Shown here piece after piece: positions 1-64,000 of a stretch of 64,000 nt of DNA (within the stretch, counting starts at the first letter, position 1; each line of letters starts with the position of its first letter). Made by a program: the position numbers and the translations under genes. The notes beneath the pieces were generated by a model, which saw nothing but the letters and a program-made list of their open reading frames with translations, had not been told where the DNA came from and did no database searches. Source of the stretch: Aerococcus sanguinicola (GTDB lineage Bacteria > Bacillota > Bacilli > Lactobacillales > Aerococcaceae); assembly GCF_001543145.1 (NCBI RefSeq), contig NZ_CP014160.1, positions 124,001-188,000 of the forward strand, in the 5' to 3' direction.

Positions 1-63
1 CGGCTTCAGCCGTGTTGATCCTCTAATCATTCAACGACCAAATTCAAAAGCGAAACGGATGCT
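1..63 (+). repeat. 3' tail of an H2 intergenic repeat, cut by the window edge
   Basis: The end of this stretch (AAATTCAAAAGCGAAACGG followed by ATGCTC) matches the 3' ends of the H2 copies at 209-507, 44378-44742 and 61191-61486. The segment just before it, with GGCTTCAGCCGTGTTGATCC, matches the variant form in the 44.4 kb copy. The 3' arm here reads AACGACCAAATTCAA; its partner arm lies outside the window. Confidence 0.7.
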
Positions 64-102
64 CATCACTGCAATTAACTGATAACAGGACAATCAAAAA
101 AT

Positions 103-142
103 CTCGGTTCCCTCCAGAAAAGGAGAGAACCGAGTTTTTTTA
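103..142 (+). terminator. Rho-independent terminator of a gene left of the window
   Basis: CTCGGTTC (103-110) pairs with GAACCGAG (127-134) and is followed by seven T. It would end a plus-strand transcript entering from before the window, so that gene and the DUF1846 gene are probably convergent. Confidence 0.75.
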
Positions 143-208
143 TTTTCTATTTCTAAGCTCTTTTTGTATTGCTGACTGATAAATTAAAAAATTCTATGCC
201 CTTTACCT

Positions 209-507
209 TGGAGCAGTAGTGAAGCGTTGAAGTTGGCCCTTAGCCGTGACCAAGCAAGCATCAGGGTGCGAGTAAGAGCGTTCAGCTTTGGATGCTTGGA
301 GTAAGTCGGGATAAGGGCAAGCAAAGCTTGCACGTTTCCGACTTGCGAAAGCACTCCAAAGCTGCTCTTGCGAACCCGACTAGATGTGAATTAGGGATAG
401 TTGGCGTAAGCCTTACTAGCCCTTTGAAGCTCGCTAGGTGAGAGACCTAGGCTCGAACCGATTCCATGGCTTTTTAAGGGCCAAATTCAAAAGCGAAACG
501 GATGCTA
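209..507 (+). repeat. H2 composite repeat, copy A (with nested H1 hairpin)
   Basis: About 300 bp bounded by long complementary arms: TTGAAGTTGGCCCTTAGCC at 228-246 and GGCTTTTTAAGGGCCAAATT with the following TCAA at 469-490. Inside are two small hairpins (GGCGTAAG/CTTACTAGCC near 403-422 and CTAGGT/ACCTAGG near 434-452) and a nested H1 unit at 264-383. The same backbone occurs at 44378-44742 and 61191-61486. No plausible protein is encoded. It lies between a plus-strand terminator and the 3' end of the minus-strand DUF1846 gene. Confidence 0.8.
264..383 (+). repeat. H1 covarying hairpin unit, nested in H2 copy A
   Basis: Starts AGGGTGCGAG and ends CGAACCCGACTA. The outer arms AAGAGC...AGCTTTGGA pair with TCCAAAGCT.GCTCTT. 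The inner arms GTAAGTCGG...GCAAGC pair with GCTTGC...CCGACTTGC. A few unpaired bases between the two outer arm segments sit only on the 5' side, as in the other units. Confidence 0.8.
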
Positions 508-560
508 CCAGCACAGTTAGACGTTGACTAATTTTTATTATCTTTTTGCCAACTTGCACC

Positions 561-2069
561 CTAGTTAGCCAGTAAATTATTTGCTGAATAGACAGGATCA
601 TTGGTAATATCAATCCCCAAACGTTTGATGGTCTTTTCATTCTCCCGGCTGAGGATGAAAGTCGCGTGGGCCTGGCAGTTCTCCAAAGCCTCTAATTGGT
701 CGTAAGCTGCCTTAGCAGTCGGATTGGTTACCGCACTCATGGACAAGGCAATCAAGAGTTCATTGGTCGTCAGGACAGGCACCCGACTGTGGAGAGCCTC
801 CCGCTTGAGATCTTGGATGGTGTTGAGGATCATAGGGGCAATCAAGTCGATCTCATCATTGATGCCGGCCAGGGCCTTGAGACTGTTAACAATTACAGCC
901 GCTGAAGCATCCATAATCTCGCTAGTCCGGCCGGTAACGATCCGTCCATCTTCCAGGGCCAAAGCAACCACCCCTTGGATCTCGTTCTTGCCGAAGCGTT
1001 CTTGGACTTCAGCTTCATAGTCGCGGGCTGGTTGGACAACTGCCCGGTCCGTCGCATGGAGGTCACTTTCTTCCATAATAATTTGCATCCGGCGCCGGCA
1101 ATCCTCGTCCAAGGTGCCTTTGACAAAGTCGTTTTCAATAGCGAAGTAGCGGCGAATAATCTCTTGCTCAGCTGCCTTCTTGCAGAGCTCGTCATCAATA
1201 ATCCCATCAGCAATACAGTTAACTCCCATATCGGTTGGCGATTTATAAACGGATGGGGCTTCCGTAATGTTTTCAATAATGCGGCGGATGACTGGGAACA
1301 TGTTGATATCCCGGTTGTAGTTAACAGCCACTTCCCCATAAGCTTCATAGTGGTAGTTATCGATCATATTGACATCCTTGAGATCCACCGTAGCGGCCTC
1401 ATAGGCAATATTGACCGGGTGCTTCAAGGGCAGGTTCCAGACAGGGAAGGTTTCAAACTTGGCGTAAGAAGCATTCACTCCCCGGGTATGTTCATGGTAG
1501 AGCTGGTTCAAGCAAGTGGCGAGTTTGCCGCTTCCAGCCCCCGGAGCAGTGACCACCACAACAGGTTTACTGGTCTCAATATAAGCATTCTTGGCGAAAC
1601 CTTGGTCGCCAAAAATCGCTTCAATATCAGTCGGATAGCCTTTGATAGCTTCATGGGCATAGACCTTAATGCCGCGGTTTTCCAAGTTGGTCATAAAGGC
1701 CTTAGCATTGGGTTGGCCATTATAGCGGGTCAGTAAGACACTGTTAACAGGTATCCCATAGCGCTGGTACTCCGCAATCAAACGCAAGACATCTTCATTA
1801 TAGGGAATCCCATAATCGCCGCGAATTTTGTTATTTTCAATATCGCCGGCATAGATACAAATAATGATCTCAGCCTGGTCCTTGAGTGTCGCCAAGAGCT
1901 TCATCTTAGCGTCTTCATCGAAACCAGGAAGGACCCGCTTGGCATGCTTGTCGCCGATCAATTTACCGCCAAATTCAATATAAAGTTTATCCTTGCCAGA
2001 CACGCAATCCAGGATATGTTTGGACTGGTGGGCCAGGTATTTTTCCGTATCAAAACCAATTTTATTCAT
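561..2069 (-). CDS. DUF1846 domain-containing protein
   Basis: A 502-residue protein of the DUF1846 (UPF0371) family, which is about this length in many Firmicutes and has no settled cellular role. A glycine-rich stretch, TAPGAGSGKLA near residue 180, resembles a nucleotide-binding loop. The ATG at 2069 is preferred because AGAGGG lies six bases upstream; an in-frame TTG two codons earlier touches that site and is unlikely to be used. The gene stands alone and points towards the H2 repeat. The family call is firm; the function is unknown. Confidence 0.85.
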   Translation of the reverse strand: MNKIGFDTEKYLAHQSKHILDCVSGKDKLYIEFGGKLIGDKHAKRVLPGFDEDAKMKLLATLKDQAEIIICIYAGDIENNKIRGDYGIPYNEDVLRLIAEYQRYGIPVNSVLLTRYNGQPNAKAFMTNLENRGIKVYAHEAIKGYPTDIEAIFGDQGFAKNAYIETSKPVVVVTAPGAGSGKLATCLNQLYHEHTRGVNASYAKFETFPVWNLPLKHPVNIAYEAATVDLKDVNMIDNYHYEAYGEVAVNYNRDINMFPVIRRIIENITEAPSVYKSPTDMGVNCIADGIIDDELCKKAAEQEIIRRYFAIENDFVKGTLDEDCRRRMQIIMEESDLHATDRAVVQPARDYEAEVQERFGKNEIQGVVALALEDGRIVTGRTSEIMDASAAVIVNSLKALAGINDEIDLIAPMILNTIQDLKREALHSRVPVLTTNELLIALSMSAVTNPTAKAAYDQLEALENCQAHATFILSRENEKTIKRLGIDITNDPVYSANNLLAN

Positions 2070-2258
2070 TTGCAACCCTCTTTATCTCTTAATTTTAACG
2101 GTCCATGGTCTGAGAATAATTCTCCTTCATACTACTTTAGCACCCTAAAGATGACTTGTAAATTAAATCATCGAACTTTAATCAAAATCTCTGGAAATGA
2201 GGACAAGCTTAAGTTATCATGCAAGAAGAGTTAACTAATTTAGAAAAGGAGCCGCGCC

Positions 2259-3170
2259 GTGACCTACCAAGTCTACACCCATATCCCCTCAGCCTTAAAA
2301 GACCGCCCCTATGTCCCTGTCCATGCCTGGGAAGTTGACCAGCCCCGGGCCATCCTCCATGTGGTCCATGGCATGTCCGAACATGGCGGCCGCTATGAAA
2401 AATTGGCCCACTATTTCAACCAGCGGGGGCTGACGGTTATCGCCCATGACCAATTAGGCCACGGTGCTCTCGCCCGCAAAAACCATAGCCTGGGCTACCT
2501 CGGAGCGCCTAGCCGAGCCAAAAACATCTTGGTTGCCGATACCCTAGCCGTCGTCCGAGCCTTCAAAAAGGCTAGCTTACCCTATATCCTGCTGGGCAAT
2601 AGCATGGGGGCCTATGTCACCCGGCTCTTCCTTAAGGCCTACAGCCAGGAAATTGATGCCTGCATCCTATCCGCTAGCCACGCCCATGTCCCCTTCATCG
2701 GTGGCCTGCGACGGGCCCTCCAAGTCCTCACACTGCGAAGTAAGCGAGAGACCAATCTCAAGCTCCACCAACTCATCTTCGGACAAGAGCCGGTTAAAGC
2801 CAAGGACTCCCCCGCCTACCAAGCCACCTGGCGGGCGGGCCAAAGCCTCAAAGAAGAGCCCCTGACTGGCTTCGTCTTCACCAATGCAGGTTTCCAAGCT
2901 GTTCTCGACCTCGCCCAGCATGCCAGCCAAAGAAACTGGGCCCAGGGAATCCGCCCAGACCTGCCCATCCTCATCCTCAACGGTGGGTCAGACCCCCTGC
3001 ATTTTAGAAAAAATGAACAGGAGCGGCTCAAGGCCGAGCTCGAAAAACAAGGCCTCTGCCAGGTCTCCACCAAGCGTTTTCCAGGCCATGGCCACGAGCT
3101 CTTCTTCTATAACCAGGAAGAGAAGGTCTTCGCCTACATCGGAGCCTGGTTGGAGAAAGAAATTCTCTGA
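2259..3170 (+). CDS. Alpha/beta hydrolase (lysophospholipase/monoacylglycerol lipase-like)
   Basis: A 303-residue serine hydrolase of the hydrolase_4 group, predicted cytosolic because no signal peptide is visible. HGMSEHGGRYE (37-47) carries the oxyanion-hole HG motif, GNSMG (113-117) is the nucleophile elbow with Ser115, NGGSDPL near 245 gives the acid and FPGHGHELF near 274-282 the catalytic His. Together these suggest cleavage of a glycerolipid or lysophospholipid ester; the exact substrate cannot be read from sequence. Translation starts at GTG, eight bases after AAAGGA. A palindromic terminator lies about 120 bases after the stop. Confidence 0.85.
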   Translation: MTYQVYTHIPSALKDRPYVPVHAWEVDQPRAILHVVHGMSEHGGRYEKLAHYFNQRGLTVIAHDQLGHGALARKNHSLGYLGAPSRAKNILVADTLAVVRAFKKASLPYILLGNSMGAYVTRLFLKAYSQEIDACILSASHAHVPFIGGLRRALQVLTLRSKRETNLKLHQLIFGQEPVKAKDSPAYQATWRAGQSLKEEPLTGFVFTNAGFQAVLDLAQHASQRNWAQGIRPDLPILILNGGSDPLHFRKNEQERLKAELEKQGLCQVSTKRFPGHGHELFFYNQEEKVFAYIGAWLEKEIL

Positions 3171-3287
3171 AATTCATAGAATATTCACATTTAGGTCTTA
3201 TACTATAGGTGTACTAGCAAAAGATGTTGATAAAAAGATATTCCTTACTTCCTCTCCCAATTAAGTTAAGGAATGTTCGGTAGAACC

Positions 3288-3315
3288 AAAAAGGACTGCT
3301 CGAGCAGTCCTTTTT
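3288..3315 (+). terminator. Perfectly palindromic terminator between hydrolase and copY
   Basis: A perfect 28-bp palindrome: AAAAAGGACTGC, TCGA in the centre, then GCAGTCCTTTTT. It can terminate transcription in both directions. It ends 16 bases before the cop box, so copY transcription must start very close to its operator. Confidence 0.85.
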
Positions 3316-3331
3316 AAAAAGATATATCGTT

Positions 3332-3341
3332 TACAAATGTA
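3332..3341 (+). promoter_or_regulatory. cop box (CopY operator) upstream of copY
   Basis: TACAAATGTA matches the KACANNTGTA cop box bound by CopY repressors of lactic acid bacteria and enterococci. It lies 20 bases before the copY start, which suggests autoregulation. Confidence 0.75.
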
Positions 3342-3361
3342 GCCAAAATGGAGATGATCAA

Positions 3362-3796
3362 ATGTTATCCGGACAAGAAAAATCCGTCAGCCCAGCAGAA
3401 TGGCAAATCATGCGGGTGATCTGGGCCCAAAAAGAAGCCAGCAGCCGCTATATTATTGATTGCCTAGCCGAAGCCATGGCCTGGAAAGATTCCACCATCA
3501 AGACCCTGATCCGCCGCCTAGTAGACAAGGGCTGGTTGGCCAAAGAGAAACAAGGCCGGTCCTATATCTACCGGGCCCAGGTTAGCCAGGAAGAAGCCAG
3601 TCGTCTGGAACTGAAGACGATTTTTGATAACCTCTGCCAGTGCCAGGCCGGAGAGCTCATCGTCCAATGTATTGAAGACAACCCCCTCTCCCAAGACATG
3701 ATCGACCGTATCCAAGAAGCCTTGGATAAGAAGGCGCCGCAAGCCGTGACATGTTCCTGCCTGCCAGGCCAATGCCAGTGCCAGGTCAAGCACTAG
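3362..3796 (+). CDS. copY: CopY/BlaI-family copper-responsive repressor
   Basis: A 144-residue regulator. An N-terminal winged helix of the BlaI/MecI/CopY type covers roughly residues 8-80, and the C-terminal metal site is CxCx4CxC (Cys131, 133, 138 and 140). In Enterococcus hirae CopY, zinc in this site favours DNA binding and copper(I) displaces it and releases the operator. The cop box upstream supports the assignment. No copA, copB or copZ follows; instead the gene overlaps the end of the opposite-strand ung gene by four bases. Its targets other than itself must lie outside the window. Confidence 0.9.
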
Positions 3797-4467
3797 GGCG
3801 TTAATTGCCAGTTAATCGGCTCTTGTCCGTCCCCTACGAGAATTTGATTACACTTAGAGAAAGGTTTGGAGCCAAAGAAGCCGCGGTGGGCCGACAAGGG
3901 ACTGGGATGGACCGAAGTCAAGACAGCGTGCTTGGTCTCATCGATCAAAGGACGCTTAGCTTTTGACGCATTTCCCCAGAGAATAAAGACGATCTTCTCT
4001 TGGCGCTGGTTGAGTTGGGCAATCGCATAGTCCGTGAGCTCTTCCCAACCATGGTTCTTGTGTGAGTTGGCCTGACCCTGGCGGACAGTTAAAACCGAGT
4101 TCAATAAGAGCACCCCCTGGTCCGCCCACTCCGTCAAGTTCCCGTGCTGGACAGGCTGAAAGCCCACATCGTCCGCTAATTCCTTGTAGATATTGCGCAG
4201 GGATGGCGGAATCGCCACCCCCTTCTGCACAGAAAAGGAGAGGCCATGGGCTTGCTTAGGACCATGGTAGGGATCTTGACCGAGGATAACCACCTTGACC
4301 TGGCTAAAGTCCGTCCGTTTGAAGGCCTCGTAGATGTGGAACATATCGGGGTAAACCACCTGTTCTTGGTATTCCTTCTTTAAAAATTCGCGTAGCTTTT
4401 GGTAAGTGGGGCCTTCAAAAACGGGGTCCAAGACCTCTTGCCACTGGTTCTCGATAATTTGATGCAT
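3793..4467 (-). CDS. ung: Uracil-DNA glycosylase (family 1)
   Basis: A 224-residue enzyme of normal length that removes uracil from DNA to start base excision repair in the cytoplasm. GQDPYHGP (63-70) holds the catalytic water-activating Asp65, and [10 protein letters not shown] (187-196) is the minor-groove intercalation loop with His187. The ATG follows AAGGAGG at a good distance. The gene is convergent with copY, with a four-base overlap of the stop codons, and diverges from the HAD phosphatase gene. Confidence 0.97.
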
Positions 4468-4571
4468 GGAAAGCCTCCTTTTGCTTTTAACTAGCAGATT
4501 TCTAGTCTCTTCGGCCTTAAAATGGTAGAATAGACATAGACTTAAGATAAACTTATTATAGGAGGAAATTA

Positions 4572-5453
4572 GTGATGATTCAACTGATTGCTTCAGATAT
4601 GGACGGGACCTTACTCAATGGTAATATGGAAATCCCCCAGGCAAATATTGATGCCATCATGCATACTTACAGCCTAGGAATCCCTTTCATTGTCTGTACC
4701 GGACGTAACTTTGAAGAAGCTAAGATTGTGCTCAATGATGCAGGTATTCGCTGTCCGATTATCGGTCTCAATGGGGCAATCGCCTTTGACCGGGACGGGA
4801 CGGTTGATTATGAAATTCCCTTGGCGGATAAAGAAGCCCTGGCTATCCTTGACCGGGGACGTGAACTCGGCTACTACATGGAAGCTATGACCTCAAAGAA
4901 TGTCTATTCTAGTTCCAGAACTCAACGTATCCAAGGCATCACCCGATTGATCCAGCAGATGAATGTTGGTATGAGCCAGGAGGAAGCGGAAACTAGAGCC
5001 ACCCAATCGACTGAAGTCACCAATATCGACTACCGGGACGACCTCAGGGACCTGATCAATAAAGAAGGACAAAAGATCGTGAAGATTACCTTCACCCACC
5101 AAGATCCTGACCGCCACCTGGTCCCTCTCAAGAAAGAATTATTGCAAAAATTCGATGACATTTATGTCACCTCTTCCTTCAAGTATAATATTGAAATCAG
5201 CCAGACCCACGCTAATAAAGGAGCAGCCCTCAAACGTTACTGTCAAGAGCACGGCTACGACCTCGACCATGTCCTAGCCATTGGCGATAATTATAACGAT
5301 ATCCCCATGCTAGAAATTGCCGGCCACAGCTTTGCCATGGAAAATGCCGTAGACGCAGTTAAAGAAACCGCCAAGTACCAAGCACGGTCTAACAATGCGG
5401 CTGGTCTTGCGGGAGCCATCCAAGAAATTCTTGACCGCGAAAAAGAAGGCTAG
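4572..5453 (+). CDS. Cof-type HAD-IIB family phosphatase
   Basis: A 293-residue sugar-phosphate-type phosphatase. Motif I, DMDGTLL, starts at residue 9 with the nucleophile and acid/base aspartates. The C-terminal GDNYNDIPM (near 236) is HAD motif IV. The middle part is the variable C2 cap that sets substrate choice, so the physiological substrate is unknown. GTG and ATG starts are adjacent (4572 and 4575) after AGGAGG and either is possible. It probably forms its own short unit; a promoter-like TATACT occurs before the next gene. Confidence 0.88.
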
Positions 5454-5521
5454 TCTCAAGCGCTGCAGCTTCTAACTGTGTTATACTAATAGTAATAAAT
5501 GATTACAGTTGGAGGAAGCCC

Positions 5522-6004
5522 ATGTTTAATTTCAACCGCATTCGTGTTCTCTTTGTCTGCCGGGCCAATATTTGCCGGTCTCCCATGGCTGAAGCTGTCC
5601 TTCGCCAAAAGGTCAAAGAAGAAAAATTAAGACGTAAAATTTCTGTCGACTCAGCAGCCATTGAAGATTGGCGGGTGGGGAATCCCCCCCATCCAGAAAC
5701 CATTAAAATCCTGGAACAATTCCATATCGATCCCGGGAAAATGAAAAGCCGCCAACTGACCGCAAAGGATGGTAAGAAGTTCGACTATATCATCTGCATG
5801 GACCAAGACGTTAAAGAAGATGCCCTAGAACGTATCCCTAGCTCCTACCATGACCGTATTTACTTATTCAATGAATTCTTGGGAAGTGATGACGATGTTC
5901 TAGATCCGATTATAACTAAAGACTTTTTAACAACTTTTGATGACATTTACGAAGGTGTCAATGCCATTACAGAGACGATCGTAAAGGAAAGGAAGTTATC
6001 GTAA
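5522..6004 (+). CDS. Low-molecular-weight protein-tyrosine (or arginine) phosphatase
   Basis: A 160-residue cytosolic LMW-PTP. The P-loop VCRANICRS gives C(X)5R with nucleophile Cys13 and Arg19, and VLDPI near residue 127 supplies the general acid Asp. Alanine replaces the glycine usual in the third loop position (CxGNxCR). In Bacillus subtilis the relative YwlE is a protein-arginine phosphatase near ywlG, and the same pairing here suggests a YwlE-like role, though the substrate is not proven. AGTTGGAGG precedes the ATG. The stop overlaps the next start (TAATG). Confidence 0.85.
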   Translation: MFNFNRIRVLFVCRANICRSPMAEAVLRQKVKEEKLRRKISVDSAAIEDWRVGNPPHPETIKILEQFHIDPGKMKSRQLTAKDGKKFDYIICMDQDVKEDALERIPSSYHDRIYLFNEFLGSDDDVLDPIITKDFLTTFDDIYEGVNAITETIVKERKLS

Positions 6005-6546
6005 TGGAATCTCTAGCAAAAGAATGTCGTGACCTGGTTGAAGAATTGATCCAGGAAGCCAAATTGAAAACCGGTCAAATCGTTGTGGTGGGCTGCTCAT
6101 CATCCGAAATCATTGGGGAGCGGATTGGTAGCCAGTCCTCACCTGAGATTGGCCAGGAAGTCTTCCAGACGATTCACGACACCCTCAAGTCCCATGGCAT
6201 TTACCTGGCTGCCCAGTGCTGTGAGCACTTGAACCGCGCCTTAATTGTGGAACGGGAAGCCCTCCCCCATGCTATTGAAGTCAATGTAGTTCCCCAACCC
6301 AAGGCCGGCGGATCTTTTGCGACCGCTGCCTACAAGGGCTTTGAAGACCCCATAGCCATTGAAGCCATCCAAGCCGACGCCGGTATTGATATCGGCAACA
6401 CCTTGATTGGCATGCACATCCTGCCAGTCTGCGTGCCTCTCCGTCTCCAACACCACCGGATTGGTGAAGCTTGGGTCAACACCTGCCGGAGACGGCCTAA
6501 GTCTATAGGCGGGGAAAGAGCCCACTACAACAAAGATTTAAAATAG
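6004..6546 (+). CDS. ywlG: TIGR01440/DUF436 family protein, YwlG-like
   Basis: A 180-residue protein of the UPF0340 (YwlG) family, found widely in Firmicutes but of unknown biochemical function. VVVGCSSSEIIGERIG near residues 28-43 and the conserved AAQCCEHLNRAL stretch near 68-79 identify the family. It is translationally coupled to the upstream LMW phosphatase through a TAATG overlap, so the two are almost certainly co-expressed. Confidence 0.85.
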   Translation: MESLAKECRDLVEELIQEAKLKTGQIVVVGCSSSEIIGERIGSQSSPEIGQEVFQTIHDTLKSHGIYLAAQCCEHLNRALIVEREALPHAIEVNVVPQPKAGGSFATAAYKGFEDPIAIEAIQADAGIDIGNTLIGMHILPVCVPLRLQHHRIGEAWVNTCRRRPKSIGGERAHYNKDLK

Positions 6547-6600
6547 CTTATTTTCTCTAATAGGTTTATAATAGAGTCAAGGAGGAATTTAACATGACAT

Positions 6601-7059
6601 TTGAAAAATCAAAAAAAGAATCTCAACCAATTAGTTGCAGACTTAACCCAAATGAAGTTGATCCTACATAAGACACACTGGTACATGCGTGGGGCTAATT
6701 TCCTTTTCCTCCACCCTCTCCTCGACGAGTGGATGGACGAAATCGATGAACAATTAGACCAAGTTTCCGAACGTCTCATTACGATCGGCGGTTCACCCTA
6801 TGCGACCATGGAAGAATATATCGAACACAGCAAATTGACCAATGAAAAAGGCAACTGGGACCAATCCACCCAGGAACGTTTCGCTGAGCTCCTCGATAAT
6901 TACCGTTACCTGGTTAAATTCTACCGTGAAGCTGTCATTGAAGCGGATGAAGAAGGCGACGGCGTGACCAATGACCTCTTGCAAGGTCACCAAAACGCCC
7001 TTGAAAAACGTATCTGGATGTTAGCTGCTGAATTAGGGCAAGCACCTGATATCTATTAA
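6601..7059 (+). CDS. dps: Dps-family ferritin-like protein; start disrupted by an apparent +1 frameshift
   Basis: About 155 residues. It matches the Dps/Dpr family, whose dodecamers oxidise and store iron and protect DNA from peroxide. HKTHWYMRG and the following HPLLDEWMDEIDEQLD form the inter-subunit ferroxidase site, and the C terminus IWMLAAELGQAP is typical. The open frame begins only at TTG 6601, 15 bases after AAGGAGG. The ATG at 6594 has ideal spacing (8 bases) but is one frame out: it reads MTFEKSKK and then leaves frame at a run of seven A. Removing one A would give MTFEKSKKNLNQLV, a natural Dps start. A TATAAT -10 lies at 6567-6572. Confidence 0.85.
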   Translation: MKNQKKNLNQLVADLTQMKLILHKTHWYMRGANFLFLHPLLDEWMDEIDEQLDQVSERLITIGGSPYATMEEYIEHSKLTNEKGNWDQSTQERFAELLDNYRYLVKFYREAVIEADEEGDGVTNDLLQGHQNALEKRIWMLAAELGQAPDIY

Positions 7060-7076
7060 ATTTAAATAGCTGAACA

Positions 7077-7118
7077 AATGGACCCCTAAGGCAATCAAGG
7101 CCTTAGGGGTCCATTTTA
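7077..7118. terminator. Bidirectional terminator between dps and the glycerophosphodiesterase
   Basis: AATGGACCCCTAAGGC pairs with GCCTTAGGGGTCCATT around a seven-base loop, followed by TTTT on the plus strand. It serves the convergent dps gene and the ugp operon. Confidence 0.85.
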
Positions 7119-7160
7119 CTGGATTAAAATAAAATTTTACCAAGATCATGCGATTTGATT

Positions 7161-7907
7161 CTAAATAGCAATCTCGAGCTTACGATCTTTCAGATATGCC
7201 TTTAGACTAACGGGGTCATTGGTGATGAGCCCATTAATCCCTCTGTCCATTAGGCTCTCCGTTAAATCGAGGCCATCCACCGTCCAAACATTCACCTTGA
7301 TGTCCTTGGCCAAGAGATCCTCCAACATGGCCTCATTAATAGCGAAGAAATGGGGGTGGTAGTAGTCAGCCCCATGTTCCTGGCAGTAGCGGCCGGGCGA
7401 AATAATGCTGTTGACTTCAAGGAAGGCGCAAGATAGGTCTGGTGCTAGCTCCCTCACCTGCTGGATGCTGTAATGGTTGAAAGAAGAAATGAGCACACGA
7501 GCCCCACACTGGTACTTTTGGACCAAGTCGACTACTTTTTGCGCCAGGCCAGGATATGGGTATTGGTTGGTCTTTAGCTCAATGTTAAGGAGCATATCAT
7601 TGCCTTGCAGCCACTGGAGGACCTCCTCCAAAGTGGGAATCTGCAGGTCTTCGCTAGGGCCAATGGAAGCAAAACCATTAGAAAAGTCAAAGCTTTTGAG
7701 CTCCGCCAAACTGTAATCCATGATCCGACCACTTCCATTAGAGGTTCGGTCGATGGTCTCATCGTGGCAAACCACGACTTGACCATCACGGCTTAACTGG
7801 ACGTCAAGTTCTATACCATCCGCCCCAGCGGCATAGGCTTCTCTAAAAGCAAGCATGGTATTTTCTGGGAATTTGGAACTGTAGCCTCTGTGCGCTAATA
7901 TTTGCAT
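7161..7907 (-). CDS. ugpQ: Glycerophosphodiester phosphodiesterase
   Basis: A 248-residue cytosolic GDPD-family enzyme that hydrolyses glycerophosphodiesters to sn-glycerol 3-phosphate and an alcohol. HRGYSSKFPENT (6-17), GIELDVQLS (near 36-44) and HDETIDRTS (near 53-61) carry the metal ligands and catalytic histidines. It is the last gene of the ugpBAEC-ugpQ operon, 20 bases after the ATPase gene. That position fits a role in processing glycerophosphodiesters brought in by the transporter. No signal peptide is visible, so it acts inside the cell. Confidence 0.92.
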   Translation of the reverse strand: MQILAHRGYSSKFPENTMLAFREAYAAGADGIELDVQLSRDGQVVVCHDETIDRTSNGSGRIMDYSLAELKSFDFSNGFASIGPSEDLQIPTLEEVLQWLQGNDMLLNIELKTNQYPYPGLAQKVVDLVQKYQCGARVLISSFNHYSIQQVRELAPDLSCAFLEVNSIISPGRYCQEHGADYYHPHFFAINEAMLEDLLAKDIKVNVWTVDGLDLTESLMDRGINGLITNDPVSLKAYLKDRKLEIAI

Positions 7908-7927
7908 ATTTTCCTCCTCGATTATTT

Positions 7928-9046
7928 TTAAAAACGCTTGGGAGCTAAGAGTGATTCGCCCGTTTCCTTATCGAATAAGACAATTTGGCTCAAGTCCAAG
8001 CCCACATAGATATCCGTATCATAGGGAATATGGATGGGTGGGTTGAAGCGGGCTGTACATTCTTGGTCGGCTTCGTGGAAGTCAAAGTAAACATAGGTGT
8101 CTGAACCAACTTGCTCCACATTGTTGGCGTGAACATGGATAACATTCGATCCTTCGCGACTCTCTGCATGATAGAGGTTTTCAGGACGGATCCCGATTAA
8201 AATATCCCGGCCATCTGCTTCAACCAGGAGACGTTCTTTTAAGTCGTCTGTTAACATGAAAGTTTCATTAGCACTCTGCATAGCTGGTCCTTGATCGGTT
8301 TGGACCAAACGAGCATTGATCATGTTCATCTGCGGACTCCCGATAAATTCAGCCACAAAACGATTGACTGGATTGCGGTAAAGATTGTCCGGCGTATCAA
8401 ATTGTTCAATTCGCCCCTGATTGAGAACAGCAATCCGCGTCCCCATGGTCATAGCCTCCGTCTGGTCGTGGGTTACGTAAATAAAAGTAGTCCCTAACTC
8501 ACGGTGGAGGCGAACAATTTCTGAACGCATGCTGACCCGCAATTTGGCATCTAAGTTAGAGAGGGGCTCATCGAGCAAGAAGACTTTTGGCTTTCTCACC
8601 ATGGCCCGGCCCAGAGCAACCCGCTGCCTTTGCCCACCAGAGAGTGCAGCCGGCTTACGGTCGAGAAATGGCGTTAATTGCAGAACTTCAGCGACTTCTT
8701 CAACGCGTTTGTAGCGCTCCTCCTTGGAGACACCCTTCATCTTCATGGCAAAGGCCATATTATCCCGCACATTCATATGAGGATAGAGGGCATAAGATTG
8801 GAAAACCATGGCGATATCCCGGTCCTTGGCCGGCACATTATTGACCAGGTCATCTCCAATATAGAGCTCACCTTCCGAGATGTCTTCCAAGCCTGCGATC
8901 ATACGCAGGGTGGTCGACTTCCCGCAACCGGAAGGGCCAACTAATACAATAAATTCCTTGTCGGCAATATCCATGTCAATATTATGGATCGCCTTATAAC
9001 CATCTTCGTAAATTTTTCCGACTTTATTTAAAACTACTTTAGCCAT
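7928..9046 (-). CDS. ugpC: ABC transporter ATP-binding protein, UgpC/MsmK type
   Basis: A 372-residue ATPase of the CUT1 (carbohydrate uptake 1) subfamily. Walker [10 protein letters not shown] is at 38-46, the signature LSGGQRQR near 135, and Walker [13 protein letters not shown] near 155. A C-terminal TOBE regulatory domain fills roughly 240-372. It powers the UgpA/UgpE channel. Related MsmK proteins can serve several sugar transporters, so sharing is possible. It begins three bases after the end of ugpE. Confidence 0.92.
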
Positions 9047-9049
9047 TTT

Positions 9050-9928
9050 CTACCCCTTTACTGCACCTTGCGTTAAACCTTTTACCATATTCCGTTGGCC
9101 GAAGATAAAGATAGCCAAACTTGGTAGCATACAAATTACAACTCCTGCAACCATGAGCACCATGGACTGAGAATCAACACTGTTGAGCATGCCAATCCCA
9201 ACTTGAACCGTCCGCGCCTGGTCATTATTGGTAACGAGGAGTGGCCACATGTACATATTCCAACCCGATAAGAAAGATTGTACGGCCATGGCGCCAATTG
9301 TTGGTTTCAATAGCGGCGTCATAATGGTGAACAGGAAGCGGATATCAGAGCAGCCATCGATCTTAGCTGCCTCGTAAATTTCATAAGGGAAGTTCTCCAA
9401 GGCTTGGCAGCACAAGAAAATATTGAAGGCTGAAACCATATAAGGAACGATGAGCACAATTAAGGTATCATTCCAGCCCCAAGAAGAGACCATCAAGAAT
9501 TGGGAAATAATCACTGCCTCCCCTGGAATCATCATGGTCGATAGGATGAGTGCGTAGATAATCTTCTTGCCCTTAAATTCAATAAATTGGAAGGCGAAGC
9601 CAGCCAATAGTGAGGTAACGATCTGCGAAGCTGTGATAGCTAGGGAAACAATGAGGGAATTTTTGATATAAGTGGCAATTGGCGCCATGGAGAAAACATC
9701 GACAAAGTTAGTCAAAGTAATTTCTTGCGGAATGAGGATGCTTTCTGGATTATAGAGTTCACTAGCTGGTTTGATAGCCATTAAGAAGGCATAAATCAAA
9801 GGGAACATCACGAAGAGCCACATGATCACATTTAAGATTAAGAGCCACCAGCGATTCTTGGATTTACCCCGCGGCGGATTAGCTTGTTCTTTCTTTAGAC
9901 TTTTGTCTTGACTGAGTACGGATTCCAT
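9050..9928 (-). CDS. ugpE: Sugar/glycerol-3-phosphate ABC transporter permease, UgpE type
   Basis: A 292-residue inner-membrane protein with about six hydrophobic segments. The cytoplasmic EAA loop, EIYEAAKIDGCSD near residue 185-200, contacts the ATPase. The positively charged N terminus (KSKNR near residue 22) precedes the first segment. It overlaps the upstream permease gene by one base (TAATG), so the two are translated together as a heterodimeric channel. Confidence 0.9.
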   Translation of the reverse strand: MESVLSQDKSLKKEQANPPRGKSKNRWWLLILNVIMWLFVMFPLIYAFLMAIKPASELYNPESILIPQEITLTNFVDVFSMAPIATYIKNSLIVSLAITASQIVTSLLAGFAFQFIEFKGKKIIYALILSTMMIPGEAVIISQFLMVSSWGWNDTLIVLIVPYMVSAFNIFLCCQALENFPYEIYEAAKIDGCSDIRFLFTIMTPLLKPTIGAMAVQSFLSGWNMYMWPLLVTNNDQARTVQVGIGMLNSVDSQSMVLMVAGVVICMLPSLAIFIFGQRNMVKGLTQGAVKG

Positions 9929-10815
9929 TAATGGTCTAGCCCCTTTCTGACTCTAAACATGATAAAGGTGAGTAGCATAACGATGAGGAATAAGATAACC
10001 GATTCCGCTGAAGCAAAACCGTAGCGGTAGTTCATAAAGGCATTGCGGTAGATATCATAGACAATCACGTTGGTCGCTTCACCAGGGCCACCCTTGGTCA
10101 AGATATTGATTTGTCCGAAACCTTGGAAGGCATTAATAATATTGGTGACCAGAACGAAGAACATAGTCGGTTTCAGGGATGGGAGGGTAATATTGGTAAA
10201 TTGTTGGAAAGAGTTAGCCCCATCAATCGAAGCCGATTCGTAGAGGCTATCATCAATACTAGCCAAGCCCGAACTAAAGTATAAGAAGTTCATCCCGCTA
10301 TTCAACCAGCCGGTCAAAATACCAACTGCAATTAAAGCCAAAGTGGGATCGGTCAGCCAGTTAACCGACATGTTAAAGGCCTGGTTGATAATCCCAATTG
10401 ACGGATTCAACATGACCTGGAAGATCATAGCCATCCCTGCCGAGGCAATAGCCATGGGCATGGCATAGGAAGTTGAGAAAAACTTCAAACCAGGGAAAGT
10501 TTTCTGGCAGAGCAAGGCGGTCGCGAAGCCGATAACCACTCCCGTCGCCACCACAATCAGTACAAATTTAAGGGTTACAATGATTGAGTTCCAAAAACTA
10601 GGGCTTTGAAACAATTCAATATAATTATCGAATAAAATAAATTCTGTGCTCCGTCCCATTCCGTCTGTTAAGAAACTACTCCGGACGATGGTTTGGATAA
10701 AGGGCCAGAACATAAAGAGCACTAAGATTAAAATGGCTGGAATCAGGTAGGTATAACCTTGCAGCTTCTTCCAGGTGCTCTTTTCTTTTTTAACCATAGG
10801 AATATTTGCTTCCAA
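9928..10815 (-). CDS. ugpA: Sugar/glycerol-3-phosphate ABC transporter permease, UgpA type
   Basis: A 295-residue partner permease with about six membrane segments and an EAA-type loop, LYESASIDGANSFQQF near 205. The TTG start at 10815 follows AAGGAG with eight bases' spacing; an ATG six codons in (10797) lacks a clear ribosome site. A stable hairpin between this gene and ugpB probably lowers expression of the membrane subunits relative to the binding protein. Confidence 0.9.
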   Translation of the reverse strand: MEANIPMVKKEKSTWKKLQGYTYLIPAILILVLFMFWPFIQTIVRSSFLTDGMGRSTEFILFDNYIELFQSPSFWNSIIVTLKFVLIVVATGVVIGFATALLCQKTFPGLKFFSTSYAMPMAIASAGMAMIFQVMLNPSIGIINQAFNMSVNWLTDPTLALIAVGILTGWLNSGMNFLYFSSGLASIDDSLYESASIDGANSFQQFTNITLPSLKPTMFFVLVTNIINAFQGFGQINILTKGGPGEATNVIVYDIYRNAFMNYRYGFASAESVILFLIVMLLTFIMFRVRKGLDH

Positions 10816-10838
10816 TCCGATCTCTCCTTCTAAAAGAA

Positions 10839-10870
10839 TAAATAGCTGAGAGATAGCACCCAGCTATTTA
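10839..10870 (-). terminator. Intercistronic hairpin between ugpB and ugpA
   Basis: TAAATAGCTG and CAGCTATTTA form a stem followed by TTCTTTT on the minus strand. Such hairpins after a binding-protein gene act as partial terminators or 3'-end stabilisers in many ABC operons. Confidence 0.65.
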
Positions 10871-10891
10871 TGGCATCATCGAGCTTTCGAC

Positions 10892-12247
10892 TTATTTGTT
10901 AACCTTGTTGTAGTTTTCAAGGGCAGAATTAGTTTGGTCAGCCATCCGTTTCACCGCATCAGCTGGTGCATCAGACCCATTGAGCAAGCTTTCTAATTCA
11001 GCTTCATAGATTTGACGAGCTTCTTGGTTGACCCCTGAAATAGCCCCTTGGTCGGATGGTTCAGAATCGTGTAATTGGTTAATAGCTGTTTCAAATTGTG
11101 GGAATTCCTCCAAGTTCTTCTTGAACTCTTCTTCTTCGTGGGAGTTTAAGTTAACTGGGAAATAACCCGTTGCCGCATTCCACTTAGCTTGGACTTTTGG
11201 TGATACAAGGTATTCGATGAATTTCCAAGTCGCATCTTTCTTGGCATCATCTCCGGAATCGATCATCCAGAGGGAAGCCCCACCGATTGATACCCCTTGG
11301 TCATCTTCAGCTGTTAGACCGGGATAATAAGCCGTTCCAACTTCGAAGCGGTCGTTCACTTCGGTTAAGATTTGACGGAGATTGGCAGTTGAGCCAACGG
11401 TCATTGCCGATTGACCTGAAACAAATTCAGGTTGTCCACCTTCGCGGCCTACATTCGGCATATAGCCCTTCTCTTCGCCTTCATTCCACATTTCGAGGAC
11501 ACGTTCCATCGAGCCATTATCATCGAAAACAACTTCCGTTGGTGCGGATTCCCGACCGTTGCCGTTGTTGAACATATCTTCGCCCATCTTATTGATCCAT
11601 TGCTCAATATACCAACCATAGACTCCAACTGAGATAGGCATGGTGACGCTCTCTTGTTCAGTTAATTTATCTGCATTCTCAAAGATTTCTTCCATGTTAG
11701 AAGGTGCTTCGGACATACCAGCCTTTTCAAGGACATCCTTGTTGTAGTATAAGATCGGTGTGGATGAGTTAAAAGGCATGGAGTGGAGCTGGTCATCCAA
11801 GCTATAGTAAGCTAAGAGGTTAGGTTCTAATTGGCTTAAGTCAAAGTTGTTCTTATCAACATATTCTTGAACAGGAACCGTTAGTCCTGAATCAATCATA
11901 AAGGCAGTCCCCTGCTCAAAAACTTGAACCAGGTCTGCCCCTACCGCTTCACCAGAAGCAGAAGATCTTAACTTGGTCAAGGTTTCATCATAAGTCCCTT
12001 GGTACTGGGCATTGACGAAGACTTCATCTTGGGAATTGTTAAAGTCTGCCACTAACTCATCTAGAGCTTTCCCTGTTTCTCCGCCCATGCCATGCCAGAA
12101 AACAAGTTCAGTCTTACCTTCACTGTCAGCAGAATTGGCTTGGCCAGAATCTGCACTGCCAGCGTCGCCAGAATTACCGCAAGCTGCTAAAAGCAAGCTG
12201 AGCCCGGATAAAATCACGGTTGATTTCAATAATTGATTAAATTTCAT
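10892..12247 (-). CDS. ugpB: Extracellular solute-binding lipoprotein, UgpB type
   Basis: A 451-residue CUT1 solute-binding protein. The N terminus MKFNQLLKSTVILSG leads into the lipobox LLLAACGN, giving lipid-anchored Cys23 after signal peptidase II cleavage. A Ser/Gly/Asp-rich linker follows, then the binding fold starting ELVFWHGMGGE. The clusters around it (glycerophosphodiesterase, polyphosphate genes, Pho-box-like repeats) point to glycerol 3-phosphate or glycerophosphodiesters as ligand. A sugar ligand is possible on family grounds alone. It is the first gene of the operon, and GGAGG precedes the ATG. Confidence 0.9.
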   Translation of the reverse strand: MKFNQLLKSTVILSGLSLLLAACGNSGDAGSADSGQANSADSEGKTELVFWHGMGGETGKALDELVADFNNSQDEVFVNAQYQGTYDETLTKLRSSASGEAVGADLVQVFEQGTAFMIDSGLTVPVQEYVDKNNFDLSQLEPNLLAYYSLDDQLHSMPFNSSTPILYYNKDVLEKAGMSEAPSNMEEIFENADKLTEQESVTMPISVGVYGWYIEQWINKMGEDMFNNGNGRESAPTEVVFDDNGSMERVLEMWNEGEEKGYMPNVGREGGQPEFVSGQSAMTVGSTANLRQILTEVNDRFEVGTAYYPGLTAEDDQGVSIGGASLWMIDSGDDAKKDATWKFIEYLVSPKVQAKWNAATGYFPVNLNSHEEEEFKKNLEEFPQFETAINQLHDSEPSDQGAISGVNQEARQIYEAELESLLNGSDAPADAVKRMADQTNSALENYNKVNK

Positions 12248-12311
12248 TTTATTCTTTCCTCCAAAGATTTATTTAAGCTATCTGTATTGTAACCATCCAT
12301 TATTAAATCAA

Positions 12312-12358
12312 TGTAAATTCAGCGTAAATTTTACATGAATATGTAAAAAATGTGTAAA
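12312..12358 (-). promoter_or_regulatory. Candidate Pho boxes (two pairs of TTTACA direct repeats)
   Basis: Read on the minus strand, TTTACA occurs at 12358-12353, 12347-12342 and 12317-12312, and TTTACG at 12328-12323. Within each pair the repeats are exactly 11 bases apart, and the pairs are 30 bases apart. PhoP of Gram-positive bacteria binds TT(A/T/C)ACA-type repeats with an 11-base period. A weak TACAAT -10 lacking a good -35 lies between the repeats and ugpB, as expected for an activated promoter. The motif match is seen; PhoP binding is inferred. Confidence 0.6.
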
Positions 12359-12398
12359 TCCTCCCCGCTTTTTACTACAGACTTTCCACAGTCTCCGT

Positions 12399-12404
12399 TA
12401 TACT
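12399..12404 (+). promoter_or_regulatory. Candidate -10 of the ppx-ppk promoter
   Basis: TATACT lies 45 bases before the ppx ATG with no convincing -35 at 17 bases. A TTTACT-containing stretch and the Pho-box-like cluster lie upstream, so joint control with the divergent ugp operon is possible. Confidence 0.4.
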
Positions 12405-12448
12405 AGGACTAGACAGTGAAAAAAGTCTAGAAACGGAGTGACCCTATC

Positions 12449-13996
12449 ATGAAAGAAAGAATTGGCCTCGTCGACATCGGTTCCAATACCATCCGTCTGA
12501 TTGTGGTGGATATTGACGACCATTTTGGCCTGCATGAAATTCAAAATATTAAGATCCCAGCCCGCCTATACCACCACTTAGATGAAGAAAGTATCATGGA
12601 CCAAGCCGGGATTGACCTACTCTGCCAAATCCTCGATAACTTCGCCCACGAAAGCCAGATCCTGAAGGCAGACAAGCTCCTCCCCAAGGCCACCGCAGCC
12701 ATCCGCCAGTCCAAAAATTACCAGGAAATTTTGGATACGGTCAAAGAGCGCACAGGCATCACGATCGATATCGTCTCCGGTGACAAGGAAGCTTACTACG
12801 GTTACAATGCGATCATCCACACCATGTCCGACCACGATGCGCTGACCATCGATATCGGCGGGGGGTCAACTGAAATTACCTATTTCAAAAACAAAGAAAT
12901 TCAAGCTTCCCACTCCTTCCCTTTCGGTGCGGTCTCCCTAACGGAAAAATTCTTTGCTGACAAGGACCATGACGATAAGTCCGCCATCAAAAAAGCCCGC
13001 AAATTTGTACGCAAACAATTTACCGACTTCGACTTCATTAAAGAAGCCCAGCTACCCATTATTGCTGTGGGTGGGTCAGCCCGTAACGTCACCCGGGTCC
13101 ACCAACTCCAGCACGACTACCCCTTGGCCGGTATCCATAATTATCAGATGTCTGAAGAAGACCTCGAAGATACCCTGGACCTCTTTCTCTCCTTGTCCGA
13201 TAAAGAACTACGTAAATTGGACGGACTATCAACCGACCGGGCGGATATTATTACTCCAGCTTGCCTAGTCTTTAGCGAATTGATGGCCTGTGTCCAAGCC
13301 CCCTGCTTTAAATTCAGCCAATACGGTTTACGCGAGGGCATCCTCTATGAATATATTGAAGACCACTACCCTGCCCCCTACGATATCTTCCACATCCAGA
13401 GACAGACCATTGAGGGCTTAACCAACACCTACCACTTCTCCATGGCAGACCACGCCCAACGCGTGGATATCGTCCGCCAAGTCTATACCTGCCTCAGCCA
13501 GCAGGAATTCTTGGACTGGAATGAGCAAGAGAAACGCCTGCTCATCTATGGCGCCTACCTCTATTTCTGCGGCCGCTTTATCGAAAGAGGATCCGCCTCC
13601 CAACACACCTTTTACCTGCTATCCAACTCCAACATGAATGGTTTCGACCACAAAGAGCGGGTGGCTATTAGCCTCATTGCTTCCTATAAAAATAAGACAC
13701 TCTTTAAACAATACAGCGAAGAATTCCAAGACCTCTTCACAGAAGACGAATTGGATCGGATCCAAGCAATGGGCGGTTTAATCAAGTTTTCAGAGTCTCT
13801 CAATGACTCACACTTCAATATTATAAGTTCAGTTGATATGATTATTCAAAATGATACATTAATTTTACGTATTTTTTACAATGGTACGTTAATATCAGAA
13901 GTGTACCGTGCGGAAGATCAGAAGAAACATATTGAGCGGATTATTGACCGAGATATCCAGCTCGATTTTATTCCGACGACTGCGCATAATCTATAA
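12449..13996 (+). CDS. ppx: Exopolyphosphatase / Ppx-GppA phosphatase
   Basis: A 515-residue member of the Ppx/GppA family, which uses an actin-like ATPase fold to release phosphate from the end of polyphosphate (or from pppGpp). LVDIGSNTIRL (7-17) is the first phosphate loop and TIDIGGGSTEITYF (near 130) the second. The C-terminal HD-like helical region from about 310 is the extension seen in long Ppx enzymes. It lies 28 bases before ppk1, so synthesis and breakdown of polyphosphate are encoded together, divergent from the ugp uptake operon. Confidence 0.9.
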   Translation: MKERIGLVDIGSNTIRLIVVDIDDHFGLHEIQNIKIPARLYHHLDEESIMDQAGIDLLCQILDNFAHESQILKADKLLPKATAAIRQSKNYQEILDTVKERTGITIDIVSGDKEAYYGYNAIIHTMSDHDALTIDIGGGSTEITYFKNKEIQASHSFPFGAVSLTEKFFADKDHDDKSAIKKARKFVRKQFTDFDFIKEAQLPIIAVGGSARNVTRVHQLQHDYPLAGIHNYQMSEEDLEDTLDLFLSLSDKELRKLDGLSTDRADIITPACLVFSELMACVQAPCFKFSQYGLREGILYEYIEDHYPAPYDIFHIQRQTIEGLTNTYHFSMADHAQRVDIVRQVYTCLSQQEFLDWNEQEKRLLIYGAYLYFCGRFIERGSASQHTFYLLSNSNMNGFDHKERVAISLIASYKNKTLFKQYSEEFQDLFTEDELDRIQAMGGLIKFSESLNDSHFNIISSVDMIIQNDTLILRIFYNGTLISEVYRAEDQKKHIERIIDRDIQLDFIPTTAHNL

Positions 13997-14024
13997 GTTT
14001 TAAACTTAGGAAGGGTTGTAAACT

Positions 14025-16166
14025 ATGACTGAAGACAAAGCGAAAGATATTAAGAATCCGGACTACTATGACAACCGGGAAGTTTCCTGGCTATCCTTTA
14101 ACTACCGGGTCCTCCAAGAAGCAGCGGACAAAAGAAATCCCCTGCTCGAACGTTTGGGCTTTTTAGCCATCGGCAGCTCCAATCTCGATGAATTTATGAT
14201 GGTGCGGGTAGCTGGCTTACAAGACCAGTCCCACATGCAGGGCGATACCCGGGACTCGAAGAAGCACTGGACGCCCGACCAACAGCTTGACGCCATTGCC
14301 AAGGCCAACCGAGAAAATGTGGACTACCAATACAAACTCTTGGACCGCTTAACCCAAATTTGTGCTAAAAACAAGATCCACTTCAGTCCGGTTGATAGTC
14401 TAGGCGATAAGGAAATTGACCAAGTTAAGCAATACTTTAACGAACAAATTTTCCCTGGCTTAACCCCTCTAGGCATCGATGCTTATCGGCCATTTCCCAA
14501 TTTAAATAACAAGGTCAGCAACTTGTTCGTCAACCTGCAGAGTGACCAAGGCGAAGAGATTGCCATTGTACCGATTCCCCAGCTCTTGGACCGCTACTAC
14601 CATTTTGAAAAGCAGGGCCAGCACTACCTAGTTGACCTCCACGATATCGTCCAATATTTTATCGGGGAACTCTTCCCTGGCTACCAGGTGCTAAGCAGCT
14701 TCTACTTCAGAGTGACCCGGAATGCGGACCTGGAATTACATGAAGAAGGGGCCCAGGACCTCTTAGTCGTCATCGAAGACTATCTTAAGAAGCGTCGCAA
14801 TGGGATCGCTGTACGGATTGAATTCGACCAACGCCAAGTGGATCCTGAGAGCTTCCATCAAAATGTGGCCTTCCTCATGGATGAGCTCCAACTCCAGGAC
14901 CGCGATGCTTACTTCTTGAACGGTCCCCTCGACTTAACTGGTCTCAACGAAGCGGTCGACCTCTTAGAGGATGCTTTCCCAGAAATGACCTTCAAAGACT
15001 TCAGCCCCGTCTACCCACCTGAACTGGAACATGAAGGGCTCTTCGAATATATTGAGAAAAAAGACCTCTTCCTCCACCACCCCTATGATTCCTTCGACCC
15101 AATTGTCGAATTTATCTCCCAGGCAGCTGATGATCCGGCGACCATCGCTATTAAGATGACCCTCTACCGGGTATCCAGCGACTCGCCCATTGTCAAGGCC
15201 CTCAAACGAGCTGCAGAGAATGGCAAACAGGTCACCGTCCTAGTCGAACTTAAGGCCCGCTTCGATGAAGAAAATAACGTACAATGGGCCAAGGTCCTCG
15301 AAGAAGCTGGCTGCCATGTCATCTATGGGAAGTCCCACCTCAAGACCCACAGCAAGATTTCCCTCGTCGTTAAGCGCCAAGGCAAGCAACTTAAGCGCTT
15401 TGTCCACCTTGGAACAGGTAACTATAATGATAAAACGGCCCGGGGCTATACCGATATGGGCGTGCTCACCACCAATCCTGAAATCGGTGAAGATGCCACC
15501 AACTTCTTCAACTATCTGAGCGGCTATGCGGAACAACCCGACTACCACCACCTCCATGTTTCGCCTTTCGATATTCGCGATTCTTATATCGAAGATATCA
15601 ATGACGAAATCGAAATGCATAAGAAATATGGGAATGGTAAGATCATCGCTAAGATGAATTCACTCACTAGCTTGGATATTATCCGTAAGCTCTATGAAGC
15701 CAGCCAGGCCGGTGTCCAGGTTGACCTCATCATTCGCGGCATCTGCTGCCTGATCCCAGGCATTCCCGGCCTTTCCGACAATATCCGGGTCATCTCTGTC
15801 GTTGGCCGCTTCCTCGAGCACAGCCGGATCTACTACTTCCATAATAACGGCCAGGAGAAACTCTTCTTGTCTTCAGCAGACATGATGACCCGCAATATGA
15901 TTCGCCGGGTGGAGATTGAATTTCCGATCTTGGATCCTTCTATCCACAATGAAATCATGAACATCCTCAAGGTCTATTTTGCTGATAATACTAAGGCCCG
16001 CTACAAGCTCCCCGACTCTTCCTATGCCTATGTCCAAAACGATAAGGCAGAAGTCTCTGCCCAAGAAGAGTTCATGAAAAAGGCCCTGGCCAAGAAATCC
16101 AGCCAAGGCCCTAGCCAAGCCAAGAAAAGATGGTTCCAGCGCTTACCCTTCTCCTTTAGAAAATAG
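14025..16166 (+). CDS. ppk1: Polyphosphate kinase 1
   Basis: A 713-residue PPK1 of full length. It polymerises the gamma-phosphate of ATP into polyphosphate through a phosphohistidine. The N-terminal NREVSWLSFNYRVLQEA is a family hallmark. KTHSKISLV places the autophosphorylated histidine at His442, and HLGTGNYNDKTARGY (near 465) is the conserved ATP-site segment. The C-terminal 30 residues are basic and Ser/Pro-rich, perhaps a variable tail. AGGAAGGG precedes the ATG. It forms an operon with ppx. Confidence 0.95.
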   Translation: MTEDKAKDIKNPDYYDNREVSWLSFNYRVLQEAADKRNPLLERLGFLAIGSSNLDEFMMVRVAGLQDQSHMQGDTRDSKKHWTPDQQLDAIAKANRENVDYQYKLLDRLTQICAKNKIHFSPVDSLGDKEIDQVKQYFNEQIFPGLTPLGIDAYRPFPNLNNKVSNLFVNLQSDQGEEIAIVPIPQLLDRYYHFEKQGQHYLVDLHDIVQYFIGELFPGYQVLSSFYFRVTRNADLELHEEGAQDLLVVIEDYLKKRRNGIAVRIEFDQRQVDPESFHQNVAFLMDELQLQDRDAYFLNGPLDLTGLNEAVDLLEDAFPEMTFKDFSPVYPPELEHEGLFEYIEKKDLFLHHPYDSFDPIVEFISQAADDPATIAIKMTLYRVSSDSPIVKALKRAAENGKQVTVLVELKARFDEENNVQWAKVLEEAGCHVIYGKSHLKTHSKISLVVKRQGKQLKRFVHLGTGNYNDKTARGYTDMGVLTTNPEIGEDATNFFNYLSGYAEQPDYHHLHVSPFDIRDSYIEDINDEIEMHKKYGNGKIIAKMNSLTSLDIIRKLYEASQAGVQVDLIIRGICCLIPGIPGLSDNIRVISVVGRFLEHSRIYYFHNNGQEKLFLSSADMMTRNMIRRVEIEFPILDPSIHNEIMNILKVYFADNTKARYKLPDSSYAYVQNDKAEVSAQEEFMKKALAKKSSQGPSQAKKRWFQRLPFSFRK

Positions 16167-16253
16167 GGAAATAAGCAGTAAGTATTGATTTCCTGCTCTC
16201 TTTCATGTAATATTCGAGAGAAACAATAAATTAAAAAGCGAGGTAAAGCATCC

Positions 16254-17882
16254 ATGTTAACTGTCAGCAATGTCAGTTTGCATTTCTCAGATCGCAAACT
16301 TTACGACAATGTGAATTTAAAATTTACCCCCGGTAACTGCTACGGCATTATTGGGGCCAACGGAGCAGGTAAATCAACTTTTCTTAAAATCCTATCCGGT
16401 GAAATCCAACCCTCAACTGGCCAAGTCAACTTAGACCCGAATGAACGCCTATCGGTCCTCAGCCAGAACCACTTTGGCTTCGAAAACTATACCGTGATCG
16501 ATACGGTGATCATGGGGAACAAAGAACTCTACGAGGTCAAAAATGAAAAAGATGCCATCTATGCCAAGGCTGATTTCACCGAAGCAGACGGCATCCGTGC
16601 CGGCGAATTGGAAGCCCAATTTGCTGAAATGAATGGCTGGGAAGCCGAGTCTGAAGCGGCCCAATTACTCACTGGCCTCGGCATTGAAGAAGCCGTCCAC
16701 AACCAATTAATGAGCGAATTGGACGAAAAAGATAAGGTCAAGGTCTTACTGGCCCAAGCCCTCTTCGGCAACCCCGATGTCTTGCTTTTGGACGAGCCGA
16801 CTAATGGTTTGGATGCCGCATCTATTGAATGGCTGGCCGACTACCTGATCGACTATGAGAATACCGTGATCGTTGTTTCCCACGACCGCTACTTCCTCAA
16901 CCGGGTCTGTACCCATATTTGCGATGTGGACTTTGGGCGGATCCAGCTCTATGTTGGTAACTATGACTTCTGGAAGCAATCTTCTGAATTAGCCGCTAAA
17001 TTGCAGGCCGATGCCAATGCTAAAAAAGAAGAAAAAGTCAAAGAACTCAAGGAATTTATCGCCCGCTTCTCTGCCAACGCCTCCAAGTCTAAACAGGCGA
17101 CTTCACGGAAGAAGATGCTGGATAAGATTGAACTCGACGATATCCGTCCTTCCAGCCGTAAGTATCCTTTTGTCGGCTTTGAACCTGAGCGCGAAATCGG
17201 TAACGACGTCCTCACTGTTGAAGGGCTGTCTAAAACGATCGACGGGGTCAAAGTTCTCGATAACATCACCTTCAACCTCAAAAATGATGATAAGGTCGCC
17301 TTCGTGAGCCGCAACGACGCTTCCGTTACCGCCCTCTTCAAGATTATCATGGGCGAGATGGAGCCTGATTCTGGTAGCTATAAATGGGGTGTTACTACCT
17401 CTCAAGCCTACCTCCCACGGGACAGTTCTAGCGAGTTCGATGGCCGCCAAGACACTATCTTAGAGTGGCTCTGGCAGTATGCTAAGACCCCTGAGGAGCA
17501 GGATAATACCTTCTTGCGCAGCTTCCTCGGCCGGATGCTCTTCTCAGGCGACGATGTCAATAAGCAAGTCAATGTCTTATCTGGCGGGGAAAAGGTTCGC
17601 TGCCTACTCTCTAAGCTGATGCTTTCTAAGGCTAATGTTCTGGTCATGGATGACCCAACCAACCACTTAGACTTGGAATCCATCACCAGCCTCAACGAAG
17701 GGCTCATCCGCTTCAAGGGCGTCCTGCTCTTCAGCTCCCACGACCGGGAATTTCTTTCTACTATTGCCAACCGTGTCATCCATGTCAGCGGCAATGGTAT
17801 GGTAGACCGTATCGACACGGGTTACGAAGATTATCTCAATAATCCAGATACCCAAGAACGCGTCGACCAACTTTATAACTAA
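16254..17882 (+). CDS. ABC-F family ATPase (YkpA/YbiT group)
   Basis: A 542-residue soluble protein with two ABC cassettes and no membrane part. Family members act on the ribosome, some in antibiotic resistance, others in translation control. The first cassette has Walker A GANGAGKST (near 35-43) and Walker B LLLDEPTNGLD. The second keeps LSGGEKVR and LVMDDPTNHLDLE, but its Walker A position reads SRNDASVTALF, with the lysine missing. This degenerate second site appears to be a trait of the YkpA/YbiT group. The linker near 235-300 is charged. A strong terminator follows. Confidence 0.88.
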   Translation: MLTVSNVSLHFSDRKLYDNVNLKFTPGNCYGIIGANGAGKSTFLKILSGEIQPSTGQVNLDPNERLSVLSQNHFGFENYTVIDTVIMGNKELYEVKNEKDAIYAKADFTEADGIRAGELEAQFAEMNGWEAESEAAQLLTGLGIEEAVHNQLMSELDEKDKVKVLLAQALFGNPDVLLLDEPTNGLDAASIEWLADYLIDYENTVIVVSHDRYFLNRVCTHICDVDFGRIQLYVGNYDFWKQSSELAAKLQADANAKKEEKVKELKEFIARFSANASKSKQATSRKKMLDKIELDDIRPSSRKYPFVGFEPEREIGNDVLTVEGLSKTIDGVKVLDNITFNLKNDDKVAFVSRNDASVTALFKIIMGEMEPDSGSYKWGVTTSQAYLPRDSSSEFDGRQDTILEWLWQYAKTPEEQDNTFLRSFLGRMLFSGDDVNKQVNVLSGGEKVRCLLSKLMLSKANVLVMDDPTNHLDLESITSLNEGLIRFKGVLLFSSHDREFLSTIANRVIHVSGNGMVDRIDTGYEDYLNNPDTQERVDQLYN

Positions 17883-17883
17883 C

Positions 17884-17926
17884 AAAAAAGCGTGAAATCA
17901 TGAGCTCGTGATTTCACGCTTTTTCT
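17884..17926. terminator. Bidirectional terminator between the ABC-F gene and coaA
   Basis: AAAAAGCGTGAAATCA pairs with TGATTTCACGCTTTTT around TGAGCTCG. Both convergent genes can use it. Confidence 0.9.
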
Positions 17927-18860
17927 AATACTTTTTCATCCAGAGTTGGTCGATATAATGGTTGTCCCGCTTATGGATTACCATATCAGCCCGGTTGCGA
18001 GTGGGTAGGATGTATTCATTTAAATTGACCAGGTTAATCTCTTGCCAGATTCGCTTGGCTTCTGCCATGGCCTGGTCTTCCTCCATCTGACTATACCGGT
18101 AATGGTGGTTATCAGGGTTCTCTGCTGCCTTATGCATGAGCATCTTGAAGCGCTCATAATACCAGCGTTCAATACAGGCCGTATCGGCATCCACATAGAT
18201 TGATAGGTCTGCAAAATCGCCCACAAACACTTGCTCCTTGTCATCCAACTGGAGCACATTAATGCCTTCAACAATCAAGATATTGGGATTCTTCAAGACC
18301 TGCTTAGCCCCCTCGACAATATCATAATTCTCATGGGAATAAACAGGAAAGGCAATATTCCGTTTGTTATTCTTCACATCCGTCAGAAATTGCAGAAGTT
18401 TGGGCATATCATAGCTTTCAGGGAAGCCCTTGCGATTTAGAATCCCCCGTTTAACCAATTCCTCATTAGGATAAAGAAAACCATCAGTCGTGACTAAGTC
18501 CACATTTAAATCAGGGAAGGCCTGGGATAAAAAGAGCCGCAAGAGACGGGCGGTGGTTGACTTGCCGACCGCTACCGAGCCTGAAATCGCAATCATAAAG
18601 GGTGGAACCTCGGCTTCAATTCCTAGGAAGTGGTTGCGCCGCCGCTGCAAACGGCTATAATTGTCACGGTAAATAGCAATTAATTGGGTCAGGGGCTCAT
18701 AGACTTCCAGGGCATCTGTTACCGACAATTCATCATTGAGGGAGATAATCTTTCTCAATTGTTTCTCCGTTAAATGAATTTCAATCGAGGGGTGAACTCG
18801 TTCCCGGTAGTCTCGCCATTGGACGCGGTCAATAATATGATAGGTTTCTGCTTCAATCAA
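17925..18860 (-). CDS. coaA: Type I pantothenate kinase
   Basis: A 311-residue enzyme, close to the Escherichia coli length. It phosphorylates pantothenate in the first committed step of coenzyme A synthesis. GSVAVGKSTTARLL near residue 97-110 is the P-loop. VTTDGFLYPNEEL (near 130) and VIVEGINVLQ-like LIVEGINVLQL (near 205) are typical of CoaA rather than CoaX. The citrate lyase cofactor built by CitG/CitX also derives from dephospho-CoA, though no direct link is implied by position. It lies 12 bases after the thioesterase gene. Confidence 0.95.
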   Translation of the reverse strand: MIEAETYHIIDRVQWRDYRERVHPSIEIHLTEKQLRKIISLNDELSVTDALEVYEPLTQLIAIYRDNYSRLQRRRNHFLGIEAEVPPFMIAISGSVAVGKSTTARLLRLFLSQAFPDLNVDLVTTDGFLYPNEELVKRGILNRKGFPESYDMPKLLQFLTDVKNNKRNIAFPVYSHENYDIVEGAKQVLKNPNILIVEGINVLQLDDKEQVFVGDFADLSIYVDADTACIERWYYERFKMLMHKAAENPDNHHYRYSQMEEDQAMAEAKRIWQEINLVNLNEYILPTRNRADMVIHKRDNHYIDQLWMKKY

Positions 18861-18872
18861 AACAATTCTCCT

Positions 18873-19604
18873 TTAGTTTCCATCTCGTAAAAGCCAGCCC
18901 ACATGGATCCGGGCACAGGAATTTTCTCCCATGAGAACCTGGTGCCAGCTTTGGGCTGGTGTCCCCTCTTCTTCAATTCGACTTGCCAGCTGATAGTCTT
19001 GACCCAGTCCTAGTTCATGGTCATAAGAGATATCGAAGGTCTGGACGCGGCGATCAGCTACGAAAGCACTTGGAAGTTGGTTAAGGACCCAGCTGAGGTA
19101 GACCGAATTATTCACGTGCTGGTTGGCATCAATTTCGCTATAGTGAACCCTTGCTTCTGACAAAGTATCAACTTGCTTTAATGTCTTTTTAAAACGATAG
19201 GGACGTTCAGCCTTTTCACCAGTATTTTCAGCTTGGAGCTGGTCAGGAATCCGGACAATCTTACGCTTAGATAAGTCCATCAAGCTAAACTGAGATTGTC
19301 CCGTGACCACAACCTGACCGCCTGAATCATAGAAGCGGTAGTAGCGGTAGACAAAGAAGCGGTTGACTTCAATAATCTCCGTCTCTAACCGGACCTTATC
19401 GCCCAAACGTGGTAGGGCTTGACAAGTAAAGTGATGGTTCAAAACAATCCAATTGTAGCCTGCTGGAGTCAGGTCAGAAGGCCAATCATATTCCTGGTTA
19501 GCCACTAATTGGAAAACTAGGTCCACCATCCCCTTCATCGTCAGGTCTCCATAGGCATCACAAAAAAGTTCAGTCAAAACAAATTCCTTGCTATAGGCTG
19601 CCAT
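18873..19604 (-). CDS. Acyl-ACP thioesterase
   Basis: A 243-residue double hot-dog protein of the acyl-ACP thioesterase (PF01643) family. It releases free fatty acids from acyl carrier protein. The N-terminal FVLTELFCDAYGDLT and the second-domain stretch EIDANQHVNNSVYLSWVLN near 160, with the conserved Asn and His, are the family signatures. ATG at 19604 is preferred over the GTG four codons earlier because the GAAAGTGGGA sequence is better spaced. It is probably co-transcribed with coaA. Confidence 0.85.
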   Translation of the reverse strand: MAAYSKEFVLTELFCDAYGDLTMKGMVDLVFQLVANQEYDWPSDLTPAGYNWIVLNHHFTCQALPRLGDKVRLETEIIEVNRFFVYRYYRFYDSGGQVVVTGQSQFSLMDLSKRKIVRIPDQLQAENTGEKAERPYRFKKTLKQVDTLSEARVHYSEIDANQHVNNSVYLSWVLNQLPSAFVADRRVQTFDISYDHELGLGQDYQLASRIEEEGTPAQSWHQVLMGENSCARIHVGWLLRDGN

Positions 19605-19705
19605 CCAAATTCCCACTTTCCAACGAAATCTTCATCTCATTTCACAATACTGTCATCATACCAAAAAATTTAAAGCCTGCCTAGACCTAGGCGCTAAGGA
19701 AAAGG

Positions 19706-20884
19706 CTAGTCCTTGCGCTCTTTTTTCTCTTTTTCCTGTTCGTTGCGGATTGCTTGGTAGTCGGGATCTTTCTTGCCCCGTCTAAGGCGTGCCCTAAATT
19801 CGGACTGCATCAGCTTGCGGATACTCTTGGCCGATAGCTTCTCATTGCGGACATCGTGCTCAGCGATAACGCGAAGAACAGAAATATAGGACATAGCTAG
19901 GGCAGTGGTCACAATAGAGGCAGTTGCTCCAGAGATTGCCCCACCAGCTAGGCTGCCCAAGCCTGGAATGAGCTTAAAGATATTGCCCACCAAGGTCCGG
20001 CCCAGGAAGGTCGCTCCTGTAGTGCCCCCCACTGCCCCAATCAGGCCCACTAAGGTCTGGTGTTCCAAGGAAACACCAAAAATAGCGGTAATATGGGCTA
20101 GCATGGAAATTTGTAGGGGGACGATTAAAGCCGCGTCTGCGAAAGGAATGGGGGTAAAGCCCACACCAAAAGTTGAAATAATATAGCGGCGCGCCCAACG
20201 TCGCGCCAGACGTGCTTTGCGGTCGAGATCTCCCTGTTGGGCATTGTTAAAAGCATCCTGAACATCATGGGGAATGACAGCCAGGGTTTGCTCAATCAAG
20301 TGGTCTAAGCCGTAAGCTTCCACCGTGTAGTCTGGGCTCACCGGATAATCCTTGGCCATGATCGGGACCACCGCTTGAACCTTTAAGTTCAGATTTTCCA
20401 AGTATTTTTTGAAGTCTTGGGCAGGTTGACCGATCGCCTGGGTTAAAACCAGAATAACCGGCATCTTCTCAGCTAGGCCCTGGATAAAGTCCTTCTCCAT
20501 GGGCTCAATTCGCGACGAGGAGGCGTTAATGCAGTAATAGGCGCAGTGCATGGTCTCGCCCTCAGCCTCCAATTGGTCCAGGCATTCATTGATCTCCCGT
20601 GCCACTTGGTCTTGGATGGCTGCGTCCAATTCCAAACCTCTTGTATCATAGAGGACGAGGGGCAGGTTATCCTTGGTAATCTGGCGCAGGTGCTTAGTAA
20701 TTGGCTCCCCAATCCCTGTTTCTACCAAGCGTTCGCGAAAGACCCGGTTAATGAGGGTTGATTTCCCCACGCCCGTCTTACCAACGACTAAGATATGGAT
20801 GGGTTTCATTTTTTTGATTTCATCTTGGGTCTGCTGAGTTAATTCCTCAATTAAAGAGAGGTCAACAGCTGATGTTTTCTTCAT
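19706..20884 (-). CDS. GTPase with C-terminal DUF697 membrane-associated domain
   Basis: A 392-residue protein. The N-terminal GTPase domain has GKTGVGKSTLINR (G1, near 35), the DTRGLE switch II (G3, near 80) and VILVLTQA in the G4 position, where NKxD is degenerate. Residues about 250-340 contain glycine/alanine-rich hydrophobic stretches typical of DUF697, which may insert into the membrane. The role is unknown. Start chosen at ATG 20884 because AAGGAGG lies six bases upstream; the longer open frame to 20941 would overlap the divergent promoter. It is transcribed away from the hemolysin III gene. Confidence 0.8.
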   Translation of the reverse strand: MKKTSAVDLSLIEELTQQTQDEIKKMKPIHILVVGKTGVGKSTLINRVFRERLVETGIGEPITKHLRQITKDNLPLVLYDTRGLELDAAIQDQVAREINECLDQLEAEGETMHCAYYCINASSSRIEPMEKDFIQGLAEKMPVILVLTQAIGQPAQDFKKYLENLNLKVQAVVPIMAKDYPVSPDYTVEAYGLDHLIEQTLAVIPHDVQDAFNNAQQGDLDRKARLARRWARRYIISTFGVGFTPIPFADAALIVPLQISMLAHITAIFGVSLEHQTLVGLIGAVGGTTGATFLGRTLVGNIFKLIPGLGSLAGGAISGATASIVTTALAMSYISVLRVIAEHDVRNEKLSAKSIRKLMQSEFRARLRRGKKDPDYQAIRNEQEKEKKERKD

Positions 20885-20927
20885 AGTATCCTCCTTGGTC
20901 TCCATTAGAATGTTTATATAGATATGA

Positions 20928-20933
20928 TATAAT
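20928..20933 (+). promoter_or_regulatory. -10 element of the hemolysin III gene
   Basis: TATAAT at 20928-20933 with TTAGAA 17 bases upstream (20905-20910). A start of transcription near 20940 would rule out the ATG at 20934 as translation start and favours GTG 20964. Confidence 0.55.
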
Positions 20934-20963
20934 ATGAACAAATCAATGATAGGATGTGTTAAC

Positions 20964-21638
20964 GTGCCCAGTCAACAAAATGTCTTTAAGGATCCTGAAA
21001 TTTTACAATCCAAGTCTTACCAGGTCACGAACGAGGTCTTCTGCGCCGTTAGTCACGGCATTGGACTCATTTTGGCCATTATCGCTTGCGTCAGCCTAGC
21101 GATCAAGGCTGTGCGTTTAGAGAGTCCCCTCCACCTCTTGGCCTATCTTAACTTTACACTGGCTATGTGTATGCTTTATTTTAACTCAACTCTCTACCAT
21201 AGTCTAAAATTTACCCGCGTCGCCCCGCTTTTTCGTGTCTTCGACCATTGCTCCATCTATTTATTAATTGCAGGCTCCTATGCCCCCTACTGCCTCTTGG
21301 TCCTCCCGCCTGGAATCGGCTGGCCCATCTTTAGCCTGGAATGGCTGATTGCGGCCCTCGGTATCTGCCTCTCACTAAAGGCTAGCGAGCGCTTTAAGCG
21401 CTGGGAAACCTGGACCTATATCGCCATGGGCTGGTTGGTTATCTTTACCCTCAAGCCCCTCCTCGACAACTTCCCCCTCCCTGGCCTCATCTGGACCCTC
21501 ATTGGCGGTATTGCCTACACCCTGGGCACCTACTTCTACGTTAAAGATGACCAAGTCGCCTACTACCATGTGGCCTGGCATCTCTTCGTTATGGTCGGCA
21601 GCGCCTGCTTCTTCATCGCCATCTTAGCTTATACTTAA
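20964..21638 (+). CDS. Hemolysin III / PAQR family membrane protein
   Basis: A 224-residue integral membrane protein with about seven hydrophobic segments, of the YqfA/hemolysin III branch of the PAQR superfamily. EVFCAVSHGIGLILA, the FNSTLYHSLKF segment and the late VAWHLFVM provide the Ser, His and Asp/His residues thought to bind a metal. Function in bacteria is not settled; some homologues affect membrane energetics or show haemolytic activity. GTG 20964 is preferred (AGGA nine bases upstream), although the frame is open from an ATG at 20934. Confidence 0.85.
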   Translation: MPSQQNVFKDPEILQSKSYQVTNEVFCAVSHGIGLILAIIACVSLAIKAVRLESPLHLLAYLNFTLAMCMLYFNSTLYHSLKFTRVAPLFRVFDHCSIYLLIAGSYAPYCLLVLPPGIGWPIFSLEWLIAALGICLSLKASERFKRWETWTYIAMGWLVIFTLKPLLDNFPLPGLIWTLIGGIAYTLGTYFYVKDDQVAYYHVAWHLFVMVGSACFFIAILAYT

Positions 21639-21771
21639 GGGCTTTTTTCCAAAAAAGGGCCATTCTTTAGCATTCTTGGCTTAGAATATGTTAAAATATT
21701 AAAGTGGTAGAGAAGAGATTCTCCAAATTATAAATAAAGATACATAAATATCAATTGAAAGAAGGAAGACT

Positions 21772-21990
21772 ATGATTTATAAAGTTTTTTACCAAGAAAC
21801 AAAAACTGAAGTGCCAACGCGCGAACATACGCAGTCACTTTACATCGATGCTGAATCGGTCACTGAAGTCCGCCGTATCCTCGCTGAAAAAACCCCTTAC
21901 CATGTTGAGCACATTCAATTATTAGATGACGCTCACTTAGCCTATGAGCAAAAGAGTGACCGTTTCGAATTGACGGAGTTTGCTGATTAA
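21772..21990 (+). CDS. rpoY: RNA polymerase epsilon subunit RpoY
   Basis: A 72-residue protein of the DUF1447 family, the small auxiliary epsilon subunit of Firmicutes RNA polymerase. [17 protein letters not shown] at the N terminus and SLYIDAES are characteristic. It overlaps rnjA by one base (TAATG), as in the conserved rpoY-rnjA pair of Bacillus. GAAGGAAG precedes the ATG. Confidence 0.92.
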
Positions 21991-23663
21991 TGAAATTAAA
22001 AATCAAAAACCATGAAACTGCTGTTTTCGCCATTGGGGGTTTAGGCGAAATCGGTAAAAATATGTACTGTATCCAATTCCAAGATGAAATCATCGTCCTC
22101 GATGCGGGCGTTATGTTCCCAGAAGATGACCTGCTCGGAATTGACTATGTAATTTCAGATTATTCCTATCTGATTGAAAATAAAGACAAGATCAAGGGCG
22201 TCTTCATCACCCATGGCCACGAAGACCATATTGGTGGGGTACCCTTCTTGCTCAAGCAAGTCAATGTGCCAATCTATGCCGGGGCCCTTTCACTGGCTCT
22301 GATCCGGGGTAAATTGGAAGAGCACCACTTGCTCCGTGACGCTGAGCTCCATGAAGTGGATGAAGATAGCGTCATCAAGTTCCGCAAGACCCAAGTCAGC
22401 TTTGCCCGAGTGACCCACTCTATTCCGGATGCCATGGCTATCTGTGTCAAGACACCTTCCGGTAATATTGTCTTCACAGGGGACTACAAGTTTGACTTTA
22501 CCCCGACCGGCAAGAAGGCTGACCTGCACAAGCTAGCCCGCCTAGGTGACGAAGGGGTCCTTTGCTTACTCGGTGATTCCACCAACTCCGAAATTAGTGG
22601 CTTCACCAAGTCAGAACGGGTCGTAAGCGGCGCCTTGAAAGATATTATCGATAAAATCGAAGGCCGGATTATTTTTGCCAGCTTTGCTTCAAATATCTCC
22701 CGGCTTTCGGAAGCCATCGACATTGCCATTGCCAACAACCGTAAAGTAGCCGTCTTCGGCCGGTCCATGGAAAATGCCGTGCGCAATGCTCAAGAGATTG
22801 GCTACTTCGACCTACCAAAAGGTGTCTTAATCGACGGGAAGGACATTAACAAATATCCAAGTAATGAAGTCATGATCATGTGTACCGGATCCCAGGGTGA
22901 ACCCATGGCAGCCTTGAGCCGGATTGCGAACGGCACCCACCGGCAAATCTCCATCCAAGATGGGGATACCGTTATCTTCTCCTCCTCCCCTATTCCAGGG
23001 AACACAACTAGTGTTAACCGCGTAATTAACAAATTGCTGGAAGCAGGAGCAGAAGTGGTCCACGGTAAGATTAACAATGTCCACACCTCCGGCCACGGCT
23101 CACAAGAAGAACAAAAGCTCATGCTGAGCCTCTTGAAGCCTAAGTACTTCATGCCGGTCCACGGGGAATACCGCATGCTCTCCATCCAAGCTGATACAGC
23201 AGTCAGCCTGGGTATCCCACGGGAGAATACCTTCATCATGGACAACGGTGATGTCCTCGCCCTGACTGAAAATTCAGCGCGCCGGGCGGGCCATATCCCT
23301 GCCAATGATGTCTATGTCGACGGCAAGGGCATCGGCGATATCGGCAATATTGTCCTCAGAGACCGCCATAAGTTGTCAGAAGATGGTCTAGTTCTAGTGG
23401 TTGTCAGCATCGACTTCGAGACCAACCAATTACTAGCTGGCCCAGCCATCGTCTCTCGCGGCTTCATCTACATGCGTGAATCCGAAGACCTGATCAGTGA
23501 CGCCCAACGTGTCATCCAGACAGCCGTCATCGGTCACTTAAATTCAGGCAACAAAGTCAACGAAAAAATCCTACGTGACAGCATCCAAAACTCACTCCAA
23601 CCCTTCCTATACAAACGGACCAAACGCAACCCGCTCATCATGTCCGTCGTCATGTCAGTTTAA
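21990..23663 (+). CDS. rnjA: Ribonuclease J1
   Basis: A 557-residue metallo-beta-lactamase/beta-CASP nuclease, the length of RNase J1. It has 5'-3' exonuclease and endonuclease activity in mRNA decay and rRNA maturation. [10 protein letters not shown] (near 73-82) is the zinc motif, GDSTNSE and SGHGSQEEQ (near 370) belong to the beta-CASP part, and [11 protein letters not shown] (near 387) carries the motif C histidine. Its mRNA continues directly into an H1 hairpin array, which begins four bases after the stop codon. Confidence 0.96.
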
Positions 23664-23666
23664 AAA

Positions 23667-23782
23667 AGGGTGAGAGAGGATGCGGGAGAAAGGGACCTCT
23701 GGAGTAAAATCTCAGAGAAGGCTGAAGGCCTTCGACGGGATTTTGCGAAGAGGAGCCCTTTCTGCATCCTCGAACCCGACTA
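23667..23782 (+). repeat. H1 hairpin unit 1 of the rnjA 3' array
   Basis: Bounded by AGGGTGAGAG and CGAACCCGACTA. Arms: GAGGATGC with GCATCCTC, AGAAAGGG with CCCTTTCT, CTCT with AGAG, then inner GAAGGC/GCCTTC. The core keeps TGGAGTAAAA and TTTTGCGAAG. Three extra bases (GGG) sit between the first two 5' arm segments only. Confidence 0.8.
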
Positions 23783-23783
23783 A

Positions 23784-23901
23784 AGGGTGTAAGACTTGGC
23801 GCTTAGACTCGGATGATTGGAGCAATTAAGGATAAGAGCGAAACATTCGCTCGTTTCTTAATTGTGAAATCACTCCGAGTCTGCCAAGTCGAACCCGACT
23901 A
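23784..23901 (+). repeat. H1 hairpin unit 2 of the rnjA 3' array
   Basis: Bounded by AGGGTGTAAG and CGAACCCGACTA, one base after unit 1. Arms: GACTTGGC with GCCAAGTC, AGACTCGGA with TCCGAGTCT; core TTGGAGCAATTAAG with CTTAATTGTGAAAT; terminal stem GAGCGAAACATTCGCTC. Confidence 0.8.
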
Positions 23902-23902
23902 C

Positions 23903-23924
23903 AGGGTGTGAGACTTGGCGCTTA
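23903..23924 (+). repeat. Truncated H1 unit
   Basis: AGGGTGTGAGACTTGGCG plus CTTA repeats the 5' end of unit 2 and then stops. It shows that a third tandem copy was present and was cut short. Confidence 0.65.
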
Positions 23925-23941
23925 ATCTTATACATAAGGCA

Positions 23942-23984
23942 TAAAAAAGGAGTAAGTCTTCAGCTGAAGGCTTACTCCTTTTCT
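23942..23984. terminator. Bidirectional terminator between rnjA array and liaR
   Basis: AAAAGGAGTAAG pairs with CTTACTCCTTTT around TCTTCAGCTGAAGG. On the minus strand it overlaps the last codons of liaR and is followed by six T. Confidence 0.8.
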
Positions 23985-24616
23985 TCTTTGACGAGACCAT
24001 GTTTAAAGGCATAAATAGTGGCTTGAGTTCGGTCAGAAACTTCTAATTTAGACAAAATATTCGAGACATGGGTCTTGACCGTTTTTAATGTAATAAACAG
24101 GAGATCAGCAATTTCCTGGTTGGACTTGCCTTCAGCAATTAGGGCTAAGACTTCTAATTCGCGCCGGGTGAGGTCATCGTGCAAGTGGCGCTCCTTAGCC
24201 TTGTGCTTATCTTCTTGCATCTTCTCAGACACAGCCTGGGTCATGACTTCCTGTCCAGCCATCACTTGGCGAATGGCTTGAGCAATTTCCTGGGCAGAGG
24301 ATGTCTTCAAGATGTAGCCCTTAGCCCCTGCTTCCATGGCGGGATACAATTTATCATCATCTAAGAAGCTCGTTACCATCAGGATCCGAGCTTCTGGCCA
24401 GTCAGCTAAGATAGCCTGGGTGGCCTCAATGCCATCCATTTCATCCATAACAACATCCATTAAGATAAGGTCTGGTCGCAGGTCTAGGGCCTTATCATAG
24501 GCTTCCTGTCCGTTAACCGCCTCTCCTATCACCTCAATGTCTTCCTGGATAGCCAAATACGAGGCTACCCCTAAGCGAACCATTTCATGGTCATCTACAA
24601 TTAATACTTTAATCAT
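23972..24616 (-). CDS. liaR: Response regulator, LiaR/VraR type (NarL family)
   Basis: A 214-residue regulator: receiver domain 1-120 with phosphoacceptor Asp54 (LILMDVVMDEMDG) and a LuxR-type helix-turn-helix near 148-205 (LTRRELEVLALIAEGKSNQEIA). In Firmicutes LiaR/VraR responds to cell-envelope stress such as lipid II-binding antibiotics and daptomycin. It is the last gene of liaF-liaS-liaR, one base after liaS. Its 3' end forms part of the terminator. Confidence 0.9.
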   Translation of the reverse strand: MIKVLIVDDHEMVRLGVASYLAIQEDIEVIGEAVNGQEAYDKALDLRPDLILMDVVMDEMDGIEATQAILADWPEARILMVTSFLDDDKLYPAMEAGAKGYILKTSSAQEIAQAIRQVMAGQEVMTQAVSEKMQEDKHKAKERHLHDDLTRRELEVLALIAEGKSNQEIADLLFITLKTVKTHVSNILSKLEVSDRTQATIYAFKHGLVKEEKE

Positions 24617-25666
24617 CTAAGTCGTCCTCTTTCTATCCTGGTCTAGGGCAATTTGGATCCGTACTTGGGTCCCCTGCCCCTCCTGGCTAATAATCTGTAG
24701 CTCGCCTGCTAGCTGGTCTACCCGTTCGCGGATGTGTTGGAGGCCATAGCCCCCTCGCTGGTCTGCCCCTTGCTTAAAGCCTCGCCCATTGTCCCTAAAG
24801 ACTAAATAGAGCCGGTCTCGCCGGGTAAAGAGTTGGCACTCAATCTCCGTCGCTTGGGCATGGCGCAAGCTATTGGATAAGAGCTCTTGGACAATGCGGA
24901 AGAGATTATTCTCAATTTCTTTATCCAAGTCCCCCACATCGAAGCGGGTGACAAAATGAATCGCCAATTTGCCTTCTAACTCATCAAAGAGATGCTGGAT
25001 CCCCTGGGCCAGGGACCTTTTTTCTAAGGCAATGGGTCGCAGATGGAGTAGGAGGGCCCGCAATTCATTTTGGGCATTTTGAGCTAGATTAGCAAGCTTC
25101 TGACGAAGGTCAGCTTCTGGCCCTGTCTGTTGGTCAGAAACTTGGTCCAAGGTGGCCAGGAGCATGGTCATCGCGAAGAGTTCCTGGCTCACCGAATCGT
25201 GGAGTTCCCTGGCCACACGCTGGCGCTCAGCCTGGATAATGTCTGCCTCAGATTTGCCTGTACTGGCCTGGTCCAATTGCAGGTGCAAATTTTGCCTTTC
25301 CAAGCGTCCCGACTGAATTGTTGCCTTTAAGCAGTCTAGCCTAGCCAAGAGGTTAGGGCTCAAGTAGAGATTTTCCTTCAAATTCAAACGGTCTAGCTGG
25401 TGGATATTGCCTTGGCTGAGCTGGTCCAGGTAATGAAGCAAGAGATCCTCATCACGAAAGATTAAACTATACAAGCACAAGGCTAAAACAAAAGCTAAGA
25501 AGCTGGGCAATAAGAGAAAGGCCAGTCCGAGTGGAAGGTCCTGCCAGGTCCATTGGAAGGGAGCCAACCAGCCGAGCTCAAAGCAAAAATACAGGGTCAA
25601 GGCGAACAAGGCGTAGCTAAAGATTAAGCAGACCATAAAAATGGAAAATAAACGCCGCCATTTCAT
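24617..25666 (-). CDS. liaS: Sensor histidine kinase, LiaS/VraS type
   Basis: A 349-residue membrane kinase with two N-terminal hydrophobic segments (about 8-30 and 42-68) and almost no extracellular loop, as in intramembrane-sensing kinases. The HisKA_3 phosphoacceptor motif is RVARELHDSVSQELFA near residue 150. The ATPase domain has NNLFRIVQELLSNSLRHA (N box) and RDNGRGF with GYGLQHIRERV. It overlaps liaF by four bases and abuts liaR. Confidence 0.92.
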   Translation of the reverse strand: MKWRRLFSIFMVCLIFSYALFALTLYFCFELGWLAPFQWTWQDLPLGLAFLLLPSFLAFVLALCLYSLIFRDEDLLLHYLDQLSQGNIHQLDRLNLKENLYLSPNLLARLDCLKATIQSGRLERQNLHLQLDQASTGKSEADIIQAERQRVARELHDSVSQELFAMTMLLATLDQVSDQQTGPEADLRQKLANLAQNAQNELRALLLHLRPIALEKRSLAQGIQHLFDELEGKLAIHFVTRFDVGDLDKEIENNLFRIVQELLSNSLRHAQATEIECQLFTRRDRLYLVFRDNGRGFKQGADQRGGYGLQHIRERVDQLAGELQIISQEGQGTQVRIQIALDQDRKRTT

Positions 25667-26385
25667 AGGAAAACCACCTCAACTTCCCCCCAGAACTGGG
25701 TCAAGTCAATAATCAATTCCCGGTCCTCATCCAAGTGGTCGCCTGTACGAAGCGACAAGCGCTGGTTGTTTAGGCAATAGGTCTGTCCCTGCCAGGTCAA
25801 GCGGGTTCGATAGGCCTGGATATTCAGTTGGCAGGCCTGGGCTTGGGGAACGACTAATTTTATCCGACCGTGGAGCTGGCTAACCGCCAACCACTGCTTG
25901 CCCTTAACTGGCAACTTCTCAGTCAGATCAATAAAACGGTAGGCGTGGAGAGAATAATCATGGAAGCTATTCCAGTCATAAGTCTTGACCGGTACCGTCT
26001 TGAAGCCAAGCCAGTCATCCAATTGAAAGAAAGTACCTCGGTCTTGGTCTAACCCTTTTTCACCCTGGACTAGTTGAAAGTCAGTAGTATTCCCTTTCTC
26101 TTTTTGCCAAAATTGGATAGCTAGGATCAGCCCAGCTAGAGATAGGATCAGCCAAAAATGGGGCAGCTGAAAGAGGCTCAGACAAAGGATTAATACTGCC
26201 AGAAAGAATAAAGGCAAGCGAATATAGGCTGGCCAGGTCTTTCCTGCCGGAGCCAGCATGAAGAGTCCAAGTAAGCTAATCGCTATGAAAAAGACTAAGA
26301 AGAGCCCCAACGCTTGTGAAAAATCATACAGAACGAGGCCCAAAATAAACAAGGCCAGTAACTGGCAAATAAACTTCAAAACCAT
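25663..26385 (-). CDS. liaF: LiaF-like membrane regulator of the Lia system
   Basis: About 240 residues with four hydrophobic segments in the first 110, then a soluble beta-rich C-terminal domain containing NSFHDYSLHAYRFIDLTEK and DQLI-type repeats, as in LiaF/VraT. LiaF restrains LiaS in the absence of stress. AGGAGG sits one base before ATG 26385, whereas TTG 26379 is seven bases from it; either may be used, and the longer open frame to 26460 has no ribosome site. TATAAT (26406-26401) precedes it, with a half-site TTAGTCTGAG upstream that could be a LiaR target (speculative). Confidence 0.82.
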   Translation of the reverse strand: MVLKFICQLLALFILGLVLYDFSQALGLFLVFFIAISLLGLFMLAPAGKTWPAYIRLPLFFLAVLILCLSLFQLPHFWLILSLAGLILAIQFWQKEKGNTTDFQLVQGEKGLDQDRGTFFQLDDWLGFKTVPVKTYDWNSFHDYSLHAYRFIDLTEKLPVKGKQWLAVSQLHGRIKLVVPQAQACQLNIQAYRTRLTWQGQTYCLNNQRLSLRTGDHLDEDRELIIDLTQFWGEVEVVFL

Positions 26386-26426
26386 CCCTCCTTTCCTTCT
26401 ATTATAACAAATCCTCAGACTAATGA

Positions 26427-26458
26427 ATAAAAAAGCTGGAACAAAAAGTCCCAGCTTC
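26427..26458 (-). terminator. Terminator of the greA transcript, downstream of its H1 array
   Basis: On the minus strand AAGCTGGGAC...GTTCCAGCTT is followed by TTTTATT. It lies after the H1 array, so the array belongs to the greA 3' untranslated region, and just upstream of the liaF promoter. Confidence 0.8.
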
Positions 26459-26505
26459 AATAAATTATTATAAAATATTTTGCTACGAAACAGGATTCCA
26501 TCCTG

Positions 26506-26572
26506 TAGTCAGGCTCGCAGTTGCAGACTTGAAGTGACTTCAGGCAAGTCTGAGCGCCAAGTCTCACACCCT
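26506..26572 (-). repeat. Shortened H1 unit of the greA 3' array
   Basis: On the minus strand it starts AGGGTGTGAGACTTGGCG and ends GCCTGACTA after only 67 bp. The inner part is deleted, but CAGACTTG and CAAGTCTG still form a stem around the conserved TGAAGTCAC segment. Confidence 0.65.
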
Positions 26573-26575
26573 TTT

Positions 26576-26692
26576 TAGTCGGGTTCGGGTGCACAGAAGT
26601 GGCTCCTCTTCACAAAAGCCTATCGAAGGCTTTCAGCCTTCTTTAGTCTTTTGCTCCAGAGGTCCACTTCTGATCGTGCACCCTCACACCCT
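26576..26692 (-). repeat. H1 hairpin unit of the greA 3' array
   Basis: Minus strand: AGGGTGTGAG to CGAACCCGACTA. Arms GGTGCAC with GTGCACC, AGAAGTGG with CCACTTCT, CTCT with AGAG; inner GAAGGCT with AGCCTTC. The core keeps TGGAGCAAAAG and CTTTTGTGAAG. GATC forms the one-sided bulge on the 5' arm. Confidence 0.8.
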
Positions 26693-26695
26693 GTG

Positions 26696-26812
26696 TAGTC
26701 GGGTTCGTCTTGGCAGCTTTCGTATCACTTCACAAGTCCCCGCCGCAGTCTTCCAGACTGCTCTGGTGACTTGCTCCAGTGAACGAAAGCTAACCGCCAA
26801 GTCTCACACCCT
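26696..26812 (-). repeat. H1 hairpin unit adjoining the greA stop codon
   Basis: Minus strand: AGGGTGTGAG to CGAACCCGACTA, starting three bases after the greA stop codon. Arms ACTTGGC with GCCAAG, AGCTTTCGT with ACGAAAGCT, TCACT with AGTGA; core TGGAGCAAGTC with GACTTGTGAAG; terminal GCAGTCT/AGACTGC. Very close to the unit at 61245-61361 except in the outermost arm, where both sides change together. Confidence 0.8.
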
Positions 26813-26815
26813 TTT

Positions 26816-27298
26816 TTACTCAGCTTTTTCTACTGCGGTGATTTTGAGGGCGAGTTCGCCGCCTGGGGTTTCGAAGCTGACTTGGTCGCCGACTTTTTTG
26901 CCGATGAGGGCTTGGGCGATTGGAGATTCGTTGGAGATTTTGCCTGAGAGTGGGTCTGCTTCGGCCTTACCTACGATGGTATAGGCTTCTTCGTCGCCGT
27001 CTGGCAATTCCACGAAAGTTACCTTACGACCGATTGAAACTTCATCGCTGTCTAATTCATCTGGGTTAATGATTTCAGCATAGCGGATCATTTTTTCCAA
27101 TTTGGCGATTTGCCCTTCCACGAAGGCTTGTTCATCTTTGGCTGCCTCATATTCAGAATTTTCTGAGAGGTCCCCATATGAGCGCGCGATCTTGATCCGG
27201 TTTACGACTTCTGGACGTCTATTTACTTTTAAATCTTCTAATTCAGCTTCAAGGCGCTGTTTGCCTTCGATTGTCATTGGATAGCTTTCTTCTACCAT
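26816..27298 (-). CDS. greA: Transcription elongation factor GreA
   Basis: A 160-residue GreA of standard length. Its coiled-coil enters the RNA polymerase secondary channel and stimulates cleavage of backtracked [21 protein letters not shown] begins the coiled-coil and [19 protein letters not shown] (near 40-58) contains the acidic tip (Asp, Glu). [17 protein letters not shown] near the C terminus is typical. It follows udk with an 83-base gap that holds a hairpin; its 3' end runs directly into the H1 array. Confidence 0.96.
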
Positions 27299-27334
27299 GA
27301 ATCTTACTCCTTCATATATAAATTAAAAATCAAT

Positions 27335-27368
27335 AGCAATAGGGTACCACTTTCATGGCCCTATTGCA
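27335..27368 (-). terminator. Hairpin between udk and greA
   Basis: GCAATAGGG and CCCTATTGC pair around a 14-base loop; on the minus strand the T-rich stretch after it is interrupted, so it may attenuate rather than fully stop transcription into greA. Confidence 0.5.
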
Positions 27369-27381
27369 ATATAAGAATGGC

Positions 27382-27999
27382 TTATTTTAAGATATCTTTT
27401 ATCTTAGTTTGTAATAAGTCAATGGCCACGTAGTTTGACCCACCTTCTGGAATAATCAAGTCGGCAAAACGTTTCGTGGGCTCGATAAATTCTTCGTGCA
27501 TGGGTTTAACGACAGACATGTATTGGTCAATGACGGAATCTAGGGAACGCCCCCGTTCGGCCATATCACGCTTGATGCGACGGATGATTCGGATATCCGC
27601 ATCAGTATCAACAAATACCTTGATCGTCATGAGATCTCTTAGTTCTGGATCATAGAGGGAAAGGATCCCTTCTAGGATAATAATCTTCTTAGGCTCAACA
27701 TGGACCGTCTCCTGGCTCCGATTGTGTTCAGCGAAGTCATAGACTGGCATGTCGATAGCTTGACCCTGGCTTAATTGGCTAATATGTTCCTTCAAAAGTT
27801 CCATATCGAAGGCCAGGGGATGGTCATAATTGGTCTTCTGACGCTCTTCCATGGTCAGATGGGTCTGGTCCTTGTAATAGGCGTCTTGGGGGATGTAAAC
27901 AATGGATACATCCTTAAATTCTTCCATAATCCGCTGAGTAATGGTTGTCTTCCCACTCCCGGTTCCCCCGGTCACGCCGATAACGATTTGTTCTGTCAT
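27382..27999 (-). CDS. udk: Uridine kinase
   Basis: A 205-residue kinase of normal length that phosphorylates uridine and cytidine in pyrimidine salvage. [14 protein letters not shown] (8-21) is the P-loop; [14 protein letters not shown] (near 35) and [13 protein letters not shown] (near 60) form the nucleoside site; [13 protein letters not shown] is the lid. It lies 11 bases after mltG, in the conserved mltG-udk-greA order of Firmicutes. Confidence 0.95.
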
Positions 28000-28010
28000 A
28001 TTGTCTCCTC

Positions 28011-29207
28011 TTAATTACTTGAACTTGTTGCTTGTGTTTGACTTTGGCCAGTGGATTGACTGGCCTTAGGTTGGGCTAGCTTGGCGTCCTCTTCGCTGAC
28101 GTGTTCATCAACTAGCTTGAGATGGTCTTCATAGGTCTTGGAATAATAAACTTCCCCTGTTGACAGGTCGGCCACAAAATAATAGTAGTCATTTTCTTTA
28201 GGATTGAGGACTGCCTGGAGCGATTCCGCCCCTGGATTATTATAAGGGCCTGGCCCCAAGCCTGGATTCTTGTAGAGATTGTAAGGGGAATCCACCTGGG
28301 TATCCTTGATGGTCACGTAAGACTTGTGTTCACCCAAGGCGTAATTGACTGAGATGTCCGATTGGATAGGCATCTTGTCGGCTAAACGGTTATAGAAGAC
28401 CCCTGCGATCATGGCCCGGTCCTCCGTAGTCGACGCTTCAGCCTCTACTAGAGAAGCTAGGGTGAAGATTTCGTTCACGGATAGGTCAGAAGCTTGGAAG
28501 GTGGTCTTGTTATTTTGGTAAAACTTATTCGTTTCATCCACCATCTGGGTTACAAAAGCTTCGAGGTCTTGGCCCTCCCGCAACTGGTAGGTTGCCGGGA
28601 AGAGATAGCCTTCTAATTTATAACGGACATCGTTATTTTGGCTCACATCGGCCAGAAGCTCCGGATAAGTGGCTAGGAGCTTTTGGAAATAATCTGGACT
28701 GGTCACAAGCGCCATGAAGTCTTGGGCTGAGAAAGGCGTATTCTGCTCGATAATGGTCGCCATCGACTCAATATCCGTCCCTTCTGGAATCGCAATTCCC
28801 GCTTCCATTTCCTTAGCCCCTTCAGCTAAGTTTTTAGCTGCTTGGGAGAAACTAGAATGGGTTTGCATTTTATAAGTTCCCGCTTGAAGATTTTCAATTG
28901 GGTTGAAACGCAGATAGAGGCGGAAAATATCATCATTAAAAATAACCTGCTTATCCTCTAATTCCTGGGCCACACTGGCTTGGCTCGCGCCCTGGGGCAC
29001 TTCGATGACAATATCCTTAGAAGGCTTAAAGCCCCCAGTTGATGCCATCACCCCAATATAAGCCGCAAAAGCCAAGACGATAACAATCAAGGTAACGAAT
29101 AAAGACGTGATTAAACGGTTGGTCACCGACTTCCGCTTAGGCCCTTGACCTTCTAAATGTTCCTGTTCGGCTGTTTGTCTAGGCTGCCTTCTTGTTCTTT
29201 TTCTCAT
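28011..29207 (-). CDS. mltG: Endolytic murein transglycosylase MltG
   Basis: A 398-residue YceG/MltG protein: a charged cytoplasmic N terminus, one membrane segment near 32-54 and an extracellular domain. It cleaves nascent glycan strands and is thought to set strand length. [14 protein letters not shown] (near 245) has the catalytic Glu, and the [21 protein letters not shown] segment (in part) near 320 is the family signature. The last 25 residues are Ser/Thr/Gln-rich and low complexity. A gap with a terminator separates it from the DUF1292 gene upstream. Confidence 0.93.
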
Positions 29208-29300
29208 GTGAACGCTCCTATTCTCTGTTCTCTAGTCGATTCGTGTCAGTGTGCCAATCACAAGGCAAATTATTGGGCAGAGTCTCGCCTGCCACATGAT

Positions 29301-29343
29301 AAAAAAAGAGGCTGGCTTGACGCTGCCATCTCTCAGCCTCTTC
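29301..29343 (-). terminator. Terminator after the alaS-ireB-ruvX-DUF1292 group
   Basis: Minus strand: AAGAGGCTG pairs with CAGCCTCTT and is followed by a run of T. It interrupts the 205-base gap before mltG and explains why a 64-codon open frame across it is not a gene. Confidence 0.85.
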
Positions 29344-29412
29344 TTCAACTGCATCCTTTAACCTGCCCCTATTTGCCACAATCCTTAGCGGGGCCAGGAG
29401 CCTTGCAGTCAA

Positions 29413-29694
29413 TTACAATTCATCAGATATAAAGGTATTTAAAACTTCCTCTACCATGTTCCACTCTTCATCACTTTCGATAGGATAGAGACTGCCATTC
29501 AATTCATCGTCACTCTCTTGGTAAGAGAAAGCTTGAATTTCAATATCATCGCTGTCCCCTAAACCTGCTGGATAGAGCAGGACATAGGATTTACCAAAAT
29601 CATCTGATTCGAAAGTAAATAGAATCTCATAGAGGCTCTCATTGCCCTCTTCATCATAAATGGTAATTAATTCTTTATTTTCTTCACTGGCCAT
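29413..29694 (-). CDS. DUF1292 (YrzB-like) protein
   Basis: A 93-residue very acidic protein of the DUF1292 family. ELITIYDEEGNESLYEILFTFE at the start (in part) and the YVLLYPAG stretch near 38-45 identify it. The function is unknown; the family is nearly always encoded with ireB (yrzL) and ruvX, as here. It begins six bases after ruvX, so it is the last gene of that unit before the terminator. Confidence 0.88.
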   Translation of the reverse strand: MASEENKELITIYDEEGNESLYEILFTFESDDFGKSYVLLYPAGLGDSDDIEIQAFSYQESDDELNGSLYPIESDEEWNMVEEVLNTFISDEL

Positions 29695-29700
29695 TATTTC

Positions 29701-30126
29701 TCACGCTCTTTCTTGGTCTAAGTAGGTCTGTAAGATAAGAACTGCAGCAAGCTTATCGATCACCTGCTTGCGCTTCTTACGGCTCACATCCCCTGCTTCA
29801 ATTAACATCCGTTCAGCCTGCATGGTCGTCAAACGCTCGTCTAAATAAACAACTTCTAGGTCAAAGTGTTGCTTCACCCTATCGCCATAAGCGCGTGAAG
29901 CTTCCGCACGGGGGCCTTCTGAATTATTCATATTTTTGGGTAGACCAATCACGACCTTGGACGCCTGGTAGCTGTCAATCAACTCACCCAAACGGTCTAA
30001 GCCAAATTCCTCTTGGTCTTCATTAATCTGAATGATCTCTAAACCTTGGGCAGTCAGTCCAAGGGGGTCGCTAACAGCGACCCCCACAGTTCTTGAACCA
30101 ACATCTAATCCTAAATACCTCTTCAT
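29701..30126 (-). CDS. ruvX: Holliday junction resolvase-like RuvX (YqgF)
   Basis: A 141-residue RNase H-fold protein. [19 protein letters not shown] (5-23) carries the first catalytic Asp, [13 protein letters not shown] is the central motif and [14 protein letters not shown] supplies the acidic residues. The family is linked to pre-16S rRNA processing and to recombination. It overlaps the ireB stop by one base (TAATG), so both are translated from one message. Confidence 0.93.
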
Positions 30127-30392
30127 TAGACCTCGCGCCCACTCTTTTCCATATAACTGCGAATTAATTCTTCAATAATCTCGTCACGTTCATGATAACG
30201 AATTAGGTTGCGGGCCTGGTTATGCCGAGGAATGTAAGCTGGGTCTCCAGACAAGAGATAGCCTACAATCTGACTACTTGGATCATAGCCTTTTTCTACA
30301 AGTGCATCATATACGATATCCAGTGTTTCACGAACATTTTTTTCTTTATTCTCATCAAACTTGAAAAGAACTGTTTCATCTTTGACACTCAT
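30126..30392 (-). CDS. ireB: IreB family regulatory phosphoprotein
   Basis: An 88-residue protein of the UPF0297/YrzL family. In Enterococcus faecalis IreB is a threonine-phosphorylated target of the PASTA kinase IreK and influences intrinsic cephalosporin resistance. [19 protein letters not shown] at the N terminus and [21 protein letters not shown] (in part) are diagnostic. A Thr lies at residue 7, the position phosphorylated region of the family. First gene after alaS. Confidence 0.9.
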
Positions 30393-30478
30393 ACCTTATC
30401 GCACCTCCAAATCTTTTAACATCATTTTAACCAAAATCTGACAGAAGTACAAGAAGCTAGCCCCTATGTAATCAAAAC

Positions 30479-33133
30479 TTAAACTTGGGTTAACACCTTC
30501 TTCACCTCAGCTAGGGCATCAGGAATCCCCGCTGGGTTCTTACCGCCGGCTTGGGCCATGTCTGGACGGCCGCCACCACCCCCGTTAATCTTAGGCGCAA
30601 TTTGCTTAATAATATCGCCTGCTTTGAGGCCCTTGTCGACCAAGTCCGCCTTAACAGCGACTAAGAGATTAGCCTTGCCCTTGTTTGAAGTAGCGAGAAC
30701 GAGAAGGTCGGAGTCTGTTCTTTGCTTCCATTCGTCCGAAATCTTCCGTAGGTCGTCCATGTTGCGGTTAGGTAATTCTTGGGCGATCAGACGGATACCA
30801 GCTACTTCTTCTACATCTTGGAAGATATCCTTGGCTGCTTGGGCATTGGCCTTGGCATGGAGGGATTCAATTTCCTGGCTCATTTCTTTGTTTTGGCTTT
30901 CTAATTGTTTAATCCGATTTAAGATGCCATCTCTTTCCTTGGCCTTGCTTTCCACGCGAATATCTTCCAATAAGTCTTCTAAGCCCTGGAAGTATTGGAT
31001 GGCAGCCTTAGAGGTTAGGGCTTCAATCCGGCGCACACCAGAGCCGACACCTGTTTCACTGGTAATCTTGAAGAGGCCGATCTCAGCGGTATTCTTCACA
31101 TGGGTCCCCCCGCAGAGCTCAATCGACCAGTCCGCTACCTTGACCATGCGGACTTCATCCAACTTGTCATACTTGTCGGTAAAGAGGGCCATGGCTCCTT
31201 CTGCCTTAGCTGTATCAGCATCTGTAATCACCGTCTTCACAGGAATCGAATCATAAATTTTTTGGTTAACCTCATCTTCAATAGCTTGAAGTTGGTCCGC
31301 TTCGATGTGACCAAAGTAAGTAAAGTCAAAACGGAGGTAGCGGTCGTCTAAGAGAGAGCCCGCTTGGTTAACCTGGTCACCTAAGATATCCTTCAAGGCT
31401 TGGTGGAGCAAGTGGGTGGCTGTATGGTTCTTACGGATCAAGCTGCGACGCTCCTTGTCCACCACTAAGCGCACCTCTTGGTTGAGATCCAAGGACTGAA
31501 TGGTTTCAATTTCATGCAGGTTCTGGTCATTAGGGGCGTGTTGGACATCCGTGACATAGGCCAATAATTCACCCGCTGGACTGTAAATGACACCAGTATC
31601 CCCGACCTGGCCCCCACGTTCGCCGTAGAAAGGTGTCTTGTCAGCGACTAAGTAGGCGACGCTATCAGCGGGAACATGGTCCACCAATTGGTCCTCATAA
31701 ACTAGCGCATTGATCTGACCCAGGCTTTCTGTTTCTTGGTAGCCAGTAAACTGACTCGGCACGTCGAGCTCAGAAAGGACGGTCGATTGGACAGCCAAGC
31801 CCCCCATTTGTTTGCGGGCAGCCCGAGCTCGTTCACGTTGGGCTTGCATTTCGTCATTGAAACCTTGCTCATCAATGCCAAGGCCTTCTTTTTCCAAGAG
31901 CTCTTCGGTCAGTTCCAGTGGATAGCCGTAAGTATCATAGAGCTTAAAGGCATCTTGGCCGGAAAGGACCGTTTGATGATTTTCTTTGAGGGCCTGAATC
32001 ATGTCATCGAGGATGGCTTGGCCTTCTTCAATGGTTTCTTGGAAGCGTTTTTCTTCCTGGCTGATGATGCTTTCGATGAAGTCTGCCTGTTGGCCAATAT
32101 TTGGATAGTGGCTCCCCATCACTTCAGCCACAACGGGAACCAATTGGGCCAAGAAGGCTTCCTTAATCCCAAGTTGTTTAGCGTACATCACGCTGCGGCG
32201 GATTAAACGGCGGAGGATATAGCCCCGACCTTCATTGGAAGGTAAGGCCCCGTCACCGATGGCAAAGCTTACCGCCCGGACATGGTCAGCGATCACTTTG
32301 AAAGCCGTATTAATTTCTTTGTTTTCTCCGTAATGGTGGCCGTCAGTCAGCGGTTCAATGGCCTTAATAATCGGTACGAAGAGGTCGGTTTCAAAGTTAG
32401 TTTCCGTATTTTGGATGACGCTGGTGATCCGTTCTAACCCCATGCCGGTATCAATGTTCTTCTGTTCGAGGGGTTGGTAGCTTCCGTCAGGCATGTGGTT
32501 GAATTGAGAGAAAACCACATTCCAAATTTCGAGATAGCGTTCATTTTCGCCCCCTGGATACATTTCAGGATCGTCGTCCGCTAAATCTTGGAAAGCTTGA
32601 CCCCGGTCAAAAAAGATTTCCGTATCTGGTCCACAGGGGCCTGCGCCTAAGTCCCAGAAGTTATCTTCTACGGGAACAAAGTGGTCTTCACTCAGTTGGG
32701 TGGTTTTACGCCAGATATTTAAACTCTCTTCATCGTCTGGATGATAGGTCATGTAGAGGCGGTCTTTGTCTAGTCCCAACCATTTCTCATCGGTAAGGAA
32801 TTCCCAGGCCCAAGGGAGCATTTCTTCCTTGAAATAGTCCCCAATTGACCAGTTCCCTAACATTTCAAAGAAGGTTTGGTGGCGGGCAGTTACCCCGACA
32901 TTCTCAATGTCATTGGTCCGGATACATTTTTGGGCATTGGCAATCTTTGGATTTTTAGGTTTTTCTGACCCGTCCAAATAATGTTTCAGGGCGGCTACCC
33001 CTGAGTTGATCCATAAGAGGGTCGGATCATCTTGGGGAACCAGCGAAGCGCTGGGATAGATATCGTGGGACTTGCTTTCCCAGAAATCTAAGAATAATTG
33101 CCGAATGTCTGCACTAGTTAATTGTTTCATCAT
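30479..33133 (-). CDS. alaS: Alanyl-tRNA synthetase
   Basis: An 884-residue class II synthetase of full length. The catalytic core is at the N terminus (FLDFWESKSHDIYPSASLV, and HQTFFEMLGNWSIGDYF as motif 2). The editing domain has the zinc-binding HTATHLLHQAL near 570 and ELCGGTHVKNT near 672. A C-terminal coiled-coil and the glycine-rich NGGGGGRPDMAQAGG (near 855) end the protein. Expression is controlled by the T-box leader directly upstream. AGGAGG precedes the ATG. Confidence 0.97.
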   Translation of the reverse strand: MMKQLTSADIRQLFLDFWESKSHDIYPSASLVPQDDPTLLWINSGVAALKHYLDGSEKPKNPKIANAQKCIRTNDIENVGVTARHQTFFEMLGNWSIGDYFKEEMLPWAWEFLTDEKWLGLDKDRLYMTYHPDDEESLNIWRKTTQLSEDHFVPVEDNFWDLGAGPCGPDTEIFFDRGQAFQDLADDDPEMYPGGENERYLEIWNVVFSQFNHMPDGSYQPLEQKNIDTGMGLERITSVIQNTETNFETDLFVPIIKAIEPLTDGHHYGENKEINTAFKVIADHVRAVSFAIGDGALPSNEGRGYILRRLIRRSVMYAKQLGIKEAFLAQLVPVVAEVMGSHYPNIGQQADFIESIISQEEKRFQETIEEGQAILDDMIQALKENHQTVLSGQDAFKLYDTYGYPLELTEELLEKEGLGIDEQGFNDEMQAQRERARAARKQMGGLAVQSTVLSELDVPSQFTGYQETESLGQINALVYEDQLVDHVPADSVAYLVADKTPFYGERGGQVGDTGVIYSPAGELLAYVTDVQHAPNDQNLHEIETIQSLDLNQEVRLVVDKERRSLIRKNHTATHLLHQALKDILGDQVNQAGSLLDDRYLRFDFTYFGHIEADQLQAIEDEVNQKIYDSIPVKTVITDADTAKAEGAMALFTDKYDKLDEVRMVKVADWSIELCGGTHVKNTAEIGLFKITSETGVGSGVRRIEALTSKAAIQYFQGLEDLLEDIRVESKAKERDGILNRIKQLESQNKEMSQEIESLHAKANAQAAKDIFQDVEEVAGIRLIAQELPNRNMDDLRKISDEWKQRTDSDLLVLATSNKGKANLLVAVKADLVDKGLKAGDIIKQIAPKINGGGGGRPDMAQAGGKNPAGIPDALAEVKKVLTQV

Positions 33134-33139
33134 ATCCTC

Positions 33140-33366
33140 CTAAAAAAAATAACGGTGCTATTACAATAAAGGGCGCTTGAAACGCGGTACCACCTTTATT
33201 GTAATATCACCGTCTTTGATATTACCACTTCATTAGCTTGTTAACGCGAGCGCGGCAAATTTTCATCTGCGATTTTAAGAAGAGAGCGTCCATTGAGGAG
33301 TGAACGCTTGCACTATCCGTTCTCGCTAGAAGTCTCATGGATAAATTCTTCTCTAGATTTCAAATC
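33140..33366 (-). promoter_or_regulatory. T-box riboswitch leader of alaS
   Basis: On the minus strand the conserved T-box AGGTGGTACCGCG (33195-33183) pairs into alternative antiterminator and terminator structures. The terminator arms ATTACAATAAAGG and CCTTTATTGTAAT are followed by eight T. An upstream stem I region contains AGAGAAG and GCG-type triplets. Uncharged tRNA-Ala should stabilise the antiterminator; I have not assigned the specifier triplet with certainty. Confidence 0.9.
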
Positions 33367-33372
33367 ATACTG

Positions 33373-33402
33373 ATTATAATGCGTCTTAGGTCATGCTGTC
33401 AA
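33373..33402 (-). promoter_or_regulatory. Promoter of the alaS leader
   Basis: TTGACA (33402-33397) and TATAAT (33378-33373) on the minus strand with 18-base spacing: a near-consensus vegetative promoter just upstream of the T-box leader. Confidence 0.85.
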
Positions 33403-33419
33403 GTCGCGGGCCCATTCTT

Positions 33420-35873
33420 CTAGAAATCATAGGGACTTAACCCATCCATCCCAATCATCGGGTCAATGGCCTGGCTAGCTACCAAGTCTGGGGTCAGTCG
33501 CTTAGGGCCCTGGTCAAGATCGGGGGCCTCGGCTTTTGAGGCTGCTTCTCTAGGGGGCTGTTTGTGTTCAGATTCTATTGCTTCCTTCTGACTCGCCGGA
33601 GACTCTTTACCGGCACGAATCAATAGGAAATCATAGAGCTGGGTCTGCCGGCTAGCGCCCTGGTGCTGGATAGCATGGGCAAAGGCCGCCTCTTCCCCGC
33701 ACATAATCAGAGACTGCTTAGCCCGGGTAATAGCTGTATAGACCAGGTTGCGCTTGAGCATACGTTGGTGCTGGTGGACCAAGGGCAGGATGACAATAGG
33801 GAATTCCGAGCCCTGGGCCTTATGGATAGAGGTACAGTAGGCCAGGGTCAGCTGCTTCCAGTCGGTTCGCGTATAAGTCACCTCAACCTCATCGAAGGCT
33901 ACCACGATTTCATCCGCCTTTGATGCGGTTTCTTTGGCAAAGAAGATGGCCACAATTTCCCCCATATCCCCATTAAAGACATTCTTTTCAGCCTGGTTTT
34001 GCAGCTGGAGCACCTTGTCCCCTACCCGGAATATCTTCTCAAAGTAGACCACTTCCCGCCGTCGGTTATCGGGATTGGGGTTTAAGCGCTCTTGGAGGAC
34101 CTCATTGATGTGGTCGATTCCTGCCTCACCCTTGTACATGGGAGCGAGAACTTGGACATCGCGCAAAAGATAGTCCTTGGCCACGGCACGTTCGGCGATC
34201 TGGGCAACGATTTCCGCAATTTGCGCGCTCTGGGCCTTGATAAAGGACCGATCAGCGTGTTGGCGGGTCAGGTCTGGCGAGAGCAGGCCCTGCTTGATCT
34301 GGTGGGCCAATTCGGTAATCGAGGAGTCATCACTCTGCCGAAAAATTTCATCCAACTCTCGGGCTGGCGCGACCTGAGCCCTCAAGATGTCAGCCAGCAC
34401 CTGACCAGGACCAACTGATGGCAACTGGTCCTCGTCCCCGACAAAGATGACCTGCATATAAGGCGGGATGCTCTCAAGGAGCTGGTAGGCTAACCAGGTA
34501 TCCACCATGGACAGTTCATCGACAATCAAGAGGTCGGCTTCTAACATCTGCCCGATTCCCTCGACCCCTTCATCGGATTCATCCTTGGTCAGGCCGAGCA
34601 GGCGGTGGAGAGTCGAGGCGGGTAGACCAATTACTTCAGACATCCGCTTTGCCGCCCGTCCTGTTGGCGCGGCTAAAGCGATGGGATAACTATCCTCCAG
34701 ATAGTCTTCCTCCGCCAAGGACAGGTTTTTAAGTCGGGCATAGACAGCAACAATCCCCTTAAGGACCGTCGTCTTCCCCGTCCCAGGTCCACCGGTTAGG
34801 ACATAGAATTTGGATTGGAGGGCTTCTTTGATGGCTTGTTTTTGGGCATGGCCATATTTGAGATTCCACTCAATCTCAACCTGGTCAATGGCCCGGTCAA
34901 TGGCTTCCTGGTCTAAATCCTGACCGAGCGGAGAGGCAATCATATCCGTCAGGCGGCGAGCAATGGTCTCCTCCTGTAAGAAGAGATGGGGCAGGGCCAC
35001 CCGAGTCGAAGCTTCAGGGCAGATAAGGAGGCCTTCTTCCAGCATTTGGTCTAAAGTATCCTGGACAGCTTGAGCGGGCACCCGGTCCTGGTAGAGGCCC
35101 AGATTGACCTGGTCTGTCGCCACTTGTACCAGCTGGTCCGCTTCCACATAGGTATTGCCGGACCGGTAGCAGATTTCATAGAGGCAATAATTTAAGGCCC
35201 CTGCCAAACGCTTGGGACTATCATAGGCCAGGTCCATCTTAGCCGCTAGCTGGTCCGCCCGCTTGAAACCGAAGCCCTCAATCTCACGCACCAATTGATA
35301 GGGGTTCTCCTCGATCACTTCCACGGCTTGGTCCCGGTATTTCTCATAGATCCGAGCAGCCAGGCTAGACGAAAAGCCCCATTCGGAGAGCTGCATCATC
35401 ACCCGCTGACTGCCCTGGTCTTCTTGGATCAACTCCACCAGCATGGTCCGCAATTTCTTGGATAGCCCTTTGACTTCCTTTAAGCGCTCCGGCTCAGCCA
35501 GGATCACATCGATGGCCTGGCTACCGAGGACTTCGACAATCCGGCTGGCCAAGGTCTTCCCAATGCCTGGAAACTGCGAGGAAGAAAAATAGCGAACCAA
35601 GCCATTCTTACTGGTGATTTTAACCGGTTCAAACGATTGGACTTGAAACTGGAGGCCATACTTGGCATGTTCAACCAAGTGACCATTAAATTGATAGGCC
35701 GTTCCTTCTTGAACTGAGACAAAATTCCCCGTCACGACAATTTTTTTCTCCGAGTACATGGTATTGGTTTCTTCTACAGAAATTTGCATCACCTTGTAAT
35801 AATTAGTCGGATTCTCAAAGAAAACCGCCTGGATTTCCCCAATTATATAATCTAAATCCTCCGTCTGACTCAT
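33420..35873 (-). CDS. recD2: RecD-like SF1 helicase RecD2
   Basis: An 817-residue RecD2 helicase (5'-3' unwinding, DNA repair and replication-fork maintenance, not part of RecBCD). The N-terminal domain with helix-hairpin-helix repeats (GIGKTLASRIVEVLG, VKGLSKKLRTML) precedes Walker A GGPGTGKTTVLKGI near residue 345 and LLIVDELSMVD. The C-terminal STAYCTSIHKAQGSEF-type motif ends the core. The last 70 residues are a low-complexity tail. ATG 35873 is chosen because AAAGGAGGAGGG lies just upstream; the frame is open 21 codons further. Confidence 0.92.
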   Translation of the reverse strand: MSQTEDLDYIIGEIQAVFFENPTNYYKVMQISVEETNTMYSEKKIVVTGNFVSVQEGTAYQFNGHLVEHAKYGLQFQVQSFEPVKITSKNGLVRYFSSSQFPGIGKTLASRIVEVLGSQAIDVILAEPERLKEVKGLSKKLRTMLVELIQEDQGSQRVMMQLSEWGFSSSLAARIYEKYRDQAVEVIEENPYQLVREIEGFGFKRADQLAAKMDLAYDSPKRLAGALNYCLYEICYRSGNTYVEADQLVQVATDQVNLGLYQDRVPAQAVQDTLDQMLEEGLLICPEASTRVALPHLFLQEETIARRLTDMIASPLGQDLDQEAIDRAIDQVEIEWNLKYGHAQKQAIKEALQSKFYVLTGGPGTGKTTVLKGIVAVYARLKNLSLAEEDYLEDSYPIALAAPTGRAAKRMSEVIGLPASTLHRLLGLTKDESDEGVEGIGQMLEADLLIVDELSMVDTWLAYQLLESIPPYMQVIFVGDEDQLPSVGPGQVLADILRAQVAPARELDEIFRQSDDSSITELAHQIKQGLLSPDLTRQHADRSFIKAQSAQIAEIVAQIAERAVAKDYLLRDVQVLAPMYKGEAGIDHINEVLQERLNPNPDNRRREVVYFEKIFRVGDKVLQLQNQAEKNVFNGDMGEIVAIFFAKETASKADEIVVAFDEVEVTYTRTDWKQLTLAYCTSIHKAQGSEFPIVILPLVHQHQRMLKRNLVYTAITRAKQSLIMCGEEAAFAHAIQHQGASRQTQLYDFLLIRAGKESPASQKEAIESEHKQPPREAASKAEAPDLDQGPKRLTPDLVASQAIDPMIGMDGLSPYDF

Positions 35874-35978
35874 CTCCCTCCTCCTTTCATTGCCATTCCT
35901 ATGCGCTCTACTCTTAGATATCAGCAGAGCCTTCAAACTTTAACACTCCACCTATTATAGCACAAGGCCCTCCCAAAG

Positions 35979-36008
35979 AAAAAAGCCCCAGATCTCTGTC
36001 TGGAGCTC
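35979..36008 (-). terminator. Terminator after mnmA
   Basis: Minus strand: AGCTCCAGA pairs with TCTGGGGCT, then TTTTTT. It separates mnmA from recD2. Confidence 0.85.
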
Positions 36009-36018
36009 ATCCAATCCT

Positions 36019-37194
<1,176 letters not shown>

Positions 37195-37345
37195 TTAACA
37201 TCTCCCTATTCTACGGCCTCCCCAAGGAAATTTCAAGTGAGATTGCTCTGAAGGACAATCCTAACAAAAGAATGGTCAAATAAGGGCTTTCATGTTATAA
37301 CTCTCCTAGGGTTTAAACTGCGCGATAATAGAAAGGAGGCATGAC

Positions 37346-37882
37346 ATTTATAGGTTAGAGAGCATTAAAATTAACAACGAAGTAATTGAATTACTCCAAT
37401 TTCTATGGCAAACCGTAGCGACTGGAAACAAAGGCAGCGATTCCTACATCTCAGATATTGTGTCAAATCCCGCGATGGAAGCCATTTATACGGAAGACTT
37501 CGACCAAGAAACTGCCCGGATGGTTCTTTCTGCTATCGTTAATAAGGAATCTTTAGCAGAAGCCAGTCCGAAAGCTAAGGAATTTTATGACTTTAACTTC
37601 TTTAACGCCGATGATCCGGGTAACGTTGAGATGATGCTCCCCATTGTTAAACAATTAAATGTGTACCAATTAAAGGATGTCTTTAATTGTGATACCCGTT
37701 TCAATAAACTCATCATTAATTTCGTCGGAGCTTATGATATTAGCCACGTGATTGAAGAGAACGTCTTAGCCATCAACTTCTTTAAGCTCGGCATTGATTG
37801 GGCGACCATGGATCAAGCCCTCATCGAAGGCCAAAGCCTTGAAGACTTTATCCAAGCTTGCGCCAAAGAAATCCTCAACTAA
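37346..37882 (+). CDS. Unrecognised protein with no conventional start codon
   Basis: I do not recognise the family. The frame that ends at 37882 has its first ATG/GTG/TTG at GTG 37460 (140 residues), but no ribosome site precedes it. The frame stays open further upstream to a perfect AAAGGAGG at 37332-37339, where an ATT (37346) is six bases away. The extra 38 residues look like real protein (YRLESIKINNEVIELL and QFLWQTVATGNKG). The nearby ATG 37341 is out of frame and meets a stop after five codons. The protein is acidic, without signal peptide or membrane segment. A strong terminator follows. Confidence 0.7.
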   Translation: MYRLESIKINNEVIELLQFLWQTVATGNKGSDSYISDIVSNPAMEAIYTEDFDQETARMVLSAIVNKESLAEASPKAKEFYDFNFFNADDPGNVEMMLPIVKQLNVYQLKDVFNCDTRFNKLIINFVGAYDISHVIEENVLAINFFKLGIDWATMDQALIEGQSLEDFIQACAKEILN

Positions 37883-37884
37883 GA

Positions 37885-37937
37885 TAAAAAAATAGAGAGC
37901 CTGGAACAACAATTCCAGGCTCTCTATTTTTCTATAT
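37885..37937. terminator. Bidirectional terminator after the 37.4 kb gene
   Basis: AAAATAGAGAGCCTGGA and TCCAGGCTCTCTATTTTT pair perfectly around an eight-base loop. Serves the convergent DUF1831 operon too. Confidence 0.92.
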
Positions 37938-37977
37938 TTCATAATGGAGCCTTACAGCCCCTTCAGCCAAGCCTCAC

Positions 37978-38325
37978 TTATTCAGAAACTACTTGGATGA
38001 TTTGATATTTTTCCATGTCGGCTAAGATAAAGTCCAAGGCCTCTACGAAGTCCGCCATGCCATCTGACTTAAAGACATTGACCGTCTTCAAGCCTTTTTG
38101 ATTGGTCACATTCATTTTAAGCCCTGTTAGTTCTTTATCCACAGTGATCTTCAAGCGCACGGCACGGGCACTGGCGAAATCAGGTTTCACTTCCTGGTCA
38201 TACTGGAAATTGCCTGATTTTGTTTCGACAAAATGATAGTCACGCAAGCTATATTTTTTACAGTCAGGATGGAGCTGGTAAACTTTAGCTCCCCCTGGTA
38301 ACTTTGCGGTTTTTGGATAAGCCAT
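37978..38325 (-). CDS. DUF1831 domain-containing protein
   Basis: A 115-residue protein of the DUF1831 family of lactic acid bacteria, typically encoded next to a cysteine desulfurase, as here. The start MAYPKTAKLPGGAKVYQL is chosen because AAGGAGG lies five bases before the ATG; the open frame extends seven codons further. The function is unknown. Association with the desulfurase suggests a role in sulfur or cysteine handling, which is inference from context. It is the last gene of gshF-desulfurase-DUF1831. Confidence 0.85.
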   Translation of the reverse strand: MAYPKTAKLPGGAKVYQLHPDCKKYSLRDYHFVETKSGNFQYDQEVKPDFASARAVRLKITVDKELTGLKMNVTNQKGLKTVNVFKSDGMADFVEALDFILADMEKYQIIQVVSE

Positions 38326-38335
38326 AGAATCCTCC

Positions 38336-39466
38336 TTATGAATCAAAACTAGCTAATCGATCAAGCACTTGGTCAAGCTCAGCCTGGCTGGTATGCGGAT
38401 CAAAAGATAGGCGCAAGCTTTGACGAATGCGGTCATCTTCTTCCCCATACAAATTGACCAAGACGCGGCTAGGCTCTAAAGACCCCGCACTACAAGCAGA
38501 CCCAGCTGATAAGTAAATATCTTGGAGGTCACACTTGATCAGAGTTTGGTCACTCGGGTGTCCCGGCCAATAAATATTTAAAATATTCGCCAGTTCAGCT
38601 TGCTGAGGCCCGTTAATTTGGAAATTGAGCCCTCGCGCTTCAGCTCCATCGAGGAAATATTGGCGTAGAGAGCGCAATTTTTCCATCCGCTCAGCCATAT
38701 TATCCTTGGCCAAGTCAACCGCCTTGGTCAAGCCAGCAATGAGAGGGTAACTTTCGGTAGAGGCCCGCTTGCCATGTTCCTGACCGCCCCCGGGCAGGTA
38801 AGACTTGAAGTTCTGGTTACTGTCTCGATAGTAAAGAAAACCGATTCCCTTGGGCCCATGGATCTTATGCGCCGAAAGAGCCAAGGCGTCAATATGGAGG
38901 GCTTCCACATCAATCGGCACCTTCATATAAGTTTGTACCGTATCAGTGTGGAAAAAGATTCCTCGCTCCTGGCAAATCTTCCCGACCTCTTCAATCGGTT
39001 GGAGACTGCCCAATTCATTATTCCCATGCATAATCGATACAATAATGGTATCTTCACGCAAGGCCGCTTGGAAGTCATCCAGTGAAATATGCCCATCTTG
39101 GTCTATATCTAGATAAGTCACTTCAAAACCTTGGTCTTCCAGACGGTGCATGCATTGGTAGACGCTGGAATGCTCCACCTGGCTTGAGATAATGTGACGT
39201 CCCTGTGACTGTAAGCGCTCAGCAGTCTCTAGGAGGGCCGTCGTATTGGCTTCCGTTCCGCTTGAGGTAAAGATAATATCCTCCGCCTTGGCGTTCAAGG
39301 TCCCCGCAATCGTCCGCCGGCAGGACTCAATCTTATGGCGGACGTCTCGGCCTAATTGATAAGTGCTTGAGGGATTCCCAAAGTCATTCAAAAAGGCATC
39401 TGTCATGCAGGCCACCACATCGGGATGGACAGGGGTGGTTGCTGCATAATCTAAGTAAATAGCCAA
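38336..39466 (-). CDS. Cysteine desulfurase (NifS/IscS-like)
   Basis: A 376-residue PLP enzyme that converts cysteine to alanine and enzyme-bound persulfide. IYLDYAATTPVHP opens the fold, LSAHKIHGPKGIGFLYY (near 200) has the PLP lysine, and GSACSAGSLEPSRVL (near 325) contains the persulfide cysteine in a flexible loop. The TTG start at 39466 is chosen because AAGGAGG lies eight bases upstream; the longer open frame would overlap gshF. Likely sulfur donor for MnmA or cluster assembly. Confidence 0.9.
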   Translation of the reverse strand: MAIYLDYAATTPVHPDVVACMTDAFLNDFGNPSSTYQLGRDVRHKIESCRRTIAGTLNAKAEDIIFTSSGTEANTTALLETAERLQSQGRHIISSQVEHSSVYQCMHRLEDQGFEVTYLDIDQDGHISLDDFQAALREDTIIVSIMHGNNELGSLQPIEEVGKICQERGIFFHTDTVQTYMKVPIDVEALHIDALALSAHKIHGPKGIGFLYYRDSNQNFKSYLPGGGQEHGKRASTESYPLIAGLTKAVDLAKDNMAERMEKLRSLRQYFLDGAEARGLNFQINGPQQAELANILNIYWPGHPSDQTLIKCDLQDIYLSAGSACSAGSLEPSRVLVNLYGEEDDRIRQSLRLSFDPHTSQAELDQVLDRLASFDS

Positions 39467-39479
39467 TTCTGATTCCTCC

Positions 39480-41759
39480 TTAATCTTTAAATATTTTTTC
39501 AGGGAAAAGATAGGCAAGTAGGTCTTTGGAAATACGTCGTCCCTTGCCCTGGGCGGGATAAATATGCATCATCATCATGGGATTATAATTGGCTTCAATT
39601 AAGGCATAGTTATCTGCCTGGGCCGCTTGATGGCGGTCTCTGATCATCAGGTCAAGCCCCGTCACCTTAACGTCTAGGGCCTGGGCCATTTGACTAGCCA
39701 GTTCCAGATAAGATGGATCCATATCGTCCGTCACATCGATGGAATCGCCCCCCGTCGAAATATTAGAATTCTCTCTTAAAGGAACAATTTCATCTGCTTC
39801 AGGGACGCTATCGAAGTCATAACCGTAAGCTTCTAAGACCAAAGCCGCTGACCGGTCTAGGCTGATCTTTTCCAAGGGGGTCCGGTGGTTCTCGCCCCGC
39901 TTAGGATCTTGGTTCTTGAGATCAACTAGTTCACGGATACTGTGCTGGCCGTCTCCTTTAACAAAGGCCGGAACCCGGAGCAATACGGCTAAACACTTGC
40001 TATCGAGAACGAAGAAACGATATTCAGTCCCCTCGGCAAATTCCTCCACGAGAACCGTATCATCATAGCCAAAAGCAATATCAAAAGCTTCTCTAAGGCC
40101 TTCCTGGCTCGCCCCTTCTTTAAAGATGGAGATGCCTACCCCCATATTCGTCGATTTGGGTTTGACGACTACTTTCTTGTCCACAAAGAGCCCGGCTGCA
40201 GCCTGGGCAGCGTCTAGTGAGTTAAAAGTCTGGCTCTTAGGCACCGTAAAACCGGCCGCCTGGAGCAGGTCCTTGGTCACGACCTTATTGCCCATCAAAT
40301 AATAAGAGATCAGCGAATCTTTGCCCGTAATATTAGCATTCTTGACATATTCCGTATGGTCCCGGTAGGTCAAGGCAATTAACTGGTCTTGCCGGTCCAA
40401 AATATCAATCCACAAGCCTTGTTGGATCGCATCCGCCAATAGGATCTGAGTCGATAATTCCATATCCTCAAAGCCTCCTAAGAGATAAGGATGGGCAAGT
40501 GCCGCTTCCTTATTGGCCTTGGCATGGTCTAAATTATTCGCTAGCCAGGTGTCGACGGTTGGATTGTTTGTCACCAAGCGCCCACTCGGGGTCAGGCTAG
40601 GGTCCAGTAGGCGCTGGCGCATACTGTCAATGAGCGGATTGAGAGTGTCGGAAACGCCTAAGCTTTCCACCATCTCGGTCATGCCCTCTAAGAGGTTGAG
40701 TCCTTCTTCCTGGTAAGCAGTTGGCTGGAGCGTTTCTTCTTCTGCAACCTCTAACTTCATCTCATAGCCCTGGTAAACGTCGGGCATCTGGCAGTCCATA
40801 TCAGCCCATACTAGGTAGAGAATGAAATATTTCATGAAACGGATGTCATCCAGACCAATCCCGTAAGCTTCCTCCGCTTGGATATCAAAGAGGCGGAATT
40901 CCAGATACTTAATCCCTGTCTCCAAGAGGCCTCGAGCTTGCTTAGCCCCACGCAGGCGGACATTGGAGTAGAATTCCTTCTCAGCAATCAGGCGACCATC
41001 CTTAACATTGGCTTCTAATTCTTCCACATAGTCTGGAAGGTTATCGTAGGTGTAGGTCACATCTTTCTTATTAACATAGCCCAAATGGGAATTGCGGATG
41101 CTCCGGATAGGATGGGGGAAAATATCTTCTGCCCGATTATAGAAGGAGTCATGGGCGCTCGGTGTCGCGCCAAATAAATAGACAATCAGCCACTCATAGC
41201 GCAAGAAATTACGGGCTAAGCGCAAATAAAAGGCCGTTGTGAATTCTTTGATAGAGGCATAGCCTTGGTCATCGGCCTGGTAGAAGATTTCTAACAGGTC
41301 TTGGTCAAAACCAAAGTTAAAATGAATGCCAGAAATCATCTGCACCTTCTTGCCATAAGCCTTGACTAGGTACTCCCGATAAGCCACATCTTCAACTTTG
41401 TCGAGGTCAGCCACATGGATGGCATCATCTTCTGGTAAAACGGGAGGCATGCTGGAAGGCCAGAGCAATTCATCCTCTGCCAATGATCTTAGAGCTACTT
41501 GGTGGATGGCCTCAAGCCAATGGTAAACCCCCTCTTCTGAGTAAACAGGAGGAGTCACCAACTCCAATTGGGACTCCGCAAAGTCTCTTTGGATATACTT
41601 GTTATCTGAACTGCCATCAACAGCAGATGGATGGGGGCTTCGTGCTAAGTCTCCATTTGTTTTGATACGGTGGCCTTCGCGCTCAATACCGAGCGACACA
41701 TGCTGGAAGGCGGTTTTCAGTTCGGGGTGTGCATTAAGGAAAGCTTGAAAATGACGCAT
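39480..41759 (-). CDS. gshF: Bifunctional glutamate-cysteine ligase/glutathione synthetase
   Basis: A 759-residue fusion (GshAB/GshF) that makes glutathione from glutamate, cysteine and glycine in one protein, as in streptococci, Enterococcus and Listeria. Residues 1 to about 480 are the gamma-glutamylcysteine ligase part (SLGIEREGHRI; SGIHFNFGF near 143). The ATP-grasp synthetase part begins near 490 (VVVKPKSTNMGVGISIF; LIEANYNPMM near 728). It leads the operon with the cysteine desulfurase, tying glutathione synthesis to cysteine metabolism. Confidence 0.95.
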   Translation of the reverse strand: MRHFQAFLNAHPELKTAFQHVSLGIEREGHRIKTNGDLARSPHPSAVDGSSDNKYIQRDFAESQLELVTPPVYSEEGVYHWLEAIHQVALRSLAEDELLWPSSMPPVLPEDDAIHVADLDKVEDVAYREYLVKAYGKKVQMISGIHFNFGFDQDLLEIFYQADDQGYASIKEFTTAFYLRLARNFLRYEWLIVYLFGATPSAHDSFYNRAEDIFPHPIRSIRNSHLGYVNKKDVTYTYDNLPDYVEELEANVKDGRLIAEKEFYSNVRLRGAKQARGLLETGIKYLEFRLFDIQAEEAYGIGLDDIRFMKYFILYLVWADMDCQMPDVYQGYEMKLEVAEEETLQPTAYQEEGLNLLEGMTEMVESLGVSDTLNPLIDSMRQRLLDPSLTPSGRLVTNNPTVDTWLANNLDHAKANKEAALAHPYLLGGFEDMELSTQILLADAIQQGLWIDILDRQDQLIALTYRDHTEYVKNANITGKDSLISYYLMGNKVVTKDLLQAAGFTVPKSQTFNSLDAAQAAAGLFVDKKVVVKPKSTNMGVGISIFKEGASQEGLREAFDIAFGYDDTVLVEEFAEGTEYRFFVLDSKCLAVLLRVPAFVKGDGQHSIRELVDLKNQDPKRGENHRTPLEKISLDRSAALVLEAYGYDFDSVPEADEIVPLRENSNISTGGDSIDVTDDMDPSYLELASQMAQALDVKVTGLDLMIRDRHQAAQADNYALIEANYNPMMMMHIYPAQGKGRRISKDLLAYLFPEKIFKD

Positions 41760-41934
41760 ACACAGCTCCTTCTCTCTTTTTATAAATTTAGATAGACTAT
41801 ATGACTATTTTAGCACGGGGATCCGGTATTCGCACAGATTTAAACTTAATTTAATTATTTTTAGTAAGTAAATTCCTTTCAGTCTTGATTTATAGTATAT
41901 TAGAATAAGAAGATAAACTAAAGGAGGTAATCAT

Positions 41935-43218
41935 ATGGCCCAAGCAAAAGCCCCGCTCGCTTATCGGATGCGGCCTCAAAAAATCGAGGATATGCTCGGC
42001 CAAGCCCACTTAATTGGCCCCAAACAAATTATTCGGCGGATGGTGGAAGCCAACCGTCTCAGTTCTATGATTCTCTATGGCCCACCTGGAACGGGTAAGA
42101 CCAGCCTGGCCCAGGCCATTGCTGGGTCACTCGATATCCAACTGCGCCAGCTCAATGCAGCAACGGACACTAAGAAAGACCTCCAACAAGTCGCTGCCGA
42201 AGCTAAAATGAGCGGGCAAATCATCCTGCTCTTAGACGAAATCCACCGTTTGGACAAGGCCAAGCAAGACTTCTTGCTCCCCCACTTGGAAAACGGACGC
42301 ATTATCCTAATCGGTGCGACGACCGAAAACCCCTATATCAGCATTAACCCAGCCATCCGTAGCCGGACGCAAATCTTCCAGCTCGAACCCCTCAGCCAGG
42401 CTGATATCAAGCAAGGCCTAGAGAAAGCTCTGGCCGATGAGGAAAGAGGGCTCGGCAAGTTAGCCATTCAAATCGATGACGCCGCCCTAGACCACCTGGC
42501 CCAAGCCTCAAACGGGGACATCCGCTCTGCCCTTAATGCCCTGGACTTGGCGGCTCTCTCAACCCCTGAAGACGACCAGGGCCAGATCATCATTGACCTC
42601 GCAACGGCCGAGAATTGTATCCAGAAGAAGTCCTTCAGCCACGATGCGGATGGCGACCAGCACTATGATGTCATCTCCGCCTTCCAGAAGAGTATTCGCG
42701 GGTCGGACGTTGATGCTGCCCTCCTCTATGCGGCTCGTTTGATGGAAGGGGGCGACTTAAAAGTCCTCTGCCGTCGCCTCTTAATTACGGCTTACGAAGA
42801 TATCGGTCTAGCCAATCCAGAAGCCTGCCAGAGAACCCAGGCAGCGGTCGATGCCGCCCTTCAAGTTGGCTACCCGGAAGCCCGAATTCCCCTAGCTAAT
42901 GCCATCATTGACCTGGCTCTATCCCCCAAGTCCAATTCAGCCATCAAGGCTATCGATGCTGCCTTAGCTGATGTTCGCCAAGGCAAAGCTGGCCTTGTCC
43001 CCAAACACCTGCGCGACGGCCACTATGCAGGCTCTAAAGCCCTCGGCCATGGCCAAGGCTACCGCTACCCCCACGACTACCCAAACCACTGGGTCGCCCA
43101 AGACTACCTGCCTGATACCCTCAAAGGTAAACATTACTACCAGGCTGGTCAAACCGGTAAGTACGAACAAGCCCTCGGACAGATGCAAGCCTACCGAGAA
43201 AAATTAAAAAAAGGATAA
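41935..43218 (+). CDS. rarA: Replication-associated recombination protein RarA (MgsA)
   Basis: A 427-residue AAA+ ATPase acting at stalled replication forks. Walker A YGPPGTGKTSLA lies near 45, Walker B LLLDEIHRLDK near 100 and sensor-1 IGATTENPYISIN near 120. The C-terminal tetramerisation domain contains PKHLRDGHYAGSKALGHG. AAGGAGG precedes the ATG. A 6S-like RNA gene follows, an arrangement that recalls the bsrA/yrvN (rarA) neighbourhood of Bacillus. Confidence 0.94.
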   Translation: MAQAKAPLAYRMRPQKIEDMLGQAHLIGPKQIIRRMVEANRLSSMILYGPPGTGKTSLAQAIAGSLDIQLRQLNAATDTKKDLQQVAAEAKMSGQIILLLDEIHRLDKAKQDFLLPHLENGRIILIGATTENPYISINPAIRSRTQIFQLEPLSQADIKQGLEKALADEERGLGKLAIQIDDAALDHLAQASNGDIRSALNALDLAALSTPEDDQGQIIIDLATAENCIQKKSFSHDADGDQHYDVISAFQKSIRGSDVDAALLYAARLMEGGDLKVLCRRLLITAYEDIGLANPEACQRTQAAVDAALQVGYPEARIPLANAIIDLALSPKSNSAIKAIDAALADVRQGKAGLVPKHLRDGHYAGSKALGHGQGYRYPHDYPNHWVAQDYLPDTLKGKHYYQAGQTGKYEQALGQMQAYREKLKKG

Positions 43219-43279
43219 GTTAAAACTTTCAGGCGTAATCGCTTGCATTTTTTAGTATCTAATGATAAATTATAAGAGA

Positions 43280-43475
43280 AGAGTTCTGAAGTGTACGTGT
43301 TATTCCTTTAATGTGTTGACCGAACAAATTTTACTATCTAGGGATTCGTGAACTCCAGTGGAGGACACGCCCCATCACGGGGAAGTCTGAAGCTGGATAG
43401 CGAAACCCACCTGCACTTAAGAGAGCGGGTTCAATACAGATAGAGCACACGGCACCTGTCGGAGCTCTTTTTTTG
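43280..43475 (+). ncRNA. ssrS: 6S RNA-like gene
   Basis: About 195 bases downstream of rarA with no open frame. The ends pair: AAGAGTTCT at the 5' side with GGAGCTCTT at the 3' side, extended inward by GTGT..GTGT with ACAC..GCAC pairings. This gives a long rod interrupted by a central unpaired region, as in 6S RNA, which binds sigma-A RNA polymerase. A run of seven T ends the gene. A promoter-like TTGCAT lies about 35 bases upstream. Position beside rarA supports the call; I judged the fold by eye. Confidence 0.7.
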
Positions 43476-43563
43476 TATTTTTTACCTAGCTGTTTTATAA
43501 AGCTATCGACATTTTGTTTCGATAATTCGAAATTGAATCAGACACCTTTATATACCAACTAGT

Positions 43564-43689
43564 TTTGCTTAAAAGTAAAGCAAATGTTTACCCAATCAAT
43601 TGAGTAAACTACCATTTATGAAAAGACTTGTGAAATCTTAAGCTCACAACAATGAAATCGATTTAATTTTTTCAAAAAGATGTTATAAT
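43564..43689 (+). promoter_or_regulatory. Regulatory region of uspA with three inverted repeats
   Basis: TTTGCTT/AAGCAAA at 43564-43584, a 24-base imperfect palindrome GTTTAC...GTAAAC at 43586-43609 (20 of 24 positions symmetric), and TTGTGA-N10-TCACAA at 43628-43649. They precede a TATAAT at 43684-43689. The last repeat resembles Rex or Crp/Fnr sites in its half-sites but has the wrong spacer (10 rather than 6). The regulators are unknown. Confidence 0.45.
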
Positions 43690-43715
43690 AGAGGTAAAGA
43701 AGGAGTGTGATCACT

Positions 43716-44183
43716 ATGTATCAAGAGTATTCACGTATTTTAGCCCCTATTGATGGTTCTAAAGAAGCTGAACTAGCTTTCAAAAAGGCGGTCCATGTGG
43801 CAAAGCGCAATAACGGTGCCCTAGTCATCGCTCATATTATTGATACACGTGCTGTCCAAACCCCAACCGGCTATGAAGGCGCCTATACCAATGAATTAGT
43901 GGAACAAGCTTCTAGCGTTCTCAATGATTACAAGACTTACGCTGAAAAAGAAGGCGTCCAGGAAGTTGAAACCATTATTGACTATGGTTCACCAAAAGTT
44001 CAAATTGCTAAAGACCTAGCCTTGGAAAAGGAAATTGATCTGATTATGATCGGGGCCACTGGGCTGAATGCAGTTGAACGCCTCTTCATCGGTTCTGTTT
44101 CAGAATACGTTATCCGCAATGCCCCTTGCGACGTCCTAATCGTCCGGACCGACCTGGAAAACAATGAATACCATCGCAAATAG
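43716..44183 (+). CDS. uspA: Universal stress protein (UspA family)
   Basis: A 155-residue single-domain USP. YSRILAPIDGSKEAELAFKKA at the start (in part) gives the first strand and the Asp of the ATP site, and the C-terminal GATGLNAVERLFIGSVSEYV (near 120) is the G2xG9xGS/T ATP-binding motif. Such proteins are made under stress or growth arrest and some regulate metabolism. ATG 43716 is preferred: the GTG at 43707 lies too close to AAGGAG. The upstream region carries several palindromes. Confidence 0.9.
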   Translation: MYQEYSRILAPIDGSKEAELAFKKAVHVAKRNNGALVIAHIIDTRAVQTPTGYEGAYTNELVEQASSVLNDYKTYAEKEGVQEVETIIDYGSPKVQIAKDLALEKEIDLIMIGATGLNAVERLFIGSVSEYVIRNAPCDVLIVRTDLENNEYHRK

Positions 44184-44192
44184 TATAAGATT

Positions 44193-44224
44193 AAAAGAGA
44201 CAGGCCAAGCGCTTGTCTCTTTTA
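44193..44224 (+). terminator. Terminator of uspA
   Basis: AAAAGAGACA pairs with TGTCTCTTTT around GGCCAAGCGCT; it is followed by the 44.4 kb H2 repeat. Confidence 0.85.
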
Positions 44225-44377
44225 ATGGAATCAGTCTTTTTATATCATCTAATTCGAAACATGATTTGATCGAATCGCAAATAAGTGTATGTATTAAAAA
44301 GTCCATTTACTAAATCTCTTGCTTTTAAAAATAGATATCTAGTAATTAACTAAGGTATTATTTCTATATCAAATGCT

Positions 44378-44742
44378 TTTGAGCAAGAGTGAAGCTTTGA
44401 ATTTGATCGTTAGCCATGAACGAGCAAGCGATGTGAATTAGGGACAGTTGGCGCAAGCTTTACTAGCCAAAACCTGCTCCAAAAGTCAGCTCTGACTCCA
44501 CTTCACAAAGGCTGGCAGAGCCTCTAACAAGGCTCTGCCAGCCTTTGCTCCAGTGATTCAGAGCTCCCGACTTTTGTCACACTCTAACTTTGAAGCTCGC
44601 TAGGCGAGAGACCTTGGCCCGAACCGGTGCTATGCTTTAGCCGTTGGAGCTTTAGCGACTTACGGATAAAGTACAAGACGGCTTTAGCCGTGTTGATCCG
44701 CTAAACATTTAACGATCAAATTCAAAAGCGGAACGGATGCTC
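44378..44742 (+). repeat. H2 composite repeat, copy C (H1 absent at usual site, H1-like hairpin elsewhere)
   Basis: The backbone matches the copies at 209-507 and 61191-61486. The arms TTTGAATTTGATCGTTAG (44396-44413) and AACGATCAAATTCAAA (44711-44726) differ from the GGCCCTTA/TAAGGGCC arms of the others, yet remain complementary. At 44429/44430 the sequence runs straight from GAGCAAGC into GATGTGAATTA, where the other copies hold an H1 unit. A different hairpin is inserted at 44469-44588, and an extra segment with GACGGCTTTAGCCGT lies near the 3' end. Confidence 0.8.
44469..44588 (-). repeat. H1-like hairpin inserted within H2 copy C
   Basis: Read on the minus strand it has the H1 plan: GTGTGACAAAAGTCG, AGCTCTGA, CACTGGAGCAAAGG, a terminal GGCAGAGCC/GGCTCTGCC stem, CCTTTGTGAAGTGG, TCAGAGCT, GACTTTTGGAGC. 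It lacks the usual CGAACCCGACTA end. It splits the TTACTAGCC/CTTTGAAGCTC sequence that is continuous in copies A and D. Confidence 0.7.
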
Positions 44743-44796
44743 GCCTGCAGAATTTGGGAAAGGGCCTTCAATAAGGCAAAATCTTATTTTTCAAAG

Positions 44797-44843
44797 TAAA
44801 AAAGCGTGCCTCTGACTCAGCTGAGCCAGAAAGCACGCTTTTC
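44797..44843 (-). terminator. Terminator of ackA
   Basis: AAAAGCGTGC and GCACGCTTTT pair around a TCTGACTCAGCTGAGCCAGA inner hairpin; T-rich on both sides. Confidence 0.85.
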
Positions 44844-44861
44844 TTTTAATAATGATTGACT

Positions 44862-46049
44862 CTAGATATTACCTAGACGTACGGTATCGCGGACAATCAT
44901 CAATTCTTCATCAGTTGGAATTGTCCAGATAGCTACTTTGGAATCATCAGCTGAAATCTTAGCTTCATCGCGAGTATCATTGCGTTCGCTATCTAATTTA
45001 ATACCAGCCCATTCCATGTCTTTACAAATTTCTTCACGGAAGGAAGCGGAGTTTTCGCCGACACCAGCAGTGAAGACAATAACATCAGCTCCACCCAGAA
45101 CGGTTAAGTAGGAACCAACATATTTACGAACACGGTCATAGTAGATATCTAAAGCCACTTGGGCACGTTCATTGCCTTCAGCCGCAGCTGCTTCAACGTC
45201 ACGCATATCAGAAGAGACGCCTGAGATACCCAATAAGCCAGACTTCTTATTCAAGATAGTAATCATTTCATCCATGCTGAGGCCTTCTTTTTCCATGATG
45301 TATTGGAGTAAGGAAGGATCAACGTCGCCGGAACGGGTCCCCATAGTAATCCCAGCTAGAGGGGTGAAGCCCATTGAAGTATCTACAGACTTGCCGCCGT
45401 CAACCGCTGTAATCGAACCACCATTCCCGATATGGCAGGTAATGATCTTGAGGTCCTTAATGTCTTTACCTTCTAATTCAGCAGCACGTTCTGCCACATA
45501 CTTATGAGAGGTACCGTGTGCGCCATAGCGACGGGCTTGGTGTTTTTCATAGTATTCAAAAGGCACAGAATAGAGATAAGCCTTTTCTGGCATAGTGGTG
45601 TGGAAGGAGGTATCAAAGACACCCACAGTTGGTTTGCCAGGTAGAACTTTTTGGAAAGCACGGATAACCTTAGCTTCTGCTGGGTTATGTAGAGGGGCAA
45701 AGTCAGCCAATTCTTCTACTTTTTGAATGTCTTCTTCATCAAGTAAGGCAGAGTCTTTAAAGTGTTCGCCCCCTGCCACAATCCGGTGGCCAGAGCCAGC
45801 GATTTCATCAAAGCTTTCAATCACTTTAAGCTCTTCTAATTTTTTGAGTAAGTGGTTGATCGCAACTTCATGATCTTCAATATCTAGGGTTTCTTCATGC
45901 TTTTCCCCTTGGAATTTAACGGATACGATCGAATCTTTTAAGCCGATCCGTTCGATAATACCAGATGAAATCGCTTCTTCAGAAGGAACTTCATAGATTG
46001 AGAATTTTAAACTAGATGAGCCTGCATTAATTGCAAAAACTTTTGACAT
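44862..46049 (-). CDS. ackA: Acetate kinase
   Basis: A 395-residue enzyme that interconverts acetyl phosphate + ADP and acetate + ATP, the ATP-yielding end of acetate fermentation. VFAINAGSSSLKFSIYE (4-20) is the first signature; SYKYV-like SHKYVAERA and CHIGNGGSITAV (near 200) the second. ATG 46049 follows AGAGGAG; a GTG six codons earlier overlaps that site. Acetate made by citrate lyase can be a product rather than a substrate here. It lies downstream of ytxK, as in Bacillus. Confidence 0.96.
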   Translation of the reverse strand: MSKVFAINAGSSSLKFSIYEVPSEEAISSGIIERIGLKDSIVSVKFQGEKHEETLDIEDHEVAINHLLKKLEELKVIESFDEIAGSGHRIVAGGEHFKDSALLDEEDIQKVEELADFAPLHNPAEAKVIRAFQKVLPGKPTVGVFDTSFHTTMPEKAYLYSVPFEYYEKHQARRYGAHGTSHKYVAERAAELEGKDIKDLKIITCHIGNGGSITAVDGGKSVDTSMGFTPLAGITMGTRSGDVDPSLLQYIMEKEGLSMDEMITILNKKSGLLGISGVSSDMRDVEAAAAEGNERAQVALDIYYDRVRKYVGSYLTVLGGADVIVFTAGVGENSASFREEICKDMEWAGIKLDSERNDTRDEAKISADDSKVAIWTIPTDEELMIVRDTVRLGNI

Positions 46050-46107
46050 ACTTTTTCTCCTCTTCACATAAGTTTTTATTATGGTACAACTAGGTACGAT
46101 ACTTTTA

Positions 46108-47133
46108 TTATAACACGTCTTGGGTCCACTTGCTAAAACTGTCTATGAATTTCTCCATATTTTCTTGATCTTTTAGGTCAGGTATATCACCAATGAGCAC
46201 GTTTTCAGCTTGTTTGGCCGCAGCGCCCTGCTTTTGCACCATAAGAACCGACTTGCGCGCCTTGGCTTGGCGGAAGAGTTCCGCTGGCAAGTTTAGAAAG
46301 GCTTGGAAGTAACCGGTCTGGGTGATGGCTTGGACCAATTGAGCAGAATAGTCTTCCTGGAGAATCTGGGTAGGCACTAAGAAGATCCCCCAGGCCCCTT
46401 CTTGCATATACTTCAGACTCTGTTCGATCATCAGATAATGGGCATAAGCGTGGGGCGTCCCCTGGTCCATAGTATTAGCTTTGAAGGCCTTGGCCTGTTC
46501 ATCGAGAGGGTAATAGCCCACTGGCAAGTCAGCCACTACCAAGTCTACTGGCTCCAAGAGTAAATTCTGGAGGACATCACCGTAATAGAGCTTGGCTTGC
46601 CGGTCCAAGAATTTAAAGGACTGGTCAGCAATCGCTAAGAGTAAGTCGTCATTGTCATAGCCTACTGAAGCCACTTGGTAGCCCCCTTCTTCAAGGCCTC
46701 TCTGGACCATCAAGAGCAGGTTGCCTGTCCCTACTGTTGGGTCAAAGACTTTGAGCGGCGTCTCTTTAGACTGCCCCCTCGTTTGGAGCAAACGGCTCGC
46801 GAAATAGGTCAAAAGCATGGCAATGCCAGCTGGGGTCATCTGGTGGTTGGCTTGGAGCTGGTCCTGGCGCTCAGCTTCTAGGAAGATCAATTGGAGAACT
46901 TGCAGGCGTTCGCGCTCAGAGAACTTATCCCAATCGACTTGGTCATAAAGGGTTTGGATCCTTTGAGCAGTCTCAGGATCAGGCTGGCCATCGATCACTT
47001 GGAGGACCCCGTTAGCAATATTTTGCAGATTTTCATGCCAGGCCTCCGTGTAAGAGAAGTCGAGGGCTTCCATCATGATTTGGTTGGCTTGGTTCAGTTT
47101 GTCATAGGCTGCTTGGATGTGTTCAGTCGACAC
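46108..47133 (-). CDS. ytxK: Class I SAM-dependent methyltransferase, YtxK-like
   Basis: A 341-residue protein related to N6-adenine DNA methylases. VFDPTVGTGNLLLMVQRG (near 120) is the SAM motif, and VADLPVGYYPLDEQ sits where DNA methylases have (N/D)PPY, so the target may differ. No restriction partner is present; the family is a conserved neighbour of ackA and was proposed as a competence-linked methylase in lactic acid bacteria. GTG 47133 is chosen because AAGGAGG lies six bases upstream. The longer open frame runs into the rpmA terminator. Confidence 0.85.
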   Translation of the reverse strand: MSTEHIQAAYDKLNQANQIMMEALDFSYTEAWHENLQNIANGVLQVIDGQPDPETAQRIQTLYDQVDWDKFSERERLQVLQLIFLEAERQDQLQANHQMTPAGIAMLLTYFASRLLQTRGQSKETPLKVFDPTVGTGNLLLMVQRGLEEGGYQVASVGYDNDDLLLAIADQSFKFLDRQAKLYYGDVLQNLLLEPVDLVVADLPVGYYPLDEQAKAFKANTMDQGTPHAYAHYLMIEQSLKYMQEGAWGIFLVPTQILQEDYSAQLVQAITQTGYFQAFLNLPAELFRQAKARKSVLMVQKQGAAAKQAENVLIGDIPDLKDQENMEKFIDSFSKWTQDVL

Positions 47134-47154
47134 GTTAAACCTCCTTAATGAAAA

Positions 47155-47193
47155 AGGTCGATTCCCCTTCATTCAAAGTAGAATCGACCTGAT
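47155..47193 (-). terminator. Terminator after rpmA
   Basis: Minus strand: GGTCGATTC and GAATCGACC pair around a 14-base loop, followed by TTTTTC. Confidence 0.85.
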
Positions 47194-47207
47194 TTTCTTT
47201 CTCGTAA

Positions 47208-47492
47208 TTAAGCTTCTACTGGATACACAGAAACTTGTTTTTTGTTCTTGCCCTTGCGTTCGAAACGAACAACGCCGTCTACAAGTGCGAATAAAGTATC
47301 ATCGCCACCGCGACCTACATTGATCCCTGGATGTACTTTAGTCCCGCGTTGACGGTAAAGGATTGAACCGCCAGTTACTTCTTGACCATCAGCACGTTTA
47401 GCACCTAAACGTTTAGCTTCTGAATCACGACCGTTGGCAGTTGAGCCGCCACCTTTTTTGTGGGCGAAGAATTGTAAATTCATTTTTAACAT
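47208..47492 (-). CDS. rpmA: Ribosomal protein L27, with Prp-cleaved N-terminal extension
   Basis: A 94-residue L27. The mature N terminus reaches towards the peptidyl transferase centre. The leading MLKMNLQFF before AHKKGGGS matches the extension of Firmicutes L27 that the protease Prp removes between Phe and Ala. ATG 47492 follows AAAGGAGG; the open frame extends 15 codons upstream into prp. Order rplU-prp-rpmA is the standard one. Confidence 0.95.
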
Positions 47493-47514
47493 GTGAGCTT
47501 CCTCCTTTATTAAC

Positions 47515-47850
47515 TTACCCTTGGACATATTGGACATAGTCTGGATAATTACTTGCGATATCCTCCTTCAAGGCCAGTTGGCACTGCTCGAATAGGATAT
47601 CAACGAGCGCTCTTTGTTCAGCCGTCAGTTCCCGGGGGAGTTCGACATAGAGATAACCCGCCTCAGGGTCGGATTCGACCAGGGCTTGGATACCTGCCAT
47701 GCGTTCAAGGTTATTGACTAAAGCAATGCTCAGAGCTGAAACCCCCGCACAGACAACGTCTTCCCCGTAGTCACCGGCCATAGCATGGCCTGAAATTTCC
47801 ATGCTGACAAAGTGCTTGTCTTGATTTTCTTTAAATTGAACCTTAATCAT
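47515..47850 (-). CDS. prp: Ribosomal-processing cysteine protease Prp
   Basis: A 111-residue cysteine protease that trims the N terminus of L27. [20 protein letters not shown] places the catalytic pair at His22 and Cys34, the same positions as in Staphylococcus aureus Prp. It is encoded between its operon partner rplU and its substrate rpmA, two bases after rplU. Confidence 0.93.
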
Positions 47851-47852
47851 GC

Positions 47853-48161
47853 TTAAGCATTGATGCTGTTGATGGTTAATTTAGTGTAAGGTTGACGGTG
47901 ACCTTGTTTACGACGTGAGTCTTTCTTCTTGATGTATTTGAAAGTAGTGACTTTCTTTTGACGGCCGTGTTTTTCAACAGTTGCTTCAACACTTGCCCCA
48001 TCAACGAGAGGAGTTCCCACTTTAACTTGGTCGCCTCCAACGAAGACAACTTGGTCAAAAGTGACTTTTTCGCCAGCTTCAACATCTAATTTTTCAACGT
48101 AGATTGTTTGGCCTTCTTCAACTTTAACTTGTTTTCCACCTGTTTTGATAATTGCGTACAT
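47853..48161 (-). CDS. rplU: Ribosomal protein L21
   Basis: A 102-residue L21 of the large subunit. [18 protein letters not shown] is the standard start, and [17 protein letters not shown] the conserved rRNA-binding end. ATG 48161 is six bases after AAGGAGG; the open frame runs 31 codons further into the leader and is not coding there. It heads the rplU-prp-rpmA operon. Confidence 0.96.
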
Positions 48162-48268
48162 GTAACGCACCTCCTTAAATAACTTAGACTCGCCATGGTA
48201 AGCGGCCTTGGCACTTGAAAGCTTACAATGAGCGGTTGCAGATCTGGTGGTCACAGAAATACAACGCT
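48162..48268 (-). promoter_or_regulatory. Ribosomal protein L21 leader
   Basis: The roughly 105-base untranslated leader between the promoter and rplU contains several complementary stretches (for example GGTAAGC with the GCTTACC near 48194-48205). Firmicutes rplU operons usually carry an L21-leader RNA at this position that is thought to bind L21. The location is clear; the fold was not computed. Confidence 0.55.
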
Positions 48269-48271
48269 ATT

Positions 48272-48300
48272 ATGTTACCATTTCCTAAAGAGGAGGTCAA
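48272..48300 (-). promoter_or_regulatory. Promoter of the rplU operon
   Basis: TTGACC (48300-48295) and TAACAT (48277-48272) on the minus strand, 17 bases apart. The -35 starts just after the citO-citG stop region, and no terminator is seen between them. Confidence 0.65.
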
Positions 48301-48303
48301 GTC

Positions 48304-50004
48304 TTATTTAAAAATAATTTTCTCCATAAATTTCTCTAGGAAGAGGGCTACTGCTAATAGGTCTGCCGCGCCGCCAGGGCTTACATTGTAGTAAATACAA
48401 GCCTGGTTGAAACGGTCGAGTTCTTTGATTAGGTCGTGGTCGGACAAGTCCTGGTCGAGGAGCTGGCGGCTGGTCAATTGGAGCCAATGATAGGCTTCAA
48501 TCCCTCCTCTTTTTAAGACATTGGTGTCTTCAACCCTGGACATGAGATAGAGGAGGAGCCGGTGTTCGGCTGTTTTCGGATGATTTTGGCGCATGGCTTT
48601 GAGGAAGTTAAGGCCTGCCATGATGAGAGTAGGATAGCCCTTCTCTGCTTCTTCGCGGATACCTTTGATCCCGTATTCCAGGTACATCTTTTCCCCATGG
48701 GTCAGCTGACTTTTCTGGTCGAGATTGGCCCAGTCCTTAGTGATTAAGCCCTGGGTCATGTTCTGGATCATGGTTTGAATGCTTTCCAGAACTTTTTCTT
48801 TTTCCGCATGGAGGCTGGGATGCTTATCGCTCTGAGGGCAAGGACCTTTTAAGAGGTCAATATCGCCGTGGGTCACCATGACGGCAGCCGTCGCCGCTAA
48901 AAAGATACCCATGGAGAAGACAATGCCCTTATGCGTGTTCACCCCGCCTGTTGCCTGGAACATGTCCTTCTCTGCTTCAACCCCAGCCTGGCGCAGGGCT
49001 TGGAAGAGGGGTTGGGGACGCTGGTCATTATATCCCAACTGAGCGGCTTGAATAAAATAAGGAAAGAGAGCCGTTGCGCTTTCGACAAAGAGTTTAGGGG
49101 TCATATCGTCATGGGCCCCATTATTGGTCGGATCAACCAGACCTGGCTTAGGCCAGACCATGATTTCACGAAGGACCCCCTGTTCCGCGAGCTGGGCTAG
49201 GAGTAAGGTTTCATCTTTCGATTTAACGGCTACACTTTGGCTAGGACTAAGCTGGAAGTCCTCTGCTAGGCTGAGCTCTTCTTCGGGAACATCCAAGTTA
49301 TTATTTTGTTGGCTTTCGCGCTCCACAGCTAGGCGGATGTGTTTTTCAGATGTTGCCAGGTGCTTATAGATCACTTCCTGGAGCTTATCGAAACGCTGTT
49401 CCTTCATATAATGGTAAATTACCCAGTGGTCATCCAGGGCAGCCCGCCGCCGCTGCCGGTCATTAATGGACAAAGAACGGAAACGGCTGAGGTATTCATA
49501 AAGGGTGGAGACAATACTCTGCAAGCGCGGCATCTGAGCCTGCTCATAGATATATTCATTGAATCCCTTCCAAGAAGAAGTCAAGCCTTCAAGACTAGCC
49601 CCTTCATAGGCCGCCTCCCCCCGGTTAAGGATGCCCTCCAAGTCTTTAAATTCTTTGTCTCCCATCTTTTTAGCCGCATTAATGGTCGCGATTGTATCCA
49701 AGCTCTTTCTTAATTGATAGATTTCAGCTACGTCTTCGGCCTTAATATTCTTGACCATATAGCCATGCTGGGGAATATACTCCACTAGCCCCTCTTCTTC
49801 CGCCCGGCGCAAAGCCTCCCGGATCGGGGTCCGGCTAATATTCAGGGAATCGGCATAAACTTTTTCGTTAATCCGTTCGCCGACAGGGATGGTCCCGTCG
49901 AGGATGACCATCCTAAGCCCTTCGTAAACGATTTGACTGAGTGTCTTTCCTCCCTTTTGGCTTTCCGTCCGGCAGTACTGGACCAAGCGGTCTTTTTCTG
50001 CCAT
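48304..50004 (-). CDS. citG: Fusion of a CitO-like GntR/FCD regulator with triphosphoribosyl-dephospho-CoA synthase CitG
   Basis: A 566-residue fusion. Residues 1 to about 85 are a GntR winged helix (VILDGTIPVGERINEKVYAD, SRTPIREALRRAEEEGLVEY). Residues about 90-235 are an FCD ligand domain (ALDDHWVIYHYMKEQRFDKL; HLATSEKHIRLA). From about 265 it is CitG, which makes the citrate lyase cofactor precursor from dephospho-CoA and ATP (PKPGLVDPTNNGAHDDM; TGGVNTHKGIVFSMG; SPGGAADLLAVALF at the end). In Enterococcus faecalis CitO is a separate citrate-responsive activator. A terminator separates the gene from citF, so it has its own promoter. Both domains keep their key motifs. Confidence 0.9.
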   Translation of the reverse strand: MAEKDRLVQYCRTESQKGGKTLSQIVYEGLRMVILDGTIPVGERINEKVYADSLNISRTPIREALRRAEEEGLVEYIPQHGYMVKNIKAEDVAEIYQLRKSLDTIATINAAKKMGDKEFKDLEGILNRGEAAYEGASLEGLTSSWKGFNEYIYEQAQMPRLQSIVSTLYEYLSRFRSLSINDRQRRRAALDDHWVIYHYMKEQRFDKLQEVIYKHLATSEKHIRLAVERESQQNNNLDVPEEELSLAEDFQLSPSQSVAVKSKDETLLLAQLAEQGVLREIMVWPKPGLVDPTNNGAHDDMTPKLFVESATALFPYFIQAAQLGYNDQRPQPLFQALRQAGVEAEKDMFQATGGVNTHKGIVFSMGIFLAATAAVMVTHGDIDLLKGPCPQSDKHPSLHAEKEKVLESIQTMIQNMTQGLITKDWANLDQKSQLTHGEKMYLEYGIKGIREEAEKGYPTLIMAGLNFLKAMRQNHPKTAEHRLLLYLMSRVEDTNVLKRGGIEAYHWLQLTSRQLLDQDLSDHDLIKELDRFNQACIYYNVSPGGAADLLAVALFLEKFMEKIIFK

Positions 50005-50041
50005 CTTATCACCTCTCTAAAAGCTTAGTTTCACTTTTTTA

Positions 50042-50061
50042 TAAATTAAATATATTAAATC
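50042..50061 (-). promoter_or_regulatory. Candidate CitO operator upstream of the citO-citG fusion
   Basis: An AT-rich, nearly palindromic stretch (ATTAAATATATTAAAT, 14 of 16 positions symmetric) lies about 40 bases before the start codon. TAAATTAAAT is shared with 58265-58274 in the oadH-citM intergenic region. E. faecalis CitO sites are also AT-rich. Binding is inferred. Confidence 0.4.
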
Positions 50062-50087
50062 ATCCATAGTATCTACTCCATAAAGGC

Positions 50088-50154
50088 CGACTAGCCTACT
50101 AGAGTCTTGAATCACTTTACTTCACTAATTCAGACCTACAACTTTCCTCACACG
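50088..50154 (-). repeat. Possible degenerate H1 unit
   Basis: Minus strand: GTGTGAGGAAAG, then GTCTGAATTAGTGAAGTAAA, ATTCAAGAC, CTAGTAGG, CTAGTCGG. The order of elements and the GTCTGAAT/ATTCAAGAC pairing resemble the shortened unit at 26506-26572, but identity is low. Confidence 0.35.
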
Positions 50155-50178
50155 CTACTTATATTATAAATGAAAAAC

Positions 50179-50203
50179 CTAGCAGAAACATCTGCTAGGC
50201 GAA
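50179..50203 (-). terminator. Terminator of the oad-cit operon after citF
   Basis: Minus strand: CCTAGCAGA pairs with TCTGCTAGG, followed by TTTTTCATTT. Confidence 0.85.
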
Positions 50204-50227
50204 ATTAATTTCTTTTTTAGCTAAAGC

Positions 50228-51769
50228 TTAGCTTTTAATCTTCTTAATGGTATCAATAATGGTCCCATCGCGGTATTCAACCAAGGCAACCACTTGGTCT
50301 TCGAATTCTAAGTCCTTAGGCGTGCCTACCAAGTCATAGGCTTTTTCTTTTAAGGCTTCGATGGTCGTTAATTCAACCCCTGCGGCTTGGAGGCTGTCAA
50401 TCAAGTCTTGACGCTGTGGGTTAACAGCAATGCCATTATCGGTCACTACCACGTCAACACTTTCTCCTGGCGTAGTGACAGAGGTTACCCGGTCCTTGAT
50501 GGAAGGAATCCGGCTCCGCACAAGAGGCGTTACAATGATCGTTACCTTGGCCCCTGCTGATGTATCGGGGTGGCCGCCTGGTGCCCCTTGGATCATGCCA
50601 TCTGAACCTTGGACCACGTTAACATTGAAGTCGGTATCCACTTCCAGAGCGCCGAGGATCACATAATCGAGATAGTTAACATAGGCCCCCTTATTGAAAG
50701 GATTGGCGTATTCAGAGGTTGAGATTTCAAAGTGGTTAGGCGTTTCATGGACTGAAGCCACGGAAGCTGTATCGAAATCTTGGGTGTCTAAGATAGCTCC
50801 AATATAGCCTTCTTTGAGCAGGTTGACCATGGGTTCGGTGATCCCACCAAGGGCCCAACCCATCTTAATCCCCTTAGCATCCATATAAGGCTTGAGGAAG
50901 CGGGTAACGGCGAGTGAAGATCCGCCAGCCCCTGTTTGGAAGGTGTAACCATCTTCAAAGTAAGGGGTGTTAACAACCACTTCAGCTGCACTTTGGGCAA
51001 TCTTTAATTCGCGCGGGTCATCGGTCAAGCGGATGGCACCGGAAGCAATCTTAGCTGGGTCTCCCACTTCATCGATTTCAACCACATAGTCCACATAGAT
51101 AGAGGAAATGCTAGCCGGATGGTTGGGCGTTGGCACTAGGGTATCGGTTAAGACAACCACCTTGTCCGCATACTCAGCATCCACATTGGCATAGGAGAGG
51201 ACGCCACAGTCTGACCGTCCCCCTTTACCTGAGGCATTCCCTAATTCATCGGCAGAGGGTGCCCCGATAAAGGCCACATCGATATGGACTTGGCCGGTCT
51301 CAATGGCACGGACCCGACCGCCGTGTGTCCGAATCATGGCCGGATGTTTCAACTTACCAGTCGAAATGGCTTCGCCCACTTCGTCTCTCACCCCAGAGGA
51401 TGAAATCCGGGTAATGGTGCCGTCTTCGATCATCGGTACAATGTCTTTAGCTGCCTTGCCCAAACTGGAAGCACAGATATAAAGATCCTTGATCCCCATT
51501 TCATGGATGGCCTTCATCACGGTTGGCATGGTGTAGTCCCCATTCCGGAAGTGGTGGTGGAAGGAAATGGTCATCCCATCTTTAAGGCCAGTCTTTTCAA
51601 TAGCTTCTTTTAGAGAAACTAGTTTGGATTGGTCTGAGCGGACATTGGCCCGTGTTTTAGGCGTCGCCTTTTGGTAGTCATAATCTTGCCGGTAGTCAAG
51701 GCCTTGGTAGACTTCAACACCGTCCGCTAGTAATTCTTCTGGTATATCGCGTCCAACTGCGTTTTTCAT
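50228..51769 (-). CDS. citF: Citrate lyase alpha subunit (citrate CoA-transferase)
   Basis: A 513-residue subunit that transfers citrate onto the acyl-carrier protein in exchange for acetate (EC 2.8.3.10). MKNAVGRDIPEELL and SFHHHFRNGDYTMPTVM (near 62) are typical, as is GRSDCGVLSYANVDAEYAD near 195. The QTGAGGSSLAVTRFLKPYM stretch near 270 belongs to the second CoA-transferase domain. It overlaps citE by four bases (ATGA) and ends the operon. Confidence 0.95.
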   Translation of the reverse strand: MKNAVGRDIPEELLADGVEVYQGLDYRQDYDYQKATPKTRANVRSDQSKLVSLKEAIEKTGLKDGMTISFHHHFRNGDYTMPTVMKAIHEMGIKDLYICASSLGKAAKDIVPMIEDGTITRISSSGVRDEVGEAISTGKLKHPAMIRTHGGRVRAIETGQVHIDVAFIGAPSADELGNASGKGGRSDCGVLSYANVDAEYADKVVVLTDTLVPTPNHPASISSIYVDYVVEIDEVGDPAKIASGAIRLTDDPRELKIAQSAAEVVVNTPYFEDGYTFQTGAGGSSLAVTRFLKPYMDAKGIKMGWALGGITEPMVNLLKEGYIGAILDTQDFDTASVASVHETPNHFEISTSEYANPFNKGAYVNYLDYVILGALEVDTDFNVNVVQGSDGMIQGAPGGHPDTSAGAKVTIIVTPLVRSRIPSIKDRVTSVTTPGESVDVVVTDNGIAVNPQRQDLIDSLQAAGVELTTIEALKEKAYDLVGTPKDLEFEDQVVALVEYRDGTIIDTIKKIKS

Positions 51770-52659
51770 GCTAAATCCCCCTTATAGAGCCCGGATGCCT
51801 TGGCAATGTCCAGTGTCCGCTGAGCCCCTTCAACCCAGGCTACGTCCACCATCTTGCCATCAACGACCAGTACACCAATCCCTTTCCGTTTGTTCTCTTC
51901 TAAAGCTAAAATAATATTTTCAGCATTGCGGATTTCCTTGGCACTTGGTGTAAAGACATCGTGAAGCGGTGCAATTTGTTTTGGACTAATCAAGGACTTG
52001 CCGTCGAAGCCCATGTCCTTGATGAGTTCTGTTTCCTTGGTCAAGCCTTCAATATTGTCCACATCTGTATAAACGGTATCGAAGGCCATAATGCCTGCCG
52101 CCCGAGCAGCCATTAAGATCATCGACCGGGCAACAAATAATTCTTCTCCGCCTTCTGTAACCTGGGCGTGAAGTTCCCGGCGATAGTCCCCTGCGGATAG
52201 GGCAATCCCCATCATGCGCTCACTGGCTTCGGCAATCTCTTTAGCATTAAAGACAGCGGTTGGTGATTCGATGGCCCCCATAATCATGGTTGAGCCCTTT
52301 TCCACACCAAATTCTTCTTCCGCTTCTTCGATTAAGCCTTCAACAATATGGACATCCTCTGCAGTCTCGGTCTTAGCAATCCGAATACCATCGCATTGCC
52401 CCGCCACAGCGGCCCGAATATCTTCCTTATAGTAAGGCGTATCGAGTGGGTTAATCCGCACCCAAATTTCGGTTTCCCCGTAATCTAAATACTTGAGCGT
52501 GTTGTAGAGTTGAATACGTGCAGAATCCTTTTCGTTTTCTGATACCGCGTCCTCTAAGTCCAGGATCACACAGTCTGGTCCGTAGACATAAGGATCCTTG
52601 ACTAAAGAAGCCCGCTGGGTATTCAGAAACATCATCGTTCTTCTTACTGATCTTCTCAT
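51766..52659 (-). CDS. citE: Citrate lyase beta subunit (citryl-ACP lyase)
   Basis: A 297-residue TIM-barrel subunit that cleaves citryl-ACP to oxaloacetate and acetyl-ACP. RTMMFLNTQRASLVKDPYVYG at the start (in part), ILDLEDAVSENEKD (metal-binding Glu and Asp) and MIMGAIESPTAVFNA are characteristic. ATG 52659 overlaps the citD stop as ATGA, favouring it over the ATG at 52674. Both starts have a usable ribosome site. Confidence 0.94.
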   Translation of the reverse strand: MRRSVRRTMMFLNTQRASLVKDPYVYGPDCVILDLEDAVSENEKDSARIQLYNTLKYLDYGETEIWVRINPLDTPYYKEDIRAAVAGQCDGIRIAKTETAEDVHIVEGLIEEAEEEFGVEKGSTMIMGAIESPTAVFNAKEIAEASERMMGIALSAGDYRRELHAQVTEGGEELFVARSMILMAARAAGIMAFDTVYTDVDNIEGLTKETELIKDMGFDGKSLISPKQIAPLHDVFTPSAKEIRNAENIILALEENKRKGIGVLVVDGKMVDVAWVEGAQRTLDIAKASGLYKGDLA

Positions 52660-52949
52660 AGCTTCGTCCCCCATGGTAAACCTTCTGTTTGATTGATTGA
52701 TCTAAAAATTGCTGTCTGTACGCGCGAACGGATGGTACAATCTAGAGCTCCATGGTCATCGGCATAGAGCTTAACCCCGTCCACTTCTAATTGGTCTAAA
52801 ACCTCTTCAATGGTCGCCTCAATAGCTTCTCCAAATTGGGCATAGACGGTTGAGTCCACTTGAATTTGACGGCTTGTAGCAGGTTCAACCGTGACCCGAA
52901 CATCGCTCGACTCGATGGTTCCTGCCTGAGCCTTATCTTGTAATTCCAT
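52656..52949 (-). CDS. citD: Citrate lyase gamma subunit (acyl carrier protein)
   Basis: A 97-residue carrier. The serine in AGTIESSDVRVTVEP (Ser14 region) carries the phosphoribosyl-dephospho-CoA group made by CitG and attached by CitX. It shuttles acetyl and citryl thioesters between CitF and CitE. GGAGG precedes the ATG; the stop overlaps citE. Confidence 0.94.
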   Translation of the reverse strand: MELQDKAQAGTIESSDVRVTVEPATSRQIQVDSTVYAQFGEAIEATIEEVLDQLEVDGVKLYADDHGALDCTIRSRVQTAIFRSINQTEGLPWGTKL

Positions 52950-52992
52950 AGCGTCTTCCTCCTTTATTTAATGACACTCTTATTATATCAGA

Positions 52993-54378
52993 TTACATTT
53001 CTATGCTAACATTTTGTACTGGGACATCATACCAAGGGTCCTGACGCTTCCTCAAGAAATGCTCCGCCTGGGCGGGGAATGCGACATAGCTGAGCACATC
53101 TTCTTCGCTCTGAGCAAAGTCTTGACTTTCCTGGCGAGCAGCCTCAAGTCCTGGATCCAAGCGGTCTGCTGGCCGGCCTTCAAGGACCTCTTCCTGGCCA
53201 ATAATTTGCTGGCGGATGTCAGAAGCAATTGGAGCCGGTGACTTCCCGTAGAGTCCCTTCACATAGTCCTTAATTTCCTTGGGGACCATCTTATAGCGTT
53301 CCCCGGTTAGGACATTCATCACAGCCTGGGTGCCGACCATTTGCGAAAGCGGTGTTACCAAGGGTGGGAAACCGAGGTCTTCTCTAACCCGCGGCACCTC
53401 TTTGAGGACTGCATCATACTTATCTTCCTGACCAGCTTCTGTTAGCTGAGACAAGAGATTGGACAGCATCCCGCCCGGTACTTGGTAGAGCAAGGCACGC
53501 GGTTCTGTCTGCATCACCTTCGGATTGATCGTCCCTTCTTCCAGGAATTCATCCCGGATTGGCGCAAAATAATCGGCAATCTTTTCTAAAAGTGGCGTAT
53601 CTAGACCATCGTCATAGCCGAGCTCGTCTAGGCTAATGTGCAGACTTTCTGTGGCTGGTTGGCTGGTTCCCCCTGAGAAAGGTGAAATGGCGGTATCGAT
53701 GATATCTGCCCCTGCTTCGACAGCTTTAAGATAAGTCATTTCTGAAATGCCAGCGGTCGCATGGGTGTGGATATCTACGGGCAAGTCCGTCCGCGCCTTG
53801 ATTCCTGTCACTAGGCTATAGGCACGAGCCGGGGTTAAGATTCCCGCCATGTCCTTGAGACAGATGGAATCGACACCCAGGTCTAGCAATTGGTCCACTA
53901 AGTTGAAATAATAAGCATCGGTATGCACTTCCGAAATGGTATAACAAAGGGTACCCTGGGCATGGGCCCCGTACTTCTTCACCGCACGAATGGCCGTTTC
54001 CAAGTTCCGCACATCATTCAAGGCGTCGAAAATACGGAAGATATCGATCCCATTCTCAACAGCCTTTTGGATGAAGGCGTCGACCACATCATCCGGGTAG
54101 TTGTGGTAGCCTAAGAGGTTTTGTCCCCTTAAGAGCATCAGTAATTTAGTGTTTTTTACCACTGAGCGAATCTGGCGTAAGCGTTCCCAGGGATCCTCAT
54201 TGAGATAGCGCAGGCAGGCATCAAAAGTCGCCCCGCCCCAGCATTCCAGGGCATAGTAACCGGCTTGGTCCATCTCCTCGAGGATAGGCAGCATCTGCTC
54301 TGTTCGCATGCGCGTAGCGGCTAGCGACTGGTGCCCATCCCGGAGAACTGTTTCGACAATTTTAATTGATTTCTTCAT
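52993..54378 (-). CDS. oadA: Oxaloacetate decarboxylase alpha subunit, carboxyltransferase domain only
   Basis: A 461-residue biotin-dependent carboxyltransferase. VETVLRDGHQSLAATRMRTE starts the TIM barrel with the metal Asp, LCLKDMAG-like ICLKDMAGILTP (near 178) has the carbamylated lysine, and HTHATAGISEMTYLKA supplies the metal histidines. It lacks the C-terminal biotinyl domain of the Klebsiella-type protein; that domain is the separate OadD, as in E. faecalis. ATG 54378 follows GGGAG and overlaps the citX end by 17 bases. The N-terminal longer frame is less likely. Confidence 0.92.
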   Translation of the reverse strand: MKKSIKIVETVLRDGHQSLAATRMRTEQMLPILEEMDQAGYYALECWGGATFDACLRYLNEDPWERLRQIRSVVKNTKLLMLLRGQNLLGYHNYPDDVVDAFIQKAVENGIDIFRIFDALNDVRNLETAIRAVKKYGAHAQGTLCYTISEVHTDAYYFNLVDQLLDLGVDSICLKDMAGILTPARAYSLVTGIKARTDLPVDIHTHATAGISEMTYLKAVEAGADIIDTAISPFSGGTSQPATESLHISLDELGYDDGLDTPLLEKIADYFAPIRDEFLEEGTINPKVMQTEPRALLYQVPGGMLSNLLSQLTEAGQEDKYDAVLKEVPRVREDLGFPPLVTPLSQMVGTQAVMNVLTGERYKMVPKEIKDYVKGLYGKSPAPIASDIRQQIIGQEEVLEGRPADRLDPGLEAARQESQDFAQSEEDVLSYVAFPAQAEHFLRKRQDPWYDVPVQNVSIEM

Positions 54379-54961
54379 CTTGTATTCTCCCATCCTCTAC
54401 AATCATCTTAGCAATAGCCTGGTAAATCGTGTCAAAATCATGCTGGCGGCTCCGTGCACAAAGCTTAGCATCACGTTGGCAGACAAAACACTTGCGCTTG
54501 GGCAGCCCCACTTGAACACGGCTTAAACTTTCTTGCTGGCCGGCTTCATCCATGTAGAGACAGTCAATATCCATCAAGCGGCCAAGGTCTGTTTCTTCCT
54601 CTAGCTCGACTAGGCATGATTTGACTTCAGACGCAGCTTGGTCAACTAAGATAAAGTATTCCCTACCAGCCAAACTAGAGCGGCCCCCCTCCTTCACCAC
54701 TGCCCCGGCGAAGGTCTCCCGGCAATAATCTTGAAGGTCGGACTTGGCCAGGTCAAAGACTTGGTCGCTGAGCGGGCTGCGCTTATAGGGGCCCGGCATA
54801 TTCAGCTTGAGAGCAATTAAAGTCGCTCCAACTGGCGCCTGATTTAACCAAGCTTCCTGGAGACTAGCCCGAGCTTCGCGGCTATCCAGGGCATCCTCTA
54901 AGTTACAGAGCGGGCCTGTTTGCAAGGCTTGGCTAAGTTTTTTCACAGTATCAATAGTCAT
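54362..54961 (-). CDS. citX: Citrate lyase holo-[acyl-carrier protein] synthase
   Basis: A 199-residue transferase that attaches the 2'-(5''-phosphoribosyl)-3'-dephospho-CoA group to CitD. SREARASLQEAWLNQ and TLIALKLNMPGPYKRS are typical of the fold. The C-terminal RKCFVCQRDAKLCARSRQH (near 165) is the CitX signature with its cysteines. It overlaps the citC end by 11 bases. Confidence 0.92.
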   Translation of the reverse strand: MTIDTVKKLSQALQTGPLCNLEDALDSREARASLQEAWLNQAPVGATLIALKLNMPGPYKRSPLSDQVFDLAKSDLQDYCRETFAGAVVKEGGRSSLAGREYFILVDQAASEVKSCLVELEEETDLGRLMDIDCLYMDEAGQQESLSRVQVGLPKRKCFVCQRDAKLCARSRQHDFDTIYQAIAKMIVEDGRIQDEEIN

Positions 54962-56003
54962 GGACTTGGCTCAGATCCTTTCGTTTGGCGATCATGGCCT
55001 GGCATGCTGGGGATTCGATAAAGGCTCGACTAGTCTCTGGCAGATAGTTTTTAGCGGCTTCTAAATCACCATCTAAGACTAAGCGACGAACCTTGGAGGC
55101 TGAGATAACTTCTCCGTCTCGGTCTAAATGCCGTCTCGGGATAATATTTAGCTTAAGCTCAGGGGCAAAAACTTCTGCCATCACTTGGTTATAGGCTGCA
55201 GTCGTCGGGCTCAAGGGTTCTTCCCCTACAAAGCGCTGGCTGATCCCCAAGCTTGGTGCAATCCTTTCCTTAAATAAGCGAGCATCAACAGCTGCTTGGG
55301 CTCTGACTGCTGACTGGTCGGCCTTGAGGAAGTAAGCTGGAAAAGTAGCCTGGGAAACCATATAGTGCTTGGTCTCCACCACATAAACTGAATCCAGGTC
55401 GGCAGTGCCACGGCGCACCAAGTCTAAGCGTGTTTCCTTATCGAAGAGCGACCGGTCTTCGGAGAGAACGAAGACATAGAGTCCGTCCACTGCCTTGAGG
55501 GCCTCTTCAATTAAGTAGCGGTGCCCCTTAGTGAAGGGATTGGCATTCATCACGACCGCTCCTAAACTTTGGTCTCCTGTAAAGGGAGCCTGGTCCTTAA
55601 TGGCGGCAAGATAGCTGTCTATCCCCTCCTGGGACCGCTCCATAAAGGCCACGTCTTCGGTCTCTACTAGCAGATCAAAGCCCAAGTGTTCAAAGGTCTG
55701 CCGTTTAGAGGCCTTGGTAAAGACTAAGACATCGTCATAGCCTGCCCGGTAGATCTCTGTTAAAAGAAAGGAAATCAGTTGGTGGAAGGCTGCCCCGCCA
55801 GCATAGGCCTGGCGGATCGCTAAGCACTTGAGGATATTGGCTTGGTAGGAAGCCGTCCCCACCAAGTCTTCGCCATCAAAGAGGCCGTACGTTGCATCCA
55901 AATTTTTTTCTTCTTTGAGTCCAGCACAGTTGAGCAAGTCCAACCAGAGGGCCCGGTCATAGCTCGACCGTTTTACTCTAAGTTTTTGTATTGTTAAGTC
56001 GAT
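54951..56003 (-). CDS. citC: [Citrate (pro-3S)-lyase] ligase, with a probable ATC start
   Basis: About 350 residues from 56003, matching family length. CitC acetylates the CitD thiol with ATP and acetate, switching the lyase on. An N-terminal GNAT-like part (YQANILKCLAIRQAYAGG) is followed by a nucleotidyltransferase with VVMNANPFTKGHRYLIEEAL (near 150), the HxGH-type site. The first ordinary start is TTG 55943 (330 residues) with no ribosome site. The frame is open back to the oadG stop, and AAGGA (56017-56013) sits nine bases before an ATC at 56003. The intervening DLTIQKLRVKRSSYDRALW looks native. Confidence 0.88.
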   Translation of the reverse strand: MDLTIQKLRVKRSSYDRALWLDLLNCAGLKEEKNLDATYGLFDGEDLVGTASYQANILKCLAIRQAYAGGAAFHQLISFLLTEIYRAGYDDVLVFTKASKRQTFEHLGFDLLVETEDVAFMERSQEGIDSYLAAIKDQAPFTGDQSLGAVVMNANPFTKGHRYLIEEALKAVDGLYVFVLSEDRSLFDKETRLDLVRRGTADLDSVYVVETKHYMVSQATFPAYFLKADQSAVRAQAAVDARLFKERIAPSLGISQRFVGEEPLSPTTAAYNQVMAEVFAPELKLNIIPRRHLDRDGEVISASKVRRLVLDGDLEAAKNYLPETSRAFIESPACQAMIAKRKDLSQVHDY

Positions 56004-56030
56004 CCTAATCAGTCCTTCACTCTCTAATAA

Positions 56031-56159
56031 CTACTTATCTTCTGTTGGGAAGACCTTGAGCAAGACCTTCACAGCTAGGTAGAGAAAGCCCATCACAACA
56101 AAGATGCCTCCCCAACCTAAAGCTAGAATTTGAAAAGCGTGAACAAAATTCTCATTCAT
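56031..56159 (-). CDS. oadG: OadG-like small gamma subunit of oxaloacetate decarboxylase
   Basis: A 42-residue protein, too short for most gene finders: MNENFVHAFQILALGWGG, then IFVVMGFLYLAVKVLL and a charged KVFPTEDK end. It has one membrane segment followed by a short cytoplasmic tail, the design of OadG, which assembles the alpha and beta subunits. GGAGG lies eight bases before the ATG. It sits between oadB and citC in the operon. It is shorter than Klebsiella OadG (about 80 residues) and lacks the His-rich tail. Confidence 0.75.
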   Translation of the reverse strand: MNENFVHAFQILALGWGGIFVVMGFLYLAVKVLLKVFPTEDK

Positions 56160-56174
56160 GGCGATAACCTCCCT

Positions 56175-57293
56175 CTACATACCGACAAAGTAGCCTAGGA
56201 TAAGACCACCGGCAACTACCGATCCGATCTGACCGGATACATTGGCTGAAATTGAATAGTTTAGAACGAAATTCTGAGGATCTTCTTCCGTCGCCATTTT
56301 TTGGATGACCCGGGCAGACATGGGGAAGGCTGAAATCCCAGCGGCACCGATCATTGGATTAATCTTTTCTTTGCGGAAGATATTGATCAGCTTACAGAAG
56401 AGCACGCCCCCAATGGAGTCCATAATAAAGGCAACCAAACCAAATGCAATGATCATCAAGGTCTGCACGTTGAGGAAGGCTTCCGCCGTCATCGTTGAGG
56501 CAATGGTAATCCCGAGTAGGATCGTAATCAAGTTAACCAATTCATTCTGGGCGGTATCTGATAAGCGGTCTAAGACCCCGCATTCCCGCATGAGGTTACC
56601 GAACATCAAGAAACCAACTAGGGGCAGTGAAGCCGGCGCAATCAAACCTGCGACAATAGTAATGATAATCGGGAAGAAAATCTTAGTCGTCTGGGACACG
56701 CCTTCTGACCGGTATTTCATCCGAATTTGGCGTTCTTTCTTAGTTGTAACTAATTTAATGGCTGGTGGCTGGATAATAGGCACCAGAGACATGTAAGAAT
56801 AGGCTGCTACTGTAATTGGTCCTAAGAGTTCAGGAGCCAATTGGTTGGAGACAAAGACGGAAGTTGGTCCGTCCGCCGCACCGATAATCCCAATTGAAGC
56901 GGCCTGTTGGAGGCTAAAGCCAGCTGCAAGGGCGACAAAGATCGTAAAGAAAATCCCGAACTGGGCAGCTGCCCCAAAGAAGAGCATGGACGGATTCTGC
57001 AGCAAGGGACCAAAGTCAATCATTGCCCCAATCCCAATAAAGATAAGGAGTGGGAAGAGTTCCGTTGCAATCCCAAAGTTAAAAAGTTCATCTAAGACAC
57101 CAACTGGGCCTCCAGGTTGGGTAATCATCCCTGAAAAAGGAATGTTTACGAGGATGGTGCCTAGGCCCATGGGAATTAAGAGCGTTGGTTCGTATTCTTT
57201 TTTGATTCCTAGGTAAATGAGCACAACCCCGATCAGCATCATCACGATCTTCTGCCAGGTGATGGCCAGGAATCCCTGTAATAAAGCTTCCAT
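56175..57293 (-). CDS. oadB: Sodium-translocating decarboxylase beta subunit
   Basis: A 372-residue membrane protein with about ten hydrophobic segments. It decarboxylates carboxybiotin on OadD and exports Na+. GAADGPTSVFVSNQLAPELLG (in part, near 137-157) contains the Asp and Ser implicated in Na+ transport, and GAAGISAFPMSARVIQK (near 320) the second conserved region. AAGGGAAG precedes the ATG. Coupled to OadA, OadD and OadG, it turns oxaloacetate decarboxylation into a sodium gradient. Confidence 0.94.
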   Translation of the reverse strand: MEALLQGFLAITWQKIVMMLIGVVLIYLGIKKEYEPTLLIPMGLGTILVNIPFSGMITQPGGPVGVLDELFNFGIATELFPLLIFIGIGAMIDFGPLLQNPSMLFFGAAAQFGIFFTIFVALAAGFSLQQAASIGIIGAADGPTSVFVSNQLAPELLGPITVAAYSYMSLVPIIQPPAIKLVTTKKERQIRMKYRSEGVSQTTKIFFPIIITIVAGLIAPASLPLVGFLMFGNLMRECGVLDRLSDTAQNELVNLITILLGITIASTMTAEAFLNVQTLMIIAFGLVAFIMDSIGGVLFCKLINIFRKEKINPMIGAAGISAFPMSARVIQKMATEEDPQNFVLNYSISANVSGQIGSVVAGGLILGYFVGM

Positions 57294-57313
57294 AATGTGT
57301 CTTCCCTTCTATT

Positions 57314-57724
57314 CTATTCCACTGTAAATAGGGTCTCACCCACATCAACCGTTTGGCCTTCTTTGACTAAGATAGAAGTCACTTGGCCAGCCTTGGGTGC
57401 TACAATTTGATTTTCCATCTTCATGGCATCTAAGACAACAACCGCTTGCGACTCAGCAACGGTCTCTCCCGGTTGAAGCAGGACATTTAGAATCGTCCCT
57501 GGCATAGGAGCCGTCACTTCTTCACCTGAGCCAGGTTGGCTAGCAGGAGCTGGGGCTGGGCTGGGCTCAGAAGCTGCTTCGGCTGGCGCTTGACTTGGTG
57601 CAGGAGCTGGAACGGCTTGGGCTGGGGCCTCTTGAGCTGCAGGAGCTTCGAAGCCAGGCGTTAATTCTTCCATTTCTACCATATATTCTTTATCATTTAA
57701 ACGGACACGAAATTTTCTTAACAT
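57314..57724 (-). CDS. oadD: Biotin carboxyl carrier protein of oxaloacetate decarboxylase
   Basis: A 136-residue biotinyl protein. The N-terminal strand MLRKFRVRLNDKEYMVEME is followed by a flexible Ala/Pro/Gln linker (about 25-65) and a lipoyl/biotinyl domain with VLDAMKMENQ, in which the middle Lys is biotinylated. It carries CO2 from OadA to OadB. In other bacteria this domain is fused to OadA; the split form is seen in enterococci. Confidence 0.93.
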   Translation of the reverse strand: MLRKFRVRLNDKEYMVEMEELTPGFEAPAAQEAPAQAVPAPAPSQAPAEAASEPSPAPAPASQPGSGEEVTAPMPGTILNVLLQPGETVAESQAVVVLDAMKMENQIVAPKAGQVTSILVKEGQTVDVGETLFTVE

Positions 57725-57750
57725 GATGTTTTCTCCTTTATTTTGACTGT

Positions 57751-58089
57751 TTATGAAATGCGTTCGATGCGTTTGACGCGGTAGTGGCTGTCTTCCTGGT
57801 CATGGGCAAGGATACAAGCGGTCAAGATGCCTGCTAATTCCTGGTCGAGGTCAACCGCTTCGATGGACTTAATCCGAAAGACCGTATCTGACCGGGCCCC
57901 TGTCACGCAAGCCGCGGCGATCGCTGCGACCGTGCAAGCCTCTTCAGGGTCTAAACCGCTCCGCTCAATCCAATCCTCACTGGCCTCAGCTTGGGGAAGG
58001 TCAGCTAGCTTCTTCCTTTCGGGCTCAACCGGGTCAGTGGCAGGCTCCTTGCTTTGAAATAAGTGCTGAATGCGAGAAAATAATCCCAT
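57751..58089 (-). CDS. oadH: OadH-like small protein of the oxaloacetate decarboxylase operon
   Basis: A 112-residue protein at the head of the operon, matching the position and size of E. faecalis OadH. A basic amphipathic start (MGLFSRIQHLFQS) is followed by an acidic linker and a conserved-looking GLDPEEACTVAAIAAACVTG segment; the end YRVKRIERIS is basic. This pattern recalls the cytoplasmic part of gamma subunits that binds OadA. Its exact role is unknown. ATG 58089 is chosen because AAGGAGG lies just upstream. Confidence 0.7.
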   Translation of the reverse strand: MGLFSRIQHLFQSKEPATDPVEPERKKLADLPQAEASEDWIERSGLDPEEACTVAAIAAACVTGARSDTVFRIKSIEAVDLDQELAGILTACILAHDQEDSHYRVKRIERIS

Positions 58090-58185
58090 GAGGCGCCTCC
58101 TTTCCAATAAGTTCTTGTTAACTTGATTATAACGAAAGATTTCAGCCCATGTTGTTTTTTTACTGCACTTAAGACAGATTATTCA

Positions 58186-58199
58186 TGTGAACGCTATCA
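58186..58199 (-). promoter_or_regulatory. Candidate cre site 1 between oadH and citM
   Basis: TGTGAACGCTATCA matches TGNAANCGNWNNCA with one mismatch. CcpA represses the E. faecalis citrate operons through cre sites at the equivalent place, so glucose repression is likely. Confidence 0.55.
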
Positions 58200-58235
58200 T
58201 TAATGTTCTTTTGGTGTTTTATTCTCGATCACTAT

Positions 58236-58251
58236 TGAAATAGCGCTTACA
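58236..58251 (+). promoter_or_regulatory. Candidate cre site 2 between oadH and citM
   Basis: TGAAATAGCGCTTACA, or TGTAAGCGCTATTTCA on the other strand. One half fits the CcpA consensus well; the other is displaced by two bases. Confidence 0.4.
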
Positions 58252-58264
58252 ATCCTTTATCATC

Positions 58265-58278
58265 TAAATTAAATTAAG
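58265..58278. promoter_or_regulatory. Candidate CitO operator between oadH and citM
   Basis: TAAATTAAATTAAG shares TAAATTAAAT with the region upstream of the citO-citG fusion (50042-50061). It lies 19 bases before the citM -35. Confidence 0.35.
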
Positions 58279-58296
58279 TATTCTTCATATGAGGAC

Positions 58297-58326
58297 TTGT
58301 CAAATGAGAGAAAATTCATCTATAAT
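58297..58326 (+). promoter_or_regulatory. Promoter of citM
   Basis: TTGTCA (58297-58302) and TATAAT (58321-58326) with an 18-base spacer. It leaves an untranslated leader of about 80 bases before citM. Confidence 0.75.
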
Positions 58327-58361
58327 AGTCTTTATGTGAAAACATGATCAAAGGAGGTTTG

Positions 58362-58412
58362 TTGGGATTTTTTGTAAATAGAATACTGATCATAAGATCT
58401 AGGAGGAAATGA
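58362..58412 (+). CDS. Possible 16-codon leader peptide before citM
   Basis: AAAGGAGG at 58350-58357 precedes a TTG frame coding MGFFVNRILIIRSRRK, whose TGA stop lies one base before the citM ATG. The basic-hydrophobic peptide could couple translation to citM. The spacing to TTG is short (four bases), so this is tentative. Confidence 0.3.
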   Translation: MGFFVNRILIIRSRRK

Positions 58413-58413
58413 T

Positions 58414-59790
58414 ATGTTAACTGTTTTAAGTTATTTGATGATCATCATCTTTATGTTCGTGATCATTAAAAAGAAAATGTCGCCCTTTACGGCTTTAATT
58501 AGTATCCCTTTAATTTTTGCTCTGATTGCAGCTATTGCTGGTCTCTTCCCGGTTCCTAATCCGGAAGTCGAAGATGCCTTCATCAATAATCCAAGTCTCT
58601 TTGAACGGATCACTTCCCTAGGCGAATTCGCTGTCGACGGGGTTGGTCAAACGGCAACCACAGGGATTATGCTGCTCTTTGCCATCCTCTACTTCGCCAT
58701 CATGCTGAATGCCGGGATGTTTGACCCCATCACGGAAAAGATGATCCGCTTCGCTAAAGGAGACCCGGTCAAGATTCTCTTTGCCACTGCTTTCATCTCT
58801 ATGGTGGTTTCCCTCAACGGGGACGGGACGACAACAACCCTTATTGTATGTACAGCCTTCATTCCTATCTATAAGAAGCTTAATTTAAGGATGATGAACT
58901 TGGCTGTCTTGATTATTTTAATGAATACCATTATGAACCTCTTGCCTTGGGGTGGACCAACTGCCCGGGCCATCTCCGTGCTTAGCTTGAACGACCAAGA
59001 AGTTATCCGGGCCCTAGCGCCAGGTATGGTGATCTCCGCTATTTATGTGCTCGGTCTGTCCGTCTTCCTAGGTGTCCGCGAACGTAAACGTGTGGGGATT
59101 CAGGAGCTAAGCGAAGAAGATATTCAAGCCCTCACTGCTGCTAAATCTGATGAAGAGCAGGCCATGAAACGTCCGAAACTCTTCTGGGTGAACCTTATCA
59201 TGACCATCACTCTGATCTTCTTCCTCGTCTCTGGTTGGTTCCCAGCCCTCTTCCTCTTCCTTACAGGGACGGTGCTGGCTCTAATCATTAACTACCCTGA
59301 TCTCAAGCAACAAAAGAATCGCATCCAAGAAAATGCTGGTGACGCTGTCCAAGTGGTTATCCTAGTCTTTGCTGCCGGGATCTTCATGGGCTTGTTCACA
59401 GGAACAGGCATGGCAGATGCCCTGGCCCAAAGCTTGACTACCATTATCCCTGAAAGTTGGGGCCGGGCTTGGGGGCTCATTACAGCTGTCCTCTCCGCAC
59501 CAGGTACCTTCTTCCTATCCAACGATGCCTTCTACTACGGCGTCCTGCCCGTTCTCTACCAAACCGGTACCCAATATGGCTATACAGCCTTAGAAATTGG
59601 TGTGGCCTCCCTACTCGGACAAGCCTTCCACTTACTCAGTCCACTCGTTGCCTTCATCTACCTCCTCTTCAACCTAACAGGAGTTGACATGGGCGAATGG
59701 CAAAAAGAATCCGGTAAATGGGCCCTCGGTATCTTTATCATCTTCATTGCCGTAGCTGCTATTACGGGAGCTGCTCCAATTATTAAATAA
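58414..59790 (+). CDS. citM: CitMHS-family citrate transporter
   Basis: A 458-residue membrane protein with about twelve hydrophobic segments, of the CitMHS family that imports citrate complexed to divalent metal ions with protons. VSLNGDGTTTTLIVCTAF (near 130) and NDAFYYGVLPVLY (near 370) are conserved family segments. It is divergent from the oad-cit operon and shares its regulatory region. AGGAGG lies six bases before the ATG. A terminator follows. Confidence 0.9.
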   Translation: MLTVLSYLMIIIFMFVIIKKKMSPFTALISIPLIFALIAAIAGLFPVPNPEVEDAFINNPSLFERITSLGEFAVDGVGQTATTGIMLLFAILYFAIMLNAGMFDPITEKMIRFAKGDPVKILFATAFISMVVSLNGDGTTTTLIVCTAFIPIYKKLNLRMMNLAVLIILMNTIMNLLPWGGPTARAISVLSLNDQEVIRALAPGMVISAIYVLGLSVFLGVRERKRVGIQELSEEDIQALTAAKSDEEQAMKRPKLFWVNLIMTITLIFFLVSGWFPALFLFLTGTVLALIINYPDLKQQKNRIQENAGDAVQVVILVFAAGIFMGLFTGTGMADALAQSLTTIIPESWGRAWGLITAVLSAPGTFFLSNDAFYYGVLPVLYQTGTQYGYTALEIGVASLLGQAFHLLSPLVAFIYLLFNLTGVDMGEWQKESGKWALGIFIIFIAVAAITGAAPIIK

Positions 59791-59806
59791 AAGAATTTTG
59801 CATTAG

Positions 59807-59836
59807 AAGCGTGAAAAATATTTCACGCTTTTTTTG
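59807..59836 (+). terminator. Terminator of citM
   Basis: AAGCGTGAAA pairs with TTTCACGCTT, followed by TTTTTG. Confidence 0.85.
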
Positions 59837-59932
59837 TTTCTTTTACAGAAAAGCCCCTTCCTTTTTGCTATTGACTCTTATTCATGTTATATAATGAAGA
59901 TGAGTCAAAAATACATTAAAGGAGGACACAAT

Positions 59933-61063
59933 ATGTCTGAAACTCAAGATGAACTTTCTTTTTTGGATAAGATTCTCAATGCCATTAAGGAAATTTTTGC
60001 GCCGATTTTGATCGGACTTACGGCAGCTGGTATTCTCCAGGGGATTACCATCCTCTTGCACAGCTTCTCCCTTATCCAGGAGGGCAAAGCAGAGTACATT
60101 ATCCTCAACTCCATCTCCAATGCTGTCTTTTATTTTCTGCCTATCTTGCTCGCTAATTCAGCTGCTAAGGTCTTTGGGGCCAACCAGATCCTGGCTATGG
60201 CGACAGCCGCCTTCCTGCTCCATCCGGAAATTACCAGCGAATTGGCCAATTATGATGGGAGCGCGGACTTCTTTGGCATCCCTCTGCCACCAGGTAACTA
60301 CCCTAGTTCCGTGATCCCGATCATTCTGATCACCTTTGCCCAGTCCTATATTGAAAAGTTCTGGTACAAGGTCATTCCAGAGATTGTGCGCGGGGTCTTC
60401 GCTCCTGTCCTGGTCCTGCTCACAACCTGTATACTGGGAATTTCAGTTTTAGGGCCGCTCGGGACTGTTCTAGGCGACGGCTTGGTTGCCTTAGTGGACT
60501 TCCTCAGTTCCAGAGCCGAATGGTTGGTGCCCGCCCTCTTAGGAGGATTTGGCCTCTTCGTGGTCATGTTTGGCGCCCATTACGCCCTCTTCCCAGTTGT
60601 TACCCAAACTATTGCAGCAAGCGGTACCGATACCTTCTTTAACCCTGGCATGCTGGCCGCCAATATGGCCCTATCAGGTGCTGTTCTGGCTGTCTTCTTT
60701 AAGACCAAGCACAGTGCCTACAAGCAGTATAACTTGTCAGCTTGTGTAACAGCTGCCATGGGCGTCTCTCAGCCAGGCCTCTACGGCGTCGCCATCCCCA
60801 TTAAGTCCGTTCTGATGGCTTCGATCGTCGGTGGACTGGCAGGCGGACTCTATGCCGGTATCAGCCAGGTTTATGCCTACGCCTTTGCCAACCCAGGAAT
60901 TGCTGCCCTCCCTATCTTTATCAGCCCAGATGGGGACATGTCCAACTTGATTAACTGCCTCATTTCCATTGCCATTTCCTTTGGCGTGGCCTTTGCCCTC
61001 GTTTACCTCCGTCCCTTCTCCGACTTGCCAGAAGAAGACGTCAACGACATCGTTGCCGACTAG
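59933..61063 (+). CDS. PTS EIIC subunit, glucose/beta-glucoside type, without EIIA or EIIB
   Basis: A 376-residue membrane protein with about ten hydrophobic segments. FGAHYALFPVVTQTIA and SQPGLYGVAIPIK resemble the EIIC substrate loop (normally GITE or GVTEP). Here the motif reads SQPGLYG, so the usual Glu is not at that place. No phosphorylatable EIIB Cys or EIIA His domain is present or encoded nearby, so it must rely on other EIIAB proteins or work outside phosphotransfer. Start ATG 59933 follows AAAGGAGG; the longer open frame overlaps the citM terminator. Substrate unknown. Confidence 0.8.
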   Translation: MSETQDELSFLDKILNAIKEIFAPILIGLTAAGILQGITILLHSFSLIQEGKAEYIILNSISNAVFYFLPILLANSAAKVFGANQILAMATAAFLLHPEITSELANYDGSADFFGIPLPPGNYPSSVIPIILITFAQSYIEKFWYKVIPEIVRGVFAPVLVLLTTCILGISVLGPLGTVLGDGLVALVDFLSSRAEWLVPALLGGFGLFVVMFGAHYALFPVVTQTIAASGTDTFFNPGMLAANMALSGAVLAVFFKTKHSAYKQYNLSACVTAAMGVSQPGLYGVAIPIKSVLMASIVGGLAGGLYAGISQVYAYAFANPGIAALPIFISPDGDMSNLINCLISIAISFGVAFALVYLRPFSDLPEEDVNDIVAD

Positions 61064-61085
61064 GCCCTATCATTAGACCAAAATA

Positions 61086-61134
61086 AAAGCAGCACCAGAT
61101 CCCTTTAAAAATAACGGATTGGTGCTGCTTTTTA
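61086..61134 (+). terminator. Terminator of the EIIC gene
   Basis: AAAGCAGCACCA pairs with TGGTGCTGCTTT with an extra ATCC/GGAT pairing inside; T-run after. Confidence 0.88.
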
Positions 61135-61190
61135 GATTCTCTAACTTTTTTAGATTCACCTTAAGCTAATCAAAAATGGTACAAGTTATT

Positions 61191-61486
61191 TTTGAGCAGG
61201 AGTGGAGCGTTGAAGTTGCCCTTAGCCATGAACAAGCAAGTTTCAGGGTGAGAGGGCTGACGGTTAGCTTTCGTTCACTGGAGCAAGTCAACAGAGCAGT
61301 CTAAAAGACTGCGGCGAAGACTTGTGAAGTGACACGAAAGCTGTCAGACCGAACCCGACTAGATGTGAATTAGGGATAGTTGGCATTAGCCTTACTAGCC
61401 CTTTGAAGCTCGCTAGGTGAGGGACCTTGGCCCGAACCGGTGCCATGGCTCTTTAAGGGCCAAATTCAACAGTGAAACGGATGCTC
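61191..61486 (+). repeat. H2 composite repeat, copy D (with nested H1 hairpin)
   Basis: Arms GTTGAAGTTGCCCTTAGCC (61209-61227) and GGCTCTTTAAGGGCCAAATT plus CAAC (61447-61470). The backbone is nearly identical to 209-507, including the GATGTGAATTAGGGATAGTT segment after the nested hairpin. It occupies the convergent gap between EIIC and the ABC ATPase gene. Confidence 0.8.
61245..61361 (+). repeat. H1 covarying hairpin unit, nested in H2 copy D
   Basis: AGGGTGAGAG to CGAACCCGACTA. Outer arm GCTGAC pairs with GTCAG, AGCTTTCGT with ACGAAAGCT, CACT with AGTG; core TGGAGCAAGTC and GACTTGTGAAG; terminal GCAGTCT/AGACTGC. Only the outermost arm pair distinguishes it clearly from 26696-26812. Confidence 0.8.
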
Positions 61487-61546
61487 ACCAATACAATTTG
61501 TTAAAGAATCATTTTTGATTTGGAGTTATTATAGATTAGCCAAGCC

Positions 61547-62218
61547 TTATTTAAAATCGCTCGACGAAATAATGCGTGTCCCATATTCACGACCGAATTC
61601 GGTATCGTGGGTGACAATTAAGACCGCCTGGCCACTATCCGCCAGGTCCTGAATCAAGCTACCGACTTGGTTGGCCGATTCCCGGTCAAGAGCCGAAGTT
61701 GGTTCGTCAAAACAAATCACATCGGGATTCAACATCAGGGCCCGGGCAATAGCTACCCGTTGCTTTTGCCCCCCAGACAAGGTAGAAGGTTTGACCTCTG
61801 CCTTGTCGGACAAGCCGACCCGATCTAATAAGTTTAAAGCTTGGGCTTTGATTGCTTCCTGGCTGTCAAGTTTCTGAGCCAGGGGGGCTTCCATCAGATT
61901 TTCTAAAACGGTAAAATTCGGAAATAGTTGGAAGTCTTGGAAGACCATGCCCAGATTATTTTGATAGGCACGCTGGTCAGCCTTGCTGAGATAGTCGGCG
62001 CCGCCCGCCCCTGCCCGGCAGAGGTACTGATCATTGATGCGAATACTGCCTTGGTCGGCTTTTTCTAAATTATTAATCAGGCGCATAAAAGTTGTCTTCC
62101 CTGTTCCTGACTTACCGAGTAGGATGACGATTTCGCCTCCTTCAATCTGGCAAGAAAATTGGTCAATAATTTGGTTGTTGTTATAGGCTTTGGAGAGCCC
62201 TTCTACATATAATGCCAT
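61547..62218 (-). CDS. Amino acid ABC transporter ATP-binding protein (GlnQ-like)
   Basis: A 223-residue ATPase of the polar amino acid family, slightly shorter than the usual 240. Walker A GKSGTGKTTFMRL (35-47), signature LSGGQKQRVAIARAL (near 150) and Walker B VICFDEPTSALD are intact. It begins 16 bases after the fused permease gene and supplies its energy. Confidence 0.93.
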   Translation of the reverse strand: MALYVEGLSKAYNNNQIIDQFSCQIEGGEIVILLGKSGTGKTTFMRLINNLEKADQGSIRINDQYLCRAGAGGADYLSKADQRAYQNNLGMVFQDFQLFPNFTVLENLMEAPLAQKLDSQEAIKAQALNLLDRVGLSDKAEVKPSTLSGGQKQRVAIARALMLNPDVICFDEPTSALDRESANQVGSLIQDLADSGQAVLIVTHDTEFGREYGTRIISSSDFK

Positions 62219-62234
62219 CTTGTGCTCCTTTCTA

Positions 62235-63668
62235 CTACCAGTCGATTCGACTTTCGATACCTTTTAAGAAGAAGGTCACGACCGCTGTAAAGAGTAAGTA
62301 AATTGCCCCACAGAGTAAGTAAGGGGTCAGTGTCGCATAGGTATTGGCTGCAATCGAACCAGCTCTTAAGAGTTCGCCCAGACCAATTACATAGACGAGG
62401 GAGGTGTCCTTAACGAGAGAAATCACTTCATTGCCCACAGAAGGCATCACAATCTTCATCACCTGGGGTAGGATGATCCGTCTAAAGCCGCGGAAGTGGC
62501 CGATTCCCAGGACATTAATACTTTCGAATTGACCATCAGGGACAGACGAGATCCCACCGCGGAAAATCTCTGTAAAGTAAGCTGCGTAGTTAATCACGAA
62601 GGCGAAGATAGCGGCGGTAAAGCGGTCCAAGCTCAGCCCGATGTAAGGTAGGCCGAAGAAGAAAACCATCAGTTGGAGCATGAGTGGACTGCCTCGCATC
62701 ACAAAGACATAGGCTTCAATGAGGCCTTGTAACCACTTAGGTCCGAATACCCGTAGAATAGCGATTAAGAAGCCTACTGGGATACTTAAAATTAGGACCA
62801 CAATAAAGATCAAGAAGGTCATCTTAAAGGCTGACAGTAAAGAGGGAAGAACGGTCATGACCAGAGATTGGCCCCGGTCAGCTGTCTGGTCACCAGCAAA
62901 CCATTTGTTGTAGATCTCATCATAAGTGCCATTTTCTTTTAGTGTCTGGATGCTTTGGTCAATTGTTTCCTTGAGCTGGGTATCTTCCTTACGCAGGGCC
63001 ACGGCCATGGGTTCGACATAGTCTTCATTGACGAAGTACTTGTACTGGCCTTCAGGGCGCTGTTGGAGGGTGTAGAGACCGTAGATGGTTCCTGTTGCAA
63101 TGGCATCAATCCGCCCAGCGTCCAAGTCAGCAAAGACCTCATTGTAGCTAGGATAGAGAACAGGCTCACCGTCCAAACGCTTGTACAAGTCATTCGGCCA
63201 GGTCTTCATTTCCTCTGCTGTCGTCGAACCCGATTGACTGCCCACTTTCTTACCGGCTAGGTCCTCTAAGTCATCAATCGAATCATCGGCGCGCGTAATA
63301 ATCATTTGCTTACTGTCGATATAGGGCTCAGTCAGGAGAAATTGTTTTTCCCGCTCGGGTGTAATCCCAAATCCGTTCCAGATCATATCGATGTTTCCAG
63401 TATTCAATTCAGTCTCCTTCATCGACCAATCAATAGGCTGGAAGTCAATCGACCAACCATTCAGGTCAGCCACTGCCTCGGCTAAATCGATATCAAAGCC
63501 GATTAATTTCCCTTCATTATCCCGAAAACCCATGGGAGAGAAAGTATCATCTAAGCCAATCACATAGTGGTTCTCCTTAGCCTCAACTGGGGTTGGAAAA
63601 ACAGATAATAAGGGCAGAAATAGTGCGAAGAGCCAGGCAATACAGCTCAGTTTCAGCATTTTTTTCAT
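62235..63668 (-). CDS. Amino acid ABC transporter, fused substrate-binding and permease protein
   Basis: A 477-residue fusion. A signal peptide (about 1-31, ending VEA) leads to a solute-binding domain of the bac_SBP_3 type (ENHYVIGLDDTFSPMGFRD; NTGNIDMIWNGFGITPEREK). From about 265 comes a permease domain with several membrane segments and an EAA-like loop (ESINVLGIGHFRGFRRIILP). The design is that of GlnPH-type importers of lactic acid bacteria. The ligand is unknown, but the tandem T-box leader says expression follows the charging of one tRNA. ATG 63668 is nine bases after AAAGG. Confidence 0.92.
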   Translation of the reverse strand: MKKMLKLSCIAWLFALFLPLLSVFPTPVEAKENHYVIGLDDTFSPMGFRDNEGKLIGFDIDLAEAVADLNGWSIDFQPIDWSMKETELNTGNIDMIWNGFGITPEREKQFLLTEPYIDSKQMIITRADDSIDDLEDLAGKKVGSQSGSTTAEEMKTWPNDLYKRLDGEPVLYPSYNEVFADLDAGRIDAIATGTIYGLYTLQQRPEGQYKYFVNEDYVEPMAVALRKEDTQLKETIDQSIQTLKENGTYDEIYNKWFAGDQTADRGQSLVMTVLPSLLSAFKMTFLIFIVVLILSIPVGFLIAILRVFGPKWLQGLIEAYVFVMRGSPLMLQLMVFFFGLPYIGLSLDRFTAAIFAFVINYAAYFTEIFRGGISSVPDGQFESINVLGIGHFRGFRRIILPQVMKIVMPSVGNEVISLVKDTSLVYVIGLGELLRAGSIAANTYATLTPYLLCGAIYLLFTAVVTFFLKGIESRIDW

Positions 63669-63692
63669 GGGACTCATCCTTTCTTTATTTAA

Positions 63693-63946
63693 TCATAATA
63701 AAACGTCCTCTAGTCATTGACTAAAGGACGTTAGAAGACGTGGTGCCACCTTTATTCGCTAGACATTCACATGGCTAGCCTCAGCATGTCAGAGGAACTG
63801 ACACAGGATTAACGCTCCAACACGGCCAAACATTTCCGATTAGCAACTCTGGGGTGTGCCATTTAGTAGGTCTTGCTAGCTCTCAGCTCGCCTAGCTCTC
63901 TGTAAAGACCTTCCTAAACTTTTTCCCGTCAACATCATTTCCTATT
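63693..63946 (-). promoter_or_regulatory. T-box leader 2 of the amino acid ABC transporter
   Basis: Minus strand: T-box GGTGGCACCACG (63750-63739), a terminator with AACGTCC...GGACGTT (63732-63702) followed by TTTATT, and a stem I region with AGAGAGCTAGG and GAGAGCTAGC upstream. Triplets such as TAC, ACC or CTA lie where a specifier could be; I could not decide the amino acid. Confidence 0.85.
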
Positions 63947-63947
63947 A

Positions 63948-64000
63948 ATAAAAAAATCCTTTCGTATCATACGAAAGGACGTTAATTACGTGGTTCCACC
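63948..64000 (-). promoter_or_regulatory. T-box leader 1 (partial, continues beyond the window)
   Basis: Minus strand: GGTGGAACCACG at 64000-63989 and a terminator AACGTCCTTTCGT/ACGAAAGGA followed by seven T (63983-63948). It ends just before T-box leader 2, so two T-boxes act in series. Confidence 0.82.

Follow-up and report, generated by a model that had tools for sequence, protein, structure and literature searches.

H1, a repeat of about 117 nt that folds into one long imperfect hairpin, forms a dispersed high-copy family with fast turnover in the genome of its Aerococcus host, and its fold is under constraint or selection. The observations make it rather probable that H1 is a non-autonomous mobile hairpin, which was repeatedly inserted at the 3' ends of genes and whose fold is kept through recognition by its mover. 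In a family that is abundant, dispersed, quickly turned over, and placed at stop codons, the compensatory changes in the stems most likely reflect mobilisation and not a function at each single site. The surprising part is the stop-codon preference without a known enzyme.

The H1 family in the host genome

The window, i.e., the whole stretch of DNA that was analysed, comprises 64 kb (bases 124001–188000 of the 2,033,849-bp host genome, genus Aerococcus). Six H1 copies had been named in a preliminary description of this DNA, and a check of the sequence found all of them with the frame and fold given there. Five lie exactly where they had been placed, whereas the first covers 263–382 instead of 264–383, a difference of one base (Table 1). 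Several window copies are embedded in H2, a composite repeat of approximately 300 bp that contains H1-type hairpins as branches in both orientations. About ten H2-embedded H1 copies were counted by eye in the host genome, and copies in another genome (G010; loci L117, L128, and L139) are similarly composite in look.

Table 1. Coordinates of H1 copies and associated features in the window
Feature	Position	Strand	Remarks
H1 copy inside the larger composite repeat H2	263–382	+	downstream flank GATGTGAATTA common to other H2-embedded copies
RNase J ORF (557 aa)	21990–23663	+	stop codon just before H1 array
H1 copy, first of RNase J array	23667–23782	+	+3 nt from TAA of the RNase J ORF
H1 copy, second of RNase J array	23784–23901	+	spacer 1 nt (A)
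3'-truncated H1, distal in RNase J array	23903–23925	+	5' part retained; end approximate
Terminator-like hairpin with T-tract, 3' of RNase J array	23948–23982	+	limits by eye
Internally deleted H1 (67 nt), distal end of greA array	26506–26572	−	
H1 copy, second of greA array	26576–26692	−	spacer CAC; top-scoring copy for model R1
H1 copy, first of greA array	26696–26812	−	+3 nt from greA TAA
greA ORF (160 aa)	26816–27298	−	stop codon just before minus-strand H1 array
Diverged H1 copy inside H2 composite	44469–44585	−	
H1 copy inside H2 composite	61245–61361	+	
H2	200–507, 44380–44742, 61190–61486 (and 1–64)		limits approximate

The H1 ends are nearly fixed in the host genome, where almost every aligned copy has AGGGTGnGAG at the 5' end and CGAACCCGACTA at the 3' end. 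A count of this 3' word gave 132 genomic occurrences, compared with one for a reversed control pattern. A covariance-model search, as proposed in the preliminary description for related genomes, yielded copies in the host genome and in its relatives. The model R1, which was built from 27 H1 copies, gave at least 150 matches in the host genome. When it was rerun over the window and 84 genome stretches, together holding 130 of the 132 CGAACCCGACTA words, 223 matches were obtained, corresponding to 216 distinct full-length H1 copies in 105 arrays, with an array defined as same-strand neighbours separated by gaps of at most 15 nt. Forty-one arrays consist of a single copy, 33 are double, 19 triple, nine contain four copies, two contain five, and one contains six. 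Neighbouring copies not more than 15 nt apart are on the same strand in 111 of 112 cases (one pair is opposite). The copies of an array are arranged head to tail. All 111 spacers are 1–5 nt long (48 of 3 nt, 32 of 4 nt, 20 of 1 nt, 10 of 2 nt, and one of 5 nt).

Two further repeats were observed. Five tandem 15-bp units, each consisting of the H1 3' word CGAACCCGACTA extended by 3 nt, are located at G000:C1:996400-996471 (L189). A second, degenerate hairpin repeat of about 40 bp around TGTGGGTTG / CAACCCACA lies behind truncated H1 copies (e.g., L199, L196, and L165); TGTGGGTTG is present in 13 of 105 downstream flanks of H1 arrays and in one of 105 upstream flanks. This repeat is perhaps an older layer.

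Fold and covariation

Going inward, the H1 hairpin comprises a GGGT/ACCC clamp, a GnGA/GA loop, an 8-bp stem, and the 5'-side bulge, which is followed by a second 8-bp stem, a 5-bp stem, a GGA/GA loop, a 7-bp stem, and the apical hairpin. The one-sided bulge of 3–4 nt had been noticed before, and nearly all copies do have 3 or 4 nt at this position (the script permitted 3 to 5). Comparison with shuffled sequences, made for two of the six window copies, gave folding z values of −7.6 and −8.8. The stems are highly variable, with 36 types for each of the two 8-bp stems among 216 copies, and the loops hardly vary: GGA is found in 207 of 216 copies and its partner GA in 212, and the outer loop has GnGA in 209 and the partner GA in 208 copies. 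Species whose copies end in AGGATG/CTCAACT have a weaker outer clamp.

The maintenance of the fold, claimed in the preliminary description from compensatory changes in a few copies, was corroborated by three lines of evidence. Double changes that keep the pairing were found at 25 of 34 pairs in alignment A1 (27 copies). In alignment A3 (148 distinct H1 copies from other genomes, aligned by R1), paired cells amounted to 91.6%, compared with 61.5% after shuffling and 34–50% with slid partners. Covariation was assessed against a tree-aware null, in which substitutions were redistributed among the alignment columns along a tree from FastTree in 30 simulations, for A3 and for A2, which contains the 149 best-scoring distinct host copies. 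All significantly covarying pairs belong to the proposed fold (15 of 15 in A2 and 25 of 25 in A3, none outside), where the tree of the null was built from the very alignment under test and the A3 counts lean towards the fold because A3 was fitted to R1. A statistical test of covariation, such as had been suggested earlier, came out in favour of the fold.

G-U pairs are scarce. The consensus sequences of 13 subfamilies contain 527 Watson–Crick and 15 G-U pairs in the fold, and the G-U share of standard pairs is 3–4%, which suits a hairpin formed by DNA. In individual copies, 4989 Watson–Crick pairs compare with 108 G.T, 60 A.C, and 243 other mismatches; the surplus of G.T relative to A.C would allow for a certain constraint at the RNA level.

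No Rfam family matches H1 in the window, where only ordinary RNAs located elsewhere, 6S RNA and the ribosomal protein L21 leader (43280–43469 and 48176–48247), exceeded the gathering threshold. At 12 other H1 loci, Rfam detected a T-box only and no match to H1. A tRNA was also considered and discarded, as the window contains none.

Position of the arrays at stop codons

The arrays start close to the ends of reading frames. Counted from the stop codon of an upstream ORF in sense orientation, 59 of 105 arrays begin at −9 to +7 nt; the stop used was the nearest one among all sense ORFs of 70 or more codons, whether or not these are annotated genes. Such positions are rare in the controls: the other end of the array on the opposite strand (1 of 105 at −9 to +7, none at 0 to +7), random positions (37 of 2000 and 18 of 2000, respectively), and array starts shifted by 30–150 nt (0–9 of 105). 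Within −9 to +60, 59 of 62 arrays fall into −9 to +7, for which uniform placement gives a P of about 9e-33. Thirty-seven of the stop-adjacent arrays begin at 0 to +7; for the remaining 22, the stop codon is formed partly or wholly by the first bases of H1 (TA|A, T|AG, or the TGA of the hairpin itself).

A terminator-like hairpin with a T-tract follows within 500 nt downstream of 39 of the 59 stop-adjacent arrays, compared with none of 59 upstream coding controls. H1 as an intrinsic terminator itself was rejected, since TTTT follows none of the copies of these 59 arrays. Six further arrays, identified by eye, are located directly 3' of a terminator T-tract. Counting against insertion at gene ends as a general rule, 46 of the 105 arrays have no detected ORF stop beside them, a number to which arrays wrongly appearing off-stop contribute because some first copies were missed by R1.

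Signs of movement and turnover

The sequence directly upstream of an array is echoed in the spacers. The last 1, 2, and 3 nt of the upstream flank are identical with those of the spacer in 72 of 111, 31 of 91, and 15 of 81 cases, respectively (46, 13, and 4 in shuffled data; none of 2000 shuffles as high). The whole first spacer equals the flank above the shuffled level for spacers of 1 nt (11 of 13) and 4 nt (4 of 19), but not for those of 2 nt (0 of 7) and 3 nt (2 of 25), which counts against the mobile hairpin. The spacer length also varies, unlike in a classical target duplication.

The host was compared with Aerococcus sp. HMSC062A02 at the 26 loci where each genome has full copies; where runs of N in the draft sequence interrupt a locus, the locus was kept and only the copies containing N were dropped. 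These loci had been picked for tandem copies in HMSC062A02 and are thus not a random sample. Although the flanks are 82–99% identical, 12 of the 26 loci have no common copy (identity of at least 0.85); the first copy is common at one locus and the last at five, and counts of shared copies may include independent insertions, since the copies of one subfamily are alike across loci. Unmatched copies numbered 22 on the 5' side and 18 on the 3' side, with the matching blurred by the resemblance of subfamilies across loci. Against mobility, no clean empty site was seen; two loci of HMSC062A02 have no full H1 copy, one of them with a remnant.

Truncated H1 sequences lie downstream of 27 arrays (26 of them retain the 5' part) and upstream of two. 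The R1 scores fall along the arrays, albeit not significantly (P 0.12). Growth of the arrays at the stop-codon end is suggested; together with erosion at the far end, it fits the spacer echo, the turnover seen against HMSC062A02, and the placement of the truncated copies.

The genes carrying arrays are mostly not the same in different genomes. Among 64 ORFs that precede copies in other genomes, a set in which ORF and copy may be up to 400 nt apart, two closely match one of the 59 stop-adjacent ORFs of the host; in addition, weak matches of 25–29% identity were found. Pointing in the other direction, the gene 3' end at 346414, which belongs to one of the two close matches, has H1 copies in three other species, too.

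A plasmid search gave no match for a window H1 copy or the copy of L322, and the unit of L235 matched solely a 592-kb Aerococcus tenax record. The unit of L241 had no match in a phage search, and viral contigs contained four matches to one H1 pattern and none to another.

H1 in other genomes

Of 15 genomes of the genus, R1 detected copies in 11; among the four negative ones, two have a completeness of only 85%. With E values up to 1e-6 and stricter filters, copies were found in 43 of 295 genomes and 18 of 75 genera of the order. A model built from the H1 copies of other genomes in the order (R2) found matches in 11 of 398 genomes of the class; eight of these genomes lie outside the order and are putative carriers with weak scores. 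In family f8, a single genome gave 121 matches. The stem sequences differ widely across species, and the G.A loops recur. The ends are alike in Aerococcus (5' AGGGTG or AGGATG) and more varied in other genera.

The position at stop codons recurs as well. For loci taken mostly from the top of the score lists, arrays start −9 to +10 nt from a stop codon in 13 of 21 cases in G012, 13 of 22 in G002, and 10 of 22 in other genera. In G217, this applies to 6 of 24 arrays, and 13 of 24 start within +40.

The approximately 30 copies of G217 are scattered and score almost alike (86.7–96 bits). Here and in G152, G120, and G066, the unit consists of H1, a linker, and a GC-rich hairpin with a total length of approximately 165–170 bp, unlike the H1 copies of Aerococcus, which are single hairpins. 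The host sequences flanking these units tend to be complementary to each other, with a score of 6.03 compared with 5.06 ± 0.20 for swapped partners (none of 1000 as high). The sample comprised 30 units of genera other than Aerococcus (23 of the 24 of G217, with L242 left out, four of G152, one of the two of G066, and two of G120). In these four genomes, a host hairpin is apparently split around the unit.

Search for the mover

No cognate enzyme of H1 was found among the Y1 transposase, IS110-family transposase, and reverse transcriptase genes. Of 16 copy-bearing genomes searched, 11, including that of the host, lack matches to the Y1 transposase (PF01797), and those to the IS110-family transposase (PF01548) are absent in the host genome and in 12 of the 16. 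Reverse transcriptase genes (PF00078) are present in 5 of 15 genomes of the genus and absent from G002, G009, and G011–G014, though each of these contains 30–83 H1 copies. All three were rejected as the mover, since the genes do not track the copies.

The reverse transcriptase of the host is a retron type I-C protein of 584 aa, in which the RT is fused to a Toprim domain (L231, G000:C1:1140138-1143752). In G013, matches to the Y1 transposase number eighteen and mostly score similarly, which indicates a very uneven distribution of IS200-type elements across the genus.

Proposed mode of insertion

If H1 is a mobile hairpin, new copies would insert in sense orientation at the end of an ORF or at a terminator hairpin, and the insertion would duplicate a few bases. 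Older copies would be pushed downstream by new ones and erode there. The enzyme involved may recognise the folded single strand, presumably the sense strand, so that pairing would be selected and the sequence of the stems left free. The features that it reads might be the terminal sequences, the bulge on the 5' side, and the pair of tandem G.A loops, and not the sequence of the stems. That the target is marked at the level of RNA or the ribosome (translation termination or RNA 3' ends), with no DNA motif and no classical transposase, is a distinctly improbable extension of this scheme.

Should the scheme hold, an element of many genera in one order would pick the exact 3' boundary of genes without a recognised transposase. 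This targeting rule would be unusual and would make the recognition of a reading-frame end by a DNA element testable. Dozens of genes would carry strong, fast-changing hairpins right behind their stop codons, with relevance for annotation, 3'-UTR biology, and strain typing.

Alternative explanations and comparison with known systems

There is a nearly even chance that H1 belongs to the EFAR/Efa-1 miniature insertion elements or to a group that is sister to them, the Aerococcus arrays being a stop-codon-seeking branch; this is compatible with a mobile hairpin and would supply the family name. EFAR, the subject of work by Venditti and colleagues in 2007, is reportedly about 170 bp long with two stem-loops and is said to insert into stem-loops, e.g., terminators, with part of the target stem retained at the element ends. 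Efa-1 is a 163-bp, intergenic double-hairpin family of Enterococcus faecalis with 65 copies, according to PMC2267715. Both are probably the same family. They share with H1 the palindromic structure, the intergenic location, and the high copy number, and the double-hairpin units of G217 and G152 match them in length (approximately 165–170 bp); these units and the apparently split host hairpin in G217, G152, G120, and G066 argue for membership. The single 117-nt hairpins of Aerococcus in head-to-tail arrays at stop codons differ from this. At E values up to 5, R2 gave no match in the 139.5 kb of E. faecalis DNA searched; this length is too short for a decision, as 65 copies per genome of approximately 3 Mb predict only about three in it. 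Within this DNA, the only direct repeat of at least 60 nt within one stretch resembles coding sequence. The record in question (NZ_CP142821.1; L333–L335) is labelled as an E. faecalis plasmid, but its genes look chromosomal (groEL, atp operon, prfA), and it is probably a mislabelled chromosomal contig. The earlier statement that no described family has the signature of H1 holds with respect to Rfam and has to be qualified by the resemblance to EFAR and Efa-1.

A functional 3'-UTR RNA appears unlikely. In this case, the transcribed hairpin would protect or process the mRNA or act on the terminating ribosome, and its usefulness would spread copies by recombination. The sense orientation, the site between stop codon and terminator, the retention of the tandem G.A loops on the sense strand, and the higher frequency of G.T compared with A.C are in accordance with such a role. 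It fits poorly with arrays being found at few genes in more than one species, with the 12 loci lacking a common copy between close genomes, with the low G-U share, and with the four congeneric genomes in which no copies were detected (two of them incomplete, see above).

An identity of H1 copies with attC-like sites, which a tyrosine recombinase would move by acting on their folded single strand, is very improbable. Their position behind an ORF corresponds to the habit of attC sites, but no attC-type R box was noticed when the ends AGGGTGnGAG and CGAACCCGACTA were compared by eye with the R'/R'' motif. Furthermore, the copies are scattered over the chromosome behind ordinary genes such as those for RNase J and GreA, and no cassettes were seen. 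The likeness to integron attC sites consists in the conserved fold with variable sequence, the one-sided extrahelical bases, and a length within 57–142 nt, as given in PMC2727003.

Palindromes of the REP type mobilised by a Y1 (RAYT/IS200) transposase are hardly credible as an explanation: the high copy number with hundreds of copies, the clusters, the extragenic location, and palindromes kept by complementary changes recall REP/BIME sequences, but those begin with a GT(A/G)G head and flank a rayt gene (PMC2817692) and REPs measure 20–40 bp (PMC3733652), whereas H1 has 117 nt and no GTAG-type head at its 5' end, and the host genome, like most of the copy-bearing genomes searched, has no match to a Y1 gene.

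A literature search, which left most subscription journals outside, found no paper on intergenic hairpin repeats of Aerococcus. BOX, RUP, and SPRITE of Streptococcus pneumoniae are small, folded interspersed repeats regarded by the authors of PMC3049150 as parasitic mobile elements; BOX resembles H1 in its tandem modules and differs in the boxA-boxB-boxC order and the terminal inverted repeats described there. The bcr1 repeat belongs to another bacterial group, the Bacillus cereus group, and is likewise a structured repeat described as having mobile-element character (approximately 150–167 bp). The closest known kind appears to be EFAR of E. faecalis, judged by its description and not by its sequence.
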